Assembly (NCBI GenBank): GCA_011620595.1
Contig: WOYX01000003.1
Coordinates: forward strand, 1-64,000
Direction: 5' to 3'
DNA length: 64,000 bases
Source of the DNA: Bacteroidales bacterium
Lineage (GTDB): Bacteria > Bacteroidota > Bacteroidia > Bacteroidales > VadinHA17
Position numbers and translations under genes: made by a program. The notes beneath the pieces are model-generated. The model made no database searches and was not told the origin of the DNA. It worked only from the letters and a program-made list of their open reading frames with translations. Of the stretch, positions 1 to 64,000 are shown one piece after another. Within the stretch, counting starts at the first letter, position 1. Every line of letters starts with the position of its first letter.

Positions 1-172
1 CTACGCAATATTTGCGGTAAATATATAAATTATTCTCCGCAAAAACAAAATATTATCCGCATAATATGCGGCGAAAACTCTTATAATCTCCGCAGGGAAT
101 CGTTTTATAGGCACCAAAAAGGTTCGCTTATTTCCTTATCCTTTGGCGGCTTTCAGGGACATTTGCAGATCG

Positions 173-1033
173 TCAGCTTCCGGGCAACTTAGTCTGATCT
201 TCCCGCGAAAGAGTAACATCAGACATGGCATCAAAACTCTTTCTCCTCTTCATGAAGTAGTAGAAGAGGTAAGGCACGTGCATCACAAAGTTTATAAGGC
301 CCCAGTAATAGACCGCCTTATCGCTGGCGAAGGCCGATGAATCCATGATGGGTGTAAAGATGTCATATGTGGCACGGATAAGGATATGCACTGCCAGGGT
401 GTAAGCCCGTGCCTGCACGTACAGCTCCGGGCGGCGCTTGATGAGCGGGTATATCTCGGCTGCCAGCAGGATACAAAGGGAGCTCGCGGCATAACCCGGG
501 TTCTCGGCATAGACAAAGGCGATATTCCATGTGGTGTAGAGGAAGTTCCACATCGGATCAGTATATGCCAGCATGTCAAATGGCTTCCCCTTCGAGAAGG
601 CCCAGCCGTCGCGCCTGCCTTTTGACTTGAACAGGGGGATGGTGACAATGAGGATTAAGCCTGAGATGCCGTTAAAGTAATTACCCAACGCAAGGTCTTT
701 AAGGGAAGCCTCCAGGATATTCAGTCCCAGCACCACATAAAGAGCCCACAGGACCCAGTTCTTCCGGAAGAATTCCCAGAACCGGGCCCGCACATCGGCA
801 TGGGCCAGTCGCCCTAATCCCAGAATCAATGCGGTAGGAATGAGAACTGAGAATGTCTTCACCCAGCGGAACCAGCCATCAAGCTGTTCAAACCATAATG
901 GGAAGGTGAAGAGAGCCAGGATCCAGAAAATGGCCGAAACCTTGTAGTACTTGCGCATCAGTTCTACCAGGATCAGCAGGATGCCTATGTATAAAGGCAT
1001 GGAGACGAGGTACTGCCAGAGCGGGATATTCAT
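173..1033 (-). CDS. Conserved multi-pass integral membrane protein of unknown function (possibly DUF5692-like)
   Basis: 286-aa ORF with several hydrophobic segments; family name is a recollection only. Confidence 0.7.
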   Translation of the reverse strand: MNIPLWQYLVSMPLYIGILLILVELMRKYYKVSAIFWILALFTFPLWFEQLDGWFRWVKTFSVLIPTALILGLGRLAHADVRARFWEFFRKNWVLWALYVVLGLNILEASLKDLALGNYFNGISGLILIVTIPLFKSKGRRDGWAFSKGKPFDMLAYTDPMWNFLYTTWNIAFVYAENPGYAASSLCILLAAEIYPLIKRRPELYVQARAYTLAVHILIRATYDIFTPIMDSSAFASDKAVYYWGLINFVMHVPYLFYYFMKRRKSFDAMSDVTLSREDQTKLPGS

Positions 1034-1091
1034 AACAAATAAGTTTACAGTAAAAATATGGTCATTTATTTGATAAGGAAACAGACTTTAG

Positions 1092-1250
1092 TCATGTTTT
1101 TATATTTAAGTGATCCGGCTGCAAGACATGGTCAAGGGTTGTCTCCCGGAAACGGTTAGTATCGCCGGGGACCTGAACGATACCCACAGAAATACCTGCC
1201 GGGATGATGCCGGTCATATATTCCTTATTCTCTGACTATTCGCCTGGCAG
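1092..1250 (-). pseudogene. Remnant of a PxpC/KipA-type biotin-dependent carboxyltransferase-family gene
   Basis: Minus-strand translation LPGE*SENKEYMTGIIPAGISVGIVQVPGD-TNRFRETTLDHVLQ aligns by eye with LSGEPIKHKEDMTNIISAGISLGTVQVPGD and IHFKETTMDMAQ of the intact ORF at 21090-22067; internal stop and internal deletion. Confidence 0.75.
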
Positions 1251-1293
1251 ATGATCAGCACTCGCAGCCCATCGTGCCTCCGGCGTATGAATC

Positions 1294-2688
1294 CTAGTTA
1301 GCGACGTATTCTTCAATAAGTTTCACAATACTGTCAACAATCTCTACTTCAGCATGCCCGGGTTGAATCTTGTTACCTAATACCTGGAAAGTATTTTTTC
1401 TATACGATGCATCATCTACAATATACCCGCTGTTGGATCCTCCGTTTGTCAAGGTGACAAAAACAGTCTTTGACAGTGGTGATGCTGCCTTGATCTTTTG
1501 CGCAAAGACGTTGTAAATCTCTGCACTGATATTTGCCAGGGCTATATCACCTATCCCAAGAACACCTATCCCTACATTCACATCAGGCCCGTTTTCAAAA
1601 ACGCCGGGCTCTCCTTTGAATTCTCCTTCCTTATTCGTATTGACTCGACCCGGCATTGTGATAATTTTCCTGGCTCCGCTGATCTTTACATTGCCCTGGA
1701 AATCCCGGATACCGGACATCACCCGTATGGCTTCCTCCCCGAGTATCATGCCCAGGGCATCGATCCACCGGTTCAATACATCAACTGTTTCAGCTGAAGG
1801 CGGCCCGGGCTCTGTCATACCTTCCAGCGAGAGTCCCCTTCTCTGAGCTATCTGGTAATCACGCAGCGGTGACTCAATTATTTCCCTTGTCATCTCATAC
1901 CCGGTTATTTCGGTACTGGTCCTTGAAGCAATGACGTTTGTCCCGGGTCTTAACCAGAGAGGATTCTGATCTCCGGATGCTCCCTGGGTGAACATCATTA
2001 CCATCGCATCACCGAAGGACTGTTCAATATGACGGCAGGCGGCTCCAGGGAAGTCTGCAGACCGTATCCCGGTTACATAACCGTTGACGGGATGCATGGC
2101 ATAATTCATATAACCCGCAATAGGGTTTCCCTGCAGATCCGTGAACAGTAAAACGGCAACAGTCTTATCAGAAGGGCCTTCAGGATTGGCAGCCTGTGTC
2201 CATTTCCTGGTTTCTTTATCAATGGCATCCCTGTTCACATTCAGCCAGGCTTTACCTGCCCCATAGCCTGCAAGCGCCGGTTTCAATGCTGCCCTGGCCT
2301 TCCGTACTGCTTCCATTATTGCGTTCTCGTCAGAAGCAGAAAGACCTGCACTGTGCGAATGTGTCGAAGACAGCAGGATGTTCTCAACCGGGCAGTCCAG
2401 TTCCTTAGAAATTAATCCTGAAATTTTCCCATAATCCGACCTGATGTTCCCGTCAATTGAAACAAGTGCTGCACGGGTCGCGCCATTATCCAGCACAATG
2501 GCACGGACAAACAGATTCTCATGGGCATATTTCCCCGACGAAGGAACTATTGTTGCCTGTGCCAGGGCTGAAACGTCGACACGGGCAGCACCTACTTTTA
2601 AAGGTCCTTCCTGCGAAAACAGTGAAAAAGAACAGGTAAGCAGAATGAATAATAATCCATTCTTTAGCGTGATGGCAGAACTTTTCAT
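1294..2688 (-). CDS. Neutral/alkaline ceramidase N-terminal-domain-like secreted protein
   Basis: 464-aa ORF, signal peptide, motifs VGAARVDVS, LSSTHSHSAG, NYAMHPVNGY, FTQGASGDQNP. Confidence 0.75.
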   Translation of the reverse strand: MKSSAITLKNGLLFILLTCSFSLFSQEGPLKVGAARVDVSALAQATIVPSSGKYAHENLFVRAIVLDNGATRAALVSIDGNIRSDYGKISGLISKELDCPVENILLSSTHSHSAGLSASDENAIMEAVRKARAALKPALAGYGAGKAWLNVNRDAIDKETRKWTQAANPEGPSDKTVAVLLFTDLQGNPIAGYMNYAMHPVNGYVTGIRSADFPGAACRHIEQSFGDAMVMMFTQGASGDQNPLWLRPGTNVIASRTSTEITGYEMTREIIESPLRDYQIAQRRGLSLEGMTEPGPPSAETVDVLNRWIDALGMILGEEAIRVMSGIRDFQGNVKISGARKIITMPGRVNTNKEGEFKGEPGVFENGPDVNVGIGVLGIGDIALANISAEIYNVFAQKIKAASPLSKTVFVTLTNGGSNSGYIVDDASYRKNTFQVLGNKIQPGHAEVEIVDSIVKLIEEYVAN

Positions 2689-2728
2689 GATACTTTCTTA
2701 ATTATACAAATAGGTAACAATTAACTCC

Positions 2729-4042
2729 TTATAAACCCTGTTTAAAAACCTTCTGAGCAAAGTCCTGCCAGGAGACACGCCAGTATGCCCATTCATGTCC
2801 GTAACCCGGCTCTTCAATATATTCAAACTCCACACCCTGTGCATTGAGCAAATCACGCAGGTCACGGTGAGCTGTTATCAATCCATCCTGGGCACCAACG
2901 CTTATATAGAGGAGTTTTATTCTGTCATTGGCTGCTTTTTCAATTTCAGGGAGAAGTTCCAGAAGCTTTTCTTTGTCAATGGTTTTGGAAACATCCGGAC
3001 CACGATACATCTCTGCATCGGCAGGGGTGTCAATTACTTCAGCCACGCCCGGGAAAAGTGGCAGTCCGCCTGCCAGGGAACCGATCCAGGCAAATTTATC
3101 GAGGTTGGTAAAACCTGCATAAAGAGACATCATCCCTCCACGTGAAAGTCCTGTTACAGAGCGATGCTCAGCGTCATTGATTGTACGATAAGTCGTTTCA
3201 ATATACGGGACAAGATCAGAGACAAGGGCTTTGGGAAAACTCAGATCATCGGGACGGCTTCCGGGAGGAGGGACGCAGGCTATATAATCGCGGCCTGCAA
3301 CCTGGTCGGAGTATATATTACTCATTACTACAATTGCCGGGACCGCTTTTCCTTTTGCAATAAGGTTATCCATAATCTCCGGTACACGCCCGAGATCAGT
3401 CCAGGCATCTTCATCGCCACCGCCTCCGTGCTGCAGATAGATGACCGGATATCGTGATTTACCGGTCTCATATCCCGGAGGAGTATAGATCGTTGTACGT
3501 TTCTGTATCCCCAGTGACGGATACGGAACATATACATGCGAGACAATTCCATGAGTCACATCGTGATACAGATAATTATCCGTCTTCTCGCCGGCGATGG
3601 GCAGTTCACTGCGGTATCTTACACCGTCGCGGGCAGATAACGGGTTATTCGGGTCAAGGACAAAAACGCCATCAACCTGAAATGCATAGTTGTACAATTC
3701 AGGTTCAAGCGGCCCAATCGTTACATTCCAGTTACCGTCGGGATTTTTTATCATTGGGACCTCCGGTCCTTCAGGCCATGCATCTGTGGTCCATCCTCCG
3801 GTTGTGTTAACAAGAACAACCGATTTTGCCTCAGGGGCACTGAGTCTGAAAGTAACAGAGAGGTCTTGATGTATTACAGGAAATTCAATCGGCTTGGTGC
3901 CCACACTTACTTTTGGGGTCTCCTGTCCGAAGAGATACTTACCGTCTCCGGACATATCGTTGCGTGGTGCTCTGCCGCATCCGAACGTGAGTGTTAAGAA
4001 GGCCCCGACAGTCAGTAATGTAATCCTATAGTTATTTTTCAT
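2729..4042 (-). CDS. Esterase-family alpha/beta hydrolase with N-terminal E-set (CBM48-like) domain, lipoprotein
   Basis: 437-aa ORF, lipobox-like TFGCG, YLQHGGGGDEDAW, TGLSRGGMMS nucleophile elbow, GHEWAYWR. Confidence 0.85.
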   Translation of the reverse strand: MKNNYRITLLTVGAFLTLTFGCGRAPRNDMSGDGKYLFGQETPKVSVGTKPIEFPVIHQDLSVTFRLSAPEAKSVVLVNTTGGWTTDAWPEGPEVPMIKNPDGNWNVTIGPLEPELYNYAFQVDGVFVLDPNNPLSARDGVRYRSELPIAGEKTDNYLYHDVTHGIVSHVYVPYPSLGIQKRTTIYTPPGYETGKSRYPVIYLQHGGGGDEDAWTDLGRVPEIMDNLIAKGKAVPAIVVMSNIYSDQVAGRDYIACVPPPGSRPDDLSFPKALVSDLVPYIETTYRTINDAEHRSVTGLSRGGMMSLYAGFTNLDKFAWIGSLAGGLPLFPGVAEVIDTPADAEMYRGPDVSKTIDKEKLLELLPEIEKAANDRIKLLYISVGAQDGLITAHRDLRDLLNAQGVEFEYIEEPGYGHEWAYWRVSWQDFAQKVFKQGL

Positions 4043-4483
4043 TGATTATGGAATTGATATTTTATGCAATTCAAAACTTCATTCGTGCCTCGAAGACTTA
4101 CAGATAAATGACAACAAGAAGCAACTTTACAATAAAACACGAGACAGAATATTCTTGAAACATGCATCTTATTCTTATAGGGATACCGGTTGCAATGAAT
4201 CGGACTTTTCAGAAAGGAAAGGGCACCTGCTGATTTGCGCCTGACATTATTTGCCTTCCGTCGGAAGTTGTAAATGTATGTAAATATGTAAATTATGACT
4301 TCTTGCGATCCTATTGACAGTTACCCCCAGGTTTGGCATTCAAACTAATAAGTGTCATGGTTTCTCAATTTCCATTGTTGAATTTATTATCATTACAGAA
4401 AATATCGGACTTTTGCAAAGGGGGATAAATCAACATCAAAACTCTTAAGAGACTGGGAAGAAGTTTCATCTCAGAGAAATAAA

Positions 4484-5086
4484 ATGGGGGCAGCTGATCA
4501 TAGTAAATCCCCGAAAAGAATAAAGCCGGGTGACCTGGATGAATTCCGCAATCTATACAGGGAATATTATTCTGCCCTATGTGTTTACGCAACTACTTTT
4601 ACCCGTGACAAACAGATAGCAGAAGAGGTGGTTCAGGATGTTTTTGTAAAAATCTGGGAGCTCGGAGACACCCTTTCCATCAATACTTCAATCAGATCAT
4701 ACCTTTACACCTCGGTAAAAAATGCTTCGCTCAATCATTTGAAACACCTGCAGGTTGTCAACAAATTCAATGAGTATTACTCCCAAAAGCTGCAGGACGC
4801 ACAGGACCTGTACTATTTGAGTCAGGAAACAGGCGACTCACTGATGATAGCCCGGGAACTTGAAGAGCAATTACTGGAAGAGATCGAGTTGTTACCCGAT
4901 CAATGCAAAAAAATCTTCAAGATGAGCCGGTTTGATAATTTGAAACATCAGGAAATAGCAGATAAACTGGGCGTTACAATCAATACTGTTCACAGGCAGA
5001 CATCGATAGCCCTGGAAAAACTGAAACGGATAATAATAAAATCACTGGTATTCCTGATACTCTCTCTTAAGTTCTTTATCGGCTGA
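4484..5086 (+). CDS. ECF-type RNA polymerase sigma-70 factor, Bacteroidetes expansion family
   Basis: 200-aa ORF: YSALCVYATTFTRDKQIAEEVVQDVFVKIWE region 2; region 4 HQEIADKLGVTINTV. Confidence 0.92.
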   Translation: MGAADHSKSPKRIKPGDLDEFRNLYREYYSALCVYATTFTRDKQIAEEVVQDVFVKIWELGDTLSINTSIRSYLYTSVKNASLNHLKHLQVVNKFNEYYSQKLQDAQDLYYLSQETGDSLMIARELEEQLLEEIELLPDQCKKIFKMSRFDNLKHQEIADKLGVTINTVHRQTSIALEKLKRIIIKSLVFLILSLKFFIG

Positions 5087-5162
5087 ACTGCAGTTTTCAT
5101 TAAAAATATGGATTCCCTTTTATTGTTAATATGATTCTTGTTGTCATTAATATGTAGTTGAT

Positions 5163-6287
5163 ATGGAGAAGATGACTGAAATAATTGTGCGTGTGCTTAA
5201 TGGTGAGGCCTCGCTGTCTGATAAACAGACACTTATATCGTGGCTCAATGAAAGCCAGGATAATAAGGAGAATTTTAAGCAGCTGGAAACTGTATGGAAC
5301 GCCATCAGCCTGATTGACAGATCAAAGGCATTTGATCATGAAAAGGCCTTCCTGAAATTCCGCCAGGAGGTCGACTTAAAACTTAAAGCCTCCAGAAGGG
5401 CAAGAGTGGTCAGAATTACGGATAATATCATTCGCGTGGCAGCCGTCGCGATAATAATACTGGGAATCGGGTACCTGATATTATCCAGGTCCGGAGAACC
5501 TGTAACCCAGGCGATAGCTAAATGTGAAATAATTTCACCGAGAGGCTCCAAAACACAGGTTATTCTTCCGGATAACTCGGTTGTATGGCTTAACTCGGAA
5601 AGTAAGCTTGAATACAATAATGAATACGGCATAGAAGACCGGGAGGTCTTTCTGGAGGGAGAAGGCTACTTTGAAGTTAAAACCAATCAGGACCAGGTAT
5701 TTGTTGTCAATACATCCGGCCTGAGAATTAAAGCTCTCGGGACCACTTTCAATGTCAAATCATATCCTTCCGAGAATACGATTGAAACCACACTGATAGA
5801 GGGTAAGGTGGACCTTGAAAATATCACATCCGGTAAACCAACCACACTTGTTACACTTGAACCAAACCAGAAGGTTACTTATTATAAGGTGACTGAAAAG
5901 GCCGGCAAAGAGGAAAGAGTTACCGGGATTACCCGTGAGGATGCAACTCCTGCAAAAGCAAAGGATATAAATCCGCTACTCTCCAACGAGGAAGTGGACG
6001 TTTCGCTTGTTACCTCCTGGACCAATAATATGATCTTCTTTGACCATGAAACGTTTCAGGATCTGGCCGTAAGGCTTGAGAGACGTTTCGGAGTGAATAT
6101 CTATTTCCTTAACGAAGGGATAAAAAATCTTGAGTTCACCGGCAAATTCAGTGATATAATTATCGAACAGGTCCTGGCGGCACTCCAATTCGCCTCACCT
6201 TTTTACTATCAGCTCTACGATAAGGATATTTACATTTCAGAAAAACCTATTCTTAAAAAACCTTCCCCGGATACTATTTTAAAATGA
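5163..6287 (+). CDS. FecR-family anti-sigma factor
   Basis: 374-aa ORF, one TM segment, FecR core PRGSKTQVILPDNSVVWLNSESKLEY and C-terminal domain; directly follows the ECF sigma gene. Confidence 0.92.
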   Translation: MEKMTEIIVRVLNGEASLSDKQTLISWLNESQDNKENFKQLETVWNAISLIDRSKAFDHEKAFLKFRQEVDLKLKASRRARVVRITDNIIRVAAVAIIILGIGYLILSRSGEPVTQAIAKCEIISPRGSKTQVILPDNSVVWLNSESKLEYNNEYGIEDREVFLEGEGYFEVKTNQDQVFVVNTSGLRIKALGTTFNVKSYPSENTIETTLIEGKVDLENITSGKPTTLVTLEPNQKVTYYKVTEKAGKEERVTGITREDATPAKAKDINPLLSNEEVDVSLVTSWTNNMIFFDHETFQDLAVRLERRFGVNIYFLNEGIKNLEFTGKFSDIIIEQVLAALQFASPFYYQLYDKDIYISEKPILKKPSPDTILK

Positions 6288-6345
6288 CCCTATACTAACC
6301 TAAAAACCTCTAAGCCTATGGAAAACAAATCAATCTGAAAACGAA

Positions 6346-6380
6346 TCGGGAAATGCTGGAACATTTCCCGACCATTGTTT
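6346..6380 (+). terminator. Hairpin with downstream T-rich tract between fecR-like and susC-like genes
   Basis: Perfect 10-bp inverted repeat tcgggaaatg/catttcccga (6346-6355, 6362-6371), then ccattgttttt. Confidence 0.5.
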
Positions 6381-6450
6381 TTAATCAAACCAGGGAGAGC
6401 ATTCTGCTAGTTGGACTCTCTGGATCATTTAACCAAAAACATACAAATTT

Positions 6451-9400
6451 ATGAAAAAAGCTCGATTTAGGAAAATTCTGCTAATCATGAAAATATCGAC
6501 CTTTTTATTGTTCTTCTGCCTGACTGCAATTTCAGCTGAATCGTTCTCACAGAACTTCTCCTTTGAGATCAGGGGCGAAACAATTAAGGACTTATTAGCA
6601 AAGATAGAAGGAACCAGCGACTATAAGTTCCTCTACAGATCGGACCTGACGGAGATTAATGATCCGGTTACGGTCAGCGTCAATGATGAAAACATCGAAA
6701 GCATTCTCACCAAGGTCTTTGCATCTTCCGGTGTGGTCTTTAAAATTTTTGATGACAACCTGGTTGTCATTTCAAAAGCGAATGAAATACAGCAGCAGAG
6801 TGTGACCGGGAGGGTGACAGATGCCAAGACCGGGGAACCTCTTCCGGCTGTTACAGTTACAATCAAGGGTACTACCACCGGAACTCTGACAGATGTTAAC
6901 GGCAGTTTTGTCCTTCCCAGACCCGAAAGAGGTGTGACTATTTCTTTTTCATTCATCGGTTATACATCCCGGGAGGTTGTCTACAATGATGAAAACACAA
7001 TTGAAATTGAACTCATTCAGGAGGATTTATCCCTCGATGAGGTAGTAGTGGTTGGCTACGGAACCAAAACAAAGAGCTCTGTAACCGGTGCTATTTCAAC
7101 AGTTGGAGAAAGGGAACTTGAGAATATCTCAGTTACCAATGTTGCAGGTGCTCTTCAGGGAAGGGTTTCAGGGGCATTTGTGACTACAGAGAGCGGTCAG
7201 CCGGGTGCCGGTTCAAATATCTATTTTCGGGGACCTATGTCAATCAGCGGAGGACGCCCTCTCTATGTTGTGGATGGTGTTCCGATAAGTGATCTCAGTT
7301 ATGATTTCAATATGGTTGATATTGAGTCTATCAGTGTTCTCAAGGACGCCTCTGCCGCCGCTATCTATGGTGCAACTGCCGCCGGAGGTGTTATCCTGGT
7401 AACCACAAAACGAGGTGCAAAACAGAAACCGACGGTAAGCTTTGACGGCAGCTACGGAGTCCGGAACGTAATTAAAGTTCCTACCCTCCTCCGGAGAGAT
7501 GATTACATCAGGGCCAAGGCACTCGCCGGATATGATGTTGTTGATCTGTTCGGACCCGAGAGCGGCTGGAGCAGCCTGCCCGATACGGACTGGTTTGACG
7601 AGTGGTATAACCCGGGTGCTGAGCAGAACTACAACCTGTCAATGTCAGGCGGAAGCGATGCTTCAACATATTACCTGTCAGGTAATTATAACAGCATTGA
7701 AGGAACACGCCTTAACAACTGGATCAATAGGCTTACATTACGCGTTAATTCTGATCACCAGATTACCAAGAAGTTAAAACTGTCTGAGAACATCTACTTC
7801 AAATACGGTAAAGAAGCTCCTCCGATTCCTCCGCACGAAGGATTTCAGACCTACAGGAGTATTCCGGTGATGAGCGTCTATGACCCAACCAATGAATCAG
7901 GAGGAGGCTGGGGGATGACTCCCAAAGGTTTCCAGGGACGTAACTATGTGGCTGAGGCCTCAACTCTTTACGCCAGGAACAATGACTATTCAATCAATAT
8001 GAGCGGAAGCCTCGATTACGAGATAATCAGCGATCTCCACCTGAAGGGACTCGTAGGAGCAATACTGAATGATAAAGATGCATATGCTTACCAGGAACCC
8101 TGGTTTGACGGTTCATGGTATGCACTGGAATCTTTCTCAAAGGCTAACGCCAAGCAGAAACAGTACATAGCCACCTTTACCCTGAATTATGACAAGACCT
8201 TCGGAGGCCATCAGATTTCAGGATTACTTGGATATGAAGCCAGAAGGGCTTATTCAAGCTATCTTGACTACGCCAACCAGGAATCATTTGTTGCCAGACC
8301 ACGGTCTTCTGCACTGGCTCTCGGTGTCGAAAGTCAGACCGGGTCATTCTGGGAAACGGATGTTCTCAATCGTATCCTTTCCCAATTTATGCGACTGGAA
8401 TACAGCTACCAGGATAAGTATCTCATCACTGCCAATGTACGCCGCGACGGTTACGGGTCAAAATTCGGCCCTGAGAATAAGTACGGCATATTCCCCGGGG
8501 TCTCTGTGGGATGGGTTTTGACAAAGGAGGAATTTATGAGCCAGTACTCTTTCATTAACCTCCTGAAACTGAGGGCAGGGTATGGCATCCTGGGGAACCC
8601 GGTTGGCCAGGACTTTGCCTACACAAGGTACTATACATTAGGCTATACATATGACTGGTCTGAAGACGCTTCCGCTCAGAGAGAAACCGGAATTGCAGTT
8701 GTCGATGCCCTGGCAAATGCAGAAATACAGTGGGAATCAGTGGCAACGACAAATATCGGACTTGATGCAAGTTTCTGGAAGGGCCGTCTTGCACTGAACC
8801 TTGATTTCTACTCAAGGCAGACAAAGAAGATGTTGTATAATGTTGGCATTCCTCCGTCAGCAGGCGTTGGCTCGAGCGTTCAGGCAAACATAGGTCAGAT
8901 GAACAACACCGGGCTTGAGGTACAGGTTGAACACCGTAATGACATTGGTGATTTCAACTACTTCGTTGCATTTACCGGTGGCTTTAACAAGAATAAGCTC
9001 ATATCCCTCAGTCCTGACCTGGAAAGGCTTTATATAAACTCAGGTAATATAGGGGCAGGTGAGTCAGGAGGTGGTTTCTATGGTGGTGCCACTATCTGCC
9101 GTTCAGAGCCTGGCCTGCCACTTGGGCAGTTTTATGGTTATGAAACTTCAGGAATTTATGCAACGGATGCCGAAGCCGGAACACGTCTCACATTCAGCGG
9201 GTACACTCCACAGGCTGGTGACCTTATCTATGTTGACCAGAATGATGATGGAACGATAAATGCCTCCGATCAGGTTTACATCGGTAACCCCTGGCCGAAG
9301 ATGACCTACGGCTTTAATCTCGGCGGTGGATGGAAGAGCATTGAAGTGAGGGCTCAGTTCAATGGTACAATAGGGAATGATATCTATAACGGTCACGATT

Positions 9401-9822
9401 CCTATGAGTATAACTTCTTCTCGGATTACAACACCTCGCCGAAGATCTTTGATGCTTCATTCTTCGGAGACAATGGTCTGACAGGTATCCCGAGGAGCGC
9501 CACACTTTCAGAACCCGACAGAAACAGGAACTGGGGTGCAGTTTCTGATTACCATATTTATAACGGCTCCTACCTGCGCCTTAAGAACCTGCAGGTCAGT
9601 TATACATTACCCGAATCGGTGGTACACAAGATGCACATGAGTTATATGAAGGTCTTTTTCAGTGCTGACAATCTCCTTACTATAACAAAATACCCCGGAC
9701 TTGATCCCGAAATAGCTCCTCAGGCTGACTATGGAGGCATTCTGGCACAGGGAATTGATTTCCCCAGTCCCCGCTATCCTCTCTCAAGGATTATCTCTTT
9801 CGGAGTAAACATGACATTCTAA
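6451..9822 (+). CDS. SusC/RagA-family TonB-linked outer membrane protein with N-terminal STN domain
   Basis: 1123-aa ORF: STN-like FSFEIRGETIKDLLAKIEG, CarboxypepD_reg VTGRVTDAKTGEPLPAVTVTIKG, TonB-box DEVVVVGYGT, plug VVDGVPISD, C-terminal barrel. Confidence 0.96.
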   Translation: MKKARFRKILLIMKISTFLLFFCLTAISAESFSQNFSFEIRGETIKDLLAKIEGTSDYKFLYRSDLTEINDPVTVSVNDENIESILTKVFASSGVVFKIFDDNLVVISKANEIQQQSVTGRVTDAKTGEPLPAVTVTIKGTTTGTLTDVNGSFVLPRPERGVTISFSFIGYTSREVVYNDENTIEIELIQEDLSLDEVVVVGYGTKTKSSVTGAISTVGERELENISVTNVAGALQGRVSGAFVTTESGQPGAGSNIYFRGPMSISGGRPLYVVDGVPISDLSYDFNMVDIESISVLKDASAAAIYGATAAGGVILVTTKRGAKQKPTVSFDGSYGVRNVIKVPTLLRRDDYIRAKALAGYDVVDLFGPESGWSSLPDTDWFDEWYNPGAEQNYNLSMSGGSDASTYYLSGNYNSIEGTRLNNWINRLTLRVNSDHQITKKLKLSENIYFKYGKEAPPIPPHEGFQTYRSIPVMSVYDPTNESGGGWGMTPKGFQGRNYVAEASTLYARNNDYSINMSGSLDYEIISDLHLKGLVGAILNDKDAYAYQEPWFDGSWYALESFSKANAKQKQYIATFTLNYDKTFGGHQISGLLGYEARRAYSSYLDYANQESFVARPRSSALALGVESQTGSFWETDVLNRILSQFMRLEYSYQDKYLITANVRRDGYGSKFGPENKYGIFPGVSVGWVLTKEEFMSQYSFINLLKLRAGYGILGNPVGQDFAYTRYYTLGYTYDWSEDASAQRETGIAVVDALANAEIQWESVATTNIGLDASFWKGRLALNLDFYSRQTKKMLYNVGIPPSAGVGSSVQANIGQMNNTGLEVQVEHRNDIGDFNYFVAFTGGFNKNKLISLSPDLERLYINSGNIGAGESGGGFYGGATICRSEPGLPLGQFYGYETSGIYATDAEAGTRLTFSGYTPQAGDLIYVDQNDDGTINASDQVYIGNPWPKMTYGFNLGGGWKSIEVRAQFNGTIGNDIYNGHDSYEYNFFSDYNTSPKIFDASFFGDNGLTGIPRSATLSEPDRNRNWGAVSDYHIYNGSYLRLKNLQVSYTLPESVVHKMHMSYMKVFFSADNLLTITKYPGLDPEIAPQADYGGILAQGIDFPSPRYPLSRIISFGVNMTF

Positions 9823-9841
9823 ATCCTTAAACTGAAGAACT

Positions 9842-11557
9842 ATGAAAAAGAATATAAAATATCATGTACTCCTGGTGTTCATCGCCAGTCTGCTCATGTT
9901 CAGCGCCTGCGAAGATGAGTTCCTGAATGTTTCAGACCCACTGGTACTTTCAGAAGGGATCTTCCCCCAGGAAGTCACAGATCTGGAACCTATCATGGTT
10001 GATATCTACGGGAGACTGCAGGAAACCTATTATGGAACATACATGAGGCTGTGGCCGCTGATGTCACACAACCGTGACCATGGATATAACGGAGCGCAGT
10101 ACAATGAGTTTGCCCTTATTGAGTTAAATCCAAACCTGTCAAACGTGAATAATGTATGGACAAGGCACTACCTGGCAATCGGCAAATGCAATGACATGCT
10201 GGCTGCAATTGACAGGTTACGGGATAAAGATGGCCTGACCGCCTCACAGATTGATAAACTCGATGATTATGAAGGACAGGCACTCTTCATGCGTGCTTTC
10301 AATTACTTCTACCTGATAAACCTGTACGGTGAGTCTCCTATTTTAACAGAAGCCGATAAGAGCAAGATGGGAGTACCGCTATGGGATTATGCCCCGGATA
10401 TCATCAATGAAACCTATAAGCCAAGGGCAACGCAGGGGGAAGTATGGGATTTGATTATTAGCGACCTGAAGGCGGCAGAATCTCTTCTGGCCGGAGTCGA
10501 TTTCCCTGAGAAAGCCAGGGCCAGCGAATGGGCTGTCAAGAGCTTCCTCGGCAAAGCCTACATATTTACCCTTCAGTGGGATAAAGCCAGGGACGTGCTG
10601 AAAGACGTGATTGATAACAGCGGTAAGCAACTCGTCAGTTATGACATCTTGCGCAATTCGTTCAACGGACAGAATAAATTCAACGCGGAATCTATTTTTG
10701 AAGTTAATTCAACCTATGACCCGCTGGGAGGTTCCTCCCAGTTTAATACAGGGGCTGACTGGATGAAAGGGATCAGCATATCTTACGTTGACCAGGACGG
10801 CACTGAGGTGTGCAACGGATTCGGCAATATGTTCATTCACGACATGACTATGCCAAGGTATGGATTTAACAGCCCGGCCACAACAACGGCGGAGCAGAAG
10901 GATCCTGATTACCTTGCATATTCCCTGCAGGTTCGCGCTGACAAAAGTGTCGATCCGCGTCTCTATGTTACAACTTTCCAGCCTTATGTTGACAGCATTA
11001 ATTACATAGGCAACTGGAGGAAGATAGCAAAAGGACGGGTTGAATCATATAATGCAGAGGCTTCAAAAGCATGGTGCATACATAAATATACCGTCACTGA
11101 CCGCTACTGGGGAGACCTTAACGGCTGGCATGGGATAAATATGATTGTCATGCGCCTTGCAGACGTATACCTCCTCTATGCCGAGGCCCAAATGCACCTT
11201 AACCAGACCGGCGAAGCCCTGGAGTACATAAACAAGGTACACAGAAGAGCATATGACGTGCCTGTAAACACCGCCTCATCCTATGATTATGGATCTCTTG
11301 CTGCCAGGACCAAGACGCTGGATCCGGCTGATCCCCTTGCCAATGATCCTCTCAAATATGAAAGATGGGCTGAATTCGGGGGTGAAGGAGTATGGTGGTT
11401 TGATGTACGCCGCTTCGACCTGGGACAGGAAGAGGCTACATATTACCAGAGAGTTAAGGGCGGCGCCCTGGAATGGAGGGACACCAAGTATGCCATGCCG
11501 ATTTCGACAACCGAAATGAACGCTAATTCGCAGATGATTCAGAATCCAGGTTATTAA
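9842..11557 (+). CDS. SusD/RagB-family nutrient-binding outer membrane lipoprotein
   Basis: 571-aa ORF immediately after SusC; lipobox MFSACEDEFL; EALEYINKVHRRAY and MRLADVYLLYAEA motifs. Confidence 0.95.
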   Translation: MKKNIKYHVLLVFIASLLMFSACEDEFLNVSDPLVLSEGIFPQEVTDLEPIMVDIYGRLQETYYGTYMRLWPLMSHNRDHGYNGAQYNEFALIELNPNLSNVNNVWTRHYLAIGKCNDMLAAIDRLRDKDGLTASQIDKLDDYEGQALFMRAFNYFYLINLYGESPILTEADKSKMGVPLWDYAPDIINETYKPRATQGEVWDLIISDLKAAESLLAGVDFPEKARASEWAVKSFLGKAYIFTLQWDKARDVLKDVIDNSGKQLVSYDILRNSFNGQNKFNAESIFEVNSTYDPLGGSSQFNTGADWMKGISISYVDQDGTEVCNGFGNMFIHDMTMPRYGFNSPATTTAEQKDPDYLAYSLQVRADKSVDPRLYVTTFQPYVDSINYIGNWRKIAKGRVESYNAEASKAWCIHKYTVTDRYWGDLNGWHGINMIVMRLADVYLLYAEAQMHLNQTGEALEYINKVHRRAYDVPVNTASSYDYGSLAARTKTLDPADPLANDPLKYERWAEFGGEGVWWFDVRRFDLGQEEATYYQRVKGGALEWRDTKYAMPISTTEMNANSQMIQNPGY

Positions 11558-11604
11558 ACCTTTAAAGGTTAGTTTTCAAATGTTTTGGATTAGTTAGGAA
11601 CAAT

Positions 11605-11650
11605 GTGGGCACTTCGGATCCAGGTCCGGGAAGGTGCCCACTTGTTTTTT
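11605..11650 (+). terminator. Rho-independent-like terminator after susD
   Basis: gtgggcac (11605-11612) pairs with gtgcccac (11634-11641), followed by cttgtttttt. Confidence 0.75.
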
Positions 11651-11719
11651 CCCTTCATCAATTTCAATCTCGCCTTCTGCTTTTGAGGTGGATTACCTTA
11701 TTGATTACCAGTACTTACT

Positions 11720-12829
11720 ATGAAAAATATATTGATGTTACTTCCATTGCTTGGGTTGTTATTGACCGGATGCGGAATGGATTCCTCATTCACCCCGTCG
11801 GTGACAGTAGAAGACTGGGGTTGGGAGGATGGGAAAGCAGTCAGGCTCTTCACACTTACAAACCAAAACGGAGTTGTACTGAAGGTTACCAATTACGGAG
11901 CAACAATAACCTGGCTCTCAGTGCCTGACCGTAATGGCACCTTTGAGCCGGTGGTACTCGGGTTTGACAGCCTCAGTAATTATGTTGCTGTAAGAGGTGG
12001 CTTTGGTAGTGTTATAGGCAGGTATGCCAACCGGATTGGCGGAGCACAGATTGCCCTCAACGGAGAAAAATATCTGCTAACAGCCAACAACCGGGGAAAT
12101 ACAATGCATGGCGGAAACAGAGGATTCAATAAGCAGGTATTCGATATTGATACGGCATATATTGAAGGTGACTCGGCCAAGGTGTCTTTTTCATACCTGA
12201 GCCCGGATATGGAAGAGGGATTCCCGGGAAATCTCACATTAAAAATTACCTATTCACTCACGGGAAAAAACGAAGTAGTGCTTGATTACGAGGCAACGAC
12301 CGATAAACCGACTGTCGTGAACTTCACAAATCATGCTTATTTTAATCTTGGCGGATGTCACGGGCCCGTACTGGATCACTATCTTCTGGTTGCCTCAGAC
12401 TCCATCTGTGAGGTTGATTCAATTGGTCTTCCGACAGGAAGATTGCTCGCGGTTGAGGGAACTGCCTATGATTTCAATCAGGCCAGGCCGGTGGGCAGCA
12501 GGATTGAGGAGGTGAAACCGGGTTATGATAATAATTACAAACTTCGAAGAGAGGGTGACGGGCTGGTACTTGCAGCCGAGGTCTATGACCCTGTCAGCGG
12601 CAGGGTGCTTGAAGCATACACTACCGAGCCGGGGATGCAATTGTTTACCGCCAACTCCGACCGTCAGTACACAGGACATGGCGGAGTGCAGTTTGGCAGG
12701 CACTACGGTATCTGCCTTGAGATGCAGCATTTCCCCGATTCTCCGAATCATCCGAATTTCCCGGATGTGGTGCTAAACCCGGAGGATTTATACAGGCAGA
12801 CTACAGTCTACAAATTTTCTGTAAGGTAA
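11720..12829 (+). CDS. galM: Aldose 1-epimerase (galactose mutarotase family), lipoprotein signal
   Basis: 369-aa ORF: NRIGGAQIALNG, NNRGNTMHGGNRGFNKQVF, VNFTNHAYFNLGG, TVYKFSVR. Confidence 0.92.
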   Translation: MKNILMLLPLLGLLLTGCGMDSSFTPSVTVEDWGWEDGKAVRLFTLTNQNGVVLKVTNYGATITWLSVPDRNGTFEPVVLGFDSLSNYVAVRGGFGSVIGRYANRIGGAQIALNGEKYLLTANNRGNTMHGGNRGFNKQVFDIDTAYIEGDSAKVSFSYLSPDMEEGFPGNLTLKITYSLTGKNEVVLDYEATTDKPTVVNFTNHAYFNLGGCHGPVLDHYLLVASDSICEVDSIGLPTGRLLAVEGTAYDFNQARPVGSRIEEVKPGYDNNYKLRREGDGLVLAAEVYDPVSGRVLEAYTTEPGMQLFTANSDRQYTGHGGVQFGRHYGICLEMQHFPDSPNHPNFPDVVLNPEDLYRQTTVYKFSVR

Positions 12830-12961
12830 AATAAACAGCAATGTGTAGTTTCAGATTTCTCATCGCTGCAATTGTATCCGGGTTCCTGTTTTCATCACCC
12901 CTGATTACTAAGGTTAGAATCCTCAAAGTGAATTGCTGAGTTTAAAATATGTAAACCTACA

Positions 12962-14671
12962 ATGTCAAACAGACGTGATTTTATCAAATACCTGGGAGCA
13001 GGGTCCGCAGGAATGTCCCTGGCTGCACCCCTGGCATTTTCATCATGCACGAACAAAAAGAGTGCTGAAGACGGACAGGTACTGTTTATCGGAGATGACA
13101 TTGCCGTGGCTGAGACCACCATTGGAAAAGTACGCGGATACATCCTGAGGGGTATATATTATTTTCTGGGCATACCCTACGGTGCTGATACGTCGGGCAG
13201 TAACCGCTTCATGCCACCGCAGAAACCTGAACCGTGGTCAGACGTTTTCCCAGCAATCTGGTGGGGAAATTCAGCCCCGCAGATGACTGAGAACATGTAT
13301 ACAAACAAGATAATGGCATTCAGGGATCACTGGAACTATGATGATGTCAGCGAGGATTGCCTGCGTATAAATGTTTTTACTCCCGGTTATAACGACGGAA
13401 AGAAGAGACCGGTTCTGGTCTGGATGCATGGCGGTGGGTTTACATCAGGAAACAGCCTTGAACATGATGGATATAACGGTGAAAACCTGGCCAGAAGCGG
13501 TGATATTGTTTTCTGCTCGGTTAACCACCGACTGGGTCCCCTGGGATGTTCCGACTTTTCAGCCGTAGGCGGGGAGCAGTTTGCCTCGTCGGGAAATGTT
13601 GGAATGCTTGACCTTATCGCTTCACTTGAGTGGGTGCATGATAATATTGAGAACTTTGGCGGTGACCCGGGAAATGTGACAATAATAGGGCAGAGCGGTG
13701 GCACACAGAAGGTAAGCACAACTATCAGCATGCCCGCATCAAAGGGGCTCGTTCATAAAGCTGTATTGCTAAGCACAACTACAATCAAGGTTGGAGAACA
13801 GGAACCAGCACAAAAACTGGGAGCATATATCATTAAGGAGGCCGACCTGAAGGATTCTGAGATTGAGAAGCTCCAGATGATGCAATGGAAGGATTATTAT
13901 TTGCTGGCACAGAGATCTGCTGCAAAACTGAACGAGGAGGCAAGAAACTCCGGAATCAAGGGATTCCGTGCAAATTTCGGCCCTCATATTGACGGTATCA
14001 ATATACTGCGCCATCCGTACTACCCGGATGCTTCTCCGGATGCAGCGCATATTCCAATGATCATATGCTCTGCACTGAATGAATGCTCTCCAAGCCTGCT
14101 TGACGCCTCCGTGGAAGATATCTCATTTGAAGGAGTAATTAAGAACCTGGTAAAAAATGAAGTTCTGCTTGCCCCGGGAGGTCAGGCAATAACAGGCATG
14201 CCGGAGGAACAGGCGAAGCGGGTCGTGGAAGCCTACAGGAAGGCATTCCCTGATAAAAAACCGGTTGAAATCTGGTCAATGGTAACCAAACACAGACAGG
14301 CTACCAACTACATTGCGGATGCAAGATCGAGCCAGGGTACCGCTGTTTTTGTTGCCTGGTTCGGATGGCAACCGCCATTGTTCAACGGCCGTCTCCGCGA
14401 TTTCCACTGTGTTGATATCTGCTACTGGTTCAACAACACAGACCTGATGTTATCACATACCGGTGGAGGTGCAAAACCGAGAGAATTATCACAGAAGATG
14501 TCAGGTTCGCTGGTTCAGTTCATGAAAAATGGCGATCCTAATGGCGGTGGTCTGCCTAAGTGGCCCGCATACACAGCGGAGAATGGAGAGCTTATGTTCC
14601 TTGATGATAATTGCGAAGTACAGCTTGATCCTGACCGGGAAGCCAGAAAGGCCCTGCCCCCGATAATATAG
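12962..14671 (+). CDS. Type-B carboxylesterase family protein with Tat-like signal
   Basis: 569-aa ORF: RRDFIKYLGAGSAGM, VLVWMHGGGF oxyanion region, FGGDPGNVTIIGQSGG nucleophile elbow. Confidence 0.9.
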   Translation: MSNRRDFIKYLGAGSAGMSLAAPLAFSSCTNKKSAEDGQVLFIGDDIAVAETTIGKVRGYILRGIYYFLGIPYGADTSGSNRFMPPQKPEPWSDVFPAIWWGNSAPQMTENMYTNKIMAFRDHWNYDDVSEDCLRINVFTPGYNDGKKRPVLVWMHGGGFTSGNSLEHDGYNGENLARSGDIVFCSVNHRLGPLGCSDFSAVGGEQFASSGNVGMLDLIASLEWVHDNIENFGGDPGNVTIIGQSGGTQKVSTTISMPASKGLVHKAVLLSTTTIKVGEQEPAQKLGAYIIKEADLKDSEIEKLQMMQWKDYYLLAQRSAAKLNEEARNSGIKGFRANFGPHIDGINILRHPYYPDASPDAAHIPMIICSALNECSPSLLDASVEDISFEGVIKNLVKNEVLLAPGGQAITGMPEEQAKRVVEAYRKAFPDKKPVEIWSMVTKHRQATNYIADARSSQGTAVFVAWFGWQPPLFNGRLRDFHCVDICYWFNNTDLMLSHTGGGAKPRELSQKMSGSLVQFMKNGDPNGGGLPKWPAYTAENGELMFLDDNCEVQLDPDREARKALPPII

Positions 14672-14761
14672 TATATGCTTGGATAACAAGGGCTTTGAAC
14701 CTGATCAGATGCAGTAATAACAAAAAGAGATTTTAAGATATACCAAATAAAAGCAAGAAAA

Positions 14762-15916
14762 ATGAAAACAAACAGGAGAAACTTCCTTCAGGTCCTCGGT
14801 GCAGGCACAGCAGGCTTTGGTGTCGCCAGTGCCGTATGGCTGCCTGACTGGACTTCCGGGAAGAACAACGTCGATGCCTCAGCCAGTACTATGGCTGGCG
14901 GGATTCCGGTAAAGAGAAACAACCAGATGTGGCCCATCAAATCTGAACTGAAATCAAGACGTATCAAGTTCGACTCACCACAAAACCAGATCAGCTGGGC
15001 GTTCATGAAAGAGTTGCGGGAACATAACAAAACCAGGAAGATTTATGACATCGATCCCTATGTCGAGGTCTACCAGTTCCGTGACAACCTGTACGGATTG
15101 TTCCAGGAAAACTGTGACGGTGCCGGAGATTTCTGGATGTATCTTACTATCGGCCCGGAGAAAGCCATGCTTATTGATACCGGCTTCGGCCTCGGGGATA
15201 CAAAAGCCCTCGTCGACCAGCTGACAGGTAATATGCCGCTCATAGTTGTCAACACACATGACCACTATGACCATGCATACGGGAACTGCCGGTTTGAGAA
15301 AGTGTACTGCCACGAATACCTGGTGCCTTACATTGAGAACCAGCATGCCAATATGTGGGATTACCTTTTCGATGACTATGGCAACAATATCTGGCTTGAA
15401 TTTGACAGGAAAGACCTGCCCGCCTTTAAGAAATATGAGATAGTCGGTGTTCCCGACGGATATACATTTAACCTGGGGGGTGACTATGAAGTAGAACTGG
15501 TATTTACAGGCGGACATGCTGCCGGGCATGCAGGATACCTTGACAGGAAGGGCCGCATTTTCTTTTCCGGTGATAATATATGCAGTGATGTCTCAGGATG
15601 TGGCTCAGTGAATAGTACAAGGCCTGGTCCTTATGCTGAAAACACTGCACTGAAGGTTTATCGTGACAACGTTAAGAGGCTGGTTGACAGGATGGATGAG
15701 TATGATTACATATTCCCGATGCATTTCATGAATAATATCGAAAACAACCTGATGCCTAATATTATTGAGGCCTGCGATGCTATCCTCGCCAATCCGGAGG
15801 ACTATGATTACAAGGTTGAAAAATATGGCAAAGACCGTTCCGCCGGACCATCGGCCAGGTATTTCAAGTTCATAAAAGGTTTCAGCGTTATCGGGTATGG
15901 TTACAGGAAGGCCTGA
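14762..15916 (+). CDS. MBL-fold metallohydrolase with Tat-like signal
   Basis: 384-aa ORF: RRNFLQVLGAGTAGFG, LIDTGFGLGD, NTHDHYDHAYGN (HxHxDH), TGGHAAGHAGY. Confidence 0.88.
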   Translation: MKTNRRNFLQVLGAGTAGFGVASAVWLPDWTSGKNNVDASASTMAGGIPVKRNNQMWPIKSELKSRRIKFDSPQNQISWAFMKELREHNKTRKIYDIDPYVEVYQFRDNLYGLFQENCDGAGDFWMYLTIGPEKAMLIDTGFGLGDTKALVDQLTGNMPLIVVNTHDHYDHAYGNCRFEKVYCHEYLVPYIENQHANMWDYLFDDYGNNIWLEFDRKDLPAFKKYEIVGVPDGYTFNLGGDYEVELVFTGGHAAGHAGYLDRKGRIFFSGDNICSDVSGCGSVNSTRPGPYAENTALKVYRDNVKRLVDRMDEYDYIFPMHFMNNIENNLMPNIIEACDAILANPEDYDYKVEKYGKDRSAGPSARYFKFIKGFSVIGYGYRKA

Positions 15917-15955
15917 ATCCAATAATTGATTAAGTATTACAAACACATAGCAATA

Positions 15956-16972
15956 ATGGAAAAGACATATGAAATGTGGCCCATAAACGGCGCATCGAAG
16001 GCAAAAAGAATTAAATGGGGTTCACCCCAGAACCAGATCAGCTGGGCATACATGAAGATGCTCAGGGAAGGCAACAAAACCATGAAGGTATATGACATAA
16101 ATCCATATGTGGAAGTATACCAGTTCCGCGAAAATATGTACGGGCTCTTCAATCAAAACTGCGACGGTGCCGGTGATGTCTGGCTATATCTCATTATCGG
16201 ACCGAAAAAGGCAATGCTGATTGATACAGGCTTCGGCCTGGGAGATCAGAAAGGGCTTGTAGAAAAGCTGACGGGTGGCATGCCGCTGATAGTCGTGAAT
16301 ACCCACCTGGGCCCGGATCATTCCTTCGGTAATGTGCTGTATGACAAAGTTTATTGCAGTGAGTATGAGGTTGACAATATCAAAAACAGACTGAAGCCGG
16401 GAGCATGGGATTACCTGTTTGATGAGAACGGCAACAATATCTGGCTGCAGTTCGACAGGAAGGATCTACCTGAATATAAAGATTACGAGCTCGTTGGCGT
16501 GCCTGATGGCCACATCTTCAATCTGGGTGACGATTATGATATCGAGCTGGCATGGATGGGAGGACATTCAGCCGGGATGTCAATGTTCCTCGACAGGAAA
16601 GGGCGCACCGTTTTTGCAGGTGATGACATCTGCAGCGATGTAATCGGCTGCGGCAGCGGCCCCAAGGAAGGAGGATTCTACAATGAATTCTGCAACCTGA
16701 CGACATACCGCGATAACCTTACAAAGCTGGTGGCCCGGCTGGATGAGTTTGATTATATCTTCCCCGGTCACTTCATGGTCAATCTTGAGAATTACTTGAT
16801 GCTGAATATCCTGGAAGCTCTTAATGAGATTATTGCCGATCCCACCTGTTATGACTATAAAGTGGAACATGTCAGGAGCACCGGCGGGACCAGGGTACGA
16901 ATGCACAAGTTCGTGAAGGGATTCAGCACCATAGCCTATACTGCAAACGGTGTCTACCCACCAGAAGGATAG
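15956..16972 (+). CDS. MBL-fold paralog of the preceding gene, no signal peptide, altered metal motif
   Basis: ORF track starts at 15926; ATG at 15956 (MEKTYEMWPING) aligns with the mature part of the preceding protein; NTHLGPDHSFGN replaces NTHDHYDHAYGN. Confidence 0.85.
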   Translation: MEKTYEMWPINGASKAKRIKWGSPQNQISWAYMKMLREGNKTMKVYDINPYVEVYQFRENMYGLFNQNCDGAGDVWLYLIIGPKKAMLIDTGFGLGDQKGLVEKLTGGMPLIVVNTHLGPDHSFGNVLYDKVYCSEYEVDNIKNRLKPGAWDYLFDENGNNIWLQFDRKDLPEYKDYELVGVPDGHIFNLGDDYDIELAWMGGHSAGMSMFLDRKGRTVFAGDDICSDVIGCGSGPKEGGFYNEFCNLTTYRDNLTKLVARLDEFDYIFPGHFMVNLENYLMLNILEALNEIIADPTCYDYKVEHVRSTGGTRVRMHKFVKGFSTIAYTANGVYPPEG

Positions 16973-17007
16973 CATTTAAACTTTCATCTCACAAACAACC
17001 GTATTCC

Positions 17008-18681
17008 ATGTCAACAGACAGACGTACCTTCCTGAAGAGTGCCGGAGCAGGGGCTGCCGTAATGGCATTGCCGGCATCAATTGGATTGACATCCTGTGTT
17101 CCGGGCAAAGACAAAAACGACGGACAGAAGCTATTTATAGGAGACAACATTGCGCTGACCTGCACCACAAGTGGGATGGTAAGAGGATATATCCTGCGGG
17201 ATATCCATTATTTTCTTGGTATCCCTTACGGGGCTGACACCTCCGGAAAAAACCGCTTTATGCCGCCTGTAAAACCTGAGCCATGGGATGATGTCTTCCC
17301 TGCTATTTGGTGGGGAAACGGAGCTCCGCAGCTGATTGAAGGTATATATTCAGGCAACAGCAGATACCGGGCATTTCTTCACCATGCTAACTTTGATGAT
17401 CTTAGCGAGAACTGCCTCTCAATCAATGTATTCACTCCCGGCATCAATGACGGAAAGAAGAGGCCGGTACTGTTATGGATGCATGGAGGCGCCTGGCATT
17501 ATGGCATCAGCCATGAGCATGACGGGGTTATTGGCGAGAACCTGGCCCGTTGCGGTGATATAGTATTCTGCTCAATAAACCACAGGCTCGGCCCGATGGG
17601 CTTCTCCGATTTTTCCGGTGTCGGGTTAGAAAAATATGCAGATTCAGGTAACGTCGGTGCCCTTGATCTTGTGGCAGCACTGGAGTGGATTCGTGATAAC
17701 ATATCAAACTTTGGAGGTGATCCGGCCAATGTTACAATAATGGGCCAGTCTGGCGGCGGAGGAAAGGTAGTAACCACTGCAGCAATGACTCCGGCAAAAG
17801 GACTATTTGGTAAGGCAGTTTCTCTGAGCGCTGCTGATTTTGAGTTGAGAGATAAGGAAATGACCCGAAAGGTCGGTCATTATATCCTGAAGGAAGCAGG
17901 GTTACAGGCATCACAGACAGACAGGCTTCAGGAGCTGCCCTGGAGAGTTTATTATGACACTGCACTGCGCGCGGCTGAAAAGTACATAAAGGAGACCGGA
18001 ACGAACCTCTCTCCCATGAAGGTTTTTCAGCCTCAGGTTGACGGAAGAAGCATAGAGTATCCGACCTTTTATCCTGAAGCTTCACCTCTCATGGCAGATA
18101 TACCTATGATAATCAGTTCAACCACGAATGAAAGCTCAAACGCCTGGAAGGATTCGTCATTTGCAACTATGACAATGGATGGAGTGAAGCAGGAATTAAG
18201 CAGGAATTACGGAGCAAAGGCCGGGGAGATTGCAGATGCTTATGCAAAGGCATTTCCGGATAAAAAGCCTTATGAACTATTGTCAATGGCCACCAACATG
18301 TTCAGACAGCGGGCAGTGGCCCTCGCTGATGCCAAATCAAGGCAGTCACCGGCTGTCTTCGTGGCATGGTTTGGCTGGCAGCCCCCTTTGTTTGACAACA
18401 GGTTAATGGCATTCCATACTCTTGATCAGTGTTTCTGGTTCGCCAATACAGATGTTATGCTTACACATACCGGCGGAGGAGCCAGACCCAGGGCACTCTC
18501 AGAGAAGATGACAGGTTCATTGATCCGGTTCATGAAAACAGGTGATCCGAACGGCGGAGGGTTGCCATCATGGCCAGGGTATACCAGTGAAAAGGGAGAG
18601 CTGATGTTCCTCGATGATATTTGTGAGGTACAGTTTGACCCCGACAGAGAGGCCAGAGAAATGCTTCCGCCTGTTTTATAA
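17008..18681 (+). CDS. Type-B carboxylesterase family protein, paralog of 12962-14671, Tat-like signal
   Basis: 557-aa ORF: RRTFLKSAGAGAA, VLLWMHGGAW, FGGDPANVTIMGQSGGGG; strong by-eye similarity to the first esterase. Confidence 0.9.
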   Translation: MSTDRRTFLKSAGAGAAVMALPASIGLTSCVPGKDKNDGQKLFIGDNIALTCTTSGMVRGYILRDIHYFLGIPYGADTSGKNRFMPPVKPEPWDDVFPAIWWGNGAPQLIEGIYSGNSRYRAFLHHANFDDLSENCLSINVFTPGINDGKKRPVLLWMHGGAWHYGISHEHDGVIGENLARCGDIVFCSINHRLGPMGFSDFSGVGLEKYADSGNVGALDLVAALEWIRDNISNFGGDPANVTIMGQSGGGGKVVTTAAMTPAKGLFGKAVSLSAADFELRDKEMTRKVGHYILKEAGLQASQTDRLQELPWRVYYDTALRAAEKYIKETGTNLSPMKVFQPQVDGRSIEYPTFYPEASPLMADIPMIISSTTNESSNAWKDSSFATMTMDGVKQELSRNYGAKAGEIADAYAKAFPDKKPYELLSMATNMFRQRAVALADAKSRQSPAVFVAWFGWQPPLFDNRLMAFHTLDQCFWFANTDVMLTHTGGGARPRALSEKMTGSLIRFMKTGDPNGGGLPSWPGYTSEKGELMFLDDICEVQFDPDREAREMLPPVL

Positions 18682-18840
18682 TTAAAATGAAGGAGATTAC
18701 TTCTGACTGCCCGACAAACAATACTTGTTAATTGACTTTCAGGATGCCTGAATAAACTGAAGTCTTCTCTGCGGTAAGTCGCAGTTCATGAACTAATTAC
18801 GTATATGTGAATTAATAAAAATATTACCCTAACCATTTAA

Positions 18841-21027
18841 TTGATGATTTTCACTGGTAGAATTTTTTATAGCATAACTCAAAAAATAGTTGCGGTATCA
18901 TTCCTGCTTCTTTCCCTGACAGTACTATCTCACAGTCAGTCACAGATAAATGCAGTAAGGGTTGATACTCCCCCTGATATTGACGGGAAAGTAGATGATG
19001 CAGTCTGGAGTAATGCTTTTATGATCAATGAGTTCTATCAGCAGGAGCCGAATCACGGAGCACCTGTTTCGGAAAGAACGGAGGTTTATGTCTGCTATGA
19101 TTCAAAGAGCATCTACTTCGGCTTCAAATGCTGGGATGACCTTGAAAAGATTTCCGCCAAAGAAATGCTTTATGATGCAAAATTAACAAACGATGACAGG
19201 ATGAGGATCCTCATCGATACATACCTCAACAGGCGAACTGGCTATTATTTTGCCATTAATCCCCTTGGATCAAAGAATGATGCTTCGCTTTCCAATGACG
19301 GCTCTTCAAAAAATGAAGACTGGGACGGGATCTGGTATGGAAAGGCACACATAACCGACTGGGGATGGGAAGCAGAAGTTGCGATTCCTTTCATGACGCT
19401 GGGATTTGACAAGAGCAATGATAGCTGGGGAATCAAGTTCTCCCGCGAAATTGAGCATAAGGTTGAAACCAGTTACTGGCCCAAAGTAAATATCAACACC
19501 CAGGCCAACCAGTTATCCAATGCCGGGCTCTTAACCGGATTGAAAGACATATCCCAGGGTATCGGATTGAGTCTTTCACCTTACCTGGTAACCGGATTTG
19601 ACCGTAAAAGAAGCGAGGAGCCGGATTATAAACTTACAGCAGGACTTGATGTCAGCTACCAGATAACTCCGGGAATGAAGGCTTCAGTTACATTAAATAC
19701 TGACTTTGCCGAGACGGAAGTTGATAACCGGCAGATTAACCTGACAAGGTTTAGCCTGCACTATCCTGAAAAAAGGAACTTCTTTCTCGACGGGGCTAAC
19801 TTCTTTCAGTTCGGAAATGAGACCGGAGGCAATAAAACGATACAGGAGAAAGTGATTACCTTCTTCTCGCGCCGGATGGGGCTCGATACCCTGGGACAAC
19901 CTGTTCCCATAAATTACGCGGCAAAGTTTACAGGGATGGCCGGCAACTGGAACATTGGAGCACTTTACATCAATGACGACAGGGAAAAAGGGATGAACAA
20001 CTTTTATGTGACCAGGGTCAGCCACAATTTCTGGAAACAGTCGTCAATCGGATTTATAGGAACTTATGGTAATACTCTTGGCCCGGAGACCAATTTTGTG
20101 GCTGGTCTTGATCTGAAACTGGCGACATCTGACTTTCTGGGCGATAAGAATGCCACCTTAATTCTGTTCGGGCAGAAATCATTCACTGAGGAATTGCCCA
20201 ATTCCAATAACGGTTCATATGGTATTCAGGTCGATTCCCCCAATGACCTTGTCAAAGCCAATTTAGGCTATTACCGGGTGGAAAAAGACTTTGTAGCCGG
20301 CATGGGGTTCGTTCCGCGAACAGATATTAATGAAACCTTTGGCGGACTCACCCTTGGTCCGCGATTAAACAGATATGGTATTTTCCAGATCAGTGCCGGA
20401 GGTGAGTTCAGTATAATCACCAATGCTTCAACGAATTACCTTGAGACCAGAGAAATTAAACTCCAACCAGTTGGAATTCGCTTTTTATCAGGAGATCAAT
20501 TGACTTATTCACTGGTCAATCAATATGAATACCTGAAAGAGGACTTCAATATTTTCAATGATGCTGTCATATCTGCAGGCAGTTACTCATGGTGGCAAAA
20601 TGAAATAAAACTTGAAACAAAAGGAGCAAGGGATATATGGGGCGAGTTCACTTACGGCTTCGGAAATTTTTACGATGGCAAACAAAAAGACATTGAAATA
20701 GTGGCTAACTGGAAGATTGGCGCACCATTTCTTTTTGCCTGCAGACTGAAAAGGAATATTATCGATTTGCCGGAACACAGCTTTACAGCAAACGTTTACC
20801 AGTTTAACGCAAACATTTTGTTCAGTCCAAACCTGACGCTTTATAATTTTATTCAATATGATAATGAGAGCAGCACTATAGGTTTGCAATCAAGATTCAG
20901 GTGGATCTTAAAACCCGGCAACGAGATACTCTTCGTGTGGAATTCAAAATATGTTGAATCTGATGCCAGGTACATTACTGACACCGGTTCGCTGAGATTC
21001 AAAATAAAATATAATATAAGATTCTAA
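18841..21027 (+). CDS. CBM9-like / DUF5916 domain protein (outer-membrane barrel-like)
   Basis: 728-aa ORF: PPDIDGKVDDAVWSNA, YFGFKCWDD, FAETEVDNRQINLTRFSLHYPEKRNFFLDGANFFQFG. Confidence 0.88.
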   Translation: MMIFTGRIFYSITQKIVAVSFLLLSLTVLSHSQSQINAVRVDTPPDIDGKVDDAVWSNAFMINEFYQQEPNHGAPVSERTEVYVCYDSKSIYFGFKCWDDLEKISAKEMLYDAKLTNDDRMRILIDTYLNRRTGYYFAINPLGSKNDASLSNDGSSKNEDWDGIWYGKAHITDWGWEAEVAIPFMTLGFDKSNDSWGIKFSREIEHKVETSYWPKVNINTQANQLSNAGLLTGLKDISQGIGLSLSPYLVTGFDRKRSEEPDYKLTAGLDVSYQITPGMKASVTLNTDFAETEVDNRQINLTRFSLHYPEKRNFFLDGANFFQFGNETGGNKTIQEKVITFFSRRMGLDTLGQPVPINYAAKFTGMAGNWNIGALYINDDREKGMNNFYVTRVSHNFWKQSSIGFIGTYGNTLGPETNFVAGLDLKLATSDFLGDKNATLILFGQKSFTEELPNSNNGSYGIQVDSPNDLVKANLGYYRVEKDFVAGMGFVPRTDINETFGGLTLGPRLNRYGIFQISAGGEFSIITNASTNYLETREIKLQPVGIRFLSGDQLTYSLVNQYEYLKEDFNIFNDAVISAGSYSWWQNEIKLETKGARDIWGEFTYGFGNFYDGKQKDIEIVANWKIGAPFLFACRLKRNIIDLPEHSFTANVYQFNANILFSPNLTLYNFIQYDNESSTIGLQSRFRWILKPGNEILFVWNSKYVESDARYITDTGSLRFKIKYNIRF

Positions 21028-21089
21028 ATATCAATGCCATACATGACTGCGGCTTCCCGATATCTTTCCGGCTGGTCTGTATTGTTCAA

Positions 21090-22067
21090 TCACGTCCCGG
21101 TAAAAATATTGCATCTGTCAATGTAATGGCGTTGAGCCATATCCATAGTTGTCTCTTTAAAATGTATCATATCCCCAGGCCGCATCTGGGCAATTAGGGT
21201 GAGGTCAGCAGTGATGACATTCGCAATACGCGCATAGCCCCCGGAGGTCTGGCGGTCGGCCATCAAAATTATTGGTTGGCCATCGCCTGGGACCTGAACG
21301 GTGCCCAGGGAGATGCCTGCTGAAATGATGTTGGTCATATCTTCCTTATGTTTGATCGGCTCACCTGACAGCCTGTAACCCATGCGGTCACTCCGGGCCG
21401 TGACAGTGTACTCAGCAGACAGGAAACTACGCAGGCCGGCTATCTCGAAATAATGTGCCTCGGGACCGGAAATGACCCTGATTGTCTGTTCATGCTTGTA
21501 TTCAGGAATGAGACCCTCCGGGAGCTTTATTACCCTTGGTTTTCTTTTAACGGTATCGGTGGACAATTGGTCGAATGGGGATAAGTGGTCAGATCCTCCC
21601 AGTGGCAGCTCGTCGCCCGGCATAAGAGCCCGACCCTGAAATCCTCCTATACCCGCCCTGAGGTAAGTCGACCGGCTGCCCATTACAGGTGGTACGGCTA
21701 TACCTCCGGCAAAGGCAATATATGACCTGCAGCCACTCTTCAAACCCCGGAACCCAAGCCTGTCGCCGGGTCTGGCATCAATGGCAGTGTTCATCGGTAT
21801 GCCCTGGCCGTTGAGGTGGGGGTCCATGTCGGCGCCGGATATTGCCAGCCAGGTCGCACCTGTAAATTCGAGCTCCGGCCCGGTGATTGTCGCCTCGAGG
21901 CATGTTTTTCCGGGATCGTTGCCCACAAGCAGGTTGGCCAGCTCGAGGGAGAAGGTGTCCATGGCACCCGAGACGGGCATGCCATACCTCTGGTAGCCGT
22001 ACCTCCCTCTGTCCTGAACAGTGGTCAGCAATCCTGCCGTATGTACAATCAACGTTGCCATTGTCAC
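21090..22067 (-). CDS. pxpC: 5-oxoprolinase subunit PxpC / biotin-dependent carboxyltransferase family
   Basis: 325-aa ORF: GLLTTVQDRGRYGYQRYGMPVSGAMD, VISGPEAHYFE, ADRQTSGGYARI. Confidence 0.92.
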   Translation of the reverse strand: MTMATLIVHTAGLLTTVQDRGRYGYQRYGMPVSGAMDTFSLELANLLVGNDPGKTCLEATITGPELEFTGATWLAISGADMDPHLNGQGIPMNTAIDARPGDRLGFRGLKSGCRSYIAFAGGIAVPPVMGSRSTYLRAGIGGFQGRALMPGDELPLGGSDHLSPFDQLSTDTVKRKPRVIKLPEGLIPEYKHEQTIRVISGPEAHYFEIAGLRSFLSAEYTVTARSDRMGYRLSGEPIKHKEDMTNIISAGISLGTVQVPGDGQPIILMADRQTSGGYARIANVITADLTLIAQMRPGDMIHFKETTMDMAQRHYIDRCNIFTGT

Positions 22068-22786
22068 TCCTTTGGGGTTCGTTTTACCTGGTAAGTGCCT
22101 CCGGCAACCGCAGCAGCTATCCGCTCATACTCACCTCTGTCCACAGGATAAAACCGGATGTAATCACCGGCAGTGAAGAGGAATTCGGGCTTGGTGTCAG
22201 GATTGAAGAGTCGCAGCGGGGTGCGCCCTATCAGCTGCCATCCGCCGGGACTCTCCAGAGGGTAGATGCCTGTCTGTTCGCCGGCGATGCCAACAGAGCC
22301 GGCGGGAATCTTCAGCCGCGGCGTCTCGTGGCGCGGGGTGGCGATACGCCTGTCCATCCCGCCGAGGTAGCAGAAGCCGGGGGTGAAGCCAAGCATGTAA
22401 ACAAGGCAATCGGCGGAGCTGTGTATCCTGATCACATCCTCCTCCGTCAGACCGTTATGTTCCGCTACATGATGCAGGTCAGGGCCCGCCTCGCCGCCGT
22501 AGAGTACAGGCACATGAACCACCTCCGCCGCGGGCAGTGTCATGGTGCCGAGATCGTCAGCGCACTTTTTAAAGATCTCAAGTAACTGCCTGTAATCTAC
22601 CGTCGCCGGGTCATAACAGACCATCAGCTCGTTGTACGAGGGGATGAAATCCGTGATGCCCGGCAAATTCTCCTCCTCAAGCCTCTTCAGAAGTTTTCTG
22701 ACAACCAGGTTCACCTCCTCCGAGATGACATCACCTGCCTTGATGATGAATGCCGAGTCGCCCGACGGAATATACTTCAGCTCCAT
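22064..22786 (-). CDS. pxpB: 5-oxoprolinase subunit PxpB (KipI-like)
   Basis: 240-aa ORF overlapping pxpC by 4 nt; VYMLGFTPGFCYLGGMD, GSVGIAGEQTGIYPLESPGGWQLIGRTP. Confidence 0.93.
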   Translation of the reverse strand: MELKYIPSGDSAFIIKAGDVISEEVNLVVRKLLKRLEEENLPGITDFIPSYNELMVCYDPATVDYRQLLEIFKKCADDLGTMTLPAAEVVHVPVLYGGEAGPDLHHVAEHNGLTEEDVIRIHSSADCLVYMLGFTPGFCYLGGMDRRIATPRHETPRLKIPAGSVGIAGEQTGIYPLESPGGWQLIGRTPLRLFNPDTKPEFLFTAGDYIRFYPVDRGEYERIAAAVAGGTYQVKRTPKE

Positions 22787-22851
22787 CTCAGTCGTTTCCA
22801 GGGTGCCTTATAATGATGCCTTCGACCATAACCATAACCCAATCATTCAAC

Positions 22852-23604
22852 TCAAAGGGGCCTTACGGTGATTCCCTCGTCCTTCAGCGCCTCCGCCAGC
22901 TTCCTGACAAACTCCACGGCAGTCTCATTGTCGCCGTGGATGCAGACGGTCTCGGCCTCAATAGGGATGAGCTTCCCGGAAAAAGTCTCCACCACCTTCT
23001 CCCTGATCATCCTGATGACCCTGTGGATCATCACCTCCGTATCATGCAGCACAGCTCCCTCAACGGATCGCGCGACGAGCGTGCCGTCGTCGTTATATGC
23101 CCTGTCGGCAAACACCTCCGAGGCGCAGGCGAGGCCCGCGTGCATGGCAGCCCTGATCAGCTGCGAGCCCGACTGTCCCACCAGCACCAGCGAGCTGTCG
23201 AGGCCCTTCACCGCCCTGACGATGTTCATCGACATGTCATAGTCGGTTGCGGCGGTGTTGTAGAGTGCGCCATGGGGCTTGACGTGCCTCATGCGTGCTC
23301 CCGCCGCTTCGGCCATCGCCCTGACAGCCCCCGCCTGGTAGAGTATCATCGCCCTCAGCTCTCCTGGGCTCATCGTCATGGGCTTACGCCCGAAATTCTC
23401 ACGGTCGGGGTACCCCGGGTGCGCCCCGATGCTCACGCCGTGCCTTATGGCTGAGCGCAGAGTCCGCTCTATCGTCAGCGGATCGCCCGCATGAAACCCG
23501 CAGGCAATATTGACGGAGGAGATGAAGGGCATGATTGCCTCATCGTTGCCGGGCCCGTCTGTCAGGCTCGTCTCGCCGAGATCACAGTTTATGTCGATAT
23601 TCAT
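22852..23604 (-). CDS. pxpA: 5-oxoprolinase subunit PxpA (LamB/YcsF family)
   Basis: 250-aa ORF: MNIDINCDLGE, SVNIACGFHAGDP, GVSIGAHPGYPDRENFGR, VKPHGALYN, CIHGDN. Confidence 0.95.
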   Translation of the reverse strand: MNIDINCDLGETSLTDGPGNDEAIMPFISSVNIACGFHAGDPLTIERTLRSAIRHGVSIGAHPGYPDRENFGRKPMTMSPGELRAMILYQAGAVRAMAEAAGARMRHVKPHGALYNTAATDYDMSMNIVRAVKGLDSSLVLVGQSGSQLIRAAMHAGLACASEVFADRAYNDDGTLVARSVEGAVLHDTEVMIHRVIRMIREKVVETFSGKLIPIEAETVCIHGDNETAVEFVRKLAEALKDEGITVRPL

Positions 23605-23616
23605 TTTCCTTCGGTT

Positions 23617-24972
23617 TCAGATTATACCAATTATATGCAGGATGCTCCTGATGCCAAGTCCCGTTGCAATGAGAACCACAATACCCCCGAGGATGTTCGG
23701 GAGGAGCCCGTTGACGCTGTCGCCCATTATCTTGCGGCTGTTCATCACCACGAGGAGGTAGACCGCTATCACCGGCAGCAGGATCCCGTTGGCGACCTGT
23801 GCAAAGAGGATCGCCTCGACAGGTTTGAATCCCAGCATCGCGAAGAGCACTCCTGCCAGCAGGATAAACATCCAGATCATCCGGAATCGCACAGAGCGAA
23901 GGTCACGTTTCCAGCCCATGATGCCGGCGGTGGCGTATGCGGCGGCCATCGGCGCGGTGATGGAGGAGGATATGCCTGCGGCGAAGAGGCCGATGCTGAT
24001 GATGTACTTAGCCCATCGCCCCGCGAGAGGCTCAAGCTGACGTGCCATGTCGGTGCCCGAGGTGATTTCAGTGCCGGTACCTGCGAAGGCGGCGGAGGCT
24101 GTCACTATCACTGCCATGGATATCACCCCGCCGAGGATCATTGATACCGAGATATCCCACCTCGCTGCCGGGAGGTCGGAGGGGCTGTGCCACCGTTCCT
24201 GTACCGCCGAGGCATGGAGGAAGAGGTTATAGGGCACCACGGTGGTGCCGATGAGTCCCACGAGGGTCAAGACTGATCCCTGCGGGAGGGTGGGGATGAA
24301 CATGCCCTTCAGCAGTGACGGCAGCTCTGGGGAGACGATTATTGCCGTGGTGAGGAAGGTGAGGCTCATGATTATCACCAGGGCTATGAGGACTCTCTCG
24401 ATGAGCTTATAGCTGCCGGCGAGGAGCAGGAGGAAGGCTGTGGCGGCGACCATGGCCACCCAGAAGCGTAATGACGGCGTTTGGGATTGGGAGGTGAAGA
24501 GAGTTGCAGAGCCGGCGGGTGCCGGTGAACCGGCTGCTGCCCCTGCGGGTGCCACAGAACCGGCTGCTGCCCCGGCAGCAGAAAGTGTTCCGGCGCTGGC
24601 CTGGGTTTCCGTGCTGAAGAGTGCCTCGAGGCCTATTGAGGCGCCCAGCAGGTTGCCGGTCTGGAAGGCGGCGTTGCCAATTGTTATGGCGGATATGACG
24701 AGAATTGCTGTAATGAGGCGCGCGGCGGGTTTGCTGAAGTGTGCGCGCAGTGCCTCGCCCAGCCCGTTTCGCGAGATGATCCCCAGCCGTGCAGCCATCT
24801 CCTGGAGGATGATTGTCGCCAGTACCGAGAAGACCATCCCCCAGAGCAGGGCATAGCCGAACCGCGCTCCTGCCAGTGAGCAGGTGGTGATTGTTCCCGG
24901 GCCGATGAACGCTGCAGTAACGAGGGCCCCGGGGCCGATACGGAATGAGGGTTGCTTCTTTCCTGGACGCAT
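23617..24972 (-). CDS. Nramp-family divalent metal transporter with Ala/Pro-rich loop insertion
   Basis: 451-aa ORF, ~11 TM pattern, GPGTITTCSLAGARFGYALLW, TVVPYNLFLHASAVQERW. Confidence 0.9.
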   Translation of the reverse strand: MRPGKKQPSFRIGPGALVTAAFIGPGTITTCSLAGARFGYALLWGMVFSVLATIILQEMAARLGIISRNGLGEALRAHFSKPAARLITAILVISAITIGNAAFQTGNLLGASIGLEALFSTETQASAGTLSAAGAAAGSVAPAGAAAGSPAPAGSATLFTSQSQTPSLRFWVAMVAATAFLLLLAGSYKLIERVLIALVIIMSLTFLTTAIIVSPELPSLLKGMFIPTLPQGSVLTLVGLIGTTVVPYNLFLHASAVQERWHSPSDLPAARWDISVSMILGGVISMAVIVTASAAFAGTGTEITSGTDMARQLEPLAGRWAKYIISIGLFAAGISSSITAPMAAAYATAGIMGWKRDLRSVRFRMIWMFILLAGVLFAMLGFKPVEAILFAQVANGILLPVIAVYLLVVMNSRKIMGDSVNGLLPNILGGIVVLIATGLGIRSILHIIGII

Positions 24973-25170
24973 TATGGCTGATCAATTGAAGAGTATAAAT
25001 GTATTAAAAAAGGCAATAGGCAGCAGGCAATAGTGGCGGTTTGAGCCTTTGACGCAGGAGGAGAACCTCATGCCAGAGCAATGATAATAATTCTATAATC
25101 GAAAGTCCTTATCTTTATGCCTGTCATTATTTGAAACTGAAGATTAACCTGATCTGACAAACCGGCTACT

Positions 25171-26832
25171 ATGAATATTAGAATATCAAGACCATTTGCG
25201 TTATTGCTGCTGGCCCTGCTTTGTATATCGCCTGCATCATTTTCGCAGTCGAGGGGTCTGAGGACCATCTCGGAGAAGGAGTTGAAATACAATCTTGACT
25301 TCCTCGGTTCGAGGCAGTTCAGGGGCAGGGAGACGCCCTCTCCCGAGCTGGATATCGCCACGCTGTTTCTTGGTAACCGGGCAGCCTGCGCCGGACTGAA
25401 GCCGATAATGGGAGACGGCTCATTCTACCAGTCTGTACCCGTCACCGTGACCTCGGTCTTTCAGCCGGGCACACACATAACCGTATCAGGAGGCGGCTCT
25501 GACAGGGTCTGGTATTTCGGGAAGGAGATGAGCGGCACCTTCTACCGCAGCGGCACATACCGGGGCGATATCGTCTTTGCCGGACTGGGTATAAGTGATC
25601 CGCAGGGCGGATGGGATGACCTCAGTGACCTTGACCTCAGGGGAAAGATCGTGGTCATACTTGATGCCCAGCGTCCCGGAACAGTGTTTCCGCTCGGCTT
25701 CACCATGACAGGCAGGCTGTTGTCACGGATAGCTGACATACGTGACAGGGGCGCCGCTGCCGTTCTCTCGATCGTTGATATGGATAGGGAGAAGCTGAAA
25801 GCGGAGGGACAGAACATTTTTGATTACATACCGACAGGCAGTCTGGAGACAATGTACGATTCGCAGAGGACGAACTTCGGCTCCCGGGCTGCGACGCAGG
25901 AAGCCGATGGGCCTTCAAGGCCGCCACTGCCCTTTGAAAGGGCGGAGATAAGCCATGACCTTGCTGCCGATATGCTTGGCATCACTAAAGATGACATAGC
26001 TGAGATGTTCACGAAAACGGAACAGGGGGTACAGGTGCCATCGTTTGAAGTACCCGGCATAAGCGTGAAGCTGGATGTTGAGGTAGAAACATACAAATCC
26101 GCGTCGCAGAACGTGGTGGCACAGGTTGAAGGATCTGACCCGGTGCTGAAGAATGAATACATCGTCATCAGCGGTCATCATGATGCACGCGGCATTGATG
26201 ACGGAGGCATCATCGCAGGTGCAGATGACAACGGCAGTGCATGCGTTGCGCTGCTGGAGATAGGCAAAGCGCTGCTGGCGGAGAGGCCGAAGAGGTCGGT
26301 GATACTTGTATGGTTTACAGGTGAGGAGCAGGGAATGAACGGGTCACAGTATTTCGTGAATAACTGCCCCGTACCTGTTGAAAAGATCAGCGTATGCCTT
26401 AATATGGACATGATTGGGCGCAATGACCCTGACAGCCTTTACCTGGTGGGCTCCGACCTGCTCAGCTCGGAGCTGGATGCTTCAATCAACAGGGTGAACA
26501 AAAAGTCGGGGCTGAACTTCACGTTTGACTACCTCTATTCAAACCTGACCCATCCCCAGCATGTCTATTTCAGGAGCGACCAGTACCCGTTTGTCAGGTT
26601 CGGTATCCCCTCTGTCTGGTTCTTCTCGGGCTTCACTTATGACTATCATACGGTGAGGGATGTACCGGAACGTGTTGACTACAACAAGCTGTACAGGACA
26701 ACAAAGCTTGTTTACCTGACGGCTTTTGACATCGGCAACATGAAGAGCCTTGTCAGGCTTGACGTCAATCCGGCCGTCACCTCACGCGGCAGCCATAACC
26801 TGAAAGAGAGAAGCCTGTTCAGCGGGCAGTAG
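25171..26832 (+). CDS. M28-family zinc metallopeptidase, secreted, with PA-like insert
   Basis: 553-aa ORF: ISGHHDARG, GADDNGSACVALLEI, VILVWFTGEEQGMNGSQYFV, NMDMIGRND. Confidence 0.93.
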   Translation: MNIRISRPFALLLLALLCISPASFSQSRGLRTISEKELKYNLDFLGSRQFRGRETPSPELDIATLFLGNRAACAGLKPIMGDGSFYQSVPVTVTSVFQPGTHITVSGGGSDRVWYFGKEMSGTFYRSGTYRGDIVFAGLGISDPQGGWDDLSDLDLRGKIVVILDAQRPGTVFPLGFTMTGRLLSRIADIRDRGAAAVLSIVDMDREKLKAEGQNIFDYIPTGSLETMYDSQRTNFGSRAATQEADGPSRPPLPFERAEISHDLAADMLGITKDDIAEMFTKTEQGVQVPSFEVPGISVKLDVEVETYKSASQNVVAQVEGSDPVLKNEYIVISGHHDARGIDDGGIIAGADDNGSACVALLEIGKALLAERPKRSVILVWFTGEEQGMNGSQYFVNNCPVPVEKISVCLNMDMIGRNDPDSLYLVGSDLLSSELDASINRVNKKSGLNFTFDYLYSNLTHPQHVYFRSDQYPFVRFGIPSVWFFSGFTYDYHTVRDVPERVDYNKLYRTTKLVYLTAFDIGNMKSLVRLDVNPAVTSRGSHNLKERSLFSGQ

Positions 26833-26889
26833 CAGACGGCAGGGCGCCAGGCGAGGTTTGAATTCAGACTTCCGAATCGTTCGGCACAC

Positions 26890-27005
26890 GCTTTAACCTG
26901 CAGGTGAGGACTATGAACGAGGTCACTGCCATTGCCAGGGTCTTTGACATCACCGTGGCATCCACCGGTGTCTCAGGCAGGCACTTGTCGGAGGTGGAGG
27001 AACAA
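26890..27005 (+). pseudogene. Possible remnant of a CoA-disulfide-reductase-like FAD/NAD oxidoreductase
   Basis: FGTRFNLQVRTMNEVTAIARVFDITVASTGVSGRHLSE resembles the conserved xGTAIARVFDLTVASTG block of that family; short fragment only. Confidence 0.4.
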
Positions 27006-27211
27006 GGAGAAGATCCACCTGATGTATTAAAGGGGATATACTCATGTCTCTTTCTTTTTTTGCCGTGAGTTGCGAGGTAGATGATGATGACGATGAATGG
27101 ATAAAGTTGGCTCTTTTCAGTTGCATTTCAGATCAGATTTTGCTAAATTTGTATTCTGATTTCCAGTGGCTTGCCACCGAAGGCGGACATAGGTGATCTC
27201 AGCAGGGAGGA

Positions 27212-28249
27212 ATGATGGAGACGGTGAAGAAAAAGGGTGGAAAACCTGAATGGATGGAGATCATATCAAGGTACAACAAGCCTGATAATCTAAGGAGCTG
27301 GTGGCAGATAATCAACTCTGTCGGAGCATATCTTCTTATGTGGGCCCTGATGATATGGTCACTGAATATCTCTTACTGGATCACCCTGGCACTGGCTATC
27401 CCGGCGGCAGGGTTCCTGGTAAGGACTTTCATAATCTTCCACGACTGCGGTCACGGATCATTCTTCCGGTCGAAACGGATGAACACAATCGTTGGTGTCA
27501 TTACCGGGCTGCTTGTTTTCACTCCCTACCATCGCTGGCACCGCGACCATCACATCCATCATCAGACAGTGGGAAACCTCGAGAAGAGGGGTACGGGAGA
27601 TGTGATGACCCTTACGGTGGAAGAGTACCGGAAGATGAGCAGGTGGCAGCGCTTTGGATACCGCCTCTACCGTCATCCGGTGTTTCTCCTTGGCATCGCA
27701 CCGATGCTGCTGTTTGTAGTCCTGCATCGTCTCCCCAAAAAGTATATGTCGGTGAGGGAACATGTTTATGTTCAGCTTACCAACCTGGCACTTGTTATGA
27801 TAGTGGCCCTCATGGTAATGACCATAGGGTGGAAGGCCTACCTGATGATACAGCTGCCGGTATTGTACATTGCGACGGTGCATGGCGTGTGGCTTTTTTA
27901 TATACAGCATCAGTACAGGCATGTCAAATGGAGCGACGCGTCATCATGGGATTACAAGACGATGGCCTTGGACGGCAGCTCGTTCTTCAAGCTCCCGGCA
28001 TTACTCAACTGGTTTACCGGGAACATAGGATATCATCATATTCATCACCTCAGCCCTCTCATCCCCAACTATAACCTGAAGAGGTGCAATGATGAGAATC
28101 CACTCTTCAATCAGGTCAAGCCGGTGACCTTCTGGTCGGCATTCGAGTCGCTGATGCTGAGGCTGTGGGATGAAAAGAGAGGAATGCTCATCAGTTTCAG
28201 GGAGATGCGTATGGCATGGACCAGGAAGGGTACTGCCGTTGCCCTGTAA
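27212..28249 (+). CDS. Membrane fatty acid desaturase family protein
   Basis: 345-aa ORF with three His boxes: HDCGHGSF, HRDHHIHH, HHIHH; TM segments. Confidence 0.93.
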   Translation: MMETVKKKGGKPEWMEIISRYNKPDNLRSWWQIINSVGAYLLMWALMIWSLNISYWITLALAIPAAGFLVRTFIIFHDCGHGSFFRSKRMNTIVGVITGLLVFTPYHRWHRDHHIHHQTVGNLEKRGTGDVMTLTVEEYRKMSRWQRFGYRLYRHPVFLLGIAPMLLFVVLHRLPKKYMSVREHVYVQLTNLALVMIVALMVMTIGWKAYLMIQLPVLYIATVHGVWLFYIQHQYRHVKWSDASSWDYKTMALDGSSFFKLPALLNWFTGNIGYHHIHHLSPLIPNYNLKRCNDENPLFNQVKPVTFWSAFESLMLRLWDEKRGMLISFREMRMAWTRKGTAVAL

Positions 28250-28284
28250 GGGTTGCGGGTGTTTTTTTGAAGGTTGCTGATCAT

Positions 28285-28751
28285 AGTTTCTGTTCCCTTG
28301 CCCATACAGCAAATGCGGTCTGACGCCGCAGTAAGAAGGTCTGCAGAAACTGTATGAAGAGTATGAGGACAAAGGGCTGGTCATCCCGGGATTTCCCAGT
28401 AACCAGTTTGCCAACCAGGAGCCTGGCGACGAGAAATCGATAACAGAAGGATGCCTGGTCAATTACGGCGTCACCTTTCCGATGTTCTCGAAGGTTGACG
28501 TAAACGGAGAGATGACTCACCCGGTCTTTGATTACCTGACAGGCGAACTGAGGAGCACTTTTGGCAGGAAGGTGAAATGGAATTTTACCAAATTCCTGGT
28601 TGACAGGAACGGTAAACCGGTGAAGAGGTTTTCACCGACGACAAAGCCTGAACAGCTTGCCGGCCGGCTGGCAGAAGGAGACCTGAAGGTTGATGACCTG
28701 ATCAGGCTGAAGGAGACACTCGAGTCTATGATCAGATCCCTGTCTAAGTAG
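28285..28751 (+). pseudogene. Glutathione peroxidase pseudogene
   Basis: [80 protein letters not shown]...VKWNFTKFLVDRNGKPVKRF; TAA replaces the Tyr of TPQY and the N-terminus is degraded. Confidence 0.88.
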
Positions 28752-28910
28752 GATGTCTTCGGGTCAGCCAGATTATAGCTTTGATTCTCAACCATAAACG
28801 GTATTTGTGTAAGAAAATAGACCTGGCTAATTCATTCTATTGTATGTAATACCTATAGGCCATCATTATTGTGGTATTGAGCGCTAATTATCAATCTATT
28901 ACGCCATTGC

Positions 28911-29279
28911 CTATCTGGTTAGTTTGTAGTCCCGTATTAAGAGTTCAGGTGATAGATTCAATCTTTTTGTGAGGTTACGAATCATTTCAACAGTCAACTT
29001 ACGTTTCCGATTGAGAACTTCGGAAACCCTATTCCTCCCACCAATGACATCAGCAAGATCAACCTGTTTGAGCTGCATTTCCTCCATTCTTATCTTTATT
29101 GCTTCAATAGGATCTGGAGCCTCAATCTGGTAGTGTTTCCTTTCATATTCGTCAATTAATAATCCAAGAATATCTGCTTCGTCACTTTCGAGTGACCCGA
29201 TCTGTGCATCAAAGATTTCCTCCAGTCTCTTAAGAGCTTTTTGGTAATCTATATCTGTTTTAATCAGTTTTATTTTCAT
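28911..29279 (-). CDS. higA: HigA-type antitoxin (XRE-like HTH)
   Basis: 122-aa ORF: IEAIKIRMEEMQLKQVDLADVIGGRNRVSEVLNRKRKLTVEMIRNLTKRLNLSPELLI; downstream of a toxin-like ORF. Confidence 0.9.
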   Translation of the reverse strand: MKIKLIKTDIDYQKALKRLEEIFDAQIGSLESDEADILGLLIDEYERKHYQIEAPDPIEAIKIRMEEMQLKQVDLADVIGGRNRVSEVLNRKRKLTVEMIRNLTKRLNLSPELLIRDYKLTR

Positions 29280-29290
29280 AATTGTTCTTT

Positions 29291-29587
29291 TTAAATCGTG
29301 TTCGCATCAATCATCTCGTAATCAGCATGAGATCCAATAAATCTAATGAAGATCCATTGTTTCTCAAAGTTGAATTTTGCTACCAGCCTGTAGGAATTGC
29401 CTTTGATGTTAAAAACAATTCTGTTATCCTTTAAAATACTCGCATTTGCATAAGTCTTCTTAACATCATTGGGAGTTCTCCAGTCTGAATTCATGGCTGT
29501 GTCATACCATGTCTTTAAGTATTGTTCAGTATCAGAGTGTTTTTCCCAAAACTGTCTTGGAGTACTTTTAGCAAAAATTCTCTCCAT
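29291..29587 (-). CDS. higB: HigB-type mRNA interferase toxin
   Basis: 98-aa ORF: TPNDVKKTYANASILKDNRIVFNIKGNSYRLVAKFNFEKQWIFIRFIGSHADYEMIDANTI. Confidence 0.9.
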   Translation of the reverse strand: MERIFAKSTPRQFWEKHSDTEQYLKTWYDTAMNSDWRTPNDVKKTYANASILKDNRIVFNIKGNSYRLVAKFNFEKQWIFIRFIGSHADYEMIDANTI

Positions 29588-30041
29588 ACATAATAGTTAC
29601 GTGGGCAAAGATATACAATAGTTCCCAAAACGGGAACAAAAAATGAATTTATTATGATAATGGATTTTAAGTAGTTGTTTTCATTATTTTCAGTTTAGGA
29701 GGTATGTTCAATATGCAATAGGTCAGGGCCAAAATGTCATCACCCATTTATGAATATTATGTGCACAATCTGTATTGCCAAAGCAATCCGAATACAAGTT
29801 AAAACATTGAAAGTAAGAAGTCAGGCAAAATCTCTGATTTAAGCCATACGAACAGGTAAATGGCTCAGGGAAGGGTATTTCATATTTATTTAAGATCCCG
29901 AATTTCTACTCCGCGGTCACTGCACTGTTATTCCCGAATTCGCTGCAGTCCTGTTCGCGGAATTAATGCACCATTATTCGGGAAAAAGACAGAAGCAGCC
30001 GGAGATGAAAGTCCGTTTTTTCTCCTACATGCTCTACCGTT

Positions 30042-30270
30042 CTGAAAAGAGAAACTCCAGTGGAATATTCAGCCTTTTGTTCCACGCTTTCCCGCTGTGG
30101 TATTCGCCGGGAAAATAGCGCGTCATCCAGTTCGTCTCATCATAATCCCGGGAGCGCATCAGGCTGTCGACTCTCCGCTGTATTGTCGGGTACATTGCAT
30201 CAAGCGTCTGGTCGCCGCAGTCGAAGTAGATTTTGTGCCCCTCTTCAGGCTCCGGCAGGCACCGGCTGAG
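30042..30270 (-). pseudogene. 3' remnant of an esterase-family alpha/beta hydrolase
   Basis: Minus translation RCLPEPEEGHKIYFDCGDQTLDAMYPTIQRRVDSLMRSRDYDETNWMTRYFPGEYHSGKAWNKRLNIPLEFLFQ; C-terminal His-xxx-AWNxR block of esterases; no upstream catalytic part. Confidence 0.7.
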
Positions 30271-30360
30271 TTAGTCCAGGTACGCTGTCCGGCAACTTTG
30301 GTAATACCCGATATCAGAATTCCGGGAACCGGAGCCGGCGGCAGAGCTAAAAAAAGATTG

Positions 30361-31350
30361 TCACGCTGGTTGAAGGCTTAGTGCAAGCCTCCCGGCAAGG
30401 TTGGCTATATCATCCTTCCTGGCGATGTGTGTGATCCACTTTGCCGGGATGCCGTCATAGCCGTAGAGCAATCCTGCCAGCCCACCTGTGACGGCAGCGG
30501 TGGTGTCGGTGTCCCTGCCCAGGTTGACGGCACGCAGAACGGCCTCGCGATAGCTGCCGGTGGTGAGCAGGCACCAGACGGCTGCCTCGAGGGTATGAAT
30601 TACATAACCGCTGCTGTGGATCTCCTCCTCCGGCAAGCGGGAGATGTCATGCTTCAGCAGACGGTCGAACACCACTATCTCGGGTGGATCGATGAGCAGC
30701 GCTGACAGGTGGCCGAAGACGACTTTCTGCAGATCCCTGTAGATTTCAGACTTATCCCGGCCCTCAAGGATCTGCCTTGCAAACTCGAGGTAATAGAAGC
30801 AGGATATGACTGAGCGGATATGCCTGTGAGTGACGGAAGAGACCTGCCTTGTCATCTCGAACCGTTCGGTTACCGGTCTGTCGGACAAGTAGAAGAGCAG
30901 TGGCAGGATTCTCATGAGCGAGCCGTTGCCGTTTGAAGCCTCGTCGTCGCTCCCCGCCCTGTCAGCCTGCATGCCCCTGGCAAGCCGTTCAATGGCTGTC
31001 CTGGTGGTGTTTCCGACATCGAATACCTCACCATGGGCTGTCCAGAGACCCTCGTGATACCACCTCACGAAACTACGTCCGATGGCATTGACATCAAATC
31101 CCTGTGTCAAAGCCTCGGCGAGGCAGAAGGTGAGGGAGCTGTCGTCCGACCAGGTGCCGGGAGGGAGATCATATGTGCCGAAGCCAGTCATTCCGGTCAC
31201 TGGCTGGCGACTGATATCATCCCTGCTCTCAAACTCGACAGGGACGCCCAGCGCATCTCCGACGGCCACTCCGAAAAGTGCAGATTTTACTGCATATGCA
31301 TAGTCATTTCCATGGCCGGCATATTCCGGTCTTAGTGTTCCTCCGTTCAT
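30361..31350 (-). CDS. ADP-ribosylglycohydrolase family protein
   Basis: 329-aa ORF: GVAVGDALGVPVEFESR, GTWSDDSSLTFCLAEAL, GNGSLMRILPLLFYL, VNLGRDTDTTAAVTGGLAGLLYG. Confidence 0.94.
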   Translation of the reverse strand: MNGGTLRPEYAGHGNDYAYAVKSALFGVAVGDALGVPVEFESRDDISRQPVTGMTGFGTYDLPPGTWSDDSSLTFCLAEALTQGFDVNAIGRSFVRWYHEGLWTAHGEVFDVGNTTRTAIERLARGMQADRAGSDDEASNGNGSLMRILPLLFYLSDRPVTERFEMTRQVSSVTHRHIRSVISCFYYLEFARQILEGRDKSEIYRDLQKVVFGHLSALLIDPPEIVVFDRLLKHDISRLPEEEIHSSGYVIHTLEAAVWCLLTTGSYREAVLRAVNLGRDTDTTAAVTGGLAGLLYGYDGIPAKWITHIARKDDIANLAGRLALSLQPA

Positions 31351-31656
31351 CCAATCCTTATGTTCGTTCCCCCCTATAAAGGGTTCCTCGTGAGTTAAAT
31401 TAACGGTTCAGGAAGGGGATTAGTATAAAAGGAGATCTGCGAAAGAAAGGATTAATCCGGGCAGAAGTGGAATCACCGAACCGGATTATCTCTATTCACG
31501 GGCCGAAAACCTATTCAATCCCTTAGTTGGGCAGCATGAGTATCCTACAGTACCCGTCCTGAGAGGGAACAGATTTTCGATCCCGCATCATTGCAGGCTG
31601 CTTCCGGGGTCAGAGCAGTATACAAATAACTATCTTTATGCCATTGAAACAGTTAC

Positions 31657-32072
31657 ATGGGCTTCTCAATCAAAGGACTTTTCTACCGCATTTTTATCGA
31701 TCCGCTGATCGACGGGCTTCGAAGGCGTGTTGCTTCGATGTTGCCGTCCCGACCCTGGTGATGCATCAGTTTGAGCCGGAGACGGCAGTAAAAGAACTTG
31801 AGGAGATGCGTCGCCTGGCAAAAAGGATAATCATTGCCGACTATAACTGTCCCATGACCCAGGGACCTGCTGCATGGCTGGCATGGGGCATAGAGCGTGC
31901 AGCACGGAGCGACCATTACCGCAACTTCAGAAAGTACATGGCCCGGGGCAGACTGAGCAGGCTGGCAGAGGAAGAAGGACTGGCCATTGTGTCGCGTGAG
32001 AAGAGGGGAGAGGGTGTGTTCACTTTAACGCAGATGCTGTTAAGGGAAGATTTCCATAGGTTTCCACAATAA
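31657..32072 (+). pseudogene. Class I SAM-dependent methyltransferase pseudogene with the SAM-binding core deleted
   Basis: N-terminal MGFSIKGLFYRIFIDPLIDGLRRRVASM then, in another frame, FDVAVPTLVMHQFEPETAVKELEEMRRLAKRIIIADYNCP...; no glycine-rich motif I between them. Confidence 0.7.
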
Positions 32073-32173
32073 TCATCCGGATAGTGCTGTTACTTCAATA
32101 GAAGATGCCGGGATTAAGAAGGGGAGAACTTTTGCAAATGATTTACATACCAAATAAAAATATCTTTACTGTT

Positions 32174-32785
32174 ATGAAAAGAAATGCTCTTTTTCTCGCC
32201 GGGCTGCTTGCCCTGGTAACCCTTTTTTCCTGCTCAAAGGATGAGGACCCCGTGAACTCCTTTAAATTTAACGGGGAGAACTACCTGATAAATGATCTCT
32301 ATCTTCTTGAGGAGATCTTCGATAAGGGAACTGCCTCTGAAATGCATGTCTTCCAGTTTATGTTCGGCAACATAAGCAACGGTGACACTACCGTCCTTGC
32401 TGTCGCTTTGCTTGATGATGACGTCAACACTCTCGGTGGCAACTATCCGTCGCTGGGCTTTTCCGAGGAGGCGCAGCGGAACGTCTATCCCTTTGGCTTG
32501 ATTTTCCTCAGCGGCATCAGCCTTAATGGCGATTCCTACTACCTTACCGGTGATGGCGGCAGCGTTGATGCCAGGGTCCTGTCGAACGGACTCTACTCTG
32601 TAAAAATCAATAATCTGAGTGTTGGAACCTACTCCTCAACAGGTGACAACACCTCCTACCAGGAGAGAGGCACCGTCACGGGGTCATACGAGGGTGCAAT
32701 CCATAAGGAAGTTGAGGTGTTAAGTTCAGATAAAAGTTCGGTGGCGAGTGCCAGGCTCAACTCGGAACTGCAGAAGATAAAATAG
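32174..32785 (+). CDS. Hypothetical lipoprotein
   Basis: ORF track starts at 32105; ATG at 32174 gives MKRNALFLAGLLALVTLFSCSKDED with lipobox. Confidence 0.75.
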   Translation: MKRNALFLAGLLALVTLFSCSKDEDPVNSFKFNGENYLINDLYLLEEIFDKGTASEMHVFQFMFGNISNGDTTVLAVALLDDDVNTLGGNYPSLGFSEEAQRNVYPFGLIFLSGISLNGDSYYLTGDGGSVDARVLSNGLYSVKINNLSVGTYSSTGDNTSYQERGTVTGSYEGAIHKEVEVLSSDKSSVASARLNSELQKIK

Positions 32786-32911
32786 CACCTGATGCCACTG
32801 AAGTGCTCTCTGTGCTCTCTTCAGGTCAGACGCCGGCCTTGATCACGGCATCGAAATTCAACTTCACGAGGAAGATCATCGGACCGTTAGCGGTACCATG
32901 AACAGTAAACG

Positions 32912-33250
32912 TCAGAGCACCCTCGTTGAGGTGACCGGCTTTGGTGCTTTCACCACCATTATGCGTGCTACGGTTCCGGAGCTGTTGGAGAGGCAATGGA
33001 CGATATCCTTTGGACTCTCCACAAGTCTGTCGCTGCTGACCGTTACGGTTTCGTCGCCCACCCGGACGTCAACCCATCCCTCAAGGATGTAAAAAAAGAC
33101 ATCCACGGGGGTGATGTGAGGTTTGAGAGTCTCCCCCGGGTTAAGGGTGATATGCATCACCTGCGCGTTGTCATGGTCGTATAATTTGCGCACGTCAACC
33201 CTGTGCGGCGTCTCGACAATACTCTGTTCTTTCCAGTCAACTATTTTCAT
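32912..33250 (-). CDS. Cupin domain-containing protein
   Basis: 112-aa ORF: HITLNPGETLKPHITPVDVFFYILEGWVDVRVGDE cupin motif 1. Confidence 0.85.
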   Translation of the reverse strand: MKIVDWKEQSIVETPHRVDVRKLYDHDNAQVMHITLNPGETLKPHITPVDVFFYILEGWVDVRVGDETVTVSSDRLVESPKDIVHCLSNSSGTVARIMVVKAPKPVTSTRVL

Positions 33251-33256
33251 TATTTC

Positions 33257-33880
33257 TCATTTTGCGGAAGGATCGCCCTTCCATAATCCCTTGTTCTGCC
33301 TTCGTGCCTTTGCTGCCAGTTCGGTGAATGTCTGCTGATGTTTCACGTTGGGCGGCACCGTCATCACCGTGGCATAACCGTTTCTTACCAGGTGGGCGTT
33401 GATAAAGGTACCGTCTTCAAGATACGCATAGGCAAGAGTTCGGCCGTAGCGGTCGTGCCGCGATATGTCGTACTCGAGTCTGACCTTCTTATCTTTTAAC
33501 AATCGTTGCAGGTAAATGGTTGACTCTGTGCCGAAAAAAGCCTTTGGCCTGGTGCCGTTGTTGCGCGGCTCGGGTGCATTGATGCCTATCAGTCTCACCT
33601 TCATTCCCTTCACACTGCCATCGTCCACCCAAAAGGTGTCTCCGTCGACCACCCGGGATACGTCGTACCATATCTGGCCGGCGGTCCCGTCGCTGTTCCG
33701 GAGCCCCGACTCAGCGTCGTTACCCGTTCGGTACTCTGTTTCAGCTGCCTGGGCTGAGGCTGAGGCCGGAAGGACCAGGCAAAGTGCCATGAGAATTGTA
33801 CGTAATGAGAGCATGATGGTTTTTCTGATCCAACGGGTGAAAATAGAGAATAATTGCATATCCTCAAAATGGTAGATCAC
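33257..33880 (-). CDS. Thermonuclease (SNase-like) family protein, secreted
   Basis: 207-aa ORF: SRVVDGDTFWVDDG, VRLIGINAPEPRN, VRLEYDISRHDRYGRTLAYAYLEDGTFINAHLVRNGYA. Confidence 0.93.
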   Translation of the reverse strand: MIYHFEDMQLFSIFTRWIRKTIMLSLRTILMALCLVLPASASAQAAETEYRTGNDAESGLRNSDGTAGQIWYDVSRVVDGDTFWVDDGSVKGMKVRLIGINAPEPRNNGTRPKAFFGTESTIYLQRLLKDKKVRLEYDISRHDRYGRTLAYAYLEDGTFINAHLVRNGYATVMTVPPNVKHQQTFTELAAKARRQNKGLWKGDPSAK

Positions 33881-33913
33881 CCGAAAAAAATGATTTTACT
33901 GTTATTATTGTTG

Positions 33914-33921
33914 TATATTTG
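33914..33921 (+). promoter_or_regulatory. Bacteroidetes-type -7 element TAnnTTTG upstream of the 33964 lipoprotein
   Basis: TATATTTG 43 nt upstream of the ATG; no convincing -33 TTG verified. Confidence 0.35.
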
Positions 33922-33963
33922 AAATAATACGATAACGGATTCGTTTTTTGAAAAATTTGCCAT

Positions 33964-34419
33964 ATGAAAAAAGCTCTATCTCCACTTACGCTTACTGTAA
34001 TTGTATTACTTACGGCGTTCTTCACTGACTGTTCAGTATTGAAGGACGATCCATGTGACGACACTACGATGCCGGAAATCAGTGCAGGCATAAAGGCAAC
34101 TATTCATGTACTGGACAAGGACAGGAACCCGATTTCCAACCAGCAGGTAAATCTTCATCTTTATAAGAGACCCTGCGGTGCATCGGCCAAGGGAGATTTT
34201 GATTTCAGCGGTCCGACCAATGCACTGGGCATCCTGGAGACCACCGTTGCCTATTATAAACTCAGGAACACGGATGATGAAGTGTGGGTTGACGCATATG
34301 CTGTAAACCTCGGGAACGGCTCAGCAATGGCAAACTCGGAGTATGCAACTTACAAGTATGCTGACTTTATACCCGGCACTGTAAAAGAGGTTCATGTATA
34401 TATCTACCGGGACTTTTAA
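33964..34419 (+). CDS. Hypothetical lipoprotein with Ig/CarboxypepD-like fold
   Basis: 151-aa ORF: lipobox AFFTDCSVL, KATIHVLDKDRNPISNQQVNLHLY. Confidence 0.7.
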   Translation: MKKALSPLTLTVIVLLTAFFTDCSVLKDDPCDDTTMPEISAGIKATIHVLDKDRNPISNQQVNLHLYKRPCGASAKGDFDFSGPTNALGILETTVAYYKLRNTDDEVWVDAYAVNLGNGSAMANSEYATYKYADFIPGTVKEVHVYIYRDF

Positions 34420-34527
34420 ATCTTGTTAAGCCTGCCTGCATTACAGGGCAGAGCATCCGGATAATCGTGACCGTCGTGACCGCCATGACTGGGGCAGAGT
34501 ATCTGCGTGGCTGTCGCGGATCAGTCT

Positions 34528-34700
34528 TTACCAGGTGTAGCGGATACCAAGAGCGGTGCCCCAGCCCAGGCCGTTGACATCACCCGGGAAATCCCATATA
34601 GGCCGGGCGTCAAGGCGGGAGTGGTTTAAATAATAACTGCTGAAGAGCGCCAATGTGTGAGAAAAACTGCTGATATTGCAGAAGCCATACTGAGGTTGCC
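34528..34700 (-). pseudogene. 3' remnant of an outer-membrane beta-barrel gene
   Basis: Minus translation QYGFCNISSFSHTLALFSSYYLNHSRLDARPIWDFPGDVNGLGWGTALGIRYTW* with terminal aromatic residue; truncated at the inverted repeat at 34690. Confidence 0.6.
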
Positions 34701-34733
34701 CGCAGCCGGCCAGCCGGCTGCGGGCAACCTCAG
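34690..34733. repeat. Perfect 21-bp inverted repeat with 2-nt spacer
   Basis: ctgaggttgcccgcagccggc-ca-gccggctgcgggcaacctcag. Confidence 0.95.
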
Positions 34734-34842
34734 GACGCGGGACATATGGCAGATGGCCGCAGCCGGCAGGTTATCAGCCAGATGAGCGCAGGAGCCAGGT
34801 GGCAGAAAACTGTCAGGAAGCCCGATAAACGGAGAGACACCC

Positions 34843-35823
34843 ATGATAAAAGGATTATACACCTCTATTACAAAACCGGTAATATCCATGATCCTGAAGA
34901 TGATTTCGTGGATTGGCCGGAAACTCTCTCCGGGGTCATACGGAAGCTATCACAGGGAATCATTGATTCATGACGGACTGGAACGCACTTTCATTCTGTA
35001 TGTCCCGTCTTCATACGACGGATCTGTTCCCATGCCGCTGGTAATTGCCCTCCATGGCAGGGGAGTGGATGGAGAGGGTATGATAGTGGTCACGCGCAAG
35101 GGTTTTGACAGGCTGGCTGAACGGGATGGATTTCTGGTGGCTTACCCCGACGGAATAGAGCTTGCCTGGAACGACGGCAGGAGGGATCAGGAGGCTGACG
35201 ACCGTGCTCACAGGGAGAATATCGACGATGTGGGCTTTCTCGAAGCGCTGACAGATATGATTGTAAGAGATTACAATGCAGACCCATCCCGTGTTTATGT
35301 CACAGGCATATCCAACGGTGCGATCCTGTCATACCGCCTGGCATGCGAGTTATCTCACAGGATTGCAGCGATAGCTCCCGTCGACGGAAATATTCCACTG
35401 CTATTTATCGACGACTGCATGCCTTCCAGGCATATCCCGGTGCTGGCCATCAACAATGTGGATGACCCCGTGGTGCCGTTTGAAGGAGGCGAGATTTACG
35501 GGCACTTCGGCAAAGAGATGCTGGGGAGGGTGTTGTCAGTGGATCAGTCCATAGAGTACTGGGTGAAAAAGAACGGCTGTTCACCCGTGCCTGTTATCAC
35601 TGAAGAGCCCGACAGGGATCCTGGCGATGGAACGAGAGTGACCAGGAAAGAATATGTTAACGGAGATGACGGCACAGAAGTGATCCTTTACGTTGTGGAT
35701 GGTGGGGGCCACACCTGGCCGGGCGGACTGCAGTACCTGCCTTCCAGGGTTATCGGAAAGACCAGCAGGGATATCGACGCCAGCGAAGTAATCTGGTCGT
35801 TCTTCAGGAGACAGAGGTTGTAA
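34843..35823 (+). CDS. PHB depolymerase / feruloyl-esterase-like alpha/beta hydrolase (LpqC-type)
   Basis: 326-aa ORF: MPLVIALHGRGVDGEGM, RVYVTGISNGAILSYRLACE, VVDGGGHTWPGG. Confidence 0.88.
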   Translation: MIKGLYTSITKPVISMILKMISWIGRKLSPGSYGSYHRESLIHDGLERTFILYVPSSYDGSVPMPLVIALHGRGVDGEGMIVVTRKGFDRLAERDGFLVAYPDGIELAWNDGRRDQEADDRAHRENIDDVGFLEALTDMIVRDYNADPSRVYVTGISNGAILSYRLACELSHRIAAIAPVDGNIPLLFIDDCMPSRHIPVLAINNVDDPVVPFEGGEIYGHFGKEMLGRVLSVDQSIEYWVKKNGCSPVPVITEEPDRDPGDGTRVTRKEYVNGDDGTEVILYVVDGGGHTWPGGLQYLPSRVIGKTSRDIDASEVIWSFFRRQRL

Positions 35824-36122
35824 CCGGGAGAAGACCCGGGAAGTGCAGACCTCCGGCCATCTCCTGCTCCACATCACAGCAGAGGTGATCAATCAGCTCA
35901 TCAGACAGGTGCGGGAAGATGATATTTTCCTTCCTGACATCCCTGGCGATCCGGTCAATATTATGCAGGCTGGTTGCTTCGCTTCCCGACACATGTATCG
36001 GGATTAATGCTCGCCCCCTGTTGCCTGCTGCCTGACAGGACTGCCAACTGCCGTCCCGACACTCCCGATTATCGGGACAGGTTCGTGTACCGGATTGATC
36101 CCCCTCCTCCGTCGGCGGCTCA

Positions 36123-36227
36123 AACTGCCCACTGAGGACTGATGACTGCCGACTGAGCACTGAGGGCTGCCGACTGAGCACTGATGACTGATGACTGAGG
36201 ACTGCCGACTGCCGACTGATGACTGCC
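36123..36227. repeat. Heptanucleotide tandem array, consensus GACTGNN, 15 units
   Basis: aactgcc-cactgag-gactgat-gactgcc-gactgag-cactgag-ggctgcc-gactgag-cactgat-gactgat-gactgag-gactgcc-gactgcc-gactgat-gactgcc, then gacttat overlapping a stop codon. Confidence 0.9.
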
Positions 36228-36233
36228 GACTTA

Positions 36234-36557
36234 TTAAGAGGCCAGGTGTGGATCGACCTTTTTCCTGAGGAGCTCGACCAGCTCGGGCTCCATATAATAG
36301 AAGAAATCAGGTATATCGAGGACGATAAGCTTCTTGCTCAGATCTATGTCGGGAAACTTCTCAGTGATGAACGCCCGGTGCATGTTCTCCATAACAAAGA
36401 CCATGTCAGCCCAGTTCAAAAGCTCAGCAGTGACCTGGTTGGGGGCAGTGGGGGCGATGCCGGCGGACTTTACCCTGTACACAGGGTTTGCACCGTAGAC
36501 GGTCTCGGCCGTGCAGCTTCGCATCCTGTTTACCGTGCAGACGAAGAGGAGATTCAT
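36234..36557 (-). CDS. Low-molecular-weight protein tyrosine phosphatase-like protein
   Basis: 107-aa ORF: MNLLFVCTVNRMRSCTAETVYG, VKSAGIAP, DIPDFFYYMEPELVELL. Confidence 0.75.
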   Translation of the reverse strand: MNLLFVCTVNRMRSCTAETVYGANPVYRVKSAGIAPTAPNQVTAELLNWADMVFVMENMHRAFITEKFPDIDLSKKLIVLDIPDFFYYMEPELVELLRKKVDPHLAS

Positions 36558-36610
36558 TTGATATTTCTGTGGCCTAAACTGTAAATATAGGAAATCTGAA
36601 GCCTCGAGGG

Positions 36611-37639
36611 TTAGAATCTGCCTATGAATTCGATGGTGAACTTGTCAGTGTGGATGGGGAGGAGACTTTTGAAGTAATTTTCATAGTTCAGCCTTATCTC
36701 TGAATAGAACTGTTTTGCTTCAAAACCGAGGTTGAGGCCGCAGGTGAAGCGGCTCGCCCCTATATCGTCCCTGAATACTGCGTCGCCGATGAAGTCTATT
36801 CTCGCTACCGGAGTAACCATCTTTACCATCCGGTTTACAGGCATGAAATTGTAGTATGAATGAAGATATATGCCGTCATCATTCTGCCTGGCTGACAGGG
36901 TGTCGGTCCATTGCCTTACAATATATTCCGATTCGATAAAGAAATTCCCGTTGTTGTACCTAAGCTCTCCGCCATACATTGAGAGATTGTGCTCGATGGC
37001 ACCCTCGCCGTAGTAAAAATTGGTTGCGGCTCTCACACCATCATCCTTTCCGGCGGCGAGACGTGCGGCAAAATTAGGCTTCTCAATCCACTGCGGGTTG
37101 TTGTTGCCCGTGCCGTTCACCGCCCCGGCCACCACGGAGACGGGGATCCGCCCGCGGAATATATACTCGGCGTAGAACCCTATGTCACGCATTCCCTCGT
37201 TGATGTATTTTGCCAGGAATGAGCGGTTGGCAAAGATATTGTCTGCCGGGCTCCGCATGTAGTCGCTGCTGAAGGGTATCTTGCGCTGTCCCAGGTAGAA
37301 GTTCAGGTCGGTGACAGGGGAGAACCGGACATAGGCATCGAGCATCTTCATCTGGCCTTCGTCGGAGAGATCGATCTCGAGCTTGTAGGTCATGTAACTG
37401 TTGATCTTGCCCCGGACGCTGAAGCGGGCGTTGCGCACCTCGAAACGCATCAGGGAGTTGTCAAGGTCGAACTCAACCTTCGTCTTCAGGATGCCGGATA
37501 TCTCCGGAGCAAATTCCGGCATGGTTTTGGTGGTATCCTGCGCCTGTGCTGAGCTACCTGCAAACGAAACCAGCAGGAAGAGGGTCAGTACGCTTGCGTT
37601 GACTCCTGAAACTAATGTTGATAAAGCAGGTCTAACCAT
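36611..37639 (-). CDS. Phosphate-selective porin O/P-like outer membrane protein
   Basis: 342-aa ORF: NARFSVRGKINSYMTYKLEIDLSDEGQMKMLDAYVRFSPVTDLNFYLGQRKIPFS. Confidence 0.82.
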   Translation of the reverse strand: MVRPALSTLVSGVNASVLTLFLLVSFAGSSAQAQDTTKTMPEFAPEISGILKTKVEFDLDNSLMRFEVRNARFSVRGKINSYMTYKLEIDLSDEGQMKMLDAYVRFSPVTDLNFYLGQRKIPFSSDYMRSPADNIFANRSFLAKYINEGMRDIGFYAEYIFRGRIPVSVVAGAVNGTGNNNPQWIEKPNFAARLAAGKDDGVRAATNFYYGEGAIEHNLSMYGGELRYNNGNFFIESEYIVRQWTDTLSARQNDDGIYLHSYYNFMPVNRMVKMVTPVARIDFIGDAVFRDDIGASRFTCGLNLGFEAKQFYSEIRLNYENYFKSLLPIHTDKFTIEFIGRF

Positions 37640-37653
37640 TCTCCCAGTACCTT

Positions 37654-39768
37654 TCAGCCTTCTTTCATTTTTCGCCTCAGAAGTTGCGCATTAACGGCGA
37701 CAATCACCGTGCTTATGCTCATAAATATGGCCCCTATTGCAGGACTGATAATTATGCCTGCGCTGAACAGGACTCCGGCAGCCAATGGTATGGCCACCAC
37801 GTTATATCCTGTTGCCCAGATAAAGTTCTGTATCATCTTCGTATAGGTGGCTTTGCCGAAAACAACCAGCGAAGCAATGTCCTGAGGGTTACTGTTAACC
37901 AGGATAATATCCGCTGTCTCTGCCGCTATGTCTGTTCCTGATCCTATTGCAATTCCAACATCTGCTGCTGCCAGCGCCGGGGCATCATTGACGCCGTCGC
38001 CGGTCATGGCTACAAATTCACCCTTCTTTTGTAACTCCTTCACCATTTTCAGTTTACCGTCCGGCAGGATGCCTGCATACCATCCATCCAAACCAAGTTC
38101 ATCGCTCACGCTTCTGGCCACTTTCTCATTGTCGCCGGTCATCATAAAAAGTTTTAGTCCATGCTTTTTCAGCATTTTCACTGCTTCATATGATTCTTTA
38201 CGGATTTCATCCGACATCGCTATAAAACCTGCCAGTTTATCATCAACCATAACGAAGACAACCGTTTCAGCTTCATTGGTGACTGCTTCGGAGGGGATAT
38301 CAATATTCTTTTCTGCCAGAAACCCCGGGCTGACGACCTTTACTTTTTTATCATCAACATCTGCTTCGATGCCTTTTCCGGTGATGGCATTAAAATTCTC
38401 AGCTTCCGGAATTTCAATTTTTTCGTCTTTTATCTTTTGCATTATGCCCATGGCCAGGGGATGTTCCGATTTTCCCTCGAGTGCCCCGGCGAGGCGTAAT
38501 ATCTGAGTGTTTTTGAATGATTCAACAAATGAACCGTACCGTGTAACTCCAAAATTTCCCCTGGTCAGAGTGCCTGTTTTATCAAAGATCATTACCGAAA
38601 CTTTCCGTGAATTTTCAAACGCGGTACGGTTGCGGATGAGTAGTCCGTGCTGCGCTGCCACCGAAGTGGAAATAGCCGCCACCAGTGGCACTGCCAGGCC
38701 CAGTGCATGAGGGCAGGTGATGACCATGACCGTTGCCATTCGCTCCAGGGCAAAAACAAAAGGTTTACCCACCAGTAACCATGCAGCAAGTGTCCCGAAT
38801 CCGACTGAGAGGGCAATGACAGTGAGCCAGAAAGCAATGCGGTCAGCCAGGTTCTGGGTTTTTGATTTCTTGTCCTGTGCATCGCGCACCATGTTGATTA
38901 CCTTGCTTAGATAAGCATCTTCTCCCACCTGCATGACGCTGACTGTCAGTGAGCCGTTACCGTTGAGAGACCCTCCTGTCACTCTGTCGTCTTTGCCTTT
39001 CGCTACTGGTTTTGACTCCCCGGTGATCATTGACTCATTAACGTTGCTTTCTCCCTCGACCACCACACCGTCGACAGGTATTTTCTCACCGGGACGTACC
39101 AAGACCAGATCATCTTTTTTCAGCTGATCAACCTTTACATCTTCGGTACCACCACTCTTAACCAGGTGGGCTTCGTCGGGCATCATCTCTACCAGCATCT
39201 GAAGTGATCTGGAGGCTCCCAGTATGGACTTCATTTCGATCCAGTGCCCGAGCAGCATTATATCTATCAGTGTGGCCAGCTCCCAGAAAAAGGTGCTTCC
39301 CTTTACTCCGAAAGTGGTGGCTGAACTGTACCCCCATGCCACGGTGATGGCCACAGCTATCAGCGTCATCATCCCCGGCTGTTTTTTCTTTATCTCATCA
39401 GCCAGTCCGGTCAGGAAAGGCCATCCTCCGTAGAAAAAGACTACCGTTGATAGGGCAAAGAGTATATATTTGTCAGCATCACCCAGAAGAGTGAACCGGA
39501 AACCCAGCAGATTCTGGATCATTGGAGAGAGGATCAATATGGGAAGAGTGAAAATCAGGGAAAGCCAGAAGCGTCTCCTGAAATCCTTTATCATCATAGC
39601 ATGATGGCCGTTATGGTCTTTTGATCCATTACTATGGACATCATGAGAAGTGCTTTTAAGTTTACCGTGATTGTGTCCGGCAGGGTGTTCATGCCCTTCA
39701 GCACGCTCATGTCCGGGTCTGTGATCATGCATGCCGGCATGTTCATGGTTATTATTCACCTTGTCCAT
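37654..39768 (-). CDS. copB: CopB-type heavy-metal (copper/silver) P1B-ATPase with His-rich N-terminus
   Basis: ORF track starts at 39798; ATG at 39768 gives [28 protein letters not shown] (CPH), [31 protein letters not shown]. Confidence 0.93.
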
Positions 39769-39871
39769 AGTGATGTCATTCTGTTCCGGGCAGGACAAAA
39801 CAAAATCCTCTCCGGAGTATTTTGAACTTTATTACACTCTGAATCAGAAATAAGACAAGTGCAAGCAAAGG

Positions 39872-40123
39872 CTATTGCAAGTCACTCTTGCGTTTGTCAA
39901 ATTCATCCTTGTCAATCTCGCCTTTTGCATACCGCTCCTTCAGAATGTCAAGGGCAGATTTGCTTTCGGGCGGCTTAAGGCTGCGGTTCTGGCTTGTAAT
40001 CCTGACTACAATCCAGACTATTGCCACAATAAGAAGGAAACTGATTATCCAGCCCCATCCCATTCCCCATGCAGGCCATCCTGGTCCGTCCATCATAATA
40101 AACCTCCGATCATTATTAGACAA
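39872..40123 (-). CDS. SHOCT domain membrane protein
   Basis: 83-aa ORF: one TM segment, ALDILKERYAKGEIDKDEFDKRKSDL. Confidence 0.9.
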   Translation of the reverse strand: MSNNDRRFIMMDGPGWPAWGMGWGWIISFLLIVAIVWIVVRITSQNRSLKPPESKSALDILKERYAKGEIDKDEFDKRKSDLQ

Positions 40124-40360
40124 TTATTAAATCTTCTTCCTTTCGATGGAAGATATTTTGCACGCCTTTTTAATAACAACAAGTGAAAAGTGATATTGTT
40201 AGACGCTCGAAGCCACAAGTTACATAATTTTCAGGTATTTTGGCAGTCAGAATCTTATGTCCCACGTCAGGCTCCCTGGACTTTGGAGTCGAAGCGGAAG
40301 CTGCCTGCCAAATGACATATCCCGCAGAAATATGATTATTTTGTTCTTTTTTTTCGTATT

Positions 40361-42580
40361 TTGTTTGATCGGCCACTGAAAACGAAAATCATCATGACAG
40401 AAAATGAGAAACTTGACAGGATAGCCATCAGCGTCCGTTCACACCGCCTGTTGCGCGTACTGCTCCGCGAGAACCCCATGCTCGAGACCATCATGAGGGA
40501 GTCGAAGAACGAGATCGAAGCACAGATAGGGGTCAAAAACTGGATACATTCGGAATACAGCAGCCGCAAGGATGCCTTCCGGTTCCAGACTGACAAGGTC
40601 ACCAGGCGCGAAAACTTTGAGAAGCTCTCCTGGAATGACTATGCCATAATAAGGATACTGGACTACATTGATCATGCCGGTATAGAGTATCCTGACCCCA
40701 ACCTGCGAGGCGAGATTGCCGTGAGCAACCCCATCAGGTTCATATGGCTTGCCGTGATCAAGGGCACAGGTGGCGCCAAGCCTGAGTTCTTTATTGACAT
40801 GATACAGCTCTTCAGGCAGCTGAGGGGCGAGAGCAACCAGGTGATCCCCGACAGGGATACAGTTGAAAAATGGATGGAGATGTACCCGTCGGGAGTCGAT
40901 CCGCGCATCGTGGAGCTGCGCAAGGAGAACAGGGATAGGATCATCAACCTGCTGATAGACAAGATCGATGCAGGCCAGATCAAAGATGAGAAATATTCAT
41001 TTCCTGAAGGCATTTCCCGCGATGAGAAGCTGAAGCTGATGAATGAGTGGTGGAACAACTACAAGTTCCATCTCCATTTTGCAGTGCGGTCGCCGGACCT
41101 TCTCAATGAGATGCTGGGTCACTCGCTTGACCCTGACACCATGAAGATACTCTATGATGCCGAGAAGGCAGGGATACCTTTCTTCGTGAACCCCTATTAC
41201 CTCTCGCTGCTGCATGTGCGTGTTCCCTATTTCGCCATCGGCGCCGACCTGGCCATCAGGCATTACATCGTCTACAGCCGCCAGCTGGTTGATGAGTTCG
41301 GGCATATCGTCGCATGGGAGAAGGAGGATAAGGTGGTGCCGGGTGAGCCCAATGCTGCAGGGTGGCTCCTTCCTTCGCACAATAACATCCACAGGCGGTA
41401 CCCGGAGGTGGCCATACTCATCCCTGACACCATGGGGAGGGCATGTGGCGGGCTATGCTCCCCCTGTCAGCGCATGTACGATTTCCAGAGCGGTCACCTC
41501 AACTTCGACCTTGATAAGCTCAAGCCCACGGAGAGCTGGTGGGAGAAACAGAAGAAGCTGCTGCAATATTTTGAGGATGACACTCAGCTGAGGGATATCC
41601 TCATCACCGGCGGCGATGCCCTGATGAGCTCCGACAGGAGCCTGAAGGTGCTGCTTGATGCGGTCTACGAGATGGCGAGCAACAAGCGTGAGAAGAACAG
41701 GCAGAGGCCTGACGGTGAAAAGTATGCCGAGATACAGAGGGTAAGACTCGGGACGAGGATGCTGACCTACCTGCCACAGCGGATAACACCCGAGCTGGTT
41801 CAGATACTGGGTGATTTCAAAAAGAAGGGCAGGGAGATAGGCATTTCGCAGTTTCTCATACAGACCCACGTGGAGTCGCCCATGGAGGTCACCCCGGAGT
41901 CGAGCAGGGCAGCGCACCTGCTCACCGGTGCCGGATGGCTCATCACCAACCAGCTGGTATTCACCACGGCTGCATCACGCAGGGGCCATACCGCCAAGCT
42001 GAGGAAGGTGATGAATGATGTTGGCATACTGCCTTACTATACCTTCACGGTCAAGGGTTACATGGAGAACAACTTCAATTTCGCACCCAATGCCAGGGTA
42101 GTACAGGAGCAGCTTGAGGAGAAGATCATCGGCAGGATCGACAGTGAACATTACGAGACTGTGAGGCAGTTTGCAGACAATGCGGAGAACATAGTTGAGA
42201 ATATTGATGCCCTGCGCCGCTCTGCCGACCTTCCCTTCCTGGGTACCGACCGTAACGTGCTTAACCTGCCGGGCGTGGGCAAGAGTCTCACATTCAGGGT
42301 AGTGGGCATCACCAGGTATGGCAGGAGGATACTGCAGTTCGACCATGACATCACACGGACGCACAGTCCTATCATCAACAAGATGGGTAAGATGATCATA
42401 ATCGAGTCGAAATCAATATACGAATACCTCCGGCAGCTCGAGGAGCTGGGTGAGGATACGGCGCAGTACGAGGGACTCTTCGGCTACAGCATCGGCCAGA
42501 CCGAGCCGCGTGTGCCGATCTATGAATATCCGGAGTATAGCTTCACCGTGACGAAGGAGATGAGCAACCTGGAGGTTTAG
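40361..42580 (+). CDS. KamA-family (lysine 2,3-aminomutase-like) radical SAM protein
   Basis: 739-aa ORF: GRACGGLCSPCQRMYDF (CxxxCxxC), DILITGGDALMSSDRSLKVLLDAV, RVRLGTRMLTYLPQRIT. Confidence 0.88.
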   Translation: MFDRPLKTKIIMTENEKLDRIAISVRSHRLLRVLLRENPMLETIMRESKNEIEAQIGVKNWIHSEYSSRKDAFRFQTDKVTRRENFEKLSWNDYAIIRILDYIDHAGIEYPDPNLRGEIAVSNPIRFIWLAVIKGTGGAKPEFFIDMIQLFRQLRGESNQVIPDRDTVEKWMEMYPSGVDPRIVELRKENRDRIINLLIDKIDAGQIKDEKYSFPEGISRDEKLKLMNEWWNNYKFHLHFAVRSPDLLNEMLGHSLDPDTMKILYDAEKAGIPFFVNPYYLSLLHVRVPYFAIGADLAIRHYIVYSRQLVDEFGHIVAWEKEDKVVPGEPNAAGWLLPSHNNIHRRYPEVAILIPDTMGRACGGLCSPCQRMYDFQSGHLNFDLDKLKPTESWWEKQKKLLQYFEDDTQLRDILITGGDALMSSDRSLKVLLDAVYEMASNKREKNRQRPDGEKYAEIQRVRLGTRMLTYLPQRITPELVQILGDFKKKGREIGISQFLIQTHVESPMEVTPESSRAAHLLTGAGWLITNQLVFTTAASRRGHTAKLRKVMNDVGILPYYTFTVKGYMENNFNFAPNARVVQEQLEEKIIGRIDSEHYETVRQFADNAENIVENIDALRRSADLPFLGTDRNVLNLPGVGKSLTFRVVGITRYGRRILQFDHDITRTHSPIINKMGKMIIIESKSIYEYLRQLEELGEDTAQYEGLFGYSIGQTEPRVPIYEYPEYSFTVTKEMSNLEV

Positions 42581-42770
42581 GTTGCGTTAGACATGCACCG
42601 GGGCCACGGACGGTACTCCGCTGGCTTACGCTTCTGATTACGCTTGAGTTAACGATCAGAAAGCGGTTATTTGCTGCTGGATTTTATGCCGTCTTCCTTG
42701 CAGAGGGTCTTGAGGAGGCGCTTTGCCGACATGATTGAAGTTGGCAGTCCGCCGCCCGGCTCTACCACTT

Positions 42771-42875
42771 TACCCTTTAACCTTTACCCTTTACCCTTTA
42801 CCCTTTAACCTTTACCCTTTACCCTTTACCCTTTAACCTTTACCCTTTAACCTTTACCCTTTAACCTTTACCCTT
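42771..42875. repeat. Perfect heptanucleotide tandem array, TACCCTT/TAACCTT, 15 units
   Basis: 15 contiguous 7-mers: 10 TACCCTT and 5 TAACCTT, no other variants. Confidence 0.97.
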
Positions 42876-42886
42876 CGCCTAAGGTA

Positions 42887-44089
42887 CTATCCCCGTCTGA
42901 ACTTCCTTGTGCCCGATCTAGGGCGTGAGGGACGGTGAGCGGAGGTGTCTGCGTGGCTGCCGGCAATGAAGTCGGGCAGGGGTGCCCTGAAGACCTGGTA
43001 TCCTATCAGTTTTTCAATGCGCTGCAGTTTGTACATCTCGGCATTTGTGACGAGGGTGATAGCCACGCCTGTGGTCTCTGCCCGGGCGGTGCGGCCCACG
43101 CGGTGAACGTAATCCTCCGCGTCTGACGGCACGTCGTAGTTAACCACCAGGTTGATATCCTTGATGTCTATGCCGCGGCTCAGGACGTCGGTAGCCACCA
43201 GCACGCGGGTGCGCCGCGAGCGGAACCGCAGCAGCGTCTCCTCACGCTGTTTCTGTTCGAGGTCGGACGATATGCCCTCAACGACAAAGTCGCGCGATCT
43301 CAGTCCGCGTACAATCTCGTGCACCTTCTTCTTGGTTGAGCTGAATATGAGTATGCTGTGGTATTCGGGCTTGTCGGCTATCAGGCTGTTCAGCAGCGGC
43401 AGCTTCTGGTTCTCCTCCAGCAGATAGACGGCCTGCAGCACTCCTTCAGCCGGCTTCGACATCTCCAGGGCTATCTCGACCGGGTTTTTCATGATCTGCT
43501 TTGAGAGCAACCGTATCCGGGGAGGCATTGTGGCGCTGAACATGAGTGTCTGACGCTTTTTCGGAACGTATGAGATGATTCGTATTATATCGTCATAAAA
43601 GCCGATGTCAAGCATGCGGTCTGCCTCATCGAGCACCAGTACCTCTATCTCGTTGAACTTTACATAACCCAGGTTGAGGTGTGATATCAGCCTGCCGGGG
43701 GTGGCCACGATGATGTCGGCCCCCTTTGAGAGCGCCTCCCGCTCCTGGTCCCAGGCACTGCCCTCGCCGCCACCGTAGACGGCCAGGGAGGTGATGTTCA
43801 GTGTATAGGCGAGACCCTGTACCTGCTGGTCTATCTGCAGGGCCAGCTCACGGGTCGGGACAAGTATCAGGGTATGGGTATGGGAGGGACGTTTGTACGC
43901 AATCTCATTCATCACCGGCAGGAGGTATGCGGCGGTCTTGCCCGTGCCTGTCTGGGCGCAGGCTATCAGGTCGTTGCCCTCCATGATTACAGGTATGGCC
44001 TTCTCCTGTATGGGGGTGGTCTCCCTGAAACCCATGTAATCAATGGCATCAAGTATGTCGGGATCTAGGTCGAGCTCGTCGAAAGTCAT
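42887..44089 (-). CDS. DEAD/DEAH-box RNA helicase
   Basis: 400-aa ORF: Q motif, ACAQTGTGKTAAY, PTRELALQ, VLDEADRMLD, FSATMP, HRVGRTARA. Confidence 0.96.
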   Translation of the reverse strand: MTFDELDLDPDILDAIDYMGFRETTPIQEKAIPVIMEGNDLIACAQTGTGKTAAYLLPVMNEIAYKRPSHTHTLILVPTRELALQIDQQVQGLAYTLNITSLAVYGGGEGSAWDQEREALSKGADIIVATPGRLISHLNLGYVKFNEIEVLVLDEADRMLDIGFYDDIIRIISYVPKKRQTLMFSATMPPRIRLLSKQIMKNPVEIALEMSKPAEGVLQAVYLLEENQKLPLLNSLIADKPEYHSILIFSSTKKKVHEIVRGLRSRDFVVEGISSDLEQKQREETLLRFRSRRTRVLVATDVLSRGIDIKDINLVVNYDVPSDAEDYVHRVGRTARAETTGVAITLVTNAEMYKLQRIEKLIGYQVFRAPLPDFIAGSHADTSAHRPSRPRSGTRKFRRG

Positions 44090-44135
44090 TTTTCAGAAAA
44101 TATTGGTGTAATGCCAGCGGCCCGACAAAAGTAAT

Positions 44136-44173
44136 AAAAAAAGGAGCGCAGAGTTTAATTTCACTGCGCTCCT
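44136..44173 (-). terminator. Rho-independent terminator for the 44207-45706 gene
   Basis: aggagcgcag/ctgcgctcct perfect 10-bp stem, followed on the minus strand by a T run. Confidence 0.88.
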
Positions 44174-44206
44174 GGGGATATATGGTGCTCCGTGAGCTAT
44201 GTGCCT

Positions 44207-45706
44207 TTATCTGCGCCTGGCAGGTGCGGTTGTCTCTGAGCTGCTGCTGCTTCTCGCGGGTGTGCTGCTGACGCTGCTGCTGCTCTTTTCGACAGGTGCG
44301 CTGTAGCTGCTCCTGGTGTCGCTGCTGGTTCTTGCCGGAGCGCTGCTGACGCTGCTTGAGGTGTTCCTTGCGGGTGTGCTGCTGACGCTGCTTGAGGTGT
44401 TCCTTGCGGGTGCGCTGCTGACGTTGCTCGAGGTGTTCCTTGCGGGTGCGCTGCTGACGCTGCTTGAGGTGTTCCTTGCGGGTGCGCTTATGACGCTGCT
44501 TGAGGTGTTCCTTGCGGGTGCACTGCTGATGCTGCTCGAGCTGCTCCTCGAAGGGGCTGTAGAAGCTTCCCTGCGGGTGACCTCTGCCCTGTCAGGTGCA
44601 GAGGGTCTGGTCGCTGTCGTGCTCTTTACTTCAGCCAGATCCCTCCGGTCTGTAGCTGCAGCCTGACCGGTGACGCTCTCGCGGCTTCTGCTGACTGCCT
44701 CGCGGCTTCTGCTGACTGCATCCGGATTCCTGCGGTCACTGCTGACGGCTTCGGGATTCCTGCGGTCGCTGCTGACAGTCGACTGCGTCTGAACCCTGGC
44801 TGACTGATCAGCGGCGCTCCTTCTGCTGTCTCCGGAGGTAACTGCACTGCGACTGTCGCGGCTGGCGGATACCTTCCTGTAGAGTTCCTCACCATCTCTC
44901 CTGGATTCAGGCCGGGTATAAGTCTGCTTGTAGTGACCCTCTGTTTTCCTCCGTTCAACATTATGTGAATAGTAGCGCACGCGCGGGTAGTAGAAGTCGT
45001 TGTAATAGTGATGCACTGGGTGGTTCCAGTGATGGTACCAGGTGTAGTAGTGGGGGTACCAGTTGTAATGGTATCCGTAGTAGTGGTGCCAGTACCAGGG
45101 GCTCCAGGGCTCCCAGTAGGCAGGCCAGTATCCCCAGTACCATCCTGAGTGCCAGGCCACGTAGTTGGGCCTGAACATCCAGTCGAGCACCGGCCACGAG
45201 AGATCGTAGTAGTATACGTTGTCGACGTAGATCACATCGTCATAGTAGAGAGGATCACCGTTGTATCCGGGATTGGGTCTGTTGCCCTTCGGTTCTATCA
45301 CGTAGTTGCGGCCATAGAGCAGCTCGTCGCCGATAAGCTGTATGCGTACCTTGTTCTTGTTCTTGCGCTCGACGATAAAGACAGCCACATCCTGGAAGTC
45401 GTTCCTTCCAAGTACCGCCCTTAATACTATGGTGTGTATCTTTCCGTCCACATAGTCGGTGACCGTTATGTAGTCGATGAAATTATCCCCGTTGAGGTCA
45501 AGGTTGTTGATCCGGGAGTCCCTGTCATTGAGGTTCCTTTCGAACTCCTCAAGGGTCTTCGACTCCTGGAAGAGATTCATCACGGCGAAGAGGTTCATGT
45601 TGTCACCCGGGAGACCCAGGTACTCCTCAGGCCAGTCCTGTCCACGGACTATCGTCCCTGCTGCTACCAGGACTGCGAGGATCGATGTGATAATTAACTT
45701 TTTCAT
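44207..45706 (-). CDS. Secreted protein with Trp/Tyr/His-rich core and Ser-rich 12-aa-repeat tail
   Basis: 499-aa ORF: signal peptide; NNLDLNGDNFIDYITVTDY; WHSGWYWGYWPAYWEPWSPWYWHHYYGYHYNWYPHYYTWYHHWNHP; repeats of APARNTSSSVSS. Confidence 0.85.
   Translation of the reverse strand: MKKLIITSILAVLVAAGTIVRGQDWPEEYLGLPGDNMNLFAVMNLFQESKTLEEFERNLNDRDSRINNLDLNGDNFIDYITVTDYVDGKIHTIVLRAVLGRNDFQDVAVFIVERKNKNKVRIQLIGDELLYGRNYVIEPKGNRPNPGYNGDPLYYDDVIYVDNVYYYDLSWPVLDWMFRPNYVAWHSGWYWGYWPAYWEPWSPWYWHHYYGYHYNWYPHYYTWYHHWNHPVHHYYNDFYYPRVRYYSHNVERRKTEGHYKQTYTRPESRRDGEELYRKVSASRDSRSAVTSGDSRRSAADQSARVQTQSTVSSDRRNPEAVSSDRRNPDAVSRSREAVSRSRESVTGQAAATDRRDLAEVKSTTATRPSAPDRAEVTRREASTAPSRSSSSSISSAPARNTSSSVISAPARNTSSSVSSAPARNTSSNVSSAPARNTSSSVSSTPARNTSSSVSSAPARTSSDTRSSYSAPVEKSSSSVSSTPARSSSSSETTAPARRR
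44340..44519. repeat. Five 36-bp tandem repeats inside the 44207-45706 gene
   Basis: gcgctgctgacgctgcttgaggtgttccttgcgggt x5 with few substitutions. Confidence 0.93.
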
Positions 45707-45936
45707 CTCTTTAATTTTATCTGAAGAATTGGCTCTTCACAGTTAACAAAGCAAAGGGCGTGCCAAACTGCCTTATGTGCCCATAAGTTGGTTATTTGAG
45801 CATGTTTTTGATAAGATGTATGATATATTTTGATTCAGGGTTTGAAATTGCACTGGTCAGGGTCCAGGGAGCAAGGTACAGAGTGTTGCCGGGCATGCTT
45901 GTTTTTCGTATCTTGCAGAGGTTAAAATATTGAGAT

Positions 45937-46644
45937 ATGAAAGCAAGAGCTATAATATTGGTTATGATCATCCTGGTGGCAGCAAACCAGGCAGAAGGGC
46001 AGAAGAGGGAAAAACTGATGACGGTCACAGGTACCGTTACCGATACCGAGATGTATCCGGTGGCCGGTGCCCTGATAGTGATTGATCTTCAGGACTCGGG
46101 TACCAAAACACGTAAAAACGGAACCTATAAAATAAAGGTCAGACCAGATGTCAGGAGTGTAGGGGTCTATACATCCAACATGGGGTCGGCAGTGACAGTG
46201 TTTGAGGGTCAGCAGAAAATCGATTTTGTACTTGACGGCACGGAAGCAATGGTGAATTTCGCTCCGGTGGTTCGTGAAGGCGATACGAAGGTCGACATTG
46301 GATACGGCACGGCTAAGAAAAAGGACGTCAACACTGATGTTGGTTATATAGACGGCCAGACTGTTGACAACGCATCCTACTCGAACATATATGATATGAT
46401 CCAGGGCAAGGTGCCGGGAGTGGATGTTGTTGGCAATACAATCACAATCAGAGGAATAGGATCACTTAATCTCAGTTCCGATCCCCTATTTGTCGTTGAT
46501 GGCGTTGTCGTTAGCTCAATAGATAACATCAGCCCCCGCGAAGTCAAGTCGATATCAGTGCTCAAAGGCTCCAGTGCTGCCATCTACGGAACCAGGGGTG
46601 CCAACGGCGTCATCCTCATTACCCTGATAGGATCCGGGAGGTAG
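45937..46644 (+). CDS. Stand-alone CarboxypepD_reg-like plus TonB-receptor plug protein, no beta-barrel
   Basis: 235-aa ORF: VTGTVTDTEMYPVAGALIVID; YDMIQGKVPGVDVVGNTITIRGIGSLNLSSDPLFVVDGVVV...ISVLKGSSAAIYGTRGANGVILITL then stop. Confidence 0.85.
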   Translation: MKARAIILVMIILVAANQAEGQKREKLMTVTGTVTDTEMYPVAGALIVIDLQDSGTKTRKNGTYKIKVRPDVRSVGVYTSNMGSAVTVFEGQQKIDFVLDGTEAMVNFAPVVREGDTKVDIGYGTAKKKDVNTDVGYIDGQTVDNASYSNIYDMIQGKVPGVDVVGNTITIRGIGSLNLSSDPLFVVDGVVVSSIDNISPREVKSISVLKGSSAAIYGTRGANGVILITLIGSGR

Positions 46645-46670
46645 ACAGGCCTCACACCTTAACCGGTCTG

Positions 46671-46925
46671 ATGATCGCTGCAAGCCGGAGTGAGATGAAT
46701 GACAATCTCTCGAAACCGTTTGCTCCGGACACAAAGTGCTGTACCTTCAATCCCCGGATTCCCAATTATATGACCGGGGTCATACTCTCCGACACCGACC
46801 CCGCCCTGGAGGAGGGCATGAGAAGGATCAGAGCAAGGATCGGGTCGGGTGAGGGCATTTTCCCCAACGGGGTATATCCGACACGCCGCTACCGAGCCAG
46901 AGAAGCAAGTATTACTAAACTATAA
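46671..46925 (+). pseudogene. Possible N-terminal fragment of a CCTF-PNY motif hypothetical protein
   Basis: 84-aa ORF; KCCTFNPRIPNYMTGVILSDTDPALEEGMRRIRARIGSGEGIFPNGV resembles the start of a larger conserved hypothetical protein. Confidence 0.4.
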
Positions 46926-46967
46926 AGAGAAAGCGCAGGGTGTTATTCACTGCGCTTTCTCTTTATA
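46921..46967. terminator. Bidirectional terminator hairpin
   Basis: Perfect 18-bp inverted repeat tataaagagaaagcgcag/ctgcgctttctctttata with 11-nt loop, between convergent ORFs. Confidence 0.85.
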
Positions 46968-47032
46968 ATCTGTGCTCTGCCTGCTGCCTGGCCCCGGTGC
47001 TCCGGAGCAGAGGCGGCCTGAGCTCCTTGCCT

Positions 47033-48688
47033 TTATCTTCTCGATGATCGGCTGCTGCTTTCAGAGCTCTTTGAGCTTTTGGAACTGCTGCTCTTTGAAG
47101 AGGTTCCGCTGCTGCGGCTGTTGCCACTGCTCCTCGAGACTGAGCCGCTGCTGCGACTGCTGCTGCCACTGCTCCTTGAGACTGATCCGCTGCTTCTTCC
47201 CTGGCTGCTGCTGCGTGAGGAGACACTGCTGCCTTTTGAGGAGACACTGCTGCGACTCTGTGACCTGGCAGCAGGAGCCGATGAACTCCGGGATGCGGAG
47301 GGAGTCGACTTCTGACTTGCCGACTGTCTTGAGGATTGCGACCTTGCGGCTGTCGACTGTGACCTGCTCACCGGGGCCTGTGATCTCTGCACTGAGCTCT
47401 GCGACCTGGGTGCGGATGACTGCGACCTGCTCACCGATGACTGCGACCTCTGTGTTGAACTCTGTGACCTTGCGGTTGTGGACTGTGACCTCTGTGTTGT
47501 TGTGCTCCCTGATGTGGCAGTTGTGCCAGATCTCTGCGATGAGGTTGCAGGAGCGCTCCTGACTGCCGAAGATGATGACCTGCGGTTCAGATCTCCGCTC
47601 TGCGAGGCGGCAGACCCGGAAGTGCTTCTGTTCTGCACTGCCGTGGATGACCTGCGGTTCGCGTCACCGCTCTGGGGTGCTCCTGCCTTGGTGGTACTCC
47701 TGCTCTGTACTGCAGAAGATGACCTGCGGGATTCGCCGCTCTGTGCTGCATTTGTGCTGCCGGAGCTGCGCGAGCTTGTGGCAGATGAGCTTCTCCTCTG
47801 GCTCTCGGATGATGCTGCCGGACGGGCAGTGCTGCTTCGCGATCCGTGGGTGCTGGCGTAGAGAGCCTCGCCTTCACGCCTCATCTCGGGATGAGAGTAG
47901 GTCTTCTTGTAGTGCCCTTCGGTGATACGTCGTGAGACGTTGGGAGAGTATGCCCTTACACTCTTGTAGTAATAGTCGTTGTAGCGATGGTACCTCGGAT
48001 GGTCCCAGTAGCGGTAGTGTGCGTAGTAGTGAGGGTACCAGTGCGAGTGATATCCGTAGTAGAAGTGCCAGTAGTAGGGTCTCCAGGGCCTCCAGTAGAC
48101 CGGGTAGTAACCCCAGTACCACGATGAGCGCCAGCTGACGTAGTAAGGATTGTATATGAACCTGATCACCGGCCAGGCAGCGACTTCATAATATGTGGTA
48201 GTTACCACGGTGACATTGTCTCTGTAAACCGTCCTGCCTTTGTAGCCGGGATTAGGTGTCTCTGCATATATGGGTTCCACGATGTAGTTTCTTCCGTAAA
48301 GCGCCTCATCGCCGATGAGCTGTATCTGCACCGACCCGTTACGGAACTTCTCCACGGTGAAGACTGCCACATCCTGGTATTCGTTGCGGTCGAGAGCTGC
48401 ACGCAGCACTATGTTGTGAACATTGCCGTCGACATAGTCGGAGACGGTCAGGTAATCAACCATGTTGTCACCGTTAAGGTCGAGGTTGTTGATCCGGGAG
48501 TTCTCGTCGTTGAGGTTCCTCTCGAAAGCTTCGAGGGTCTCAGACTCCTGGAAAAGCTTCATCACTGCGTAGAGATTCAGATTGTCACCCGGGAGACCCA
48601 GGTATTCCTCCGGATAGTCCTGTGCCCTGACTGTCGTCGCTGAGGCTATCAGGATTGCGAGGATCGATGTGTAGATTAAATTTTTCAT
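47033..48688 (-). CDS. Paralog of 44207-45706: secreted aromatic-rich protein with Ser/Arg/Gln low-complexity tail
   Basis: ORF track starts at 48736; ATG at 48688 gives MKNLIYTSILAILIASATTVRAQDYPEEYLGLPGDNLNLYAVMKLFQESETLEAFERNLND; YVSWRSSWYWGYYPVYWRPWRPYYWHFYYGYHSHWYPHYYAHYRYW; RSQSS-type repeats. Confidence 0.85.
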   Translation of the reverse strand: MKNLIYTSILAILIASATTVRAQDYPEEYLGLPGDNLNLYAVMKLFQESETLEAFERNLNDENSRINNLDLNGDNMVDYLTVSDYVDGNVHNIVLRAALDRNEYQDVAVFTVEKFRNGSVQIQLIGDEALYGRNYIVEPIYAETPNPGYKGRTVYRDNVTVVTTTYYEVAAWPVIRFIYNPYYVSWRSSWYWGYYPVYWRPWRPYYWHFYYGYHSHWYPHYYAHYRYWDHPRYHRYNDYYYKSVRAYSPNVSRRITEGHYKKTYSHPEMRREGEALYASTHGSRSSTARPAASSESQRRSSSATSSRSSGSTNAAQSGESRRSSSAVQSRSTTKAGAPQSGDANRRSSTAVQNRSTSGSAASQSGDLNRRSSSSAVRSAPATSSQRSGTTATSGSTTTQRSQSTTARSQSSTQRSQSSVSRSQSSAPRSQSSVQRSQAPVSRSQSTAARSQSSRQSASQKSTPSASRSSSAPAARSQSRSSVSSKGSSVSSRSSSQGRSSGSVSRSSGSSSRSSGSVSRSSGNSRSSGTSSKSSSSKSSKSSESSSRSSRR

Positions 48689-48994
48689 CTCTTTAAACTT
48701 TTTGGAAGAACTGTCTCTTCGGTTAATGAAATTCAAACATTATGCCAAAGATTCTTTTAAAGGCAATAGAGGGGCAAGCGTTAATAAATGACCCGGTGGG
48801 TCATTTTAACGAAGCAGCCAGCCTGCAGGGAGGGCAGTAAACAGTAGTGTCATGGTTTTTTTCTATTCATAAACAACGATACTGAATTCATAAAAGTATT
48901 GTAGTCTAATGGGAATATCAGATATCCATATGCCGCAGGCATTATGGTATTGAAGCGCAGCTTGGCATCCACAAACCCCATATGCCGTAGAGCC

Positions 48995-49025
48995 TGCCCC
49001 GATAGCTGTATGGCGTATCGGGGCA
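48995..49025. repeat. Inverted repeat in intergenic region
   Basis: tgccccgata/tatcggggca perfect 10-bp arms, 11-nt spacer. Confidence 0.85.
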
Positions 49026-49063
49026 TTATAGTATTGTAGAGCGGAACGAGGAAAGTTTGATTT

Positions 49064-50026
49064 TCAGAAAATCTTCAGGAAGGCTGAAAACATGACTACA
49101 AATCCCTTCGGCCCGGGGTAGAGGGGGTCAGAATACATCGGCATAACATAACTGATATCCGCCTCCAGCGACATGAAAGGCAGATTAAATGATACCGGCA
49201 CCCCGAATTCCATCTCTATCAGGTCGAATTTTTCTGAATAGACGGTAGTGGTAGTCGGGATTTCAGTAGAGGTAGTTGTTGTGGTTGTCGTGGTGCCTGA
49301 TCCGGTTGATCCCTGACCCTGTCCCGAGCCGGGTCCCTGTCCCATGCCGGATCCTGATGTGACCGGAACGCTGACGGGTGTGACAAGAGTCCGGGTCGTG
49401 GTTATAAGTTCCGTCCCCTCCATAATGCCGGCCGTGGTCAGGTCGCCGAACAGAAGATTGGCATATGGCCCGAATGAGAAGGTGGCTTTTCCCCTGAAGA
49501 AGGACGGTGTCTCGAAATACCTTGAGTTTTTTACCTGGAAATAAGCAGGCGGTTCTCTCATCACGAAAGCGCCGTATGATAATTCTGTGTAGAGTATCCT
49601 CCAGTCGATACCCAGTGAAAGGTCGGCATAGTTGAAATTGCTGAAGAGAGTGTCGGTTAGTTCAGGTTTGACCATATACCTGGACAGACCTGCGGAGATG
49701 TCAAACCATGAATTGAAATCATGACTGTAGGCCATGGAGGCGCTGTAGAAGGAGGGAGCCGATTGCTCAAGTCCCGGCAGATAGAAGGCTGCGCCCGTCA
49801 GGCTCAGCTCACCACCGATAAGATATGAAAGTGCTCCGTACCCGAAAGGCAGGTCACGTGAGATGGTTGAACCGAGATATATCATGTTGCTGCCGTAACC
49901 CGTGCCGGTATAAAGGGAATGAATATCCTTTTTCGTTGAAGCCTGTGCAGTGTCACCCTGTGCAACTGCGTTCAGAGGCATCAACAGCAGCAACAGACCG
50001 GCACATATCAGGCGGATAACTCGCAT
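49064..50026 (-). CDS. Hypothetical outer membrane protein with Gly/Gln/Thr-rich loop
   Basis: ORF track starts at 50185; ATG at 50026 begins a signal peptide MRVIRLICAGLLLLLMPLNAVAQ; repetitive GSGMGQGPGSGQGQGSTGSGTTTTTTTTS. Confidence 0.7.
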   Translation of the reverse strand: MRVIRLICAGLLLLLMPLNAVAQGDTAQASTKKDIHSLYTGTGYGSNMIYLGSTISRDLPFGYGALSYLIGGELSLTGAAFYLPGLEQSAPSFYSASMAYSHDFNSWFDISAGLSRYMVKPELTDTLFSNFNYADLSLGIDWRILYTELSYGAFVMREPPAYFQVKNSRYFETPSFFRGKATFSFGPYANLLFGDLTTAGIMEGTELITTTRTLVTPVSVPVTSGSGMGQGPGSGQGQGSTGSGTTTTTTTTSTEIPTTTTVYSEKFDLIEMEFGVPVSFNLPFMSLEADISYVMPMYSDPLYPGPKGFVVMFSAFLKIF

Positions 50027-50138
50027 CTCAATGATTTGGCGCAAAGGTACTCCGGGAAGATGAACAAATAATGAAGAAATGTCAAGAATCAGTTCATCTT
50101 TGGGTGTTACAACATACCTTGCAATAAATTTATCCGAC

Positions 50139-50711
50139 ATGAAGACTATTGCGATAATATCATCGAGCGTCAGGAACGGCCGCAACAGTCACAGGGTGGC
50201 GCTTTACTTCAATAATTACCTTGAGGAGCATAAAATAGCTATAGCAGATATCATTGATCTTGAGGAATATAACTTTCCCTTATTTGACGAACGGCTTCGT
50301 CTGCAGAAAGATCCTGCACCCGGGGCTTTGGAGTTTGCGAAGAGAATCCGCAATGCCGCCGGGGTGATAATAATTGCGCCGGAGTACAACGGCGGCTATC
50401 CGGCCAGCCTGAAGAATGTTGTTGACCTTCTTTATGATGAGTGGCGAAAGAAACCTGTCGCAATCTCAACCGTCTCCGACGGTCCTTTTGGCGGCACCCA
50501 GGTCATTACTTCGATTCAGTTTTCTTTGTGGAAGATAGGTGCCTGGACTGTCCCGGCAATGTTCCCCGTGCCACGGGTTTTAGAGACTTTTGATGAACAG
50601 GGAAGACCTTCTGACAGGTCAGCAGTAGATAAACGTGCTGCCAGGTTCATCAATGAACTGCTCTGGTGCATTGATGCCACGGAGCTGATGGCCGGCCGCC
50701 CGTCCTCTTAG
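50139..50711 (+). CDS. NADPH-dependent FMN reductase-like flavoprotein
   Basis: ORF track starts at 50079; ATG at 50139; IISSSVRNGRNSHRVAL, IIAPEYNGGYPASLKNVVDLLYDEW, KPVAISTVSDGPFGG. Confidence 0.9.
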   Translation: MKTIAIISSSVRNGRNSHRVALYFNNYLEEHKIAIADIIDLEEYNFPLFDERLRLQKDPAPGALEFAKRIRNAAGVIIIAPEYNGGYPASLKNVVDLLYDEWRKKPVAISTVSDGPFGGTQVITSIQFSLWKIGAWTVPAMFPVPRVLETFDEQGRPSDRSAVDKRAARFINELLWCIDATELMAGRPSS

Positions 50712-50932
50712 CCGTTCGCTTTGGCTTGCGGCTGCTCTTCCTTTTCCGGCTCTTCCTCCGGTGGTTCGGATGTGATGTTTCCGAACTTATCGACGTAGGC
50801 GATCATGTTATCGAGTCCCCCGCCCGGGGAGTTTTCCTTGCGGTACTGCTTTTTCTTTTCCTTTTCTTTTCTCTTCTTGAGACGCTTTTCGGTCTTCTGC
50901 TTCTTGATGTAACTGTTGTTCGGTCCTGCCAT
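50708..50932 (-). CDS. Small Lys/Glu-rich conserved hypothetical protein
   Basis: 74-aa ORF: MAGPNNSYIKKQKTEKRLKKRKEKEKKKQYRKENSPGGGLDNMIAYVDKFGNITSEPP. Confidence 0.7.
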   Translation of the reverse strand: MAGPNNSYIKKQKTEKRLKKRKEKEKKKQYRKENSPGGGLDNMIAYVDKFGNITSEPPEEEPEKEEQPQAKANG

Positions 50933-50944
50933 ATGCTATCTGTA

Positions 50945-52147
50945 TTAATTAACGAAAGTAAGCGCCTTGCCGCTGGCGCCTGCCCTGCCTGTACGGCCTA
51001 TCCGGTGAATATAACTCTCCATATCCTTGGGTGCCTGGAAGTTGATCACATGAGAGACATCCGCAATATCCAGTCCGCGTGCAGCAACGTCAGTTGCCAC
51101 CAGCACCTTTATCTTACGGTTCCTGAATGATTCCAGCGCCTTGATGCGGTAGTTCTGCGACTTGTCGCCGTGGATCTCGTCTGCGGCGATGCCTGCCCGG
51201 CGGAGATCCCTGCAGATACGGCTTACTCCCCGCTTGGTGTCGGCAAAGATCAGCACCTTTTCAAACGACTGGTCTCTCACCATGTTGAGGAGGATATCTA
51301 TTTTCTTCTCTCCATCCTTGACGGTTATTATGTCCTGTTCGATGTTATCGGCGCTGACGTTCTCATTCCTCACACGGACCTCAAAGGGGTCAATCATGAG
51401 GCTGCTTATCAGCGCTTTCTGACTCTTGTCCTCAGTAGCTGAGAAGAGGATGGTCTGATTGCGGTTGCTCATGCCGTCGACCAGCCTCCTGATCTCTTCA
51501 GCAAAGCCCATGTCCAGCAGCCTGTCGAACTCATCAAGCACCAGTATGCTGAACCTGTCGAGGTTGAGTGCCCCCTGGCGCACCATATCGGCTATCCTTC
51601 CCGGTGTGCCGATGACTATCTGTCCCGGACGACGCAGTTTTTCAATGTCAACCCTGACGCTGGTGCCTCCTATAAGGCATGAGCTGAAGAGTTTAAGTCC
51701 AAAGGCGATACTCCGGAACTCCTTGTCTATCTGCAGTGCCAGTTCACGTGTGGGCGAGACTACCAGCACGTTGCTGCCGGAATCCCTGCGAAGGAAGTTA
51801 TGTATCAGCGGTATGAGATAGGCCCCGGTCTTGCCCGTGCCGGTCTGCGCCAGACCCATGAGGTTACGGCCGCCAAGGATGGCCTCAATGGTCCTGTCCT
51901 GTATCTCGGTGGGCTTCTCGTACCCTTTTTTCTGAAGATTGAGGATGATGGCTCTGTCAACAGGAAGTTCCGCGATCAGCCTCTCTGGCACGTATGCCAC
52001 GAAGGAGGCCGGGGTTGTCTTCTTTATGAATTTGTCTGTATTTACCGTGCCGGTGTTGATCTTCTTCCTGTTGTGTGTTCTTTTTATCGTGTCGTTATGA
52101 CCTTGATTCTTTTTGCCCCTCCATCGGGGTTCTCTGTAATATCCCAT
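50945..52147 (-). CDS. DEAD/DEAH-box RNA helicase
   Basis: 400-aa ORF: GLAQTGTGKTGAYLIP, SPTRELALQ, VLDEFDRLLD, LFSATEDKSQ, HRIGRTGRAG. Confidence 0.95.
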   Translation of the reverse strand: MGYYREPRWRGKKNQGHNDTIKRTHNRKKINTGTVNTDKFIKKTTPASFVAYVPERLIAELPVDRAIILNLQKKGYEKPTEIQDRTIEAILGGRNLMGLAQTGTGKTGAYLIPLIHNFLRRDSGSNVLVVSPTRELALQIDKEFRSIAFGLKLFSSCLIGGTSVRVDIEKLRRPGQIVIGTPGRIADMVRQGALNLDRFSILVLDEFDRLLDMGFAEEIRRLVDGMSNRNQTILFSATEDKSQKALISSLMIDPFEVRVRNENVSADNIEQDIITVKDGEKKIDILLNMVRDQSFEKVLIFADTKRGVSRICRDLRRAGIAADEIHGDKSQNYRIKALESFRNRKIKVLVATDVAARGLDIADVSHVINFQAPKDMESYIHRIGRTGRAGASGKALTFVN

Positions 52148-52156
52148 TAAATGTTT

Positions 52157-52194
52157 TATTTGGTTAATGCCGCTGAAAAATCATTAACCAAATA
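52157..52194 (-). promoter_or_regulatory. Hairpin in 5' region of the DEAD-box gene
   Basis: Perfect 13-bp inverted repeat tatttggttaatg/cattaaccaaata with 12-nt spacer, 9 nt upstream of the start codon. Confidence 0.6.
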
Positions 52195-52439
52195 TCTGTT
52201 CAATGTGGTTATGTTCTCCTGACGAAATGTTATTCAGCGTAAACTAGTGATTGTAGAAAGAACTCCTCATGATCTGATCCTGAAGGAGATATGCTGACTA
52301 TACAGATCTATTTTATGCTTAAATCGGTGCAAAGTTACTCATAATTATCCGGACCTGCAACTTGAAAATGAATCAGTGTCTTATCGCTGATTCATTTCTG
52401 ACCGGAAAAAATGTTAAACGAGAGCGGACCGGCAGGCTG

Positions 52440-53048
52440 TTATCCCTTCTTCCATTTAATGGTGCAGCCGATGGCCCGGGTGCCTGCCACGGCAACTTCT
52501 TCACCCCTGATCAGACTGTTGAGGGCCTCTTCTGCATACTTCCTATCCGCTGCGGAGGCATCATCGGCGTTGTTGTCAATGGCACCCACATATTCCACCA
52601 CCAGCTTTCCATCCTTCCAGGCGAGAATATATATATGCGGTGTGTTGGTGGCGCCATACTTCCGGGCTACCTCCTGTGTCTCATCAAACAGGTACTCGAA
52701 GGCGTAGCCCTTTGCCGTAGCCGTCTCCTTCATCTTCTCCCATGAGTCTCCGGGCGATACGGCCGGATCATTCGGGTTTATTGCAATCACAGGGTACCCC
52801 TTGGGAGCATACTTTGCATGCAGATCCTGCAACCGTTGATCATACTTCTTTACCACCGGACAGGTGTTGCACCAGAAGGCGACGATGAAGCCATCAGCAT
52901 CTTTGATCTCTGAAAGAGAAACCATTTCTCCCTTTACGTTTTTCAGTCTGAAGTCCGATGCAATGTCACCGGCCTTATACTGCGACTGGCCGGTTGCAAG
53001 CGCAGCCATAAGCAGGCCGGCAAGTGAAAGGAACAGGTATTTTTTCAT
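52440..53048 (-). CDS. Thioredoxin-family/redoxin peroxidase-like protein, secreted
   Basis: 202-aa ORF: DADGFIVAFWCNTCPVVKKYDQRLQDLHAKY, KYGATNTPHIYIL. Confidence 0.92.
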   Translation of the reverse strand: MKKYLFLSLAGLLMAALATGQSQYKAGDIASDFRLKNVKGEMVSLSEIKDADGFIVAFWCNTCPVVKKYDQRLQDLHAKYAPKGYPVIAINPNDPAVSPGDSWEKMKETATAKGYAFEYLFDETQEVARKYGATNTPHIYILAWKDGKLVVEYVGAIDNNADDASAADRKYAEEALNSLIRGEEVAVAGTRAIGCTIKWKKG

Positions 53049-53071
53049 GACTTTATTGTTTTAATGTAAAA

Positions 53072-53557
53072 TTACTGTAAGTATTTTATTATCAGTTCTC
53101 TCAGTTTGTCTTCTTCCAGTTCTTCGGGGTGGAAGTATCTTATCTCTTTTGCGTTGTTGAAGAAGAGGGTCACGGGAATATTTCCCTGCCAGTTTGCGTC
53201 TACCTTTTCTATCCAGCTGTTGTAGTCGATGTTGGTCATGACCCTCACATCAGCCGTAATCTTATTGGTGTCAAGGAAAGGGATGAGCCTGTTCTCTATC
53301 TGGCTCGGGAAGTCGAGACTTATCAGAATAAATTTGACTCCCTTGCCCTCATACTCTTTCGACAGTTTCTCAAAGTATGGCAGTTCGGTTACGCACGGCG
53401 GGCACCACGTGGCCCAGAAGTTTACGACATGAAGCTCATCAGTCGGACTTACGAGGATTTCGTCCAGTTCCGCGACGCCTATCCTGGTTATCTCCTGTGC
53501 CGTTAGTGAAGATATGCCTCCTGCAAGTAAGAGTATGATTACAAAAAAAGTACGCAT
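53072..53557 (-). CDS. TlpA-like thioredoxin-fold protein
   Basis: ORF track starts at 53743; ATG at 53557 begins signal peptide MRTFFVIILLLAGGISSLTAQ; VVNFWATWCPPCVTELPYFEKL. Confidence 0.88.
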   Translation of the reverse strand: MRTFFVIILLLAGGISSLTAQEITRIGVAELDEILVSPTDELHVVNFWATWCPPCVTELPYFEKLSKEYEGKGVKFILISLDFPSQIENRLIPFLDTNKITADVRVMTNIDYNSWIEKVDANWQGNIPVTLFFNNAKEIRYFHPEELEEDKLRELIIKYLQ

Positions 53558-54031
53558 CGAGCAAGAATGATTTTCCACAATAAACATCCTGCGGGATGAG
53601 TTGTTCACGATTTCATCCGGCACAAAAAACTGAAGAGCGATGATAAAATAGGCTAATCTGCAATTTAGCTGGCAGGCTGCCATCAGCAGCAGTAACGTGA
53701 TAAGGAGTTTTGTTTTCATAAGTCTTTGGATTTTAACTGACACAATTATTTATGCTTCAGATCAATTTCAGTCACAATTATGACAGCCGCAGGGCTAAGT
53801 CAAATATTTTTTTGGATATTGGCATATTTCAACGACGAGTTTCAAAGTGCCGGGCAAATAAATACTTACACCCGGGCTGGAAACAGCTTTAGCCCGATCG
53901 CCGGCTTTAATATTTCCTCTTTGTAAGAGCCTATACTTTGTCCCTTCATGGTTAAAAAAACTTAATGAAAATGGCTTTGGGCCGTGGTGGGTTAAAAAAA
54001 ATATAACTTTATCAAAATTTTCTAAACCCCT

Positions 54032-55264
54032 ATGAAGAAGCTGACACTATTTGCTTTACTGCTGCTGCTTGCCGGCGCTGCCGGAGAGGTGTGGTCATGC
54101 ACCACCTTCATCATGTCAGGCAAACATACTCCTGACGGCAGACCGCTGCTCTACAAGAACCGCGATACCGGCACCCTGGACAATGCGCTGGTATTCTTTA
54201 CCGACGGCAAATACCCGTATATAGGGCTGGTCGATTCCAAAGCCTCATGGAAGGAGGAAGTTTGGGGAGGATTCAACTCCGCAGGATTCGCTATCATGAA
54301 CTCGGCAGCCTATAACAACAACGAGGGTGACACCACCAAACTAGCCGACCGCGAAGGGGTGGTGATGAAGATGGCGCTGGCCACCTGTTCAACCCTGGCC
54401 GACTTTGAGCAGATGCTCACCGACATGCTGAAGCCGCTGGGCGTGGATGCCAACTTTGGGGTCATCGATGCAGAGGGCGGTGCCGCCTACTATGAGACCG
54501 GCAACTTCGGTTTTAAAAAGATAGATGCCAACGATCCGGCACTGGCACCATACGGGCTCATCATACGTACCAACCACTCCTTTACCGGTACCGTGGGCGA
54601 GGGAGGCGGCTATATCAGGTATGCCGCTGCAAGCGACGTCTTCAACATGGCCCTGGCACAGAACAGGCTCGATCCGCAGTACCTCCTCAACAGCCTGTCG
54701 CGCAACCTGACCCATGGCCTCACCGGAGTGAACCTGAGGGCAGAAATGCCGGCCGACGGCAACAGCCAGGCTTTTGTAAACTTCGATGACTTCATCCCAC
54801 GAACCTCCACAGCCGCTGCAATAATGGTGGTAGGAGCAGCCGAAGGCGAAGACCCCTCACAGGCAATGATGTGGACACTGATGGGTTTCCCGCTAGCCAC
54901 AGTTGCAGTTCCTGTATGGATTACCGGCGACAAAAATCTGCCTTACATACTCAGTATGAAAGAGGATCTGCACTCACCGCTCTGCGACGCAGCCATGACG
55001 CTTAAACGTGAGCTCTTCCCCATAAAAAGGGGTTCGGGTGGCAAATACATGAATGTGGCTCTCCTGCTTAACGGGGAAAAGACGGGCTTTCTCCAGAGAC
55101 TCGCTCCTGTGGAGGAGGAGATATTTGCCAGAACCGCGGCGCTGACCTCGTCGATGCCCGAACGAAAAGGGCAGCGCAGTGAGGCAATAACGGAGTTCTA
55201 CCGGTGGGTCGACAGCTATATAGTTCAGTCCTACAATGACCTGTTTGGGCTGCAGATGGAGTAA
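54032..55264 (+). CDS. C45-like / linear-amide C-N hydrolase (acyltransferase-like Ntn hydrolase), secreted
   Basis: 410-aa ORF: signal then CTTFIMSGKHTPDGRPLLYKNRDTG, GGFNSAGFAIMNSAAYNN. Confidence 0.8.
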   Translation: MKKLTLFALLLLLAGAAGEVWSCTTFIMSGKHTPDGRPLLYKNRDTGTLDNALVFFTDGKYPYIGLVDSKASWKEEVWGGFNSAGFAIMNSAAYNNNEGDTTKLADREGVVMKMALATCSTLADFEQMLTDMLKPLGVDANFGVIDAEGGAAYYETGNFGFKKIDANDPALAPYGLIIRTNHSFTGTVGEGGGYIRYAAASDVFNMALAQNRLDPQYLLNSLSRNLTHGLTGVNLRAEMPADGNSQAFVNFDDFIPRTSTAAAIMVVGAAEGEDPSQAMMWTLMGFPLATVAVPVWITGDKNLPYILSMKEDLHSPLCDAAMTLKRELFPIKRGSGGKYMNVALLLNGEKTGFLQRLAPVEEEIFARTAALTSSMPERKGQRSEAITEFYRWVDSYIVQSYNDLFGLQME

Positions 55265-55431
55265 AGCCACGTCTGATAAACCAGTCGAATTACAAAAAAC
55301 CAGCCACCCTTGATAAAACAGTCCTATTTACAGGAAAGCACAAACACTTTTGATGAACAACCAGTATAAGAAGAAATCAAGTCACCCTTGACGATCTATT
55401 CGGATTTCAAGTAAAATAAAGTTACCCTGAG

Positions 55432-57447
55432 ATGAGAAAAACAGTTAAACCAGCAATGAGAGGCTTTTTTCTTCTCATTGCATTTCTGATGGTCAGTTCC
55501 GGCGATGTATCGGCAATTGACAGGTACAGTGACCCCGTCACGGTGAACCAAAGGATTGAGCAGATACGGCAGAGCTCCCCGGCCCTGGTGAAGGTGCATA
55601 AGATGGCTGTCACACCGGGAGGCAGGGAGATGCTGATGCTCGAGATAGGCAAATCGGGCAGTACAATGCCTGCGGTGCTTGTCGCAGCCAATATGTCCGG
55701 CACCACCCCCCTGGCCACCGAGGCAGCCCTCTCGCTGGCCTCACGCATCGTGGCAGACCGTAAGATGCAGGAGGGTCATACCTGGTACATACTGCCCCTG
55801 GGCAATCCTGACGCCTTTGCACGTTACTTTCAGAAGCCACTCTACCTTGACGTTGCCAACGGCACCCCGTTCAATGATGATACCGATGAGCTGACCGACG
55901 AGGACGGGTACAACGACCTTAACGGCGACGGCATCATCACGCAGATGAGGGTGAAGGCTCATGATGGCATCTGGATACCCGTCGAGGGCGAGCCGCGCCT
56001 GATGCGCAAGGCTGATGCCGTCAAGGGAGAAAAGGGCATATACAAGCTTTATACAGAGGGCATTGACGACGACGGTGACGGAAAATACAATGAGGATGCT
56101 CCCGGCGGAACGGACGTAAACATCAATTTCCCGCACCTGTTCAAGAGCTTCGGCAGACGCAGCGGCCTTTTTCCGGGATCGACACCTGAGGCTGACGCAC
56201 TCATCAAATTTGCCTTTAAACATCCGGAGCTGGCCATGGTTATTTCGTTCGGCAAGACCAACTTCCTCCTCTCGCCGCCGCAGGGCGGCAGGCAGGGTAG
56301 CTATGACACCGAGAACATACGAATCCCCGAAGAGATAGGCAAGCAGATGGGACTGGACGTCTCGCGCAGGTACAAGATGAGTGAGATCATAGAGATGGTC
56401 CAGCCCATGATGCCACCCGGAATGACTGCCGATGAGAGCATGATAGCCAGCTTCCTCGGGCTGGGAGCCGTGGTCAATCCCATGAAGGAGGACCTGGATT
56501 TCTACAATGAGATTTCTTCCAACTACAAGGAGTACCTTAAGAAAAAAGGAGTCACAGCAGAGCGTTTTGACCCTGCACAGCCGGAAGACGGATCGTTTGA
56601 GTTATGGGCATATTACCATCTCGGTCTTCCCGTATTCACCATGGACCTGTGGGGTGTGCCGAAACCAAAGGAGGAGAAGAAGGACGGCAGCGGAATTACC
56701 GTGGAGGCACTTGAAAAAATGTCCTCCTCCGAGTTTCTGGAGCTCGGCGAGGATAAGATCACCGCTTTTCTGAAGGAGAGGGGTGCACCGGAACAGTACA
56801 ATGCGAAGATGGCCATGACGATGGTCCGTAACGGGCAGGTGTCACCGGCACAAATGGCCGGCATGATAAAGCAGATGCCTGCACCGAAGAGCGACGGCAA
56901 GAAGGGCGACCCAAAGGAGACAGCTCTCCTTGCCTTCCTCGACAGTCACACCCCCGGACAGGGTTTTGTCGATTGGAAACCTTTCACCCATCCGACGCTG
57001 GGTGAGGTGGAGATTGGAGGGATTGTGCCCTTCTCTGACAACACTCCCCCGGCAGCCATGGCAGATTCATTGCTCGACCTGCATCTACCTTACATTGCTG
57101 AGCTTGTCAGCCGGCTGCCCGTGCTGCATCTGGCCGAGGTGAAGGCTACGGACAAGGGCGGCGGAGTATACGAGATAGAAGCATGGGTGGCCAACAGCGG
57201 TTACCTTCCCTGGCCCACGGCTATGGGTAAGAGGAACAAGACTCCCGCACCCGCCATACTCATCCTGGAGGGGGAGGATATCAAAATCCTCTCCGGATAC
57301 AAGAGGACGCCGGTGAACGCCGTCGGCGGTATGAAATCGGAAAAGCATACCTGGCTGATCGTTGCCCCGAAGAGAGCGTCGCTAACACTGAAGCTTGAGT
57401 CGAGCCAGGCAGGGAGAGATACAAAACGGATTAATATCGGAGGTTAG
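55432..57447 (+). CDS. M14-family zinc carboxypeptidase-like protein
   Basis: 671-aa ORF: DEDGYNDLNGDGIITQMRVK, INFPHLFKSFG, LTLKLESSQAGRDTKRINIGG; collinear with the next M14 protein. Confidence 0.82.
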   Translation: MRKTVKPAMRGFFLLIAFLMVSSGDVSAIDRYSDPVTVNQRIEQIRQSSPALVKVHKMAVTPGGREMLMLEIGKSGSTMPAVLVAANMSGTTPLATEAALSLASRIVADRKMQEGHTWYILPLGNPDAFARYFQKPLYLDVANGTPFNDDTDELTDEDGYNDLNGDGIITQMRVKAHDGIWIPVEGEPRLMRKADAVKGEKGIYKLYTEGIDDDGDGKYNEDAPGGTDVNINFPHLFKSFGRRSGLFPGSTPEADALIKFAFKHPELAMVISFGKTNFLLSPPQGGRQGSYDTENIRIPEEIGKQMGLDVSRRYKMSEIIEMVQPMMPPGMTADESMIASFLGLGAVVNPMKEDLDFYNEISSNYKEYLKKKGVTAERFDPAQPEDGSFELWAYYHLGLPVFTMDLWGVPKPKEEKKDGSGITVEALEKMSSSEFLELGEDKITAFLKERGAPEQYNAKMAMTMVRNGQVSPAQMAGMIKQMPAPKSDGKKGDPKETALLAFLDSHTPGQGFVDWKPFTHPTLGEVEIGGIVPFSDNTPPAAMADSLLDLHLPYIAELVSRLPVLHLAEVKATDKGGGVYEIEAWVANSGYLPWPTAMGKRNKTPAPAILILEGEDIKILSGYKRTPVNAVGGMKSEKHTWLIVAPKRASLTLKLESSQAGRDTKRINIGG

Positions 57448-57449
57448 TC

Positions 57450-59201
57450 ATGGAAAGGAAAAGATTTTTTTCGACATTTGTTCTCACGGCCATAGCCGTG
57501 ATGATGATACAGGCCCAGGAGGTGAAGGTGCCCCTGCGGTTTGACTTTTACTACAGCTATGAACAGGTGGTTGATGCTCTCAAGGCACTCAACAAGGCGT
57601 ATCCCGGGCTCACCTCCCTTGACCAGGTGGGTAAGAGCGAAGAGGGAAGGATTATCTGGGCGCTGACGATAAACAATCCGAAGACCGGTGACCCGATGTC
57701 GAAGCCGGGAGTATATGCCGACGGTAACATTCACGGCAATGAGATACAGGCGGGGGAGGTCTGCCTCTATCTTGCCAACAGGCTGCTGACAAACTACGGC
57801 AAGCTGAAGGAGATAACGGAGGTGGTTGACCGTAACGCATTTTACATTATTCCGGTTGTCAACGTTGACGGCAGAGCCCATTTCTTTGAGGATGCCAACA
57901 CCCCCAGCACCAGCCGCGGACTGAGTATCCCTGTGGATGACGACCGTGACGGGCTCTTTGATGAGGACGGTCCCGATGATCTCGACGGCGACGGCAACAT
58001 ATCCACGATGAGGATCAGAGATACGCTGGGCAGGTACCGGAGCGACCCGCAGGATCCGCGGCTGATGATAGCAGTGAAACCCGGAGAGAAGGGTGAATGG
58101 ACCAGGCTCGGACAGGAGGGGATAGACAACGACGGTGACGGACAGGTGAATGAGGATGGCGAGGGGTACATCGACGGCAACCGCAATTGGGGTTACAACT
58201 GGCAGCCACCATATGTGCAGCGCGGGGCAGGCAACTATCCCTTTGAGGGCTCAGGCATCAGAGCCATTGCCGAGTGGATGCTGGCCAGGCAGAACATCAT
58301 CCTGGTATTTGCCTTTCACAACAACGGAGGCATGTATCTTCGCGGACCCTCATTCAAGTCGGCCGGCGAGCTGCCCCAGGGCGACATTGCGGTGTATGAT
58401 TACCTCGGGAACAATATTGAGAAAATCGTTCCGGGCTATGAGTACCAAATAACCTGGAAGGACCTTTACACGACATACGGCGACTTTACCGACTTCACCA
58501 ATAACCTTGTCGGATCATACTCAATGGTGGGTGAGCTCTTCCAGACGGAGACGGAGACCTATGACGGCTCCTTCAGGAGGAAGGAGGAGGAGGGAAGGTC
58601 ACGGTTTGGCGAGGCCTCGGAATCAGAGAGACAGAGGCTCCAGTTCAACGACAGGGTGACACAGGGAGAGCTCTACAGTGAATGGAAGCCCTTTAAACAT
58701 CCTCTCTATGGCGACGTTGAGCTGGGCGGTTGGGTAAAGCTGAGCTCACGGCTGCCGCATCCCTTCATGCTGCAGGATCTTGTTCACAGGAATGCTTCGG
58801 CAGTGATATTCGCCGCGCGCAACACCCCGAAGATAACCATGGACGTGTTCGAGGTGAAGAAGCTCAACGGCGATCTCTGGAGCGTCAGGGTGAGGCTGGT
58901 GAATGAGGGGGCGATGCCTTCTGTGACCTACGAGACACTCAAGAATAAGCTCTATCCTCCCGATGTGCTCAGCGTATCAGGGCGCAATGCGAAAGTGATC
59001 AGCGGAGGAAAGCTTACCGACATATATACCGGCAAAGTTGACTATAAGGAGTATAAGCCGCAGGTGCAGCTCTGCCAGGTGCCCGGACTCGGCAAGATCG
59101 AGTACCAGTTCCTGGTAAGCGGCAGGGGAGACATAGATGTCAAATTCGTGTCTGTAAAGGCAGGAACGAAAACAGAGACGGTAGCACTAAAGGAGAAATA
59201 A
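57450..59201 (+). CDS. M14-family zinc carboxypeptidase
   Basis: 583-aa ORF: YADGNIHGNEIQAGEVCLYLA (HxxE), VVNVDGRAHFFEDANTPS, NRNWGYNWQPPYVQRGAGNYPFEGSG, HNNGGMYLRGP. Confidence 0.93.
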   Translation: MERKRFFSTFVLTAIAVMMIQAQEVKVPLRFDFYYSYEQVVDALKALNKAYPGLTSLDQVGKSEEGRIIWALTINNPKTGDPMSKPGVYADGNIHGNEIQAGEVCLYLANRLLTNYGKLKEITEVVDRNAFYIIPVVNVDGRAHFFEDANTPSTSRGLSIPVDDDRDGLFDEDGPDDLDGDGNISTMRIRDTLGRYRSDPQDPRLMIAVKPGEKGEWTRLGQEGIDNDGDGQVNEDGEGYIDGNRNWGYNWQPPYVQRGAGNYPFEGSGIRAIAEWMLARQNIILVFAFHNNGGMYLRGPSFKSAGELPQGDIAVYDYLGNNIEKIVPGYEYQITWKDLYTTYGDFTDFTNNLVGSYSMVGELFQTETETYDGSFRRKEEEGRSRFGEASESERQRLQFNDRVTQGELYSEWKPFKHPLYGDVELGGWVKLSSRLPHPFMLQDLVHRNASAVIFAARNTPKITMDVFEVKKLNGDLWSVRVRLVNEGAMPSVTYETLKNKLYPPDVLSVSGRNAKVISGGKLTDIYTGKVDYKEYKPQVQLCQVPGLGKIEYQFLVSGRGDIDVKFVSVKAGTKTETVALKEK

Positions 59202-59296
59202 TTTGCGATTTCAGATTTTCGATTTTCGATTTTCGATTTCAATTCGCAAATCGTAATTCGCACATCGCAAATCCCTACTGCCGACTGAAGACTATT
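59201..59296. repeat. Compound repeat: GATTTTC heptamers, 9-bp inverted repeat, short GACTGNN array
   Basis: gattttc x3 (59214-59234); atttgcgat/atcgcaaat (59201-59209, 59264-59272); tactgcc-gactgaa-gactatt (59276-59296). Confidence 0.8.
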
Positions 59297-60041
59297 TATT
59301 GAACCTTTCCGTGACCAGCGGTGGCCACTGAAGGTCGAGCGCCTTCAGCGTCTTCAGCACCACCGTGGCTGTGCCATATAATTTCTGCCAGTTTTTGTCG
59401 GCCGGAACCACGTTCCAGGGTATATCATTGCAGCGGTTGAGGACCTTCTCATATACCTCAAGGTACTGGTCGAACTGCTCCCTGGTGTCCCAGTCGCCGT
59501 CCTTGTGCTTCCAGTGTTTCTCCTTCATCTCAATGCGCTCCATAAGCCGCTCCTTCTGGGTCTCCTTTGATACATTGAGCCAGAACTTGAGCACTTTCGT
59601 GCCGTTATCCTCAAGCATCTTCTCGAAAGAGTTTATAGTCTCATAACGCTTTTTGATGATATCTTCAGGGATATATTTGCCAACCGTGGGTACCAGAATA
59701 TCCTCATAGTGCGACCTGATGAACACCTGCATCACCCCCTTCGCGGGACAGACCTGGTGGACCCTCCAGAGAAAATCATGTGAATACTCGAGATCGGTGG
59801 GCTTCTTGAAGCTGTGCACCTCTATGCCGACAGGATTGCAGTATCTGAGCAGTCCCTTCGTGATGCCGTCCTTCCCGGAGGCGTCGGTGCCCTGCAGAAC
59901 CACAATCATGCTGTACTTGCCCTGGGCGTACATCTTGTGCTGAAGCTCGCCTATCTCCTTCAGCATCTTCTTTGTCTTCTTCCTGATCTCGTCCTTGTCC
60001 CATTTCTCGTTAAAGGCTGGGTAATCAGATATCTTTATCAT
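59292..60041 (-). CDS. ppk2: Polyphosphate kinase 2 family protein
   Basis: 249-aa ORF: VVLQGTDASGKDGITKGLLRYCNPVGIEVHSFKKPTDLEYSHDFLWRVHQVCPAKG, FIRSHYEDILVP. Confidence 0.95.
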   Translation of the reverse strand: MIKISDYPAFNEKWDKDEIRKKTKKMLKEIGELQHKMYAQGKYSMIVVLQGTDASGKDGITKGLLRYCNPVGIEVHSFKKPTDLEYSHDFLWRVHQVCPAKGVMQVFIRSHYEDILVPTVGKYIPEDIIKKRYETINSFEKMLEDNGTKVLKFWLNVSKETQKERLMERIEMKEKHWKHKDGDWDTREQFDQYLEVYEKVLNRCNDIPWNVVPADKNWQKLYGTATVVLKTLKALDLQWPPLVTERFNK

Positions 60042-60124
60042 AATTCGGTTTGATTAGCATGGGTGTAAAATTAAGAATTAAGAATTAAGAATTTAGGAAT
60101 TTAGGAAGAGAGATGTTGATTTCT

Positions 60125-60250
60125 TCATTTGTATCCGTCGGCCGGTGCCTTCAGCCCCTTCTTATCCAGGGCAAGCACGACCAACGTCAGAGTATCAGGC
60201 GACTGTTTTCCCTGTGCGTAAGTGAGGTTCTCCACCTCGTTGTTCTTCAT
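60125..60250 (-). other. Short ORF or C-terminal gene fragment below the ORF-track cutoff
   Basis: MKNNEVENLTYAQGKQSPDTLTLVVLALDKKGLKAPADGYK*; composition coding-like. Confidence 0.35.
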
Positions 60251-60378
60251 TGCTCGGTCGGTAGTCGGCCACTTTCGCCAAAACCTAAGTTAAAACTACG
60301 GACTTTGTTCGTCGGAGTCGGATGTCGAAGAAGACTTCGGTGGCTAAAAGCAGTTGGCAGTCATGTGAGTCACTCATC

Positions 60379-60420
60379 TACTGCTGACTGAAGACTGTAG
60401 ACTGCAGGCTGAACACTGAG
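60379..60420. repeat. Heptanucleotide array, RRCTGNN, 6 units
   Basis: tactgct-gactgaa-gactgta-gactgca-ggctgaa-cactgag. Confidence 0.8.
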
Positions 60421-60487
60421 TACGCAGTGTTTGGAAGCGTTATGCAAAAGATGTACATTTGCCGGACATCAAATATTAATCTTGGTT

Positions 60488-60880
60488 ATGGCAGGACATA
60501 AGGGGCAGCCCTATTACGATATCTTCCTCAGGTACGAGATGTGGCTCGAGACTATGAAGAAGGAGAGGATCCTCGACGGCGAGGGCTTTGCCCTGCTGCT
60601 TGACCTTGACAAGACTGGATCGCTCACAGCCTCGGCACGCAACCAGGGTATAAGCTACCGCAAGGCCTGGGGCATACTGCATGATGTGGAGCAGCATCTC
60701 GGCTTCAGGCTGGTGGACAAGCGGCGCGGCGGGGCCTCCGGCGGCCGCACAATGCTCTCTTCCGACGGCAGACAGCTGGTGAGTGCCTACAACAGCCTCC
60801 GCCATGAGACCGATATTGCTATGAAGAGTATCGCAAAGGTGTTCTTCAACCGTATTAATGAGATAAACGGCAAAAAATGA
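60488..60880 (+). CDS. ModE-type N-terminal wHTH (LysR-like) regulator, single domain
   Basis: ORF track starts at 60431; ATG at 60488; ALLLDLDKTGSLTASARNQGISYRKAWGILHDVEQHLGFRLVDKRRGGASGGRTMLSSDGRQLVSAY. Confidence 0.88.
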   Translation: MAGHKGQPYYDIFLRYEMWLETMKKERILDGEGFALLLDLDKTGSLTASARNQGISYRKAWGILHDVEQHLGFRLVDKRRGGASGGRTMLSSDGRQLVSAYNSLRHETDIAMKSIAKVFFNRINEINGKK

Positions 60881-61830
60881 GGATATTGCAGGCAACAGTG
60901 CTTTCACTGCTCATCACGCTGACAGGTTGTGTCGGCCGGAGCAGCGTCCAGACTCTAACCATATTTCATGCTGGCAGCCTCTCGGTACCGGTGAGGGAGC
61001 TGAGCAAGGCTTTTGAGGAGGCCAACAGCGGTGTCAGGGTTCTCTCCGAGGCGGCCGGCAGCCTCCATTCGGCGAGGAAGATAACCGAGCTCGGGAGGAG
61101 CTGTGACATCATGCTCTCCGCCGACCACTACGTCGTCAGCTCGATGCTGATACCCCGTTATGCCTCGTGGAACATTCACTTTGCCACCAACGAGCTGGTG
61201 ATAGCCTTCAGGGATGAATCTGCATATGCCTCCGTCATCAGCGAAGAGAACTGGCCCGCGATACTGCTCAGGGATGATGTCATCATCGGTCGGAGTGACC
61301 CTGACGCGGACCCGTGCGGATACCGTACCGTCTTCGTCGCCAGGCTGGCAGAAGATTTTTATGGCAGGCCCGGACTGGCCGACTCACTGCTGGGCAAGGA
61401 CACCGAATACATCAGGCCCAAGGAGGTCGACCTGGTGGCACTGGCAGAGACGGGAGTCATTGACTATATGTTCCAGTACAGGTCGGTTGCCATCCAGCAC
61501 GGCCTCAGGTTCCTCGAGCTGCCTGATGAGATCAACCTGTCGTCGCCCGCCATGGCCGACCGTTATGCCACCGTCTCCTACATGGTACCCGGTAAGTCTC
61601 CCGGGCAGCGCACGGAGGTGAGGGGCAGTTACATAAGCTACTCGGGCACCGTCACCGACGATGCCCCGCAGAAAGATCTGGCCATGAAGTTTTTTGCTTT
61701 CATGCTCAGCGATGAGGGAGCTGCCATCTTCCGGGCGGCAGGACAGGAGCCGCTCCGTCCGGCCGTGGCTGACGACCCTGCGGCCGTTCCCGCTCCGCTG
61801 CAAAAGTATCTCTCCCCCTCCTCAGAATGA
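60877..61830 (+). CDS. wtpA: Tungstate/molybdate ABC transporter substrate-binding lipoprotein (WtpA-like)
   Basis: 317-aa ORF: lipobox ITLTGCVG, LTIFHAGSLSVPVRELSKAFE, GRSDPDADPCGYRTVF. Confidence 0.88.
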   Translation: MRILQATVLSLLITLTGCVGRSSVQTLTIFHAGSLSVPVRELSKAFEEANSGVRVLSEAAGSLHSARKITELGRSCDIMLSADHYVVSSMLIPRYASWNIHFATNELVIAFRDESAYASVISEENWPAILLRDDVIIGRSDPDADPCGYRTVFVARLAEDFYGRPGLADSLLGKDTEYIRPKEVDLVALAETGVIDYMFQYRSVAIQHGLRFLELPDEINLSSPAMADRYATVSYMVPGKSPGQRTEVRGSYISYSGTVTDDAPQKDLAMKFFAFMLSDEGAAIFRAAGQEPLRPAVADDPAAVPAPLQKYLSPSSE

Positions 61831-61840
61831 GCCTCTGTCG

Positions 61841-62650
61841 ATGAAAGGTCATACGCTCTTCAACTGGATCTTTACGATACTTGCCTCGCTGGTGTTGCTC
61901 TTCATCATCGCACCGCTGGCAGGCATGTTCTTCGACTCATCATTCAGTGAGGTGCGGACCACGGCTGCTGACCCCGCCGTCCGCCGGAGCGTCTGGTTCA
62001 CCCTTGCCATAGCCTTTGCATCCACACTCTTCTTTGCCGTCGGTGCCGTGCCACTGGCATGGATCATGGCCAGGAAGAAATTTCCTCTCAAGAGGGTGGT
62101 GCAGGGTATCATTGACCTGCCCGTGGTGCTGCCTCATACTGCCGCCGGCATAGCACTGCTGGGCTTCATATCGCGTGAGGGAGCGCTGGGAGGAGCAGCA
62201 CAGAAAGCCGGCATACTACTGGTGAACAACGGTGCCGGCATAGCCCTCGCCATGGCCTTCGTCAGCCTCCCCTTCCTCATCAACGCCGCCCGCGACGGCT
62301 TTGCGGCCGTGCCTGAGCGTACCGAGAAGGCAGCCCTGACGCTCGGCGCCAGCCAGACACGCATATTCTTCACCGTATCGCTGCCGCAGGCATGGCGTTC
62401 CGTGGTGTCAGGCTTCATCATGATGTTCGCCAGGGGCATGAGCGAATTCGGTGCCGTAGTTATAATCGCATACCATCCCATGATAGCGCCGGTGCTGATC
62501 TATGACCGGTTCAATACCTACGGCATCAGCGCGGCACGGCCGGCATCAATAATATTCATCCTCGTGGCCCTCCTCTTCTTTGTGCTCTTCAGGGTGCTGG
62601 CAACGGAGAGGCGCGTCTTGTTCAAAAGGGAGGACGATGCTTCGGACTGA
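61841..62650 (+). CDS. wtpB: Molybdate/tungstate ABC transporter permease
   Basis: ORF track starts at 61694; ATG at 61841 (MKGHTLFNWIF); LPVVLPHTAAGIALLGF, EKAALTLGASQTRIFFTVSLPQAWRSVVSGFIMMFARGMSEFGAVVIIAYHP. Confidence 0.9.
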   Translation: MKGHTLFNWIFTILASLVLLFIIAPLAGMFFDSSFSEVRTTAADPAVRRSVWFTLAIAFASTLFFAVGAVPLAWIMARKKFPLKRVVQGIIDLPVVLPHTAAGIALLGFISREGALGGAAQKAGILLVNNGAGIALAMAFVSLPFLINAARDGFAAVPERTEKAALTLGASQTRIFFTVSLPQAWRSVVSGFIMMFARGMSEFGAVVIIAYHPMIAPVLIYDRFNTYGISAARPASIIFILVALLFFVLFRVLATERRVLFKREDDASD

Positions 62651-63710
62651 GAAACTGAGCAAACGGATTGACGCCTTCTCACTGAGGGATATCTCCATCG
62701 AGGTGGGGAAGGGTGACTATTATGTCCTGCTCGGCCGCTCCGGTGCGGGGAAGACACAGCTGCTGGAGCTCATATGCGGACTGATGAACCCCGACAGGGG
62801 AAGGATATACCTCGAAGGTGAGGATATTACCTACAAGAGGGTGCAGGATAGGGGCATAGGCATGGTCTTCCAGGATCTGAGCCTCTTTCCTCACTACTCG
62901 GTAAAGGATAACATCATGTATCCTCTCAGGGTGAGGAAGATGGATCTGAAGGAGAGGGTTGACAGAGTGCAGCGTGCCGCCGCCGGGATGAACATCACAG
63001 ACCTGCTGCTGCGCCGGCCCGACACCCTGTCGGGAGGAGAGAAGCAGAGGGTGGCGCTGGCCCGCACGCTGGTGACAGACCCGAAGATACTGCTCCTCGA
63101 TGAACCGATGGCCTCCGTCGATGCCAGCCTGAAGGACAACATCAGAAGATTGCTGCGACGCCTGAACAGGAACGGGCAGACCATCATCCACGTCACACAC
63201 GACTTCGGTGAGGCGATCAGCCTCGCCAGCAGGGTGGGAGTGATACATAACGGCAGGATAATACAGGAGGGGACACCGCTGGATGTCTTCAACCACCCGG
63301 TGAACAGGTTTGTGGCACGCTATGCGGGAATAAAGAACTTCTTCAGGGTCACTTTCATTACCTCGTACAAGAGCGCCTCGGCTATATCCGAAAAGAGGAC
63401 AAGGTTCAGGCTGCCGCGCGGTGAGTATCCTTCATCAGGACTGCTCATCATAGGCAGCAGTGAGGTACTGCTCTCCCGGCAGGGAGCCTCCGGGTTCGGG
63501 ATCAACAACATACGCGGCGTCATCGATGACATCGTGCCTTCACCGACAGGCTTCGAAATCACCGTCAACGCCGGCGATTACTTCTATGCTGATATCACTC
63601 ACCGCGAGATGGAGGAGAGCCGCTTCGTCACCGGGGAGAAGGTATATGTATCATTTCGCCCTGAATCACTGCGGATAGTGGGTAACGGGGAGGACATAAA
63701 AGAATACTGA
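62637..63710 (+). CDS. wtpC: Molybdate/tungstate ABC transporter ATP-binding protein
   Basis: ORF track starts at 62580; ATG at 62637; LLGRSGAGKTQLLELICGL Walker A, LSGGEKQRVALARTLVTDPKILLLDEPMASVD. Confidence 0.93.
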   Translation: MLRTEKLSKRIDAFSLRDISIEVGKGDYYVLLGRSGAGKTQLLELICGLMNPDRGRIYLEGEDITYKRVQDRGIGMVFQDLSLFPHYSVKDNIMYPLRVRKMDLKERVDRVQRAAAGMNITDLLLRRPDTLSGGEKQRVALARTLVTDPKILLLDEPMASVDASLKDNIRRLLRRLNRNGQTIIHVTHDFGEAISLASRVGVIHNGRIIQEGTPLDVFNHPVNRFVARYAGIKNFFRVTFITSYKSASAISEKRTRFRLPRGEYPSSGLLIIGSSEVLLSRQGASGFGINNIRGVIDDIVPSPTGFEITVNAGDYFYADITHREMEESRFVTGEKVYVSFRPESLRIVGNGEDIKEY

Positions 63711-63716
63711 ACAGTC

Positions 63717-64000
63717 ATGATAACATTTGAGGAAGCTTACAACACAGTAATGGCGCATGTTTTCCGCACCGGCACGGAGCAGGTAAAGGCTGGTGACGCC
63801 GTCGGCCGCGCTCTGGCCGTGCCGGTGAAGAGTGACATGGACATGCCGCCGTGGAATAAGAGTGCCGTTGACGGTTATGCCTGCCGGCATGAAGATCTCG
63901 GCAGTGAGCTGAGGGTCCTGGAGACAATAGCCGCGGGGGTACTGCCCCTGAAGGAGGTTACTCCCGGCACCTGCTCGCGCATAATGACAGGCGCTGCCGT
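63717..64000 (+). CDS. moeA: Molybdopterin molybdotransferase MoeA (N-terminal part, runs off the window)
   Basis: MITFEEAYNTVMAHVFRTGTEQVKAGDAVGRALAVPVKSDMDMPPWNKSAVDGYACR...GTCSRIMTGAAV; absent from the ORF track because no stop lies in the window. Confidence 0.92.
   Translation, partial: MITFEEAYNTVMAHVFRTGTEQVKAGDAVGRALAVPVKSDMDMPPWNKSAVDGYACRHEDLGSELRVLETIAAGVLPLKEVTPGTCSRIMTGAA

Follow-up and report, generated by a model that had tools for sequence, protein, structure and literature searches.

Mapped sigma-54 regulons are scarce in the Bacteroidota, and the literature we searched yielded one, that of F. psychrophilum. Its sigma-54 promoters, mapped by experiment, precede genes for chaperones, envelope stress and gliding as well as genes for exported proteins of unknown function, and the regulon includes Skp, DnaK, HtpG and Lon (PMC9723704). 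In addition, sigma-54 has been argued to be a general controller of the bacterial exterior (PMC3162934). The two aromatic-rich proteins described here resemble the exported proteins of the F. psychrophilum SM4 regulon, among them THC0290_1426 and THC0290_1870, in being predicted to be exported, in having a −24/−12 promoter and in belonging to Bacteroidota; PMC9723704 names no such family. Within the proteins themselves, the closest described element is the calcium loop of the dockerin, EF-hand and FG-GAP families, which has a counterpart here in a similar DxNxDxxxD loop preceding a strand. In contrast to members of those families, the aromatic proteins give no profile match to them over cut-off and no matching fold among the Foldseek matches listed. 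Our search of the literature on aromatic-rich secreted proteins found nothing relevant.

The two genes lie on the reverse strand of the window, by which we mean the whole 64,000-nucleotide stretch of DNA that was analysed; it comes from contig C3 of a Bacteroidota MAG whose near relatives are Bacteroidales MAGs. Paralogue 1 (44207..45706, 499 aa) and paralogue 2 (47033..48688, 551 aa) are 56% identical across 357 aa (E 7e-143) and share one architecture, consisting of a Sec signal peptide (judged by eye in both), an N-terminal domain, an aromatic core and a tail rich in Ser and Arg. Both open reading frames, their common DLNGDNxxDY motif and the plug gene between them on the opposite strand are present where the original prediction had placed them.

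The aromatic core is as extreme as had been claimed. The best 65-residue window of paralogue 1 (44969..45163, reverse strand) is 62% W, Y and H (71% when P is included) and that of paralogue 2 (47966..48160, reverse strand) is 57% (66% with P), while the best such windows of 986 other genes average 12% W, Y and H and reach a maximum of 31%. Across 27 aligned sequences 13 positions are invariant (W153, P154, W167, S169, W171, W173, P177, W180, W183, Y191, G193, Y194 and H195, in alignment numbering), which argues that the core is more than a matter of composition. A core of W, Y and H with so many conserved positions, including the invariant H195 and the pair Y191 and Y194, would suit a matrix that binds Cu or Zn through His or is oxidatively cross-linked through dityrosine. 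We consider this quite unlikely, since the invariant residues are chiefly W, Y, P and G in a motif of the WYWGYxPxYW type rather than a His/Cys metal site; moreover, a comparison of the family's neighbouring genes across the phylum found none of any kind conserved, and thus no linked metal or redox enzyme.

The tails likewise bear out the description of long Ser-rich extensions that differ in sequence. They are Ser/Arg-rich and unlike one another in the two paralogues, with a net charge of +15 in paralogue 1 (44210..44875, reverse strand) and +36 in the low-complexity tail of paralogue 2 (47036..47854, reverse strand). Throughout the family the tails evolve rapidly and are mostly basic.

The conserved N-terminal domain lies at 45290..45634 (reverse strand) in paralogue 1 and corresponds to residues 25-139 of paralogue 2 (48272..48616, reverse strand), where it contains the calcium-loop-like motif DLNGDNMVDY. 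It comprises about 115 residues, is almost gapless in the alignment of relatives, and carries the calcium-type loop DxNxDxxxD in 92 of 97 family members. In an AlphaFold2 model of the domain (mean pLDDT 85.6), two helices precede a meander of four strands; in a longer model the aromatic core is predicted in part and its flanks poorly. In a Foldseek search of PDB with the domain model the best match had E 0.18, short of the threshold of E ≤ 0.001, and at that threshold neither this model nor the long one matched anything in PDB or BFVD. Searching solved structures by sequence with the aromatic proteins gave chance matches only. The paralogues, together with near and distant members of the family, had no Pfam or NCBIfam match over cut-off, and neither paralogue matched an NCBIfam model for the type IX secretion C-terminal sorting domain. 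The nearest approach was a weak alignment of the N-terminal domain to the surface polysaccharide family NF046077 (M949_RS01915; E 0.013), which at 15 bits falls far under that family's cut-off of 60 bits. The N-terminal domain thus showed membership in no known family by Pfam, NCBIfam or PDB fold, and the proposal of an undescribed secreted or surface protein family stands.

This unnamed family is widespread in the Bacteroidota. Searching with the protein, we found relatives in more than half of the genomes of its own GTDB family (64 of 117), and a profile of the N-terminal domain found members in 25 of 198 genomes sampled from the order and in 29 of 297 sampled from the phylum. On plasmids we found one distant homologue, carried by a plasmid of Aureibacter tunicatorum. 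The architecture is shared by nearly all members that we read: their cores resemble WYWGYxPxYW, and their tails are polar and unrelated in sequence; one copy (L129.8) consists of the N-terminal domain alone. In three Flavobacterium-like loci (L126, L127 and L129) an ECF sigma gene set, which includes a small exported protein resembling Spy or an ECF sensor, is found a short distance upstream of the aromatic gene.

The strongest trait that the family has in common is not its neighbours but a sigma-54 −24/−12 promoter, an element absent from the original prediction. Reading the upstream DNA of family members revealed a recurrent TGGCAY-N-TTTG(C/A) element. Paralogue 1 has a near-perfect consensus site, TTGGCACGCCCTTTGC, at 45751..45766 on the reverse strand, and paralogue 2 has TTGGCATAATGTTTGA at 48733..48748, also on the reverse strand; against the sigma-54 elements, −24 GG and −12 G(C) in the spacing TGGCACG-N4-TTGC, the first is a full match and the second has GA at −12. 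When 87 distinct upstream regions were scored against the published sigma-54 consensus, with at least 9 of 11 positions as the threshold, 43 of the 87 members matched; among the other genes of these loci 6 of 926 did so, and among shuffled sequences 3 of 1740. A weighted promoter score of at least 12, which unlike the published-consensus test was set after the promoters had been viewed, was reached by 65 of the 87 members and 23 of the 926 other genes. The promoter mostly lies 54-60 bp from the ATG (about 57 bp in both paralogues), and in footprints of orthologous upstream regions the only conserved parts are the promoter, an inverted repeat and the start region.

Within the 3.08-Mb genome the strict form of the promoter, TTGGYAYRNNNWTTGM, occurs at two sites, exactly upstream of paralogue 1 and paralogue 2. 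Since the same pattern read backwards also has two sites in the genome, it is the placement of these sites, and not their number, that is informative. A looser pattern gave one further match in the same genome, on contig C12. Taken together, these observations strongly suggest, from the DNA sequence, that the aromatic genes are under sigma-54 control. Of the GTDB families sampled, 13 of 23 have the promoter; it is absent from the sampled members of families f3, f4, f7, f31, f35 and f63 and from about half of those of f6, and sigma-54 control is therefore not universal in the family.

Downstream of the promoter is the inverted repeat GAAGA-N6-TCTTC, located on the reverse strand at 45723..45738 in paralogue 1 (GAAGAGCCAATTCTTC) and at 48705..48720 in paralogue 2 (GAAGAGACAGTTCTTC). 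Placing the predicted +1 at 12 nt from the −12 base makes both predicted transcripts start one base before the repeat, which thus begins at +2, and gives each of them a 33-nt leader. The repeat was found in 31 of the 87 members and in 2 of 1066 control genes, and it is kept in many Bacteroidales members. Folding of the RNA hairpin is weak (z −2.3 and −0.6) and the stem has no covariation, and on these grounds we rejected the reading of the repeat as a structured-RNA hairpin. Given the weak hairpin, the repeat may act either as DNA or as RNA.

The same genome encodes RpoN (C54:40794-41267) and has four strong matches to PF00158, the domain of enhancer-binding activators. RpoN was present in 37 of 38 host genomes tested, so its presence offers no contrast for members that have no promoter. 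The orthologue footprints contained no conserved activator site upstream of the promoter.

With the F. psychrophilum regulon and the argument for sigma-54 control of the exterior as precedents, we read the family as proteins of the envelope or surface that are produced when needed. Our main reading, to which we give a probability of roughly 0.6, is that the paralogues belong to an unnamed family of exported envelope proteins in the Bacteroidota and that sigma-54 (RpoN) acts as the switch for their transcription. Export and an envelope location are predictions from the protein sequences. An activator sensing an envelope or environmental signal would switch on both genes; the proteins would then be exported, the N-terminal domain would fold with calcium, the aromatic core would stack or self-assemble, and the basic, disordered-type tail would bind acidic surface polymers such as LPS, capsule or DNA, the outcome being a protective or adhesive coat. 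The coat, and the binding of acidic polymers through tail and core, are suggested by composition and are the part of which we are least sure. A bolder version, in which the N-terminal domain is a new small calcium-dependent fold and the family forms a self-assembling, aromatic and basic envelope coat that sigma-54 switches on in a shared response remodelling the surface, is speculative, and we would not bet on it. We also hold it to be unlikely that the family is an envelope-stress sensor or chaperone: here the N-terminal domain would do the work, the core would bind unfolded outer-membrane proteins and the tail would be a spacer. This reading draws on the inclusion of Skp, DnaK, HtpG and Lon in the regulon mapped for F. 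psychrophilum (PMC9723704) and on the proximity of the gene to an ECF sigma set in three Flavobacterium-like genomes, but that linkage is confined to one genus and the models have no significant likeness to solved structures, known periplasmic chaperones included. For sigma-54-switched envelope proteins as we read them, the conserved promoter gives a widespread family that has no Pfam or NCBIfam model a defined and testable regulatory context; conversely, the family offers a sequence handle on the role of RpoN in the Bacteroidota.

The gene between the paralogues (45937..46644, forward strand) encodes a 235-aa protein with a CarboxypepD-like and plug region, which we judge to be a neighbour outside the aromatic-protein unit. 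The protein had been described as a CarboxypepD/plug protein; the plug assignment holds (Pfam Plug, 2.7e-15), while the CarboxypepD matches fall under the Pfam gathering score. It also matches the first 202 of the 981 positions of TIGR04056, the SusC/RagA model (5e-39). It resembles the SusC/RagA TonB-dependent transporters in this region and in the SusC signature that closes the plug, and differs from them in ending with the plug, with no barrel, while being intact and conserved in length. The open reading frame stops after the SusC signature both in the window and in its relatives (229-262 aa in those read), and a C-terminal outer-membrane barrel was absent from it and from the relatives read. 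The gene is genuine and intact. It is frequently duplicated in tandem. In other genera of the taxonomic family (L200-L209) barrel-less CarboxypepD-plug proteins are encoded mostly between miaB and aspS. Our search of the literature on plug-only SusC proteins found nothing relevant to this conserved family.

The original prediction treated the aromatic pair and the plug protein as parts of a single system; in such a system the plug would supply TonB energy or substrate to a secreted aromatic matrix. In the window's genus linkage of the genes is indeed the rule (15 of 17 genomes), and within the taxonomic family their presence is correlated (both genes in 53 genomes, one without the other in 11 and 19, neither in 34). 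This co-occurrence is, however, confounded by shared ancestry, and many genomes have one gene and not the other. Outside the genus, 36 genomes of the taxonomic family carry both genes, and in none of them are the two linked; the plug gene has a synteny of its own, lying between miaB and aspS in the sampled genomes of genus g13 and elsewhere in G114; and by eye we saw no sigma-54 promoter upstream of it, the promoter being on the aromatic genes only. Genus-limited linkage and independent synteny largely refute the single system, which we regard as very improbable; a lack of conserved neighbours is also what the original prediction had itself named as counting against it. The simplest reading is that the plug and aromatic genes are independent and vertically inherited and are neighbours by chance in one genus.

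Finally, the intergenic region holds, in addition to the plug gene that the original prediction reported there, a remnant that it did not include. An 84-aa open reading frame at 46671-46925 is what remains of a YkgJ-like cysteine-rich gene that in L033 and L035 is intact and 372 aa long; the fragment matches it at 88% over 74 aa. Close relatives have extra genes between the paralogues, which we named by eye as a PadR-like regulator, HAAS- and GldL-like membrane proteins and the YkgJ-like protein; the window genome has none of the PadR-, HAAS- and GldL-like genes between its pair. As it retains only the fragment of the YkgJ-like gene, the short three-gene arrangement came about partly through loss. 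The gene upstream of paralogue 2 (49064-50185), which by eye resembles an outer-membrane beta protein, is kept in nine loci of the genus.
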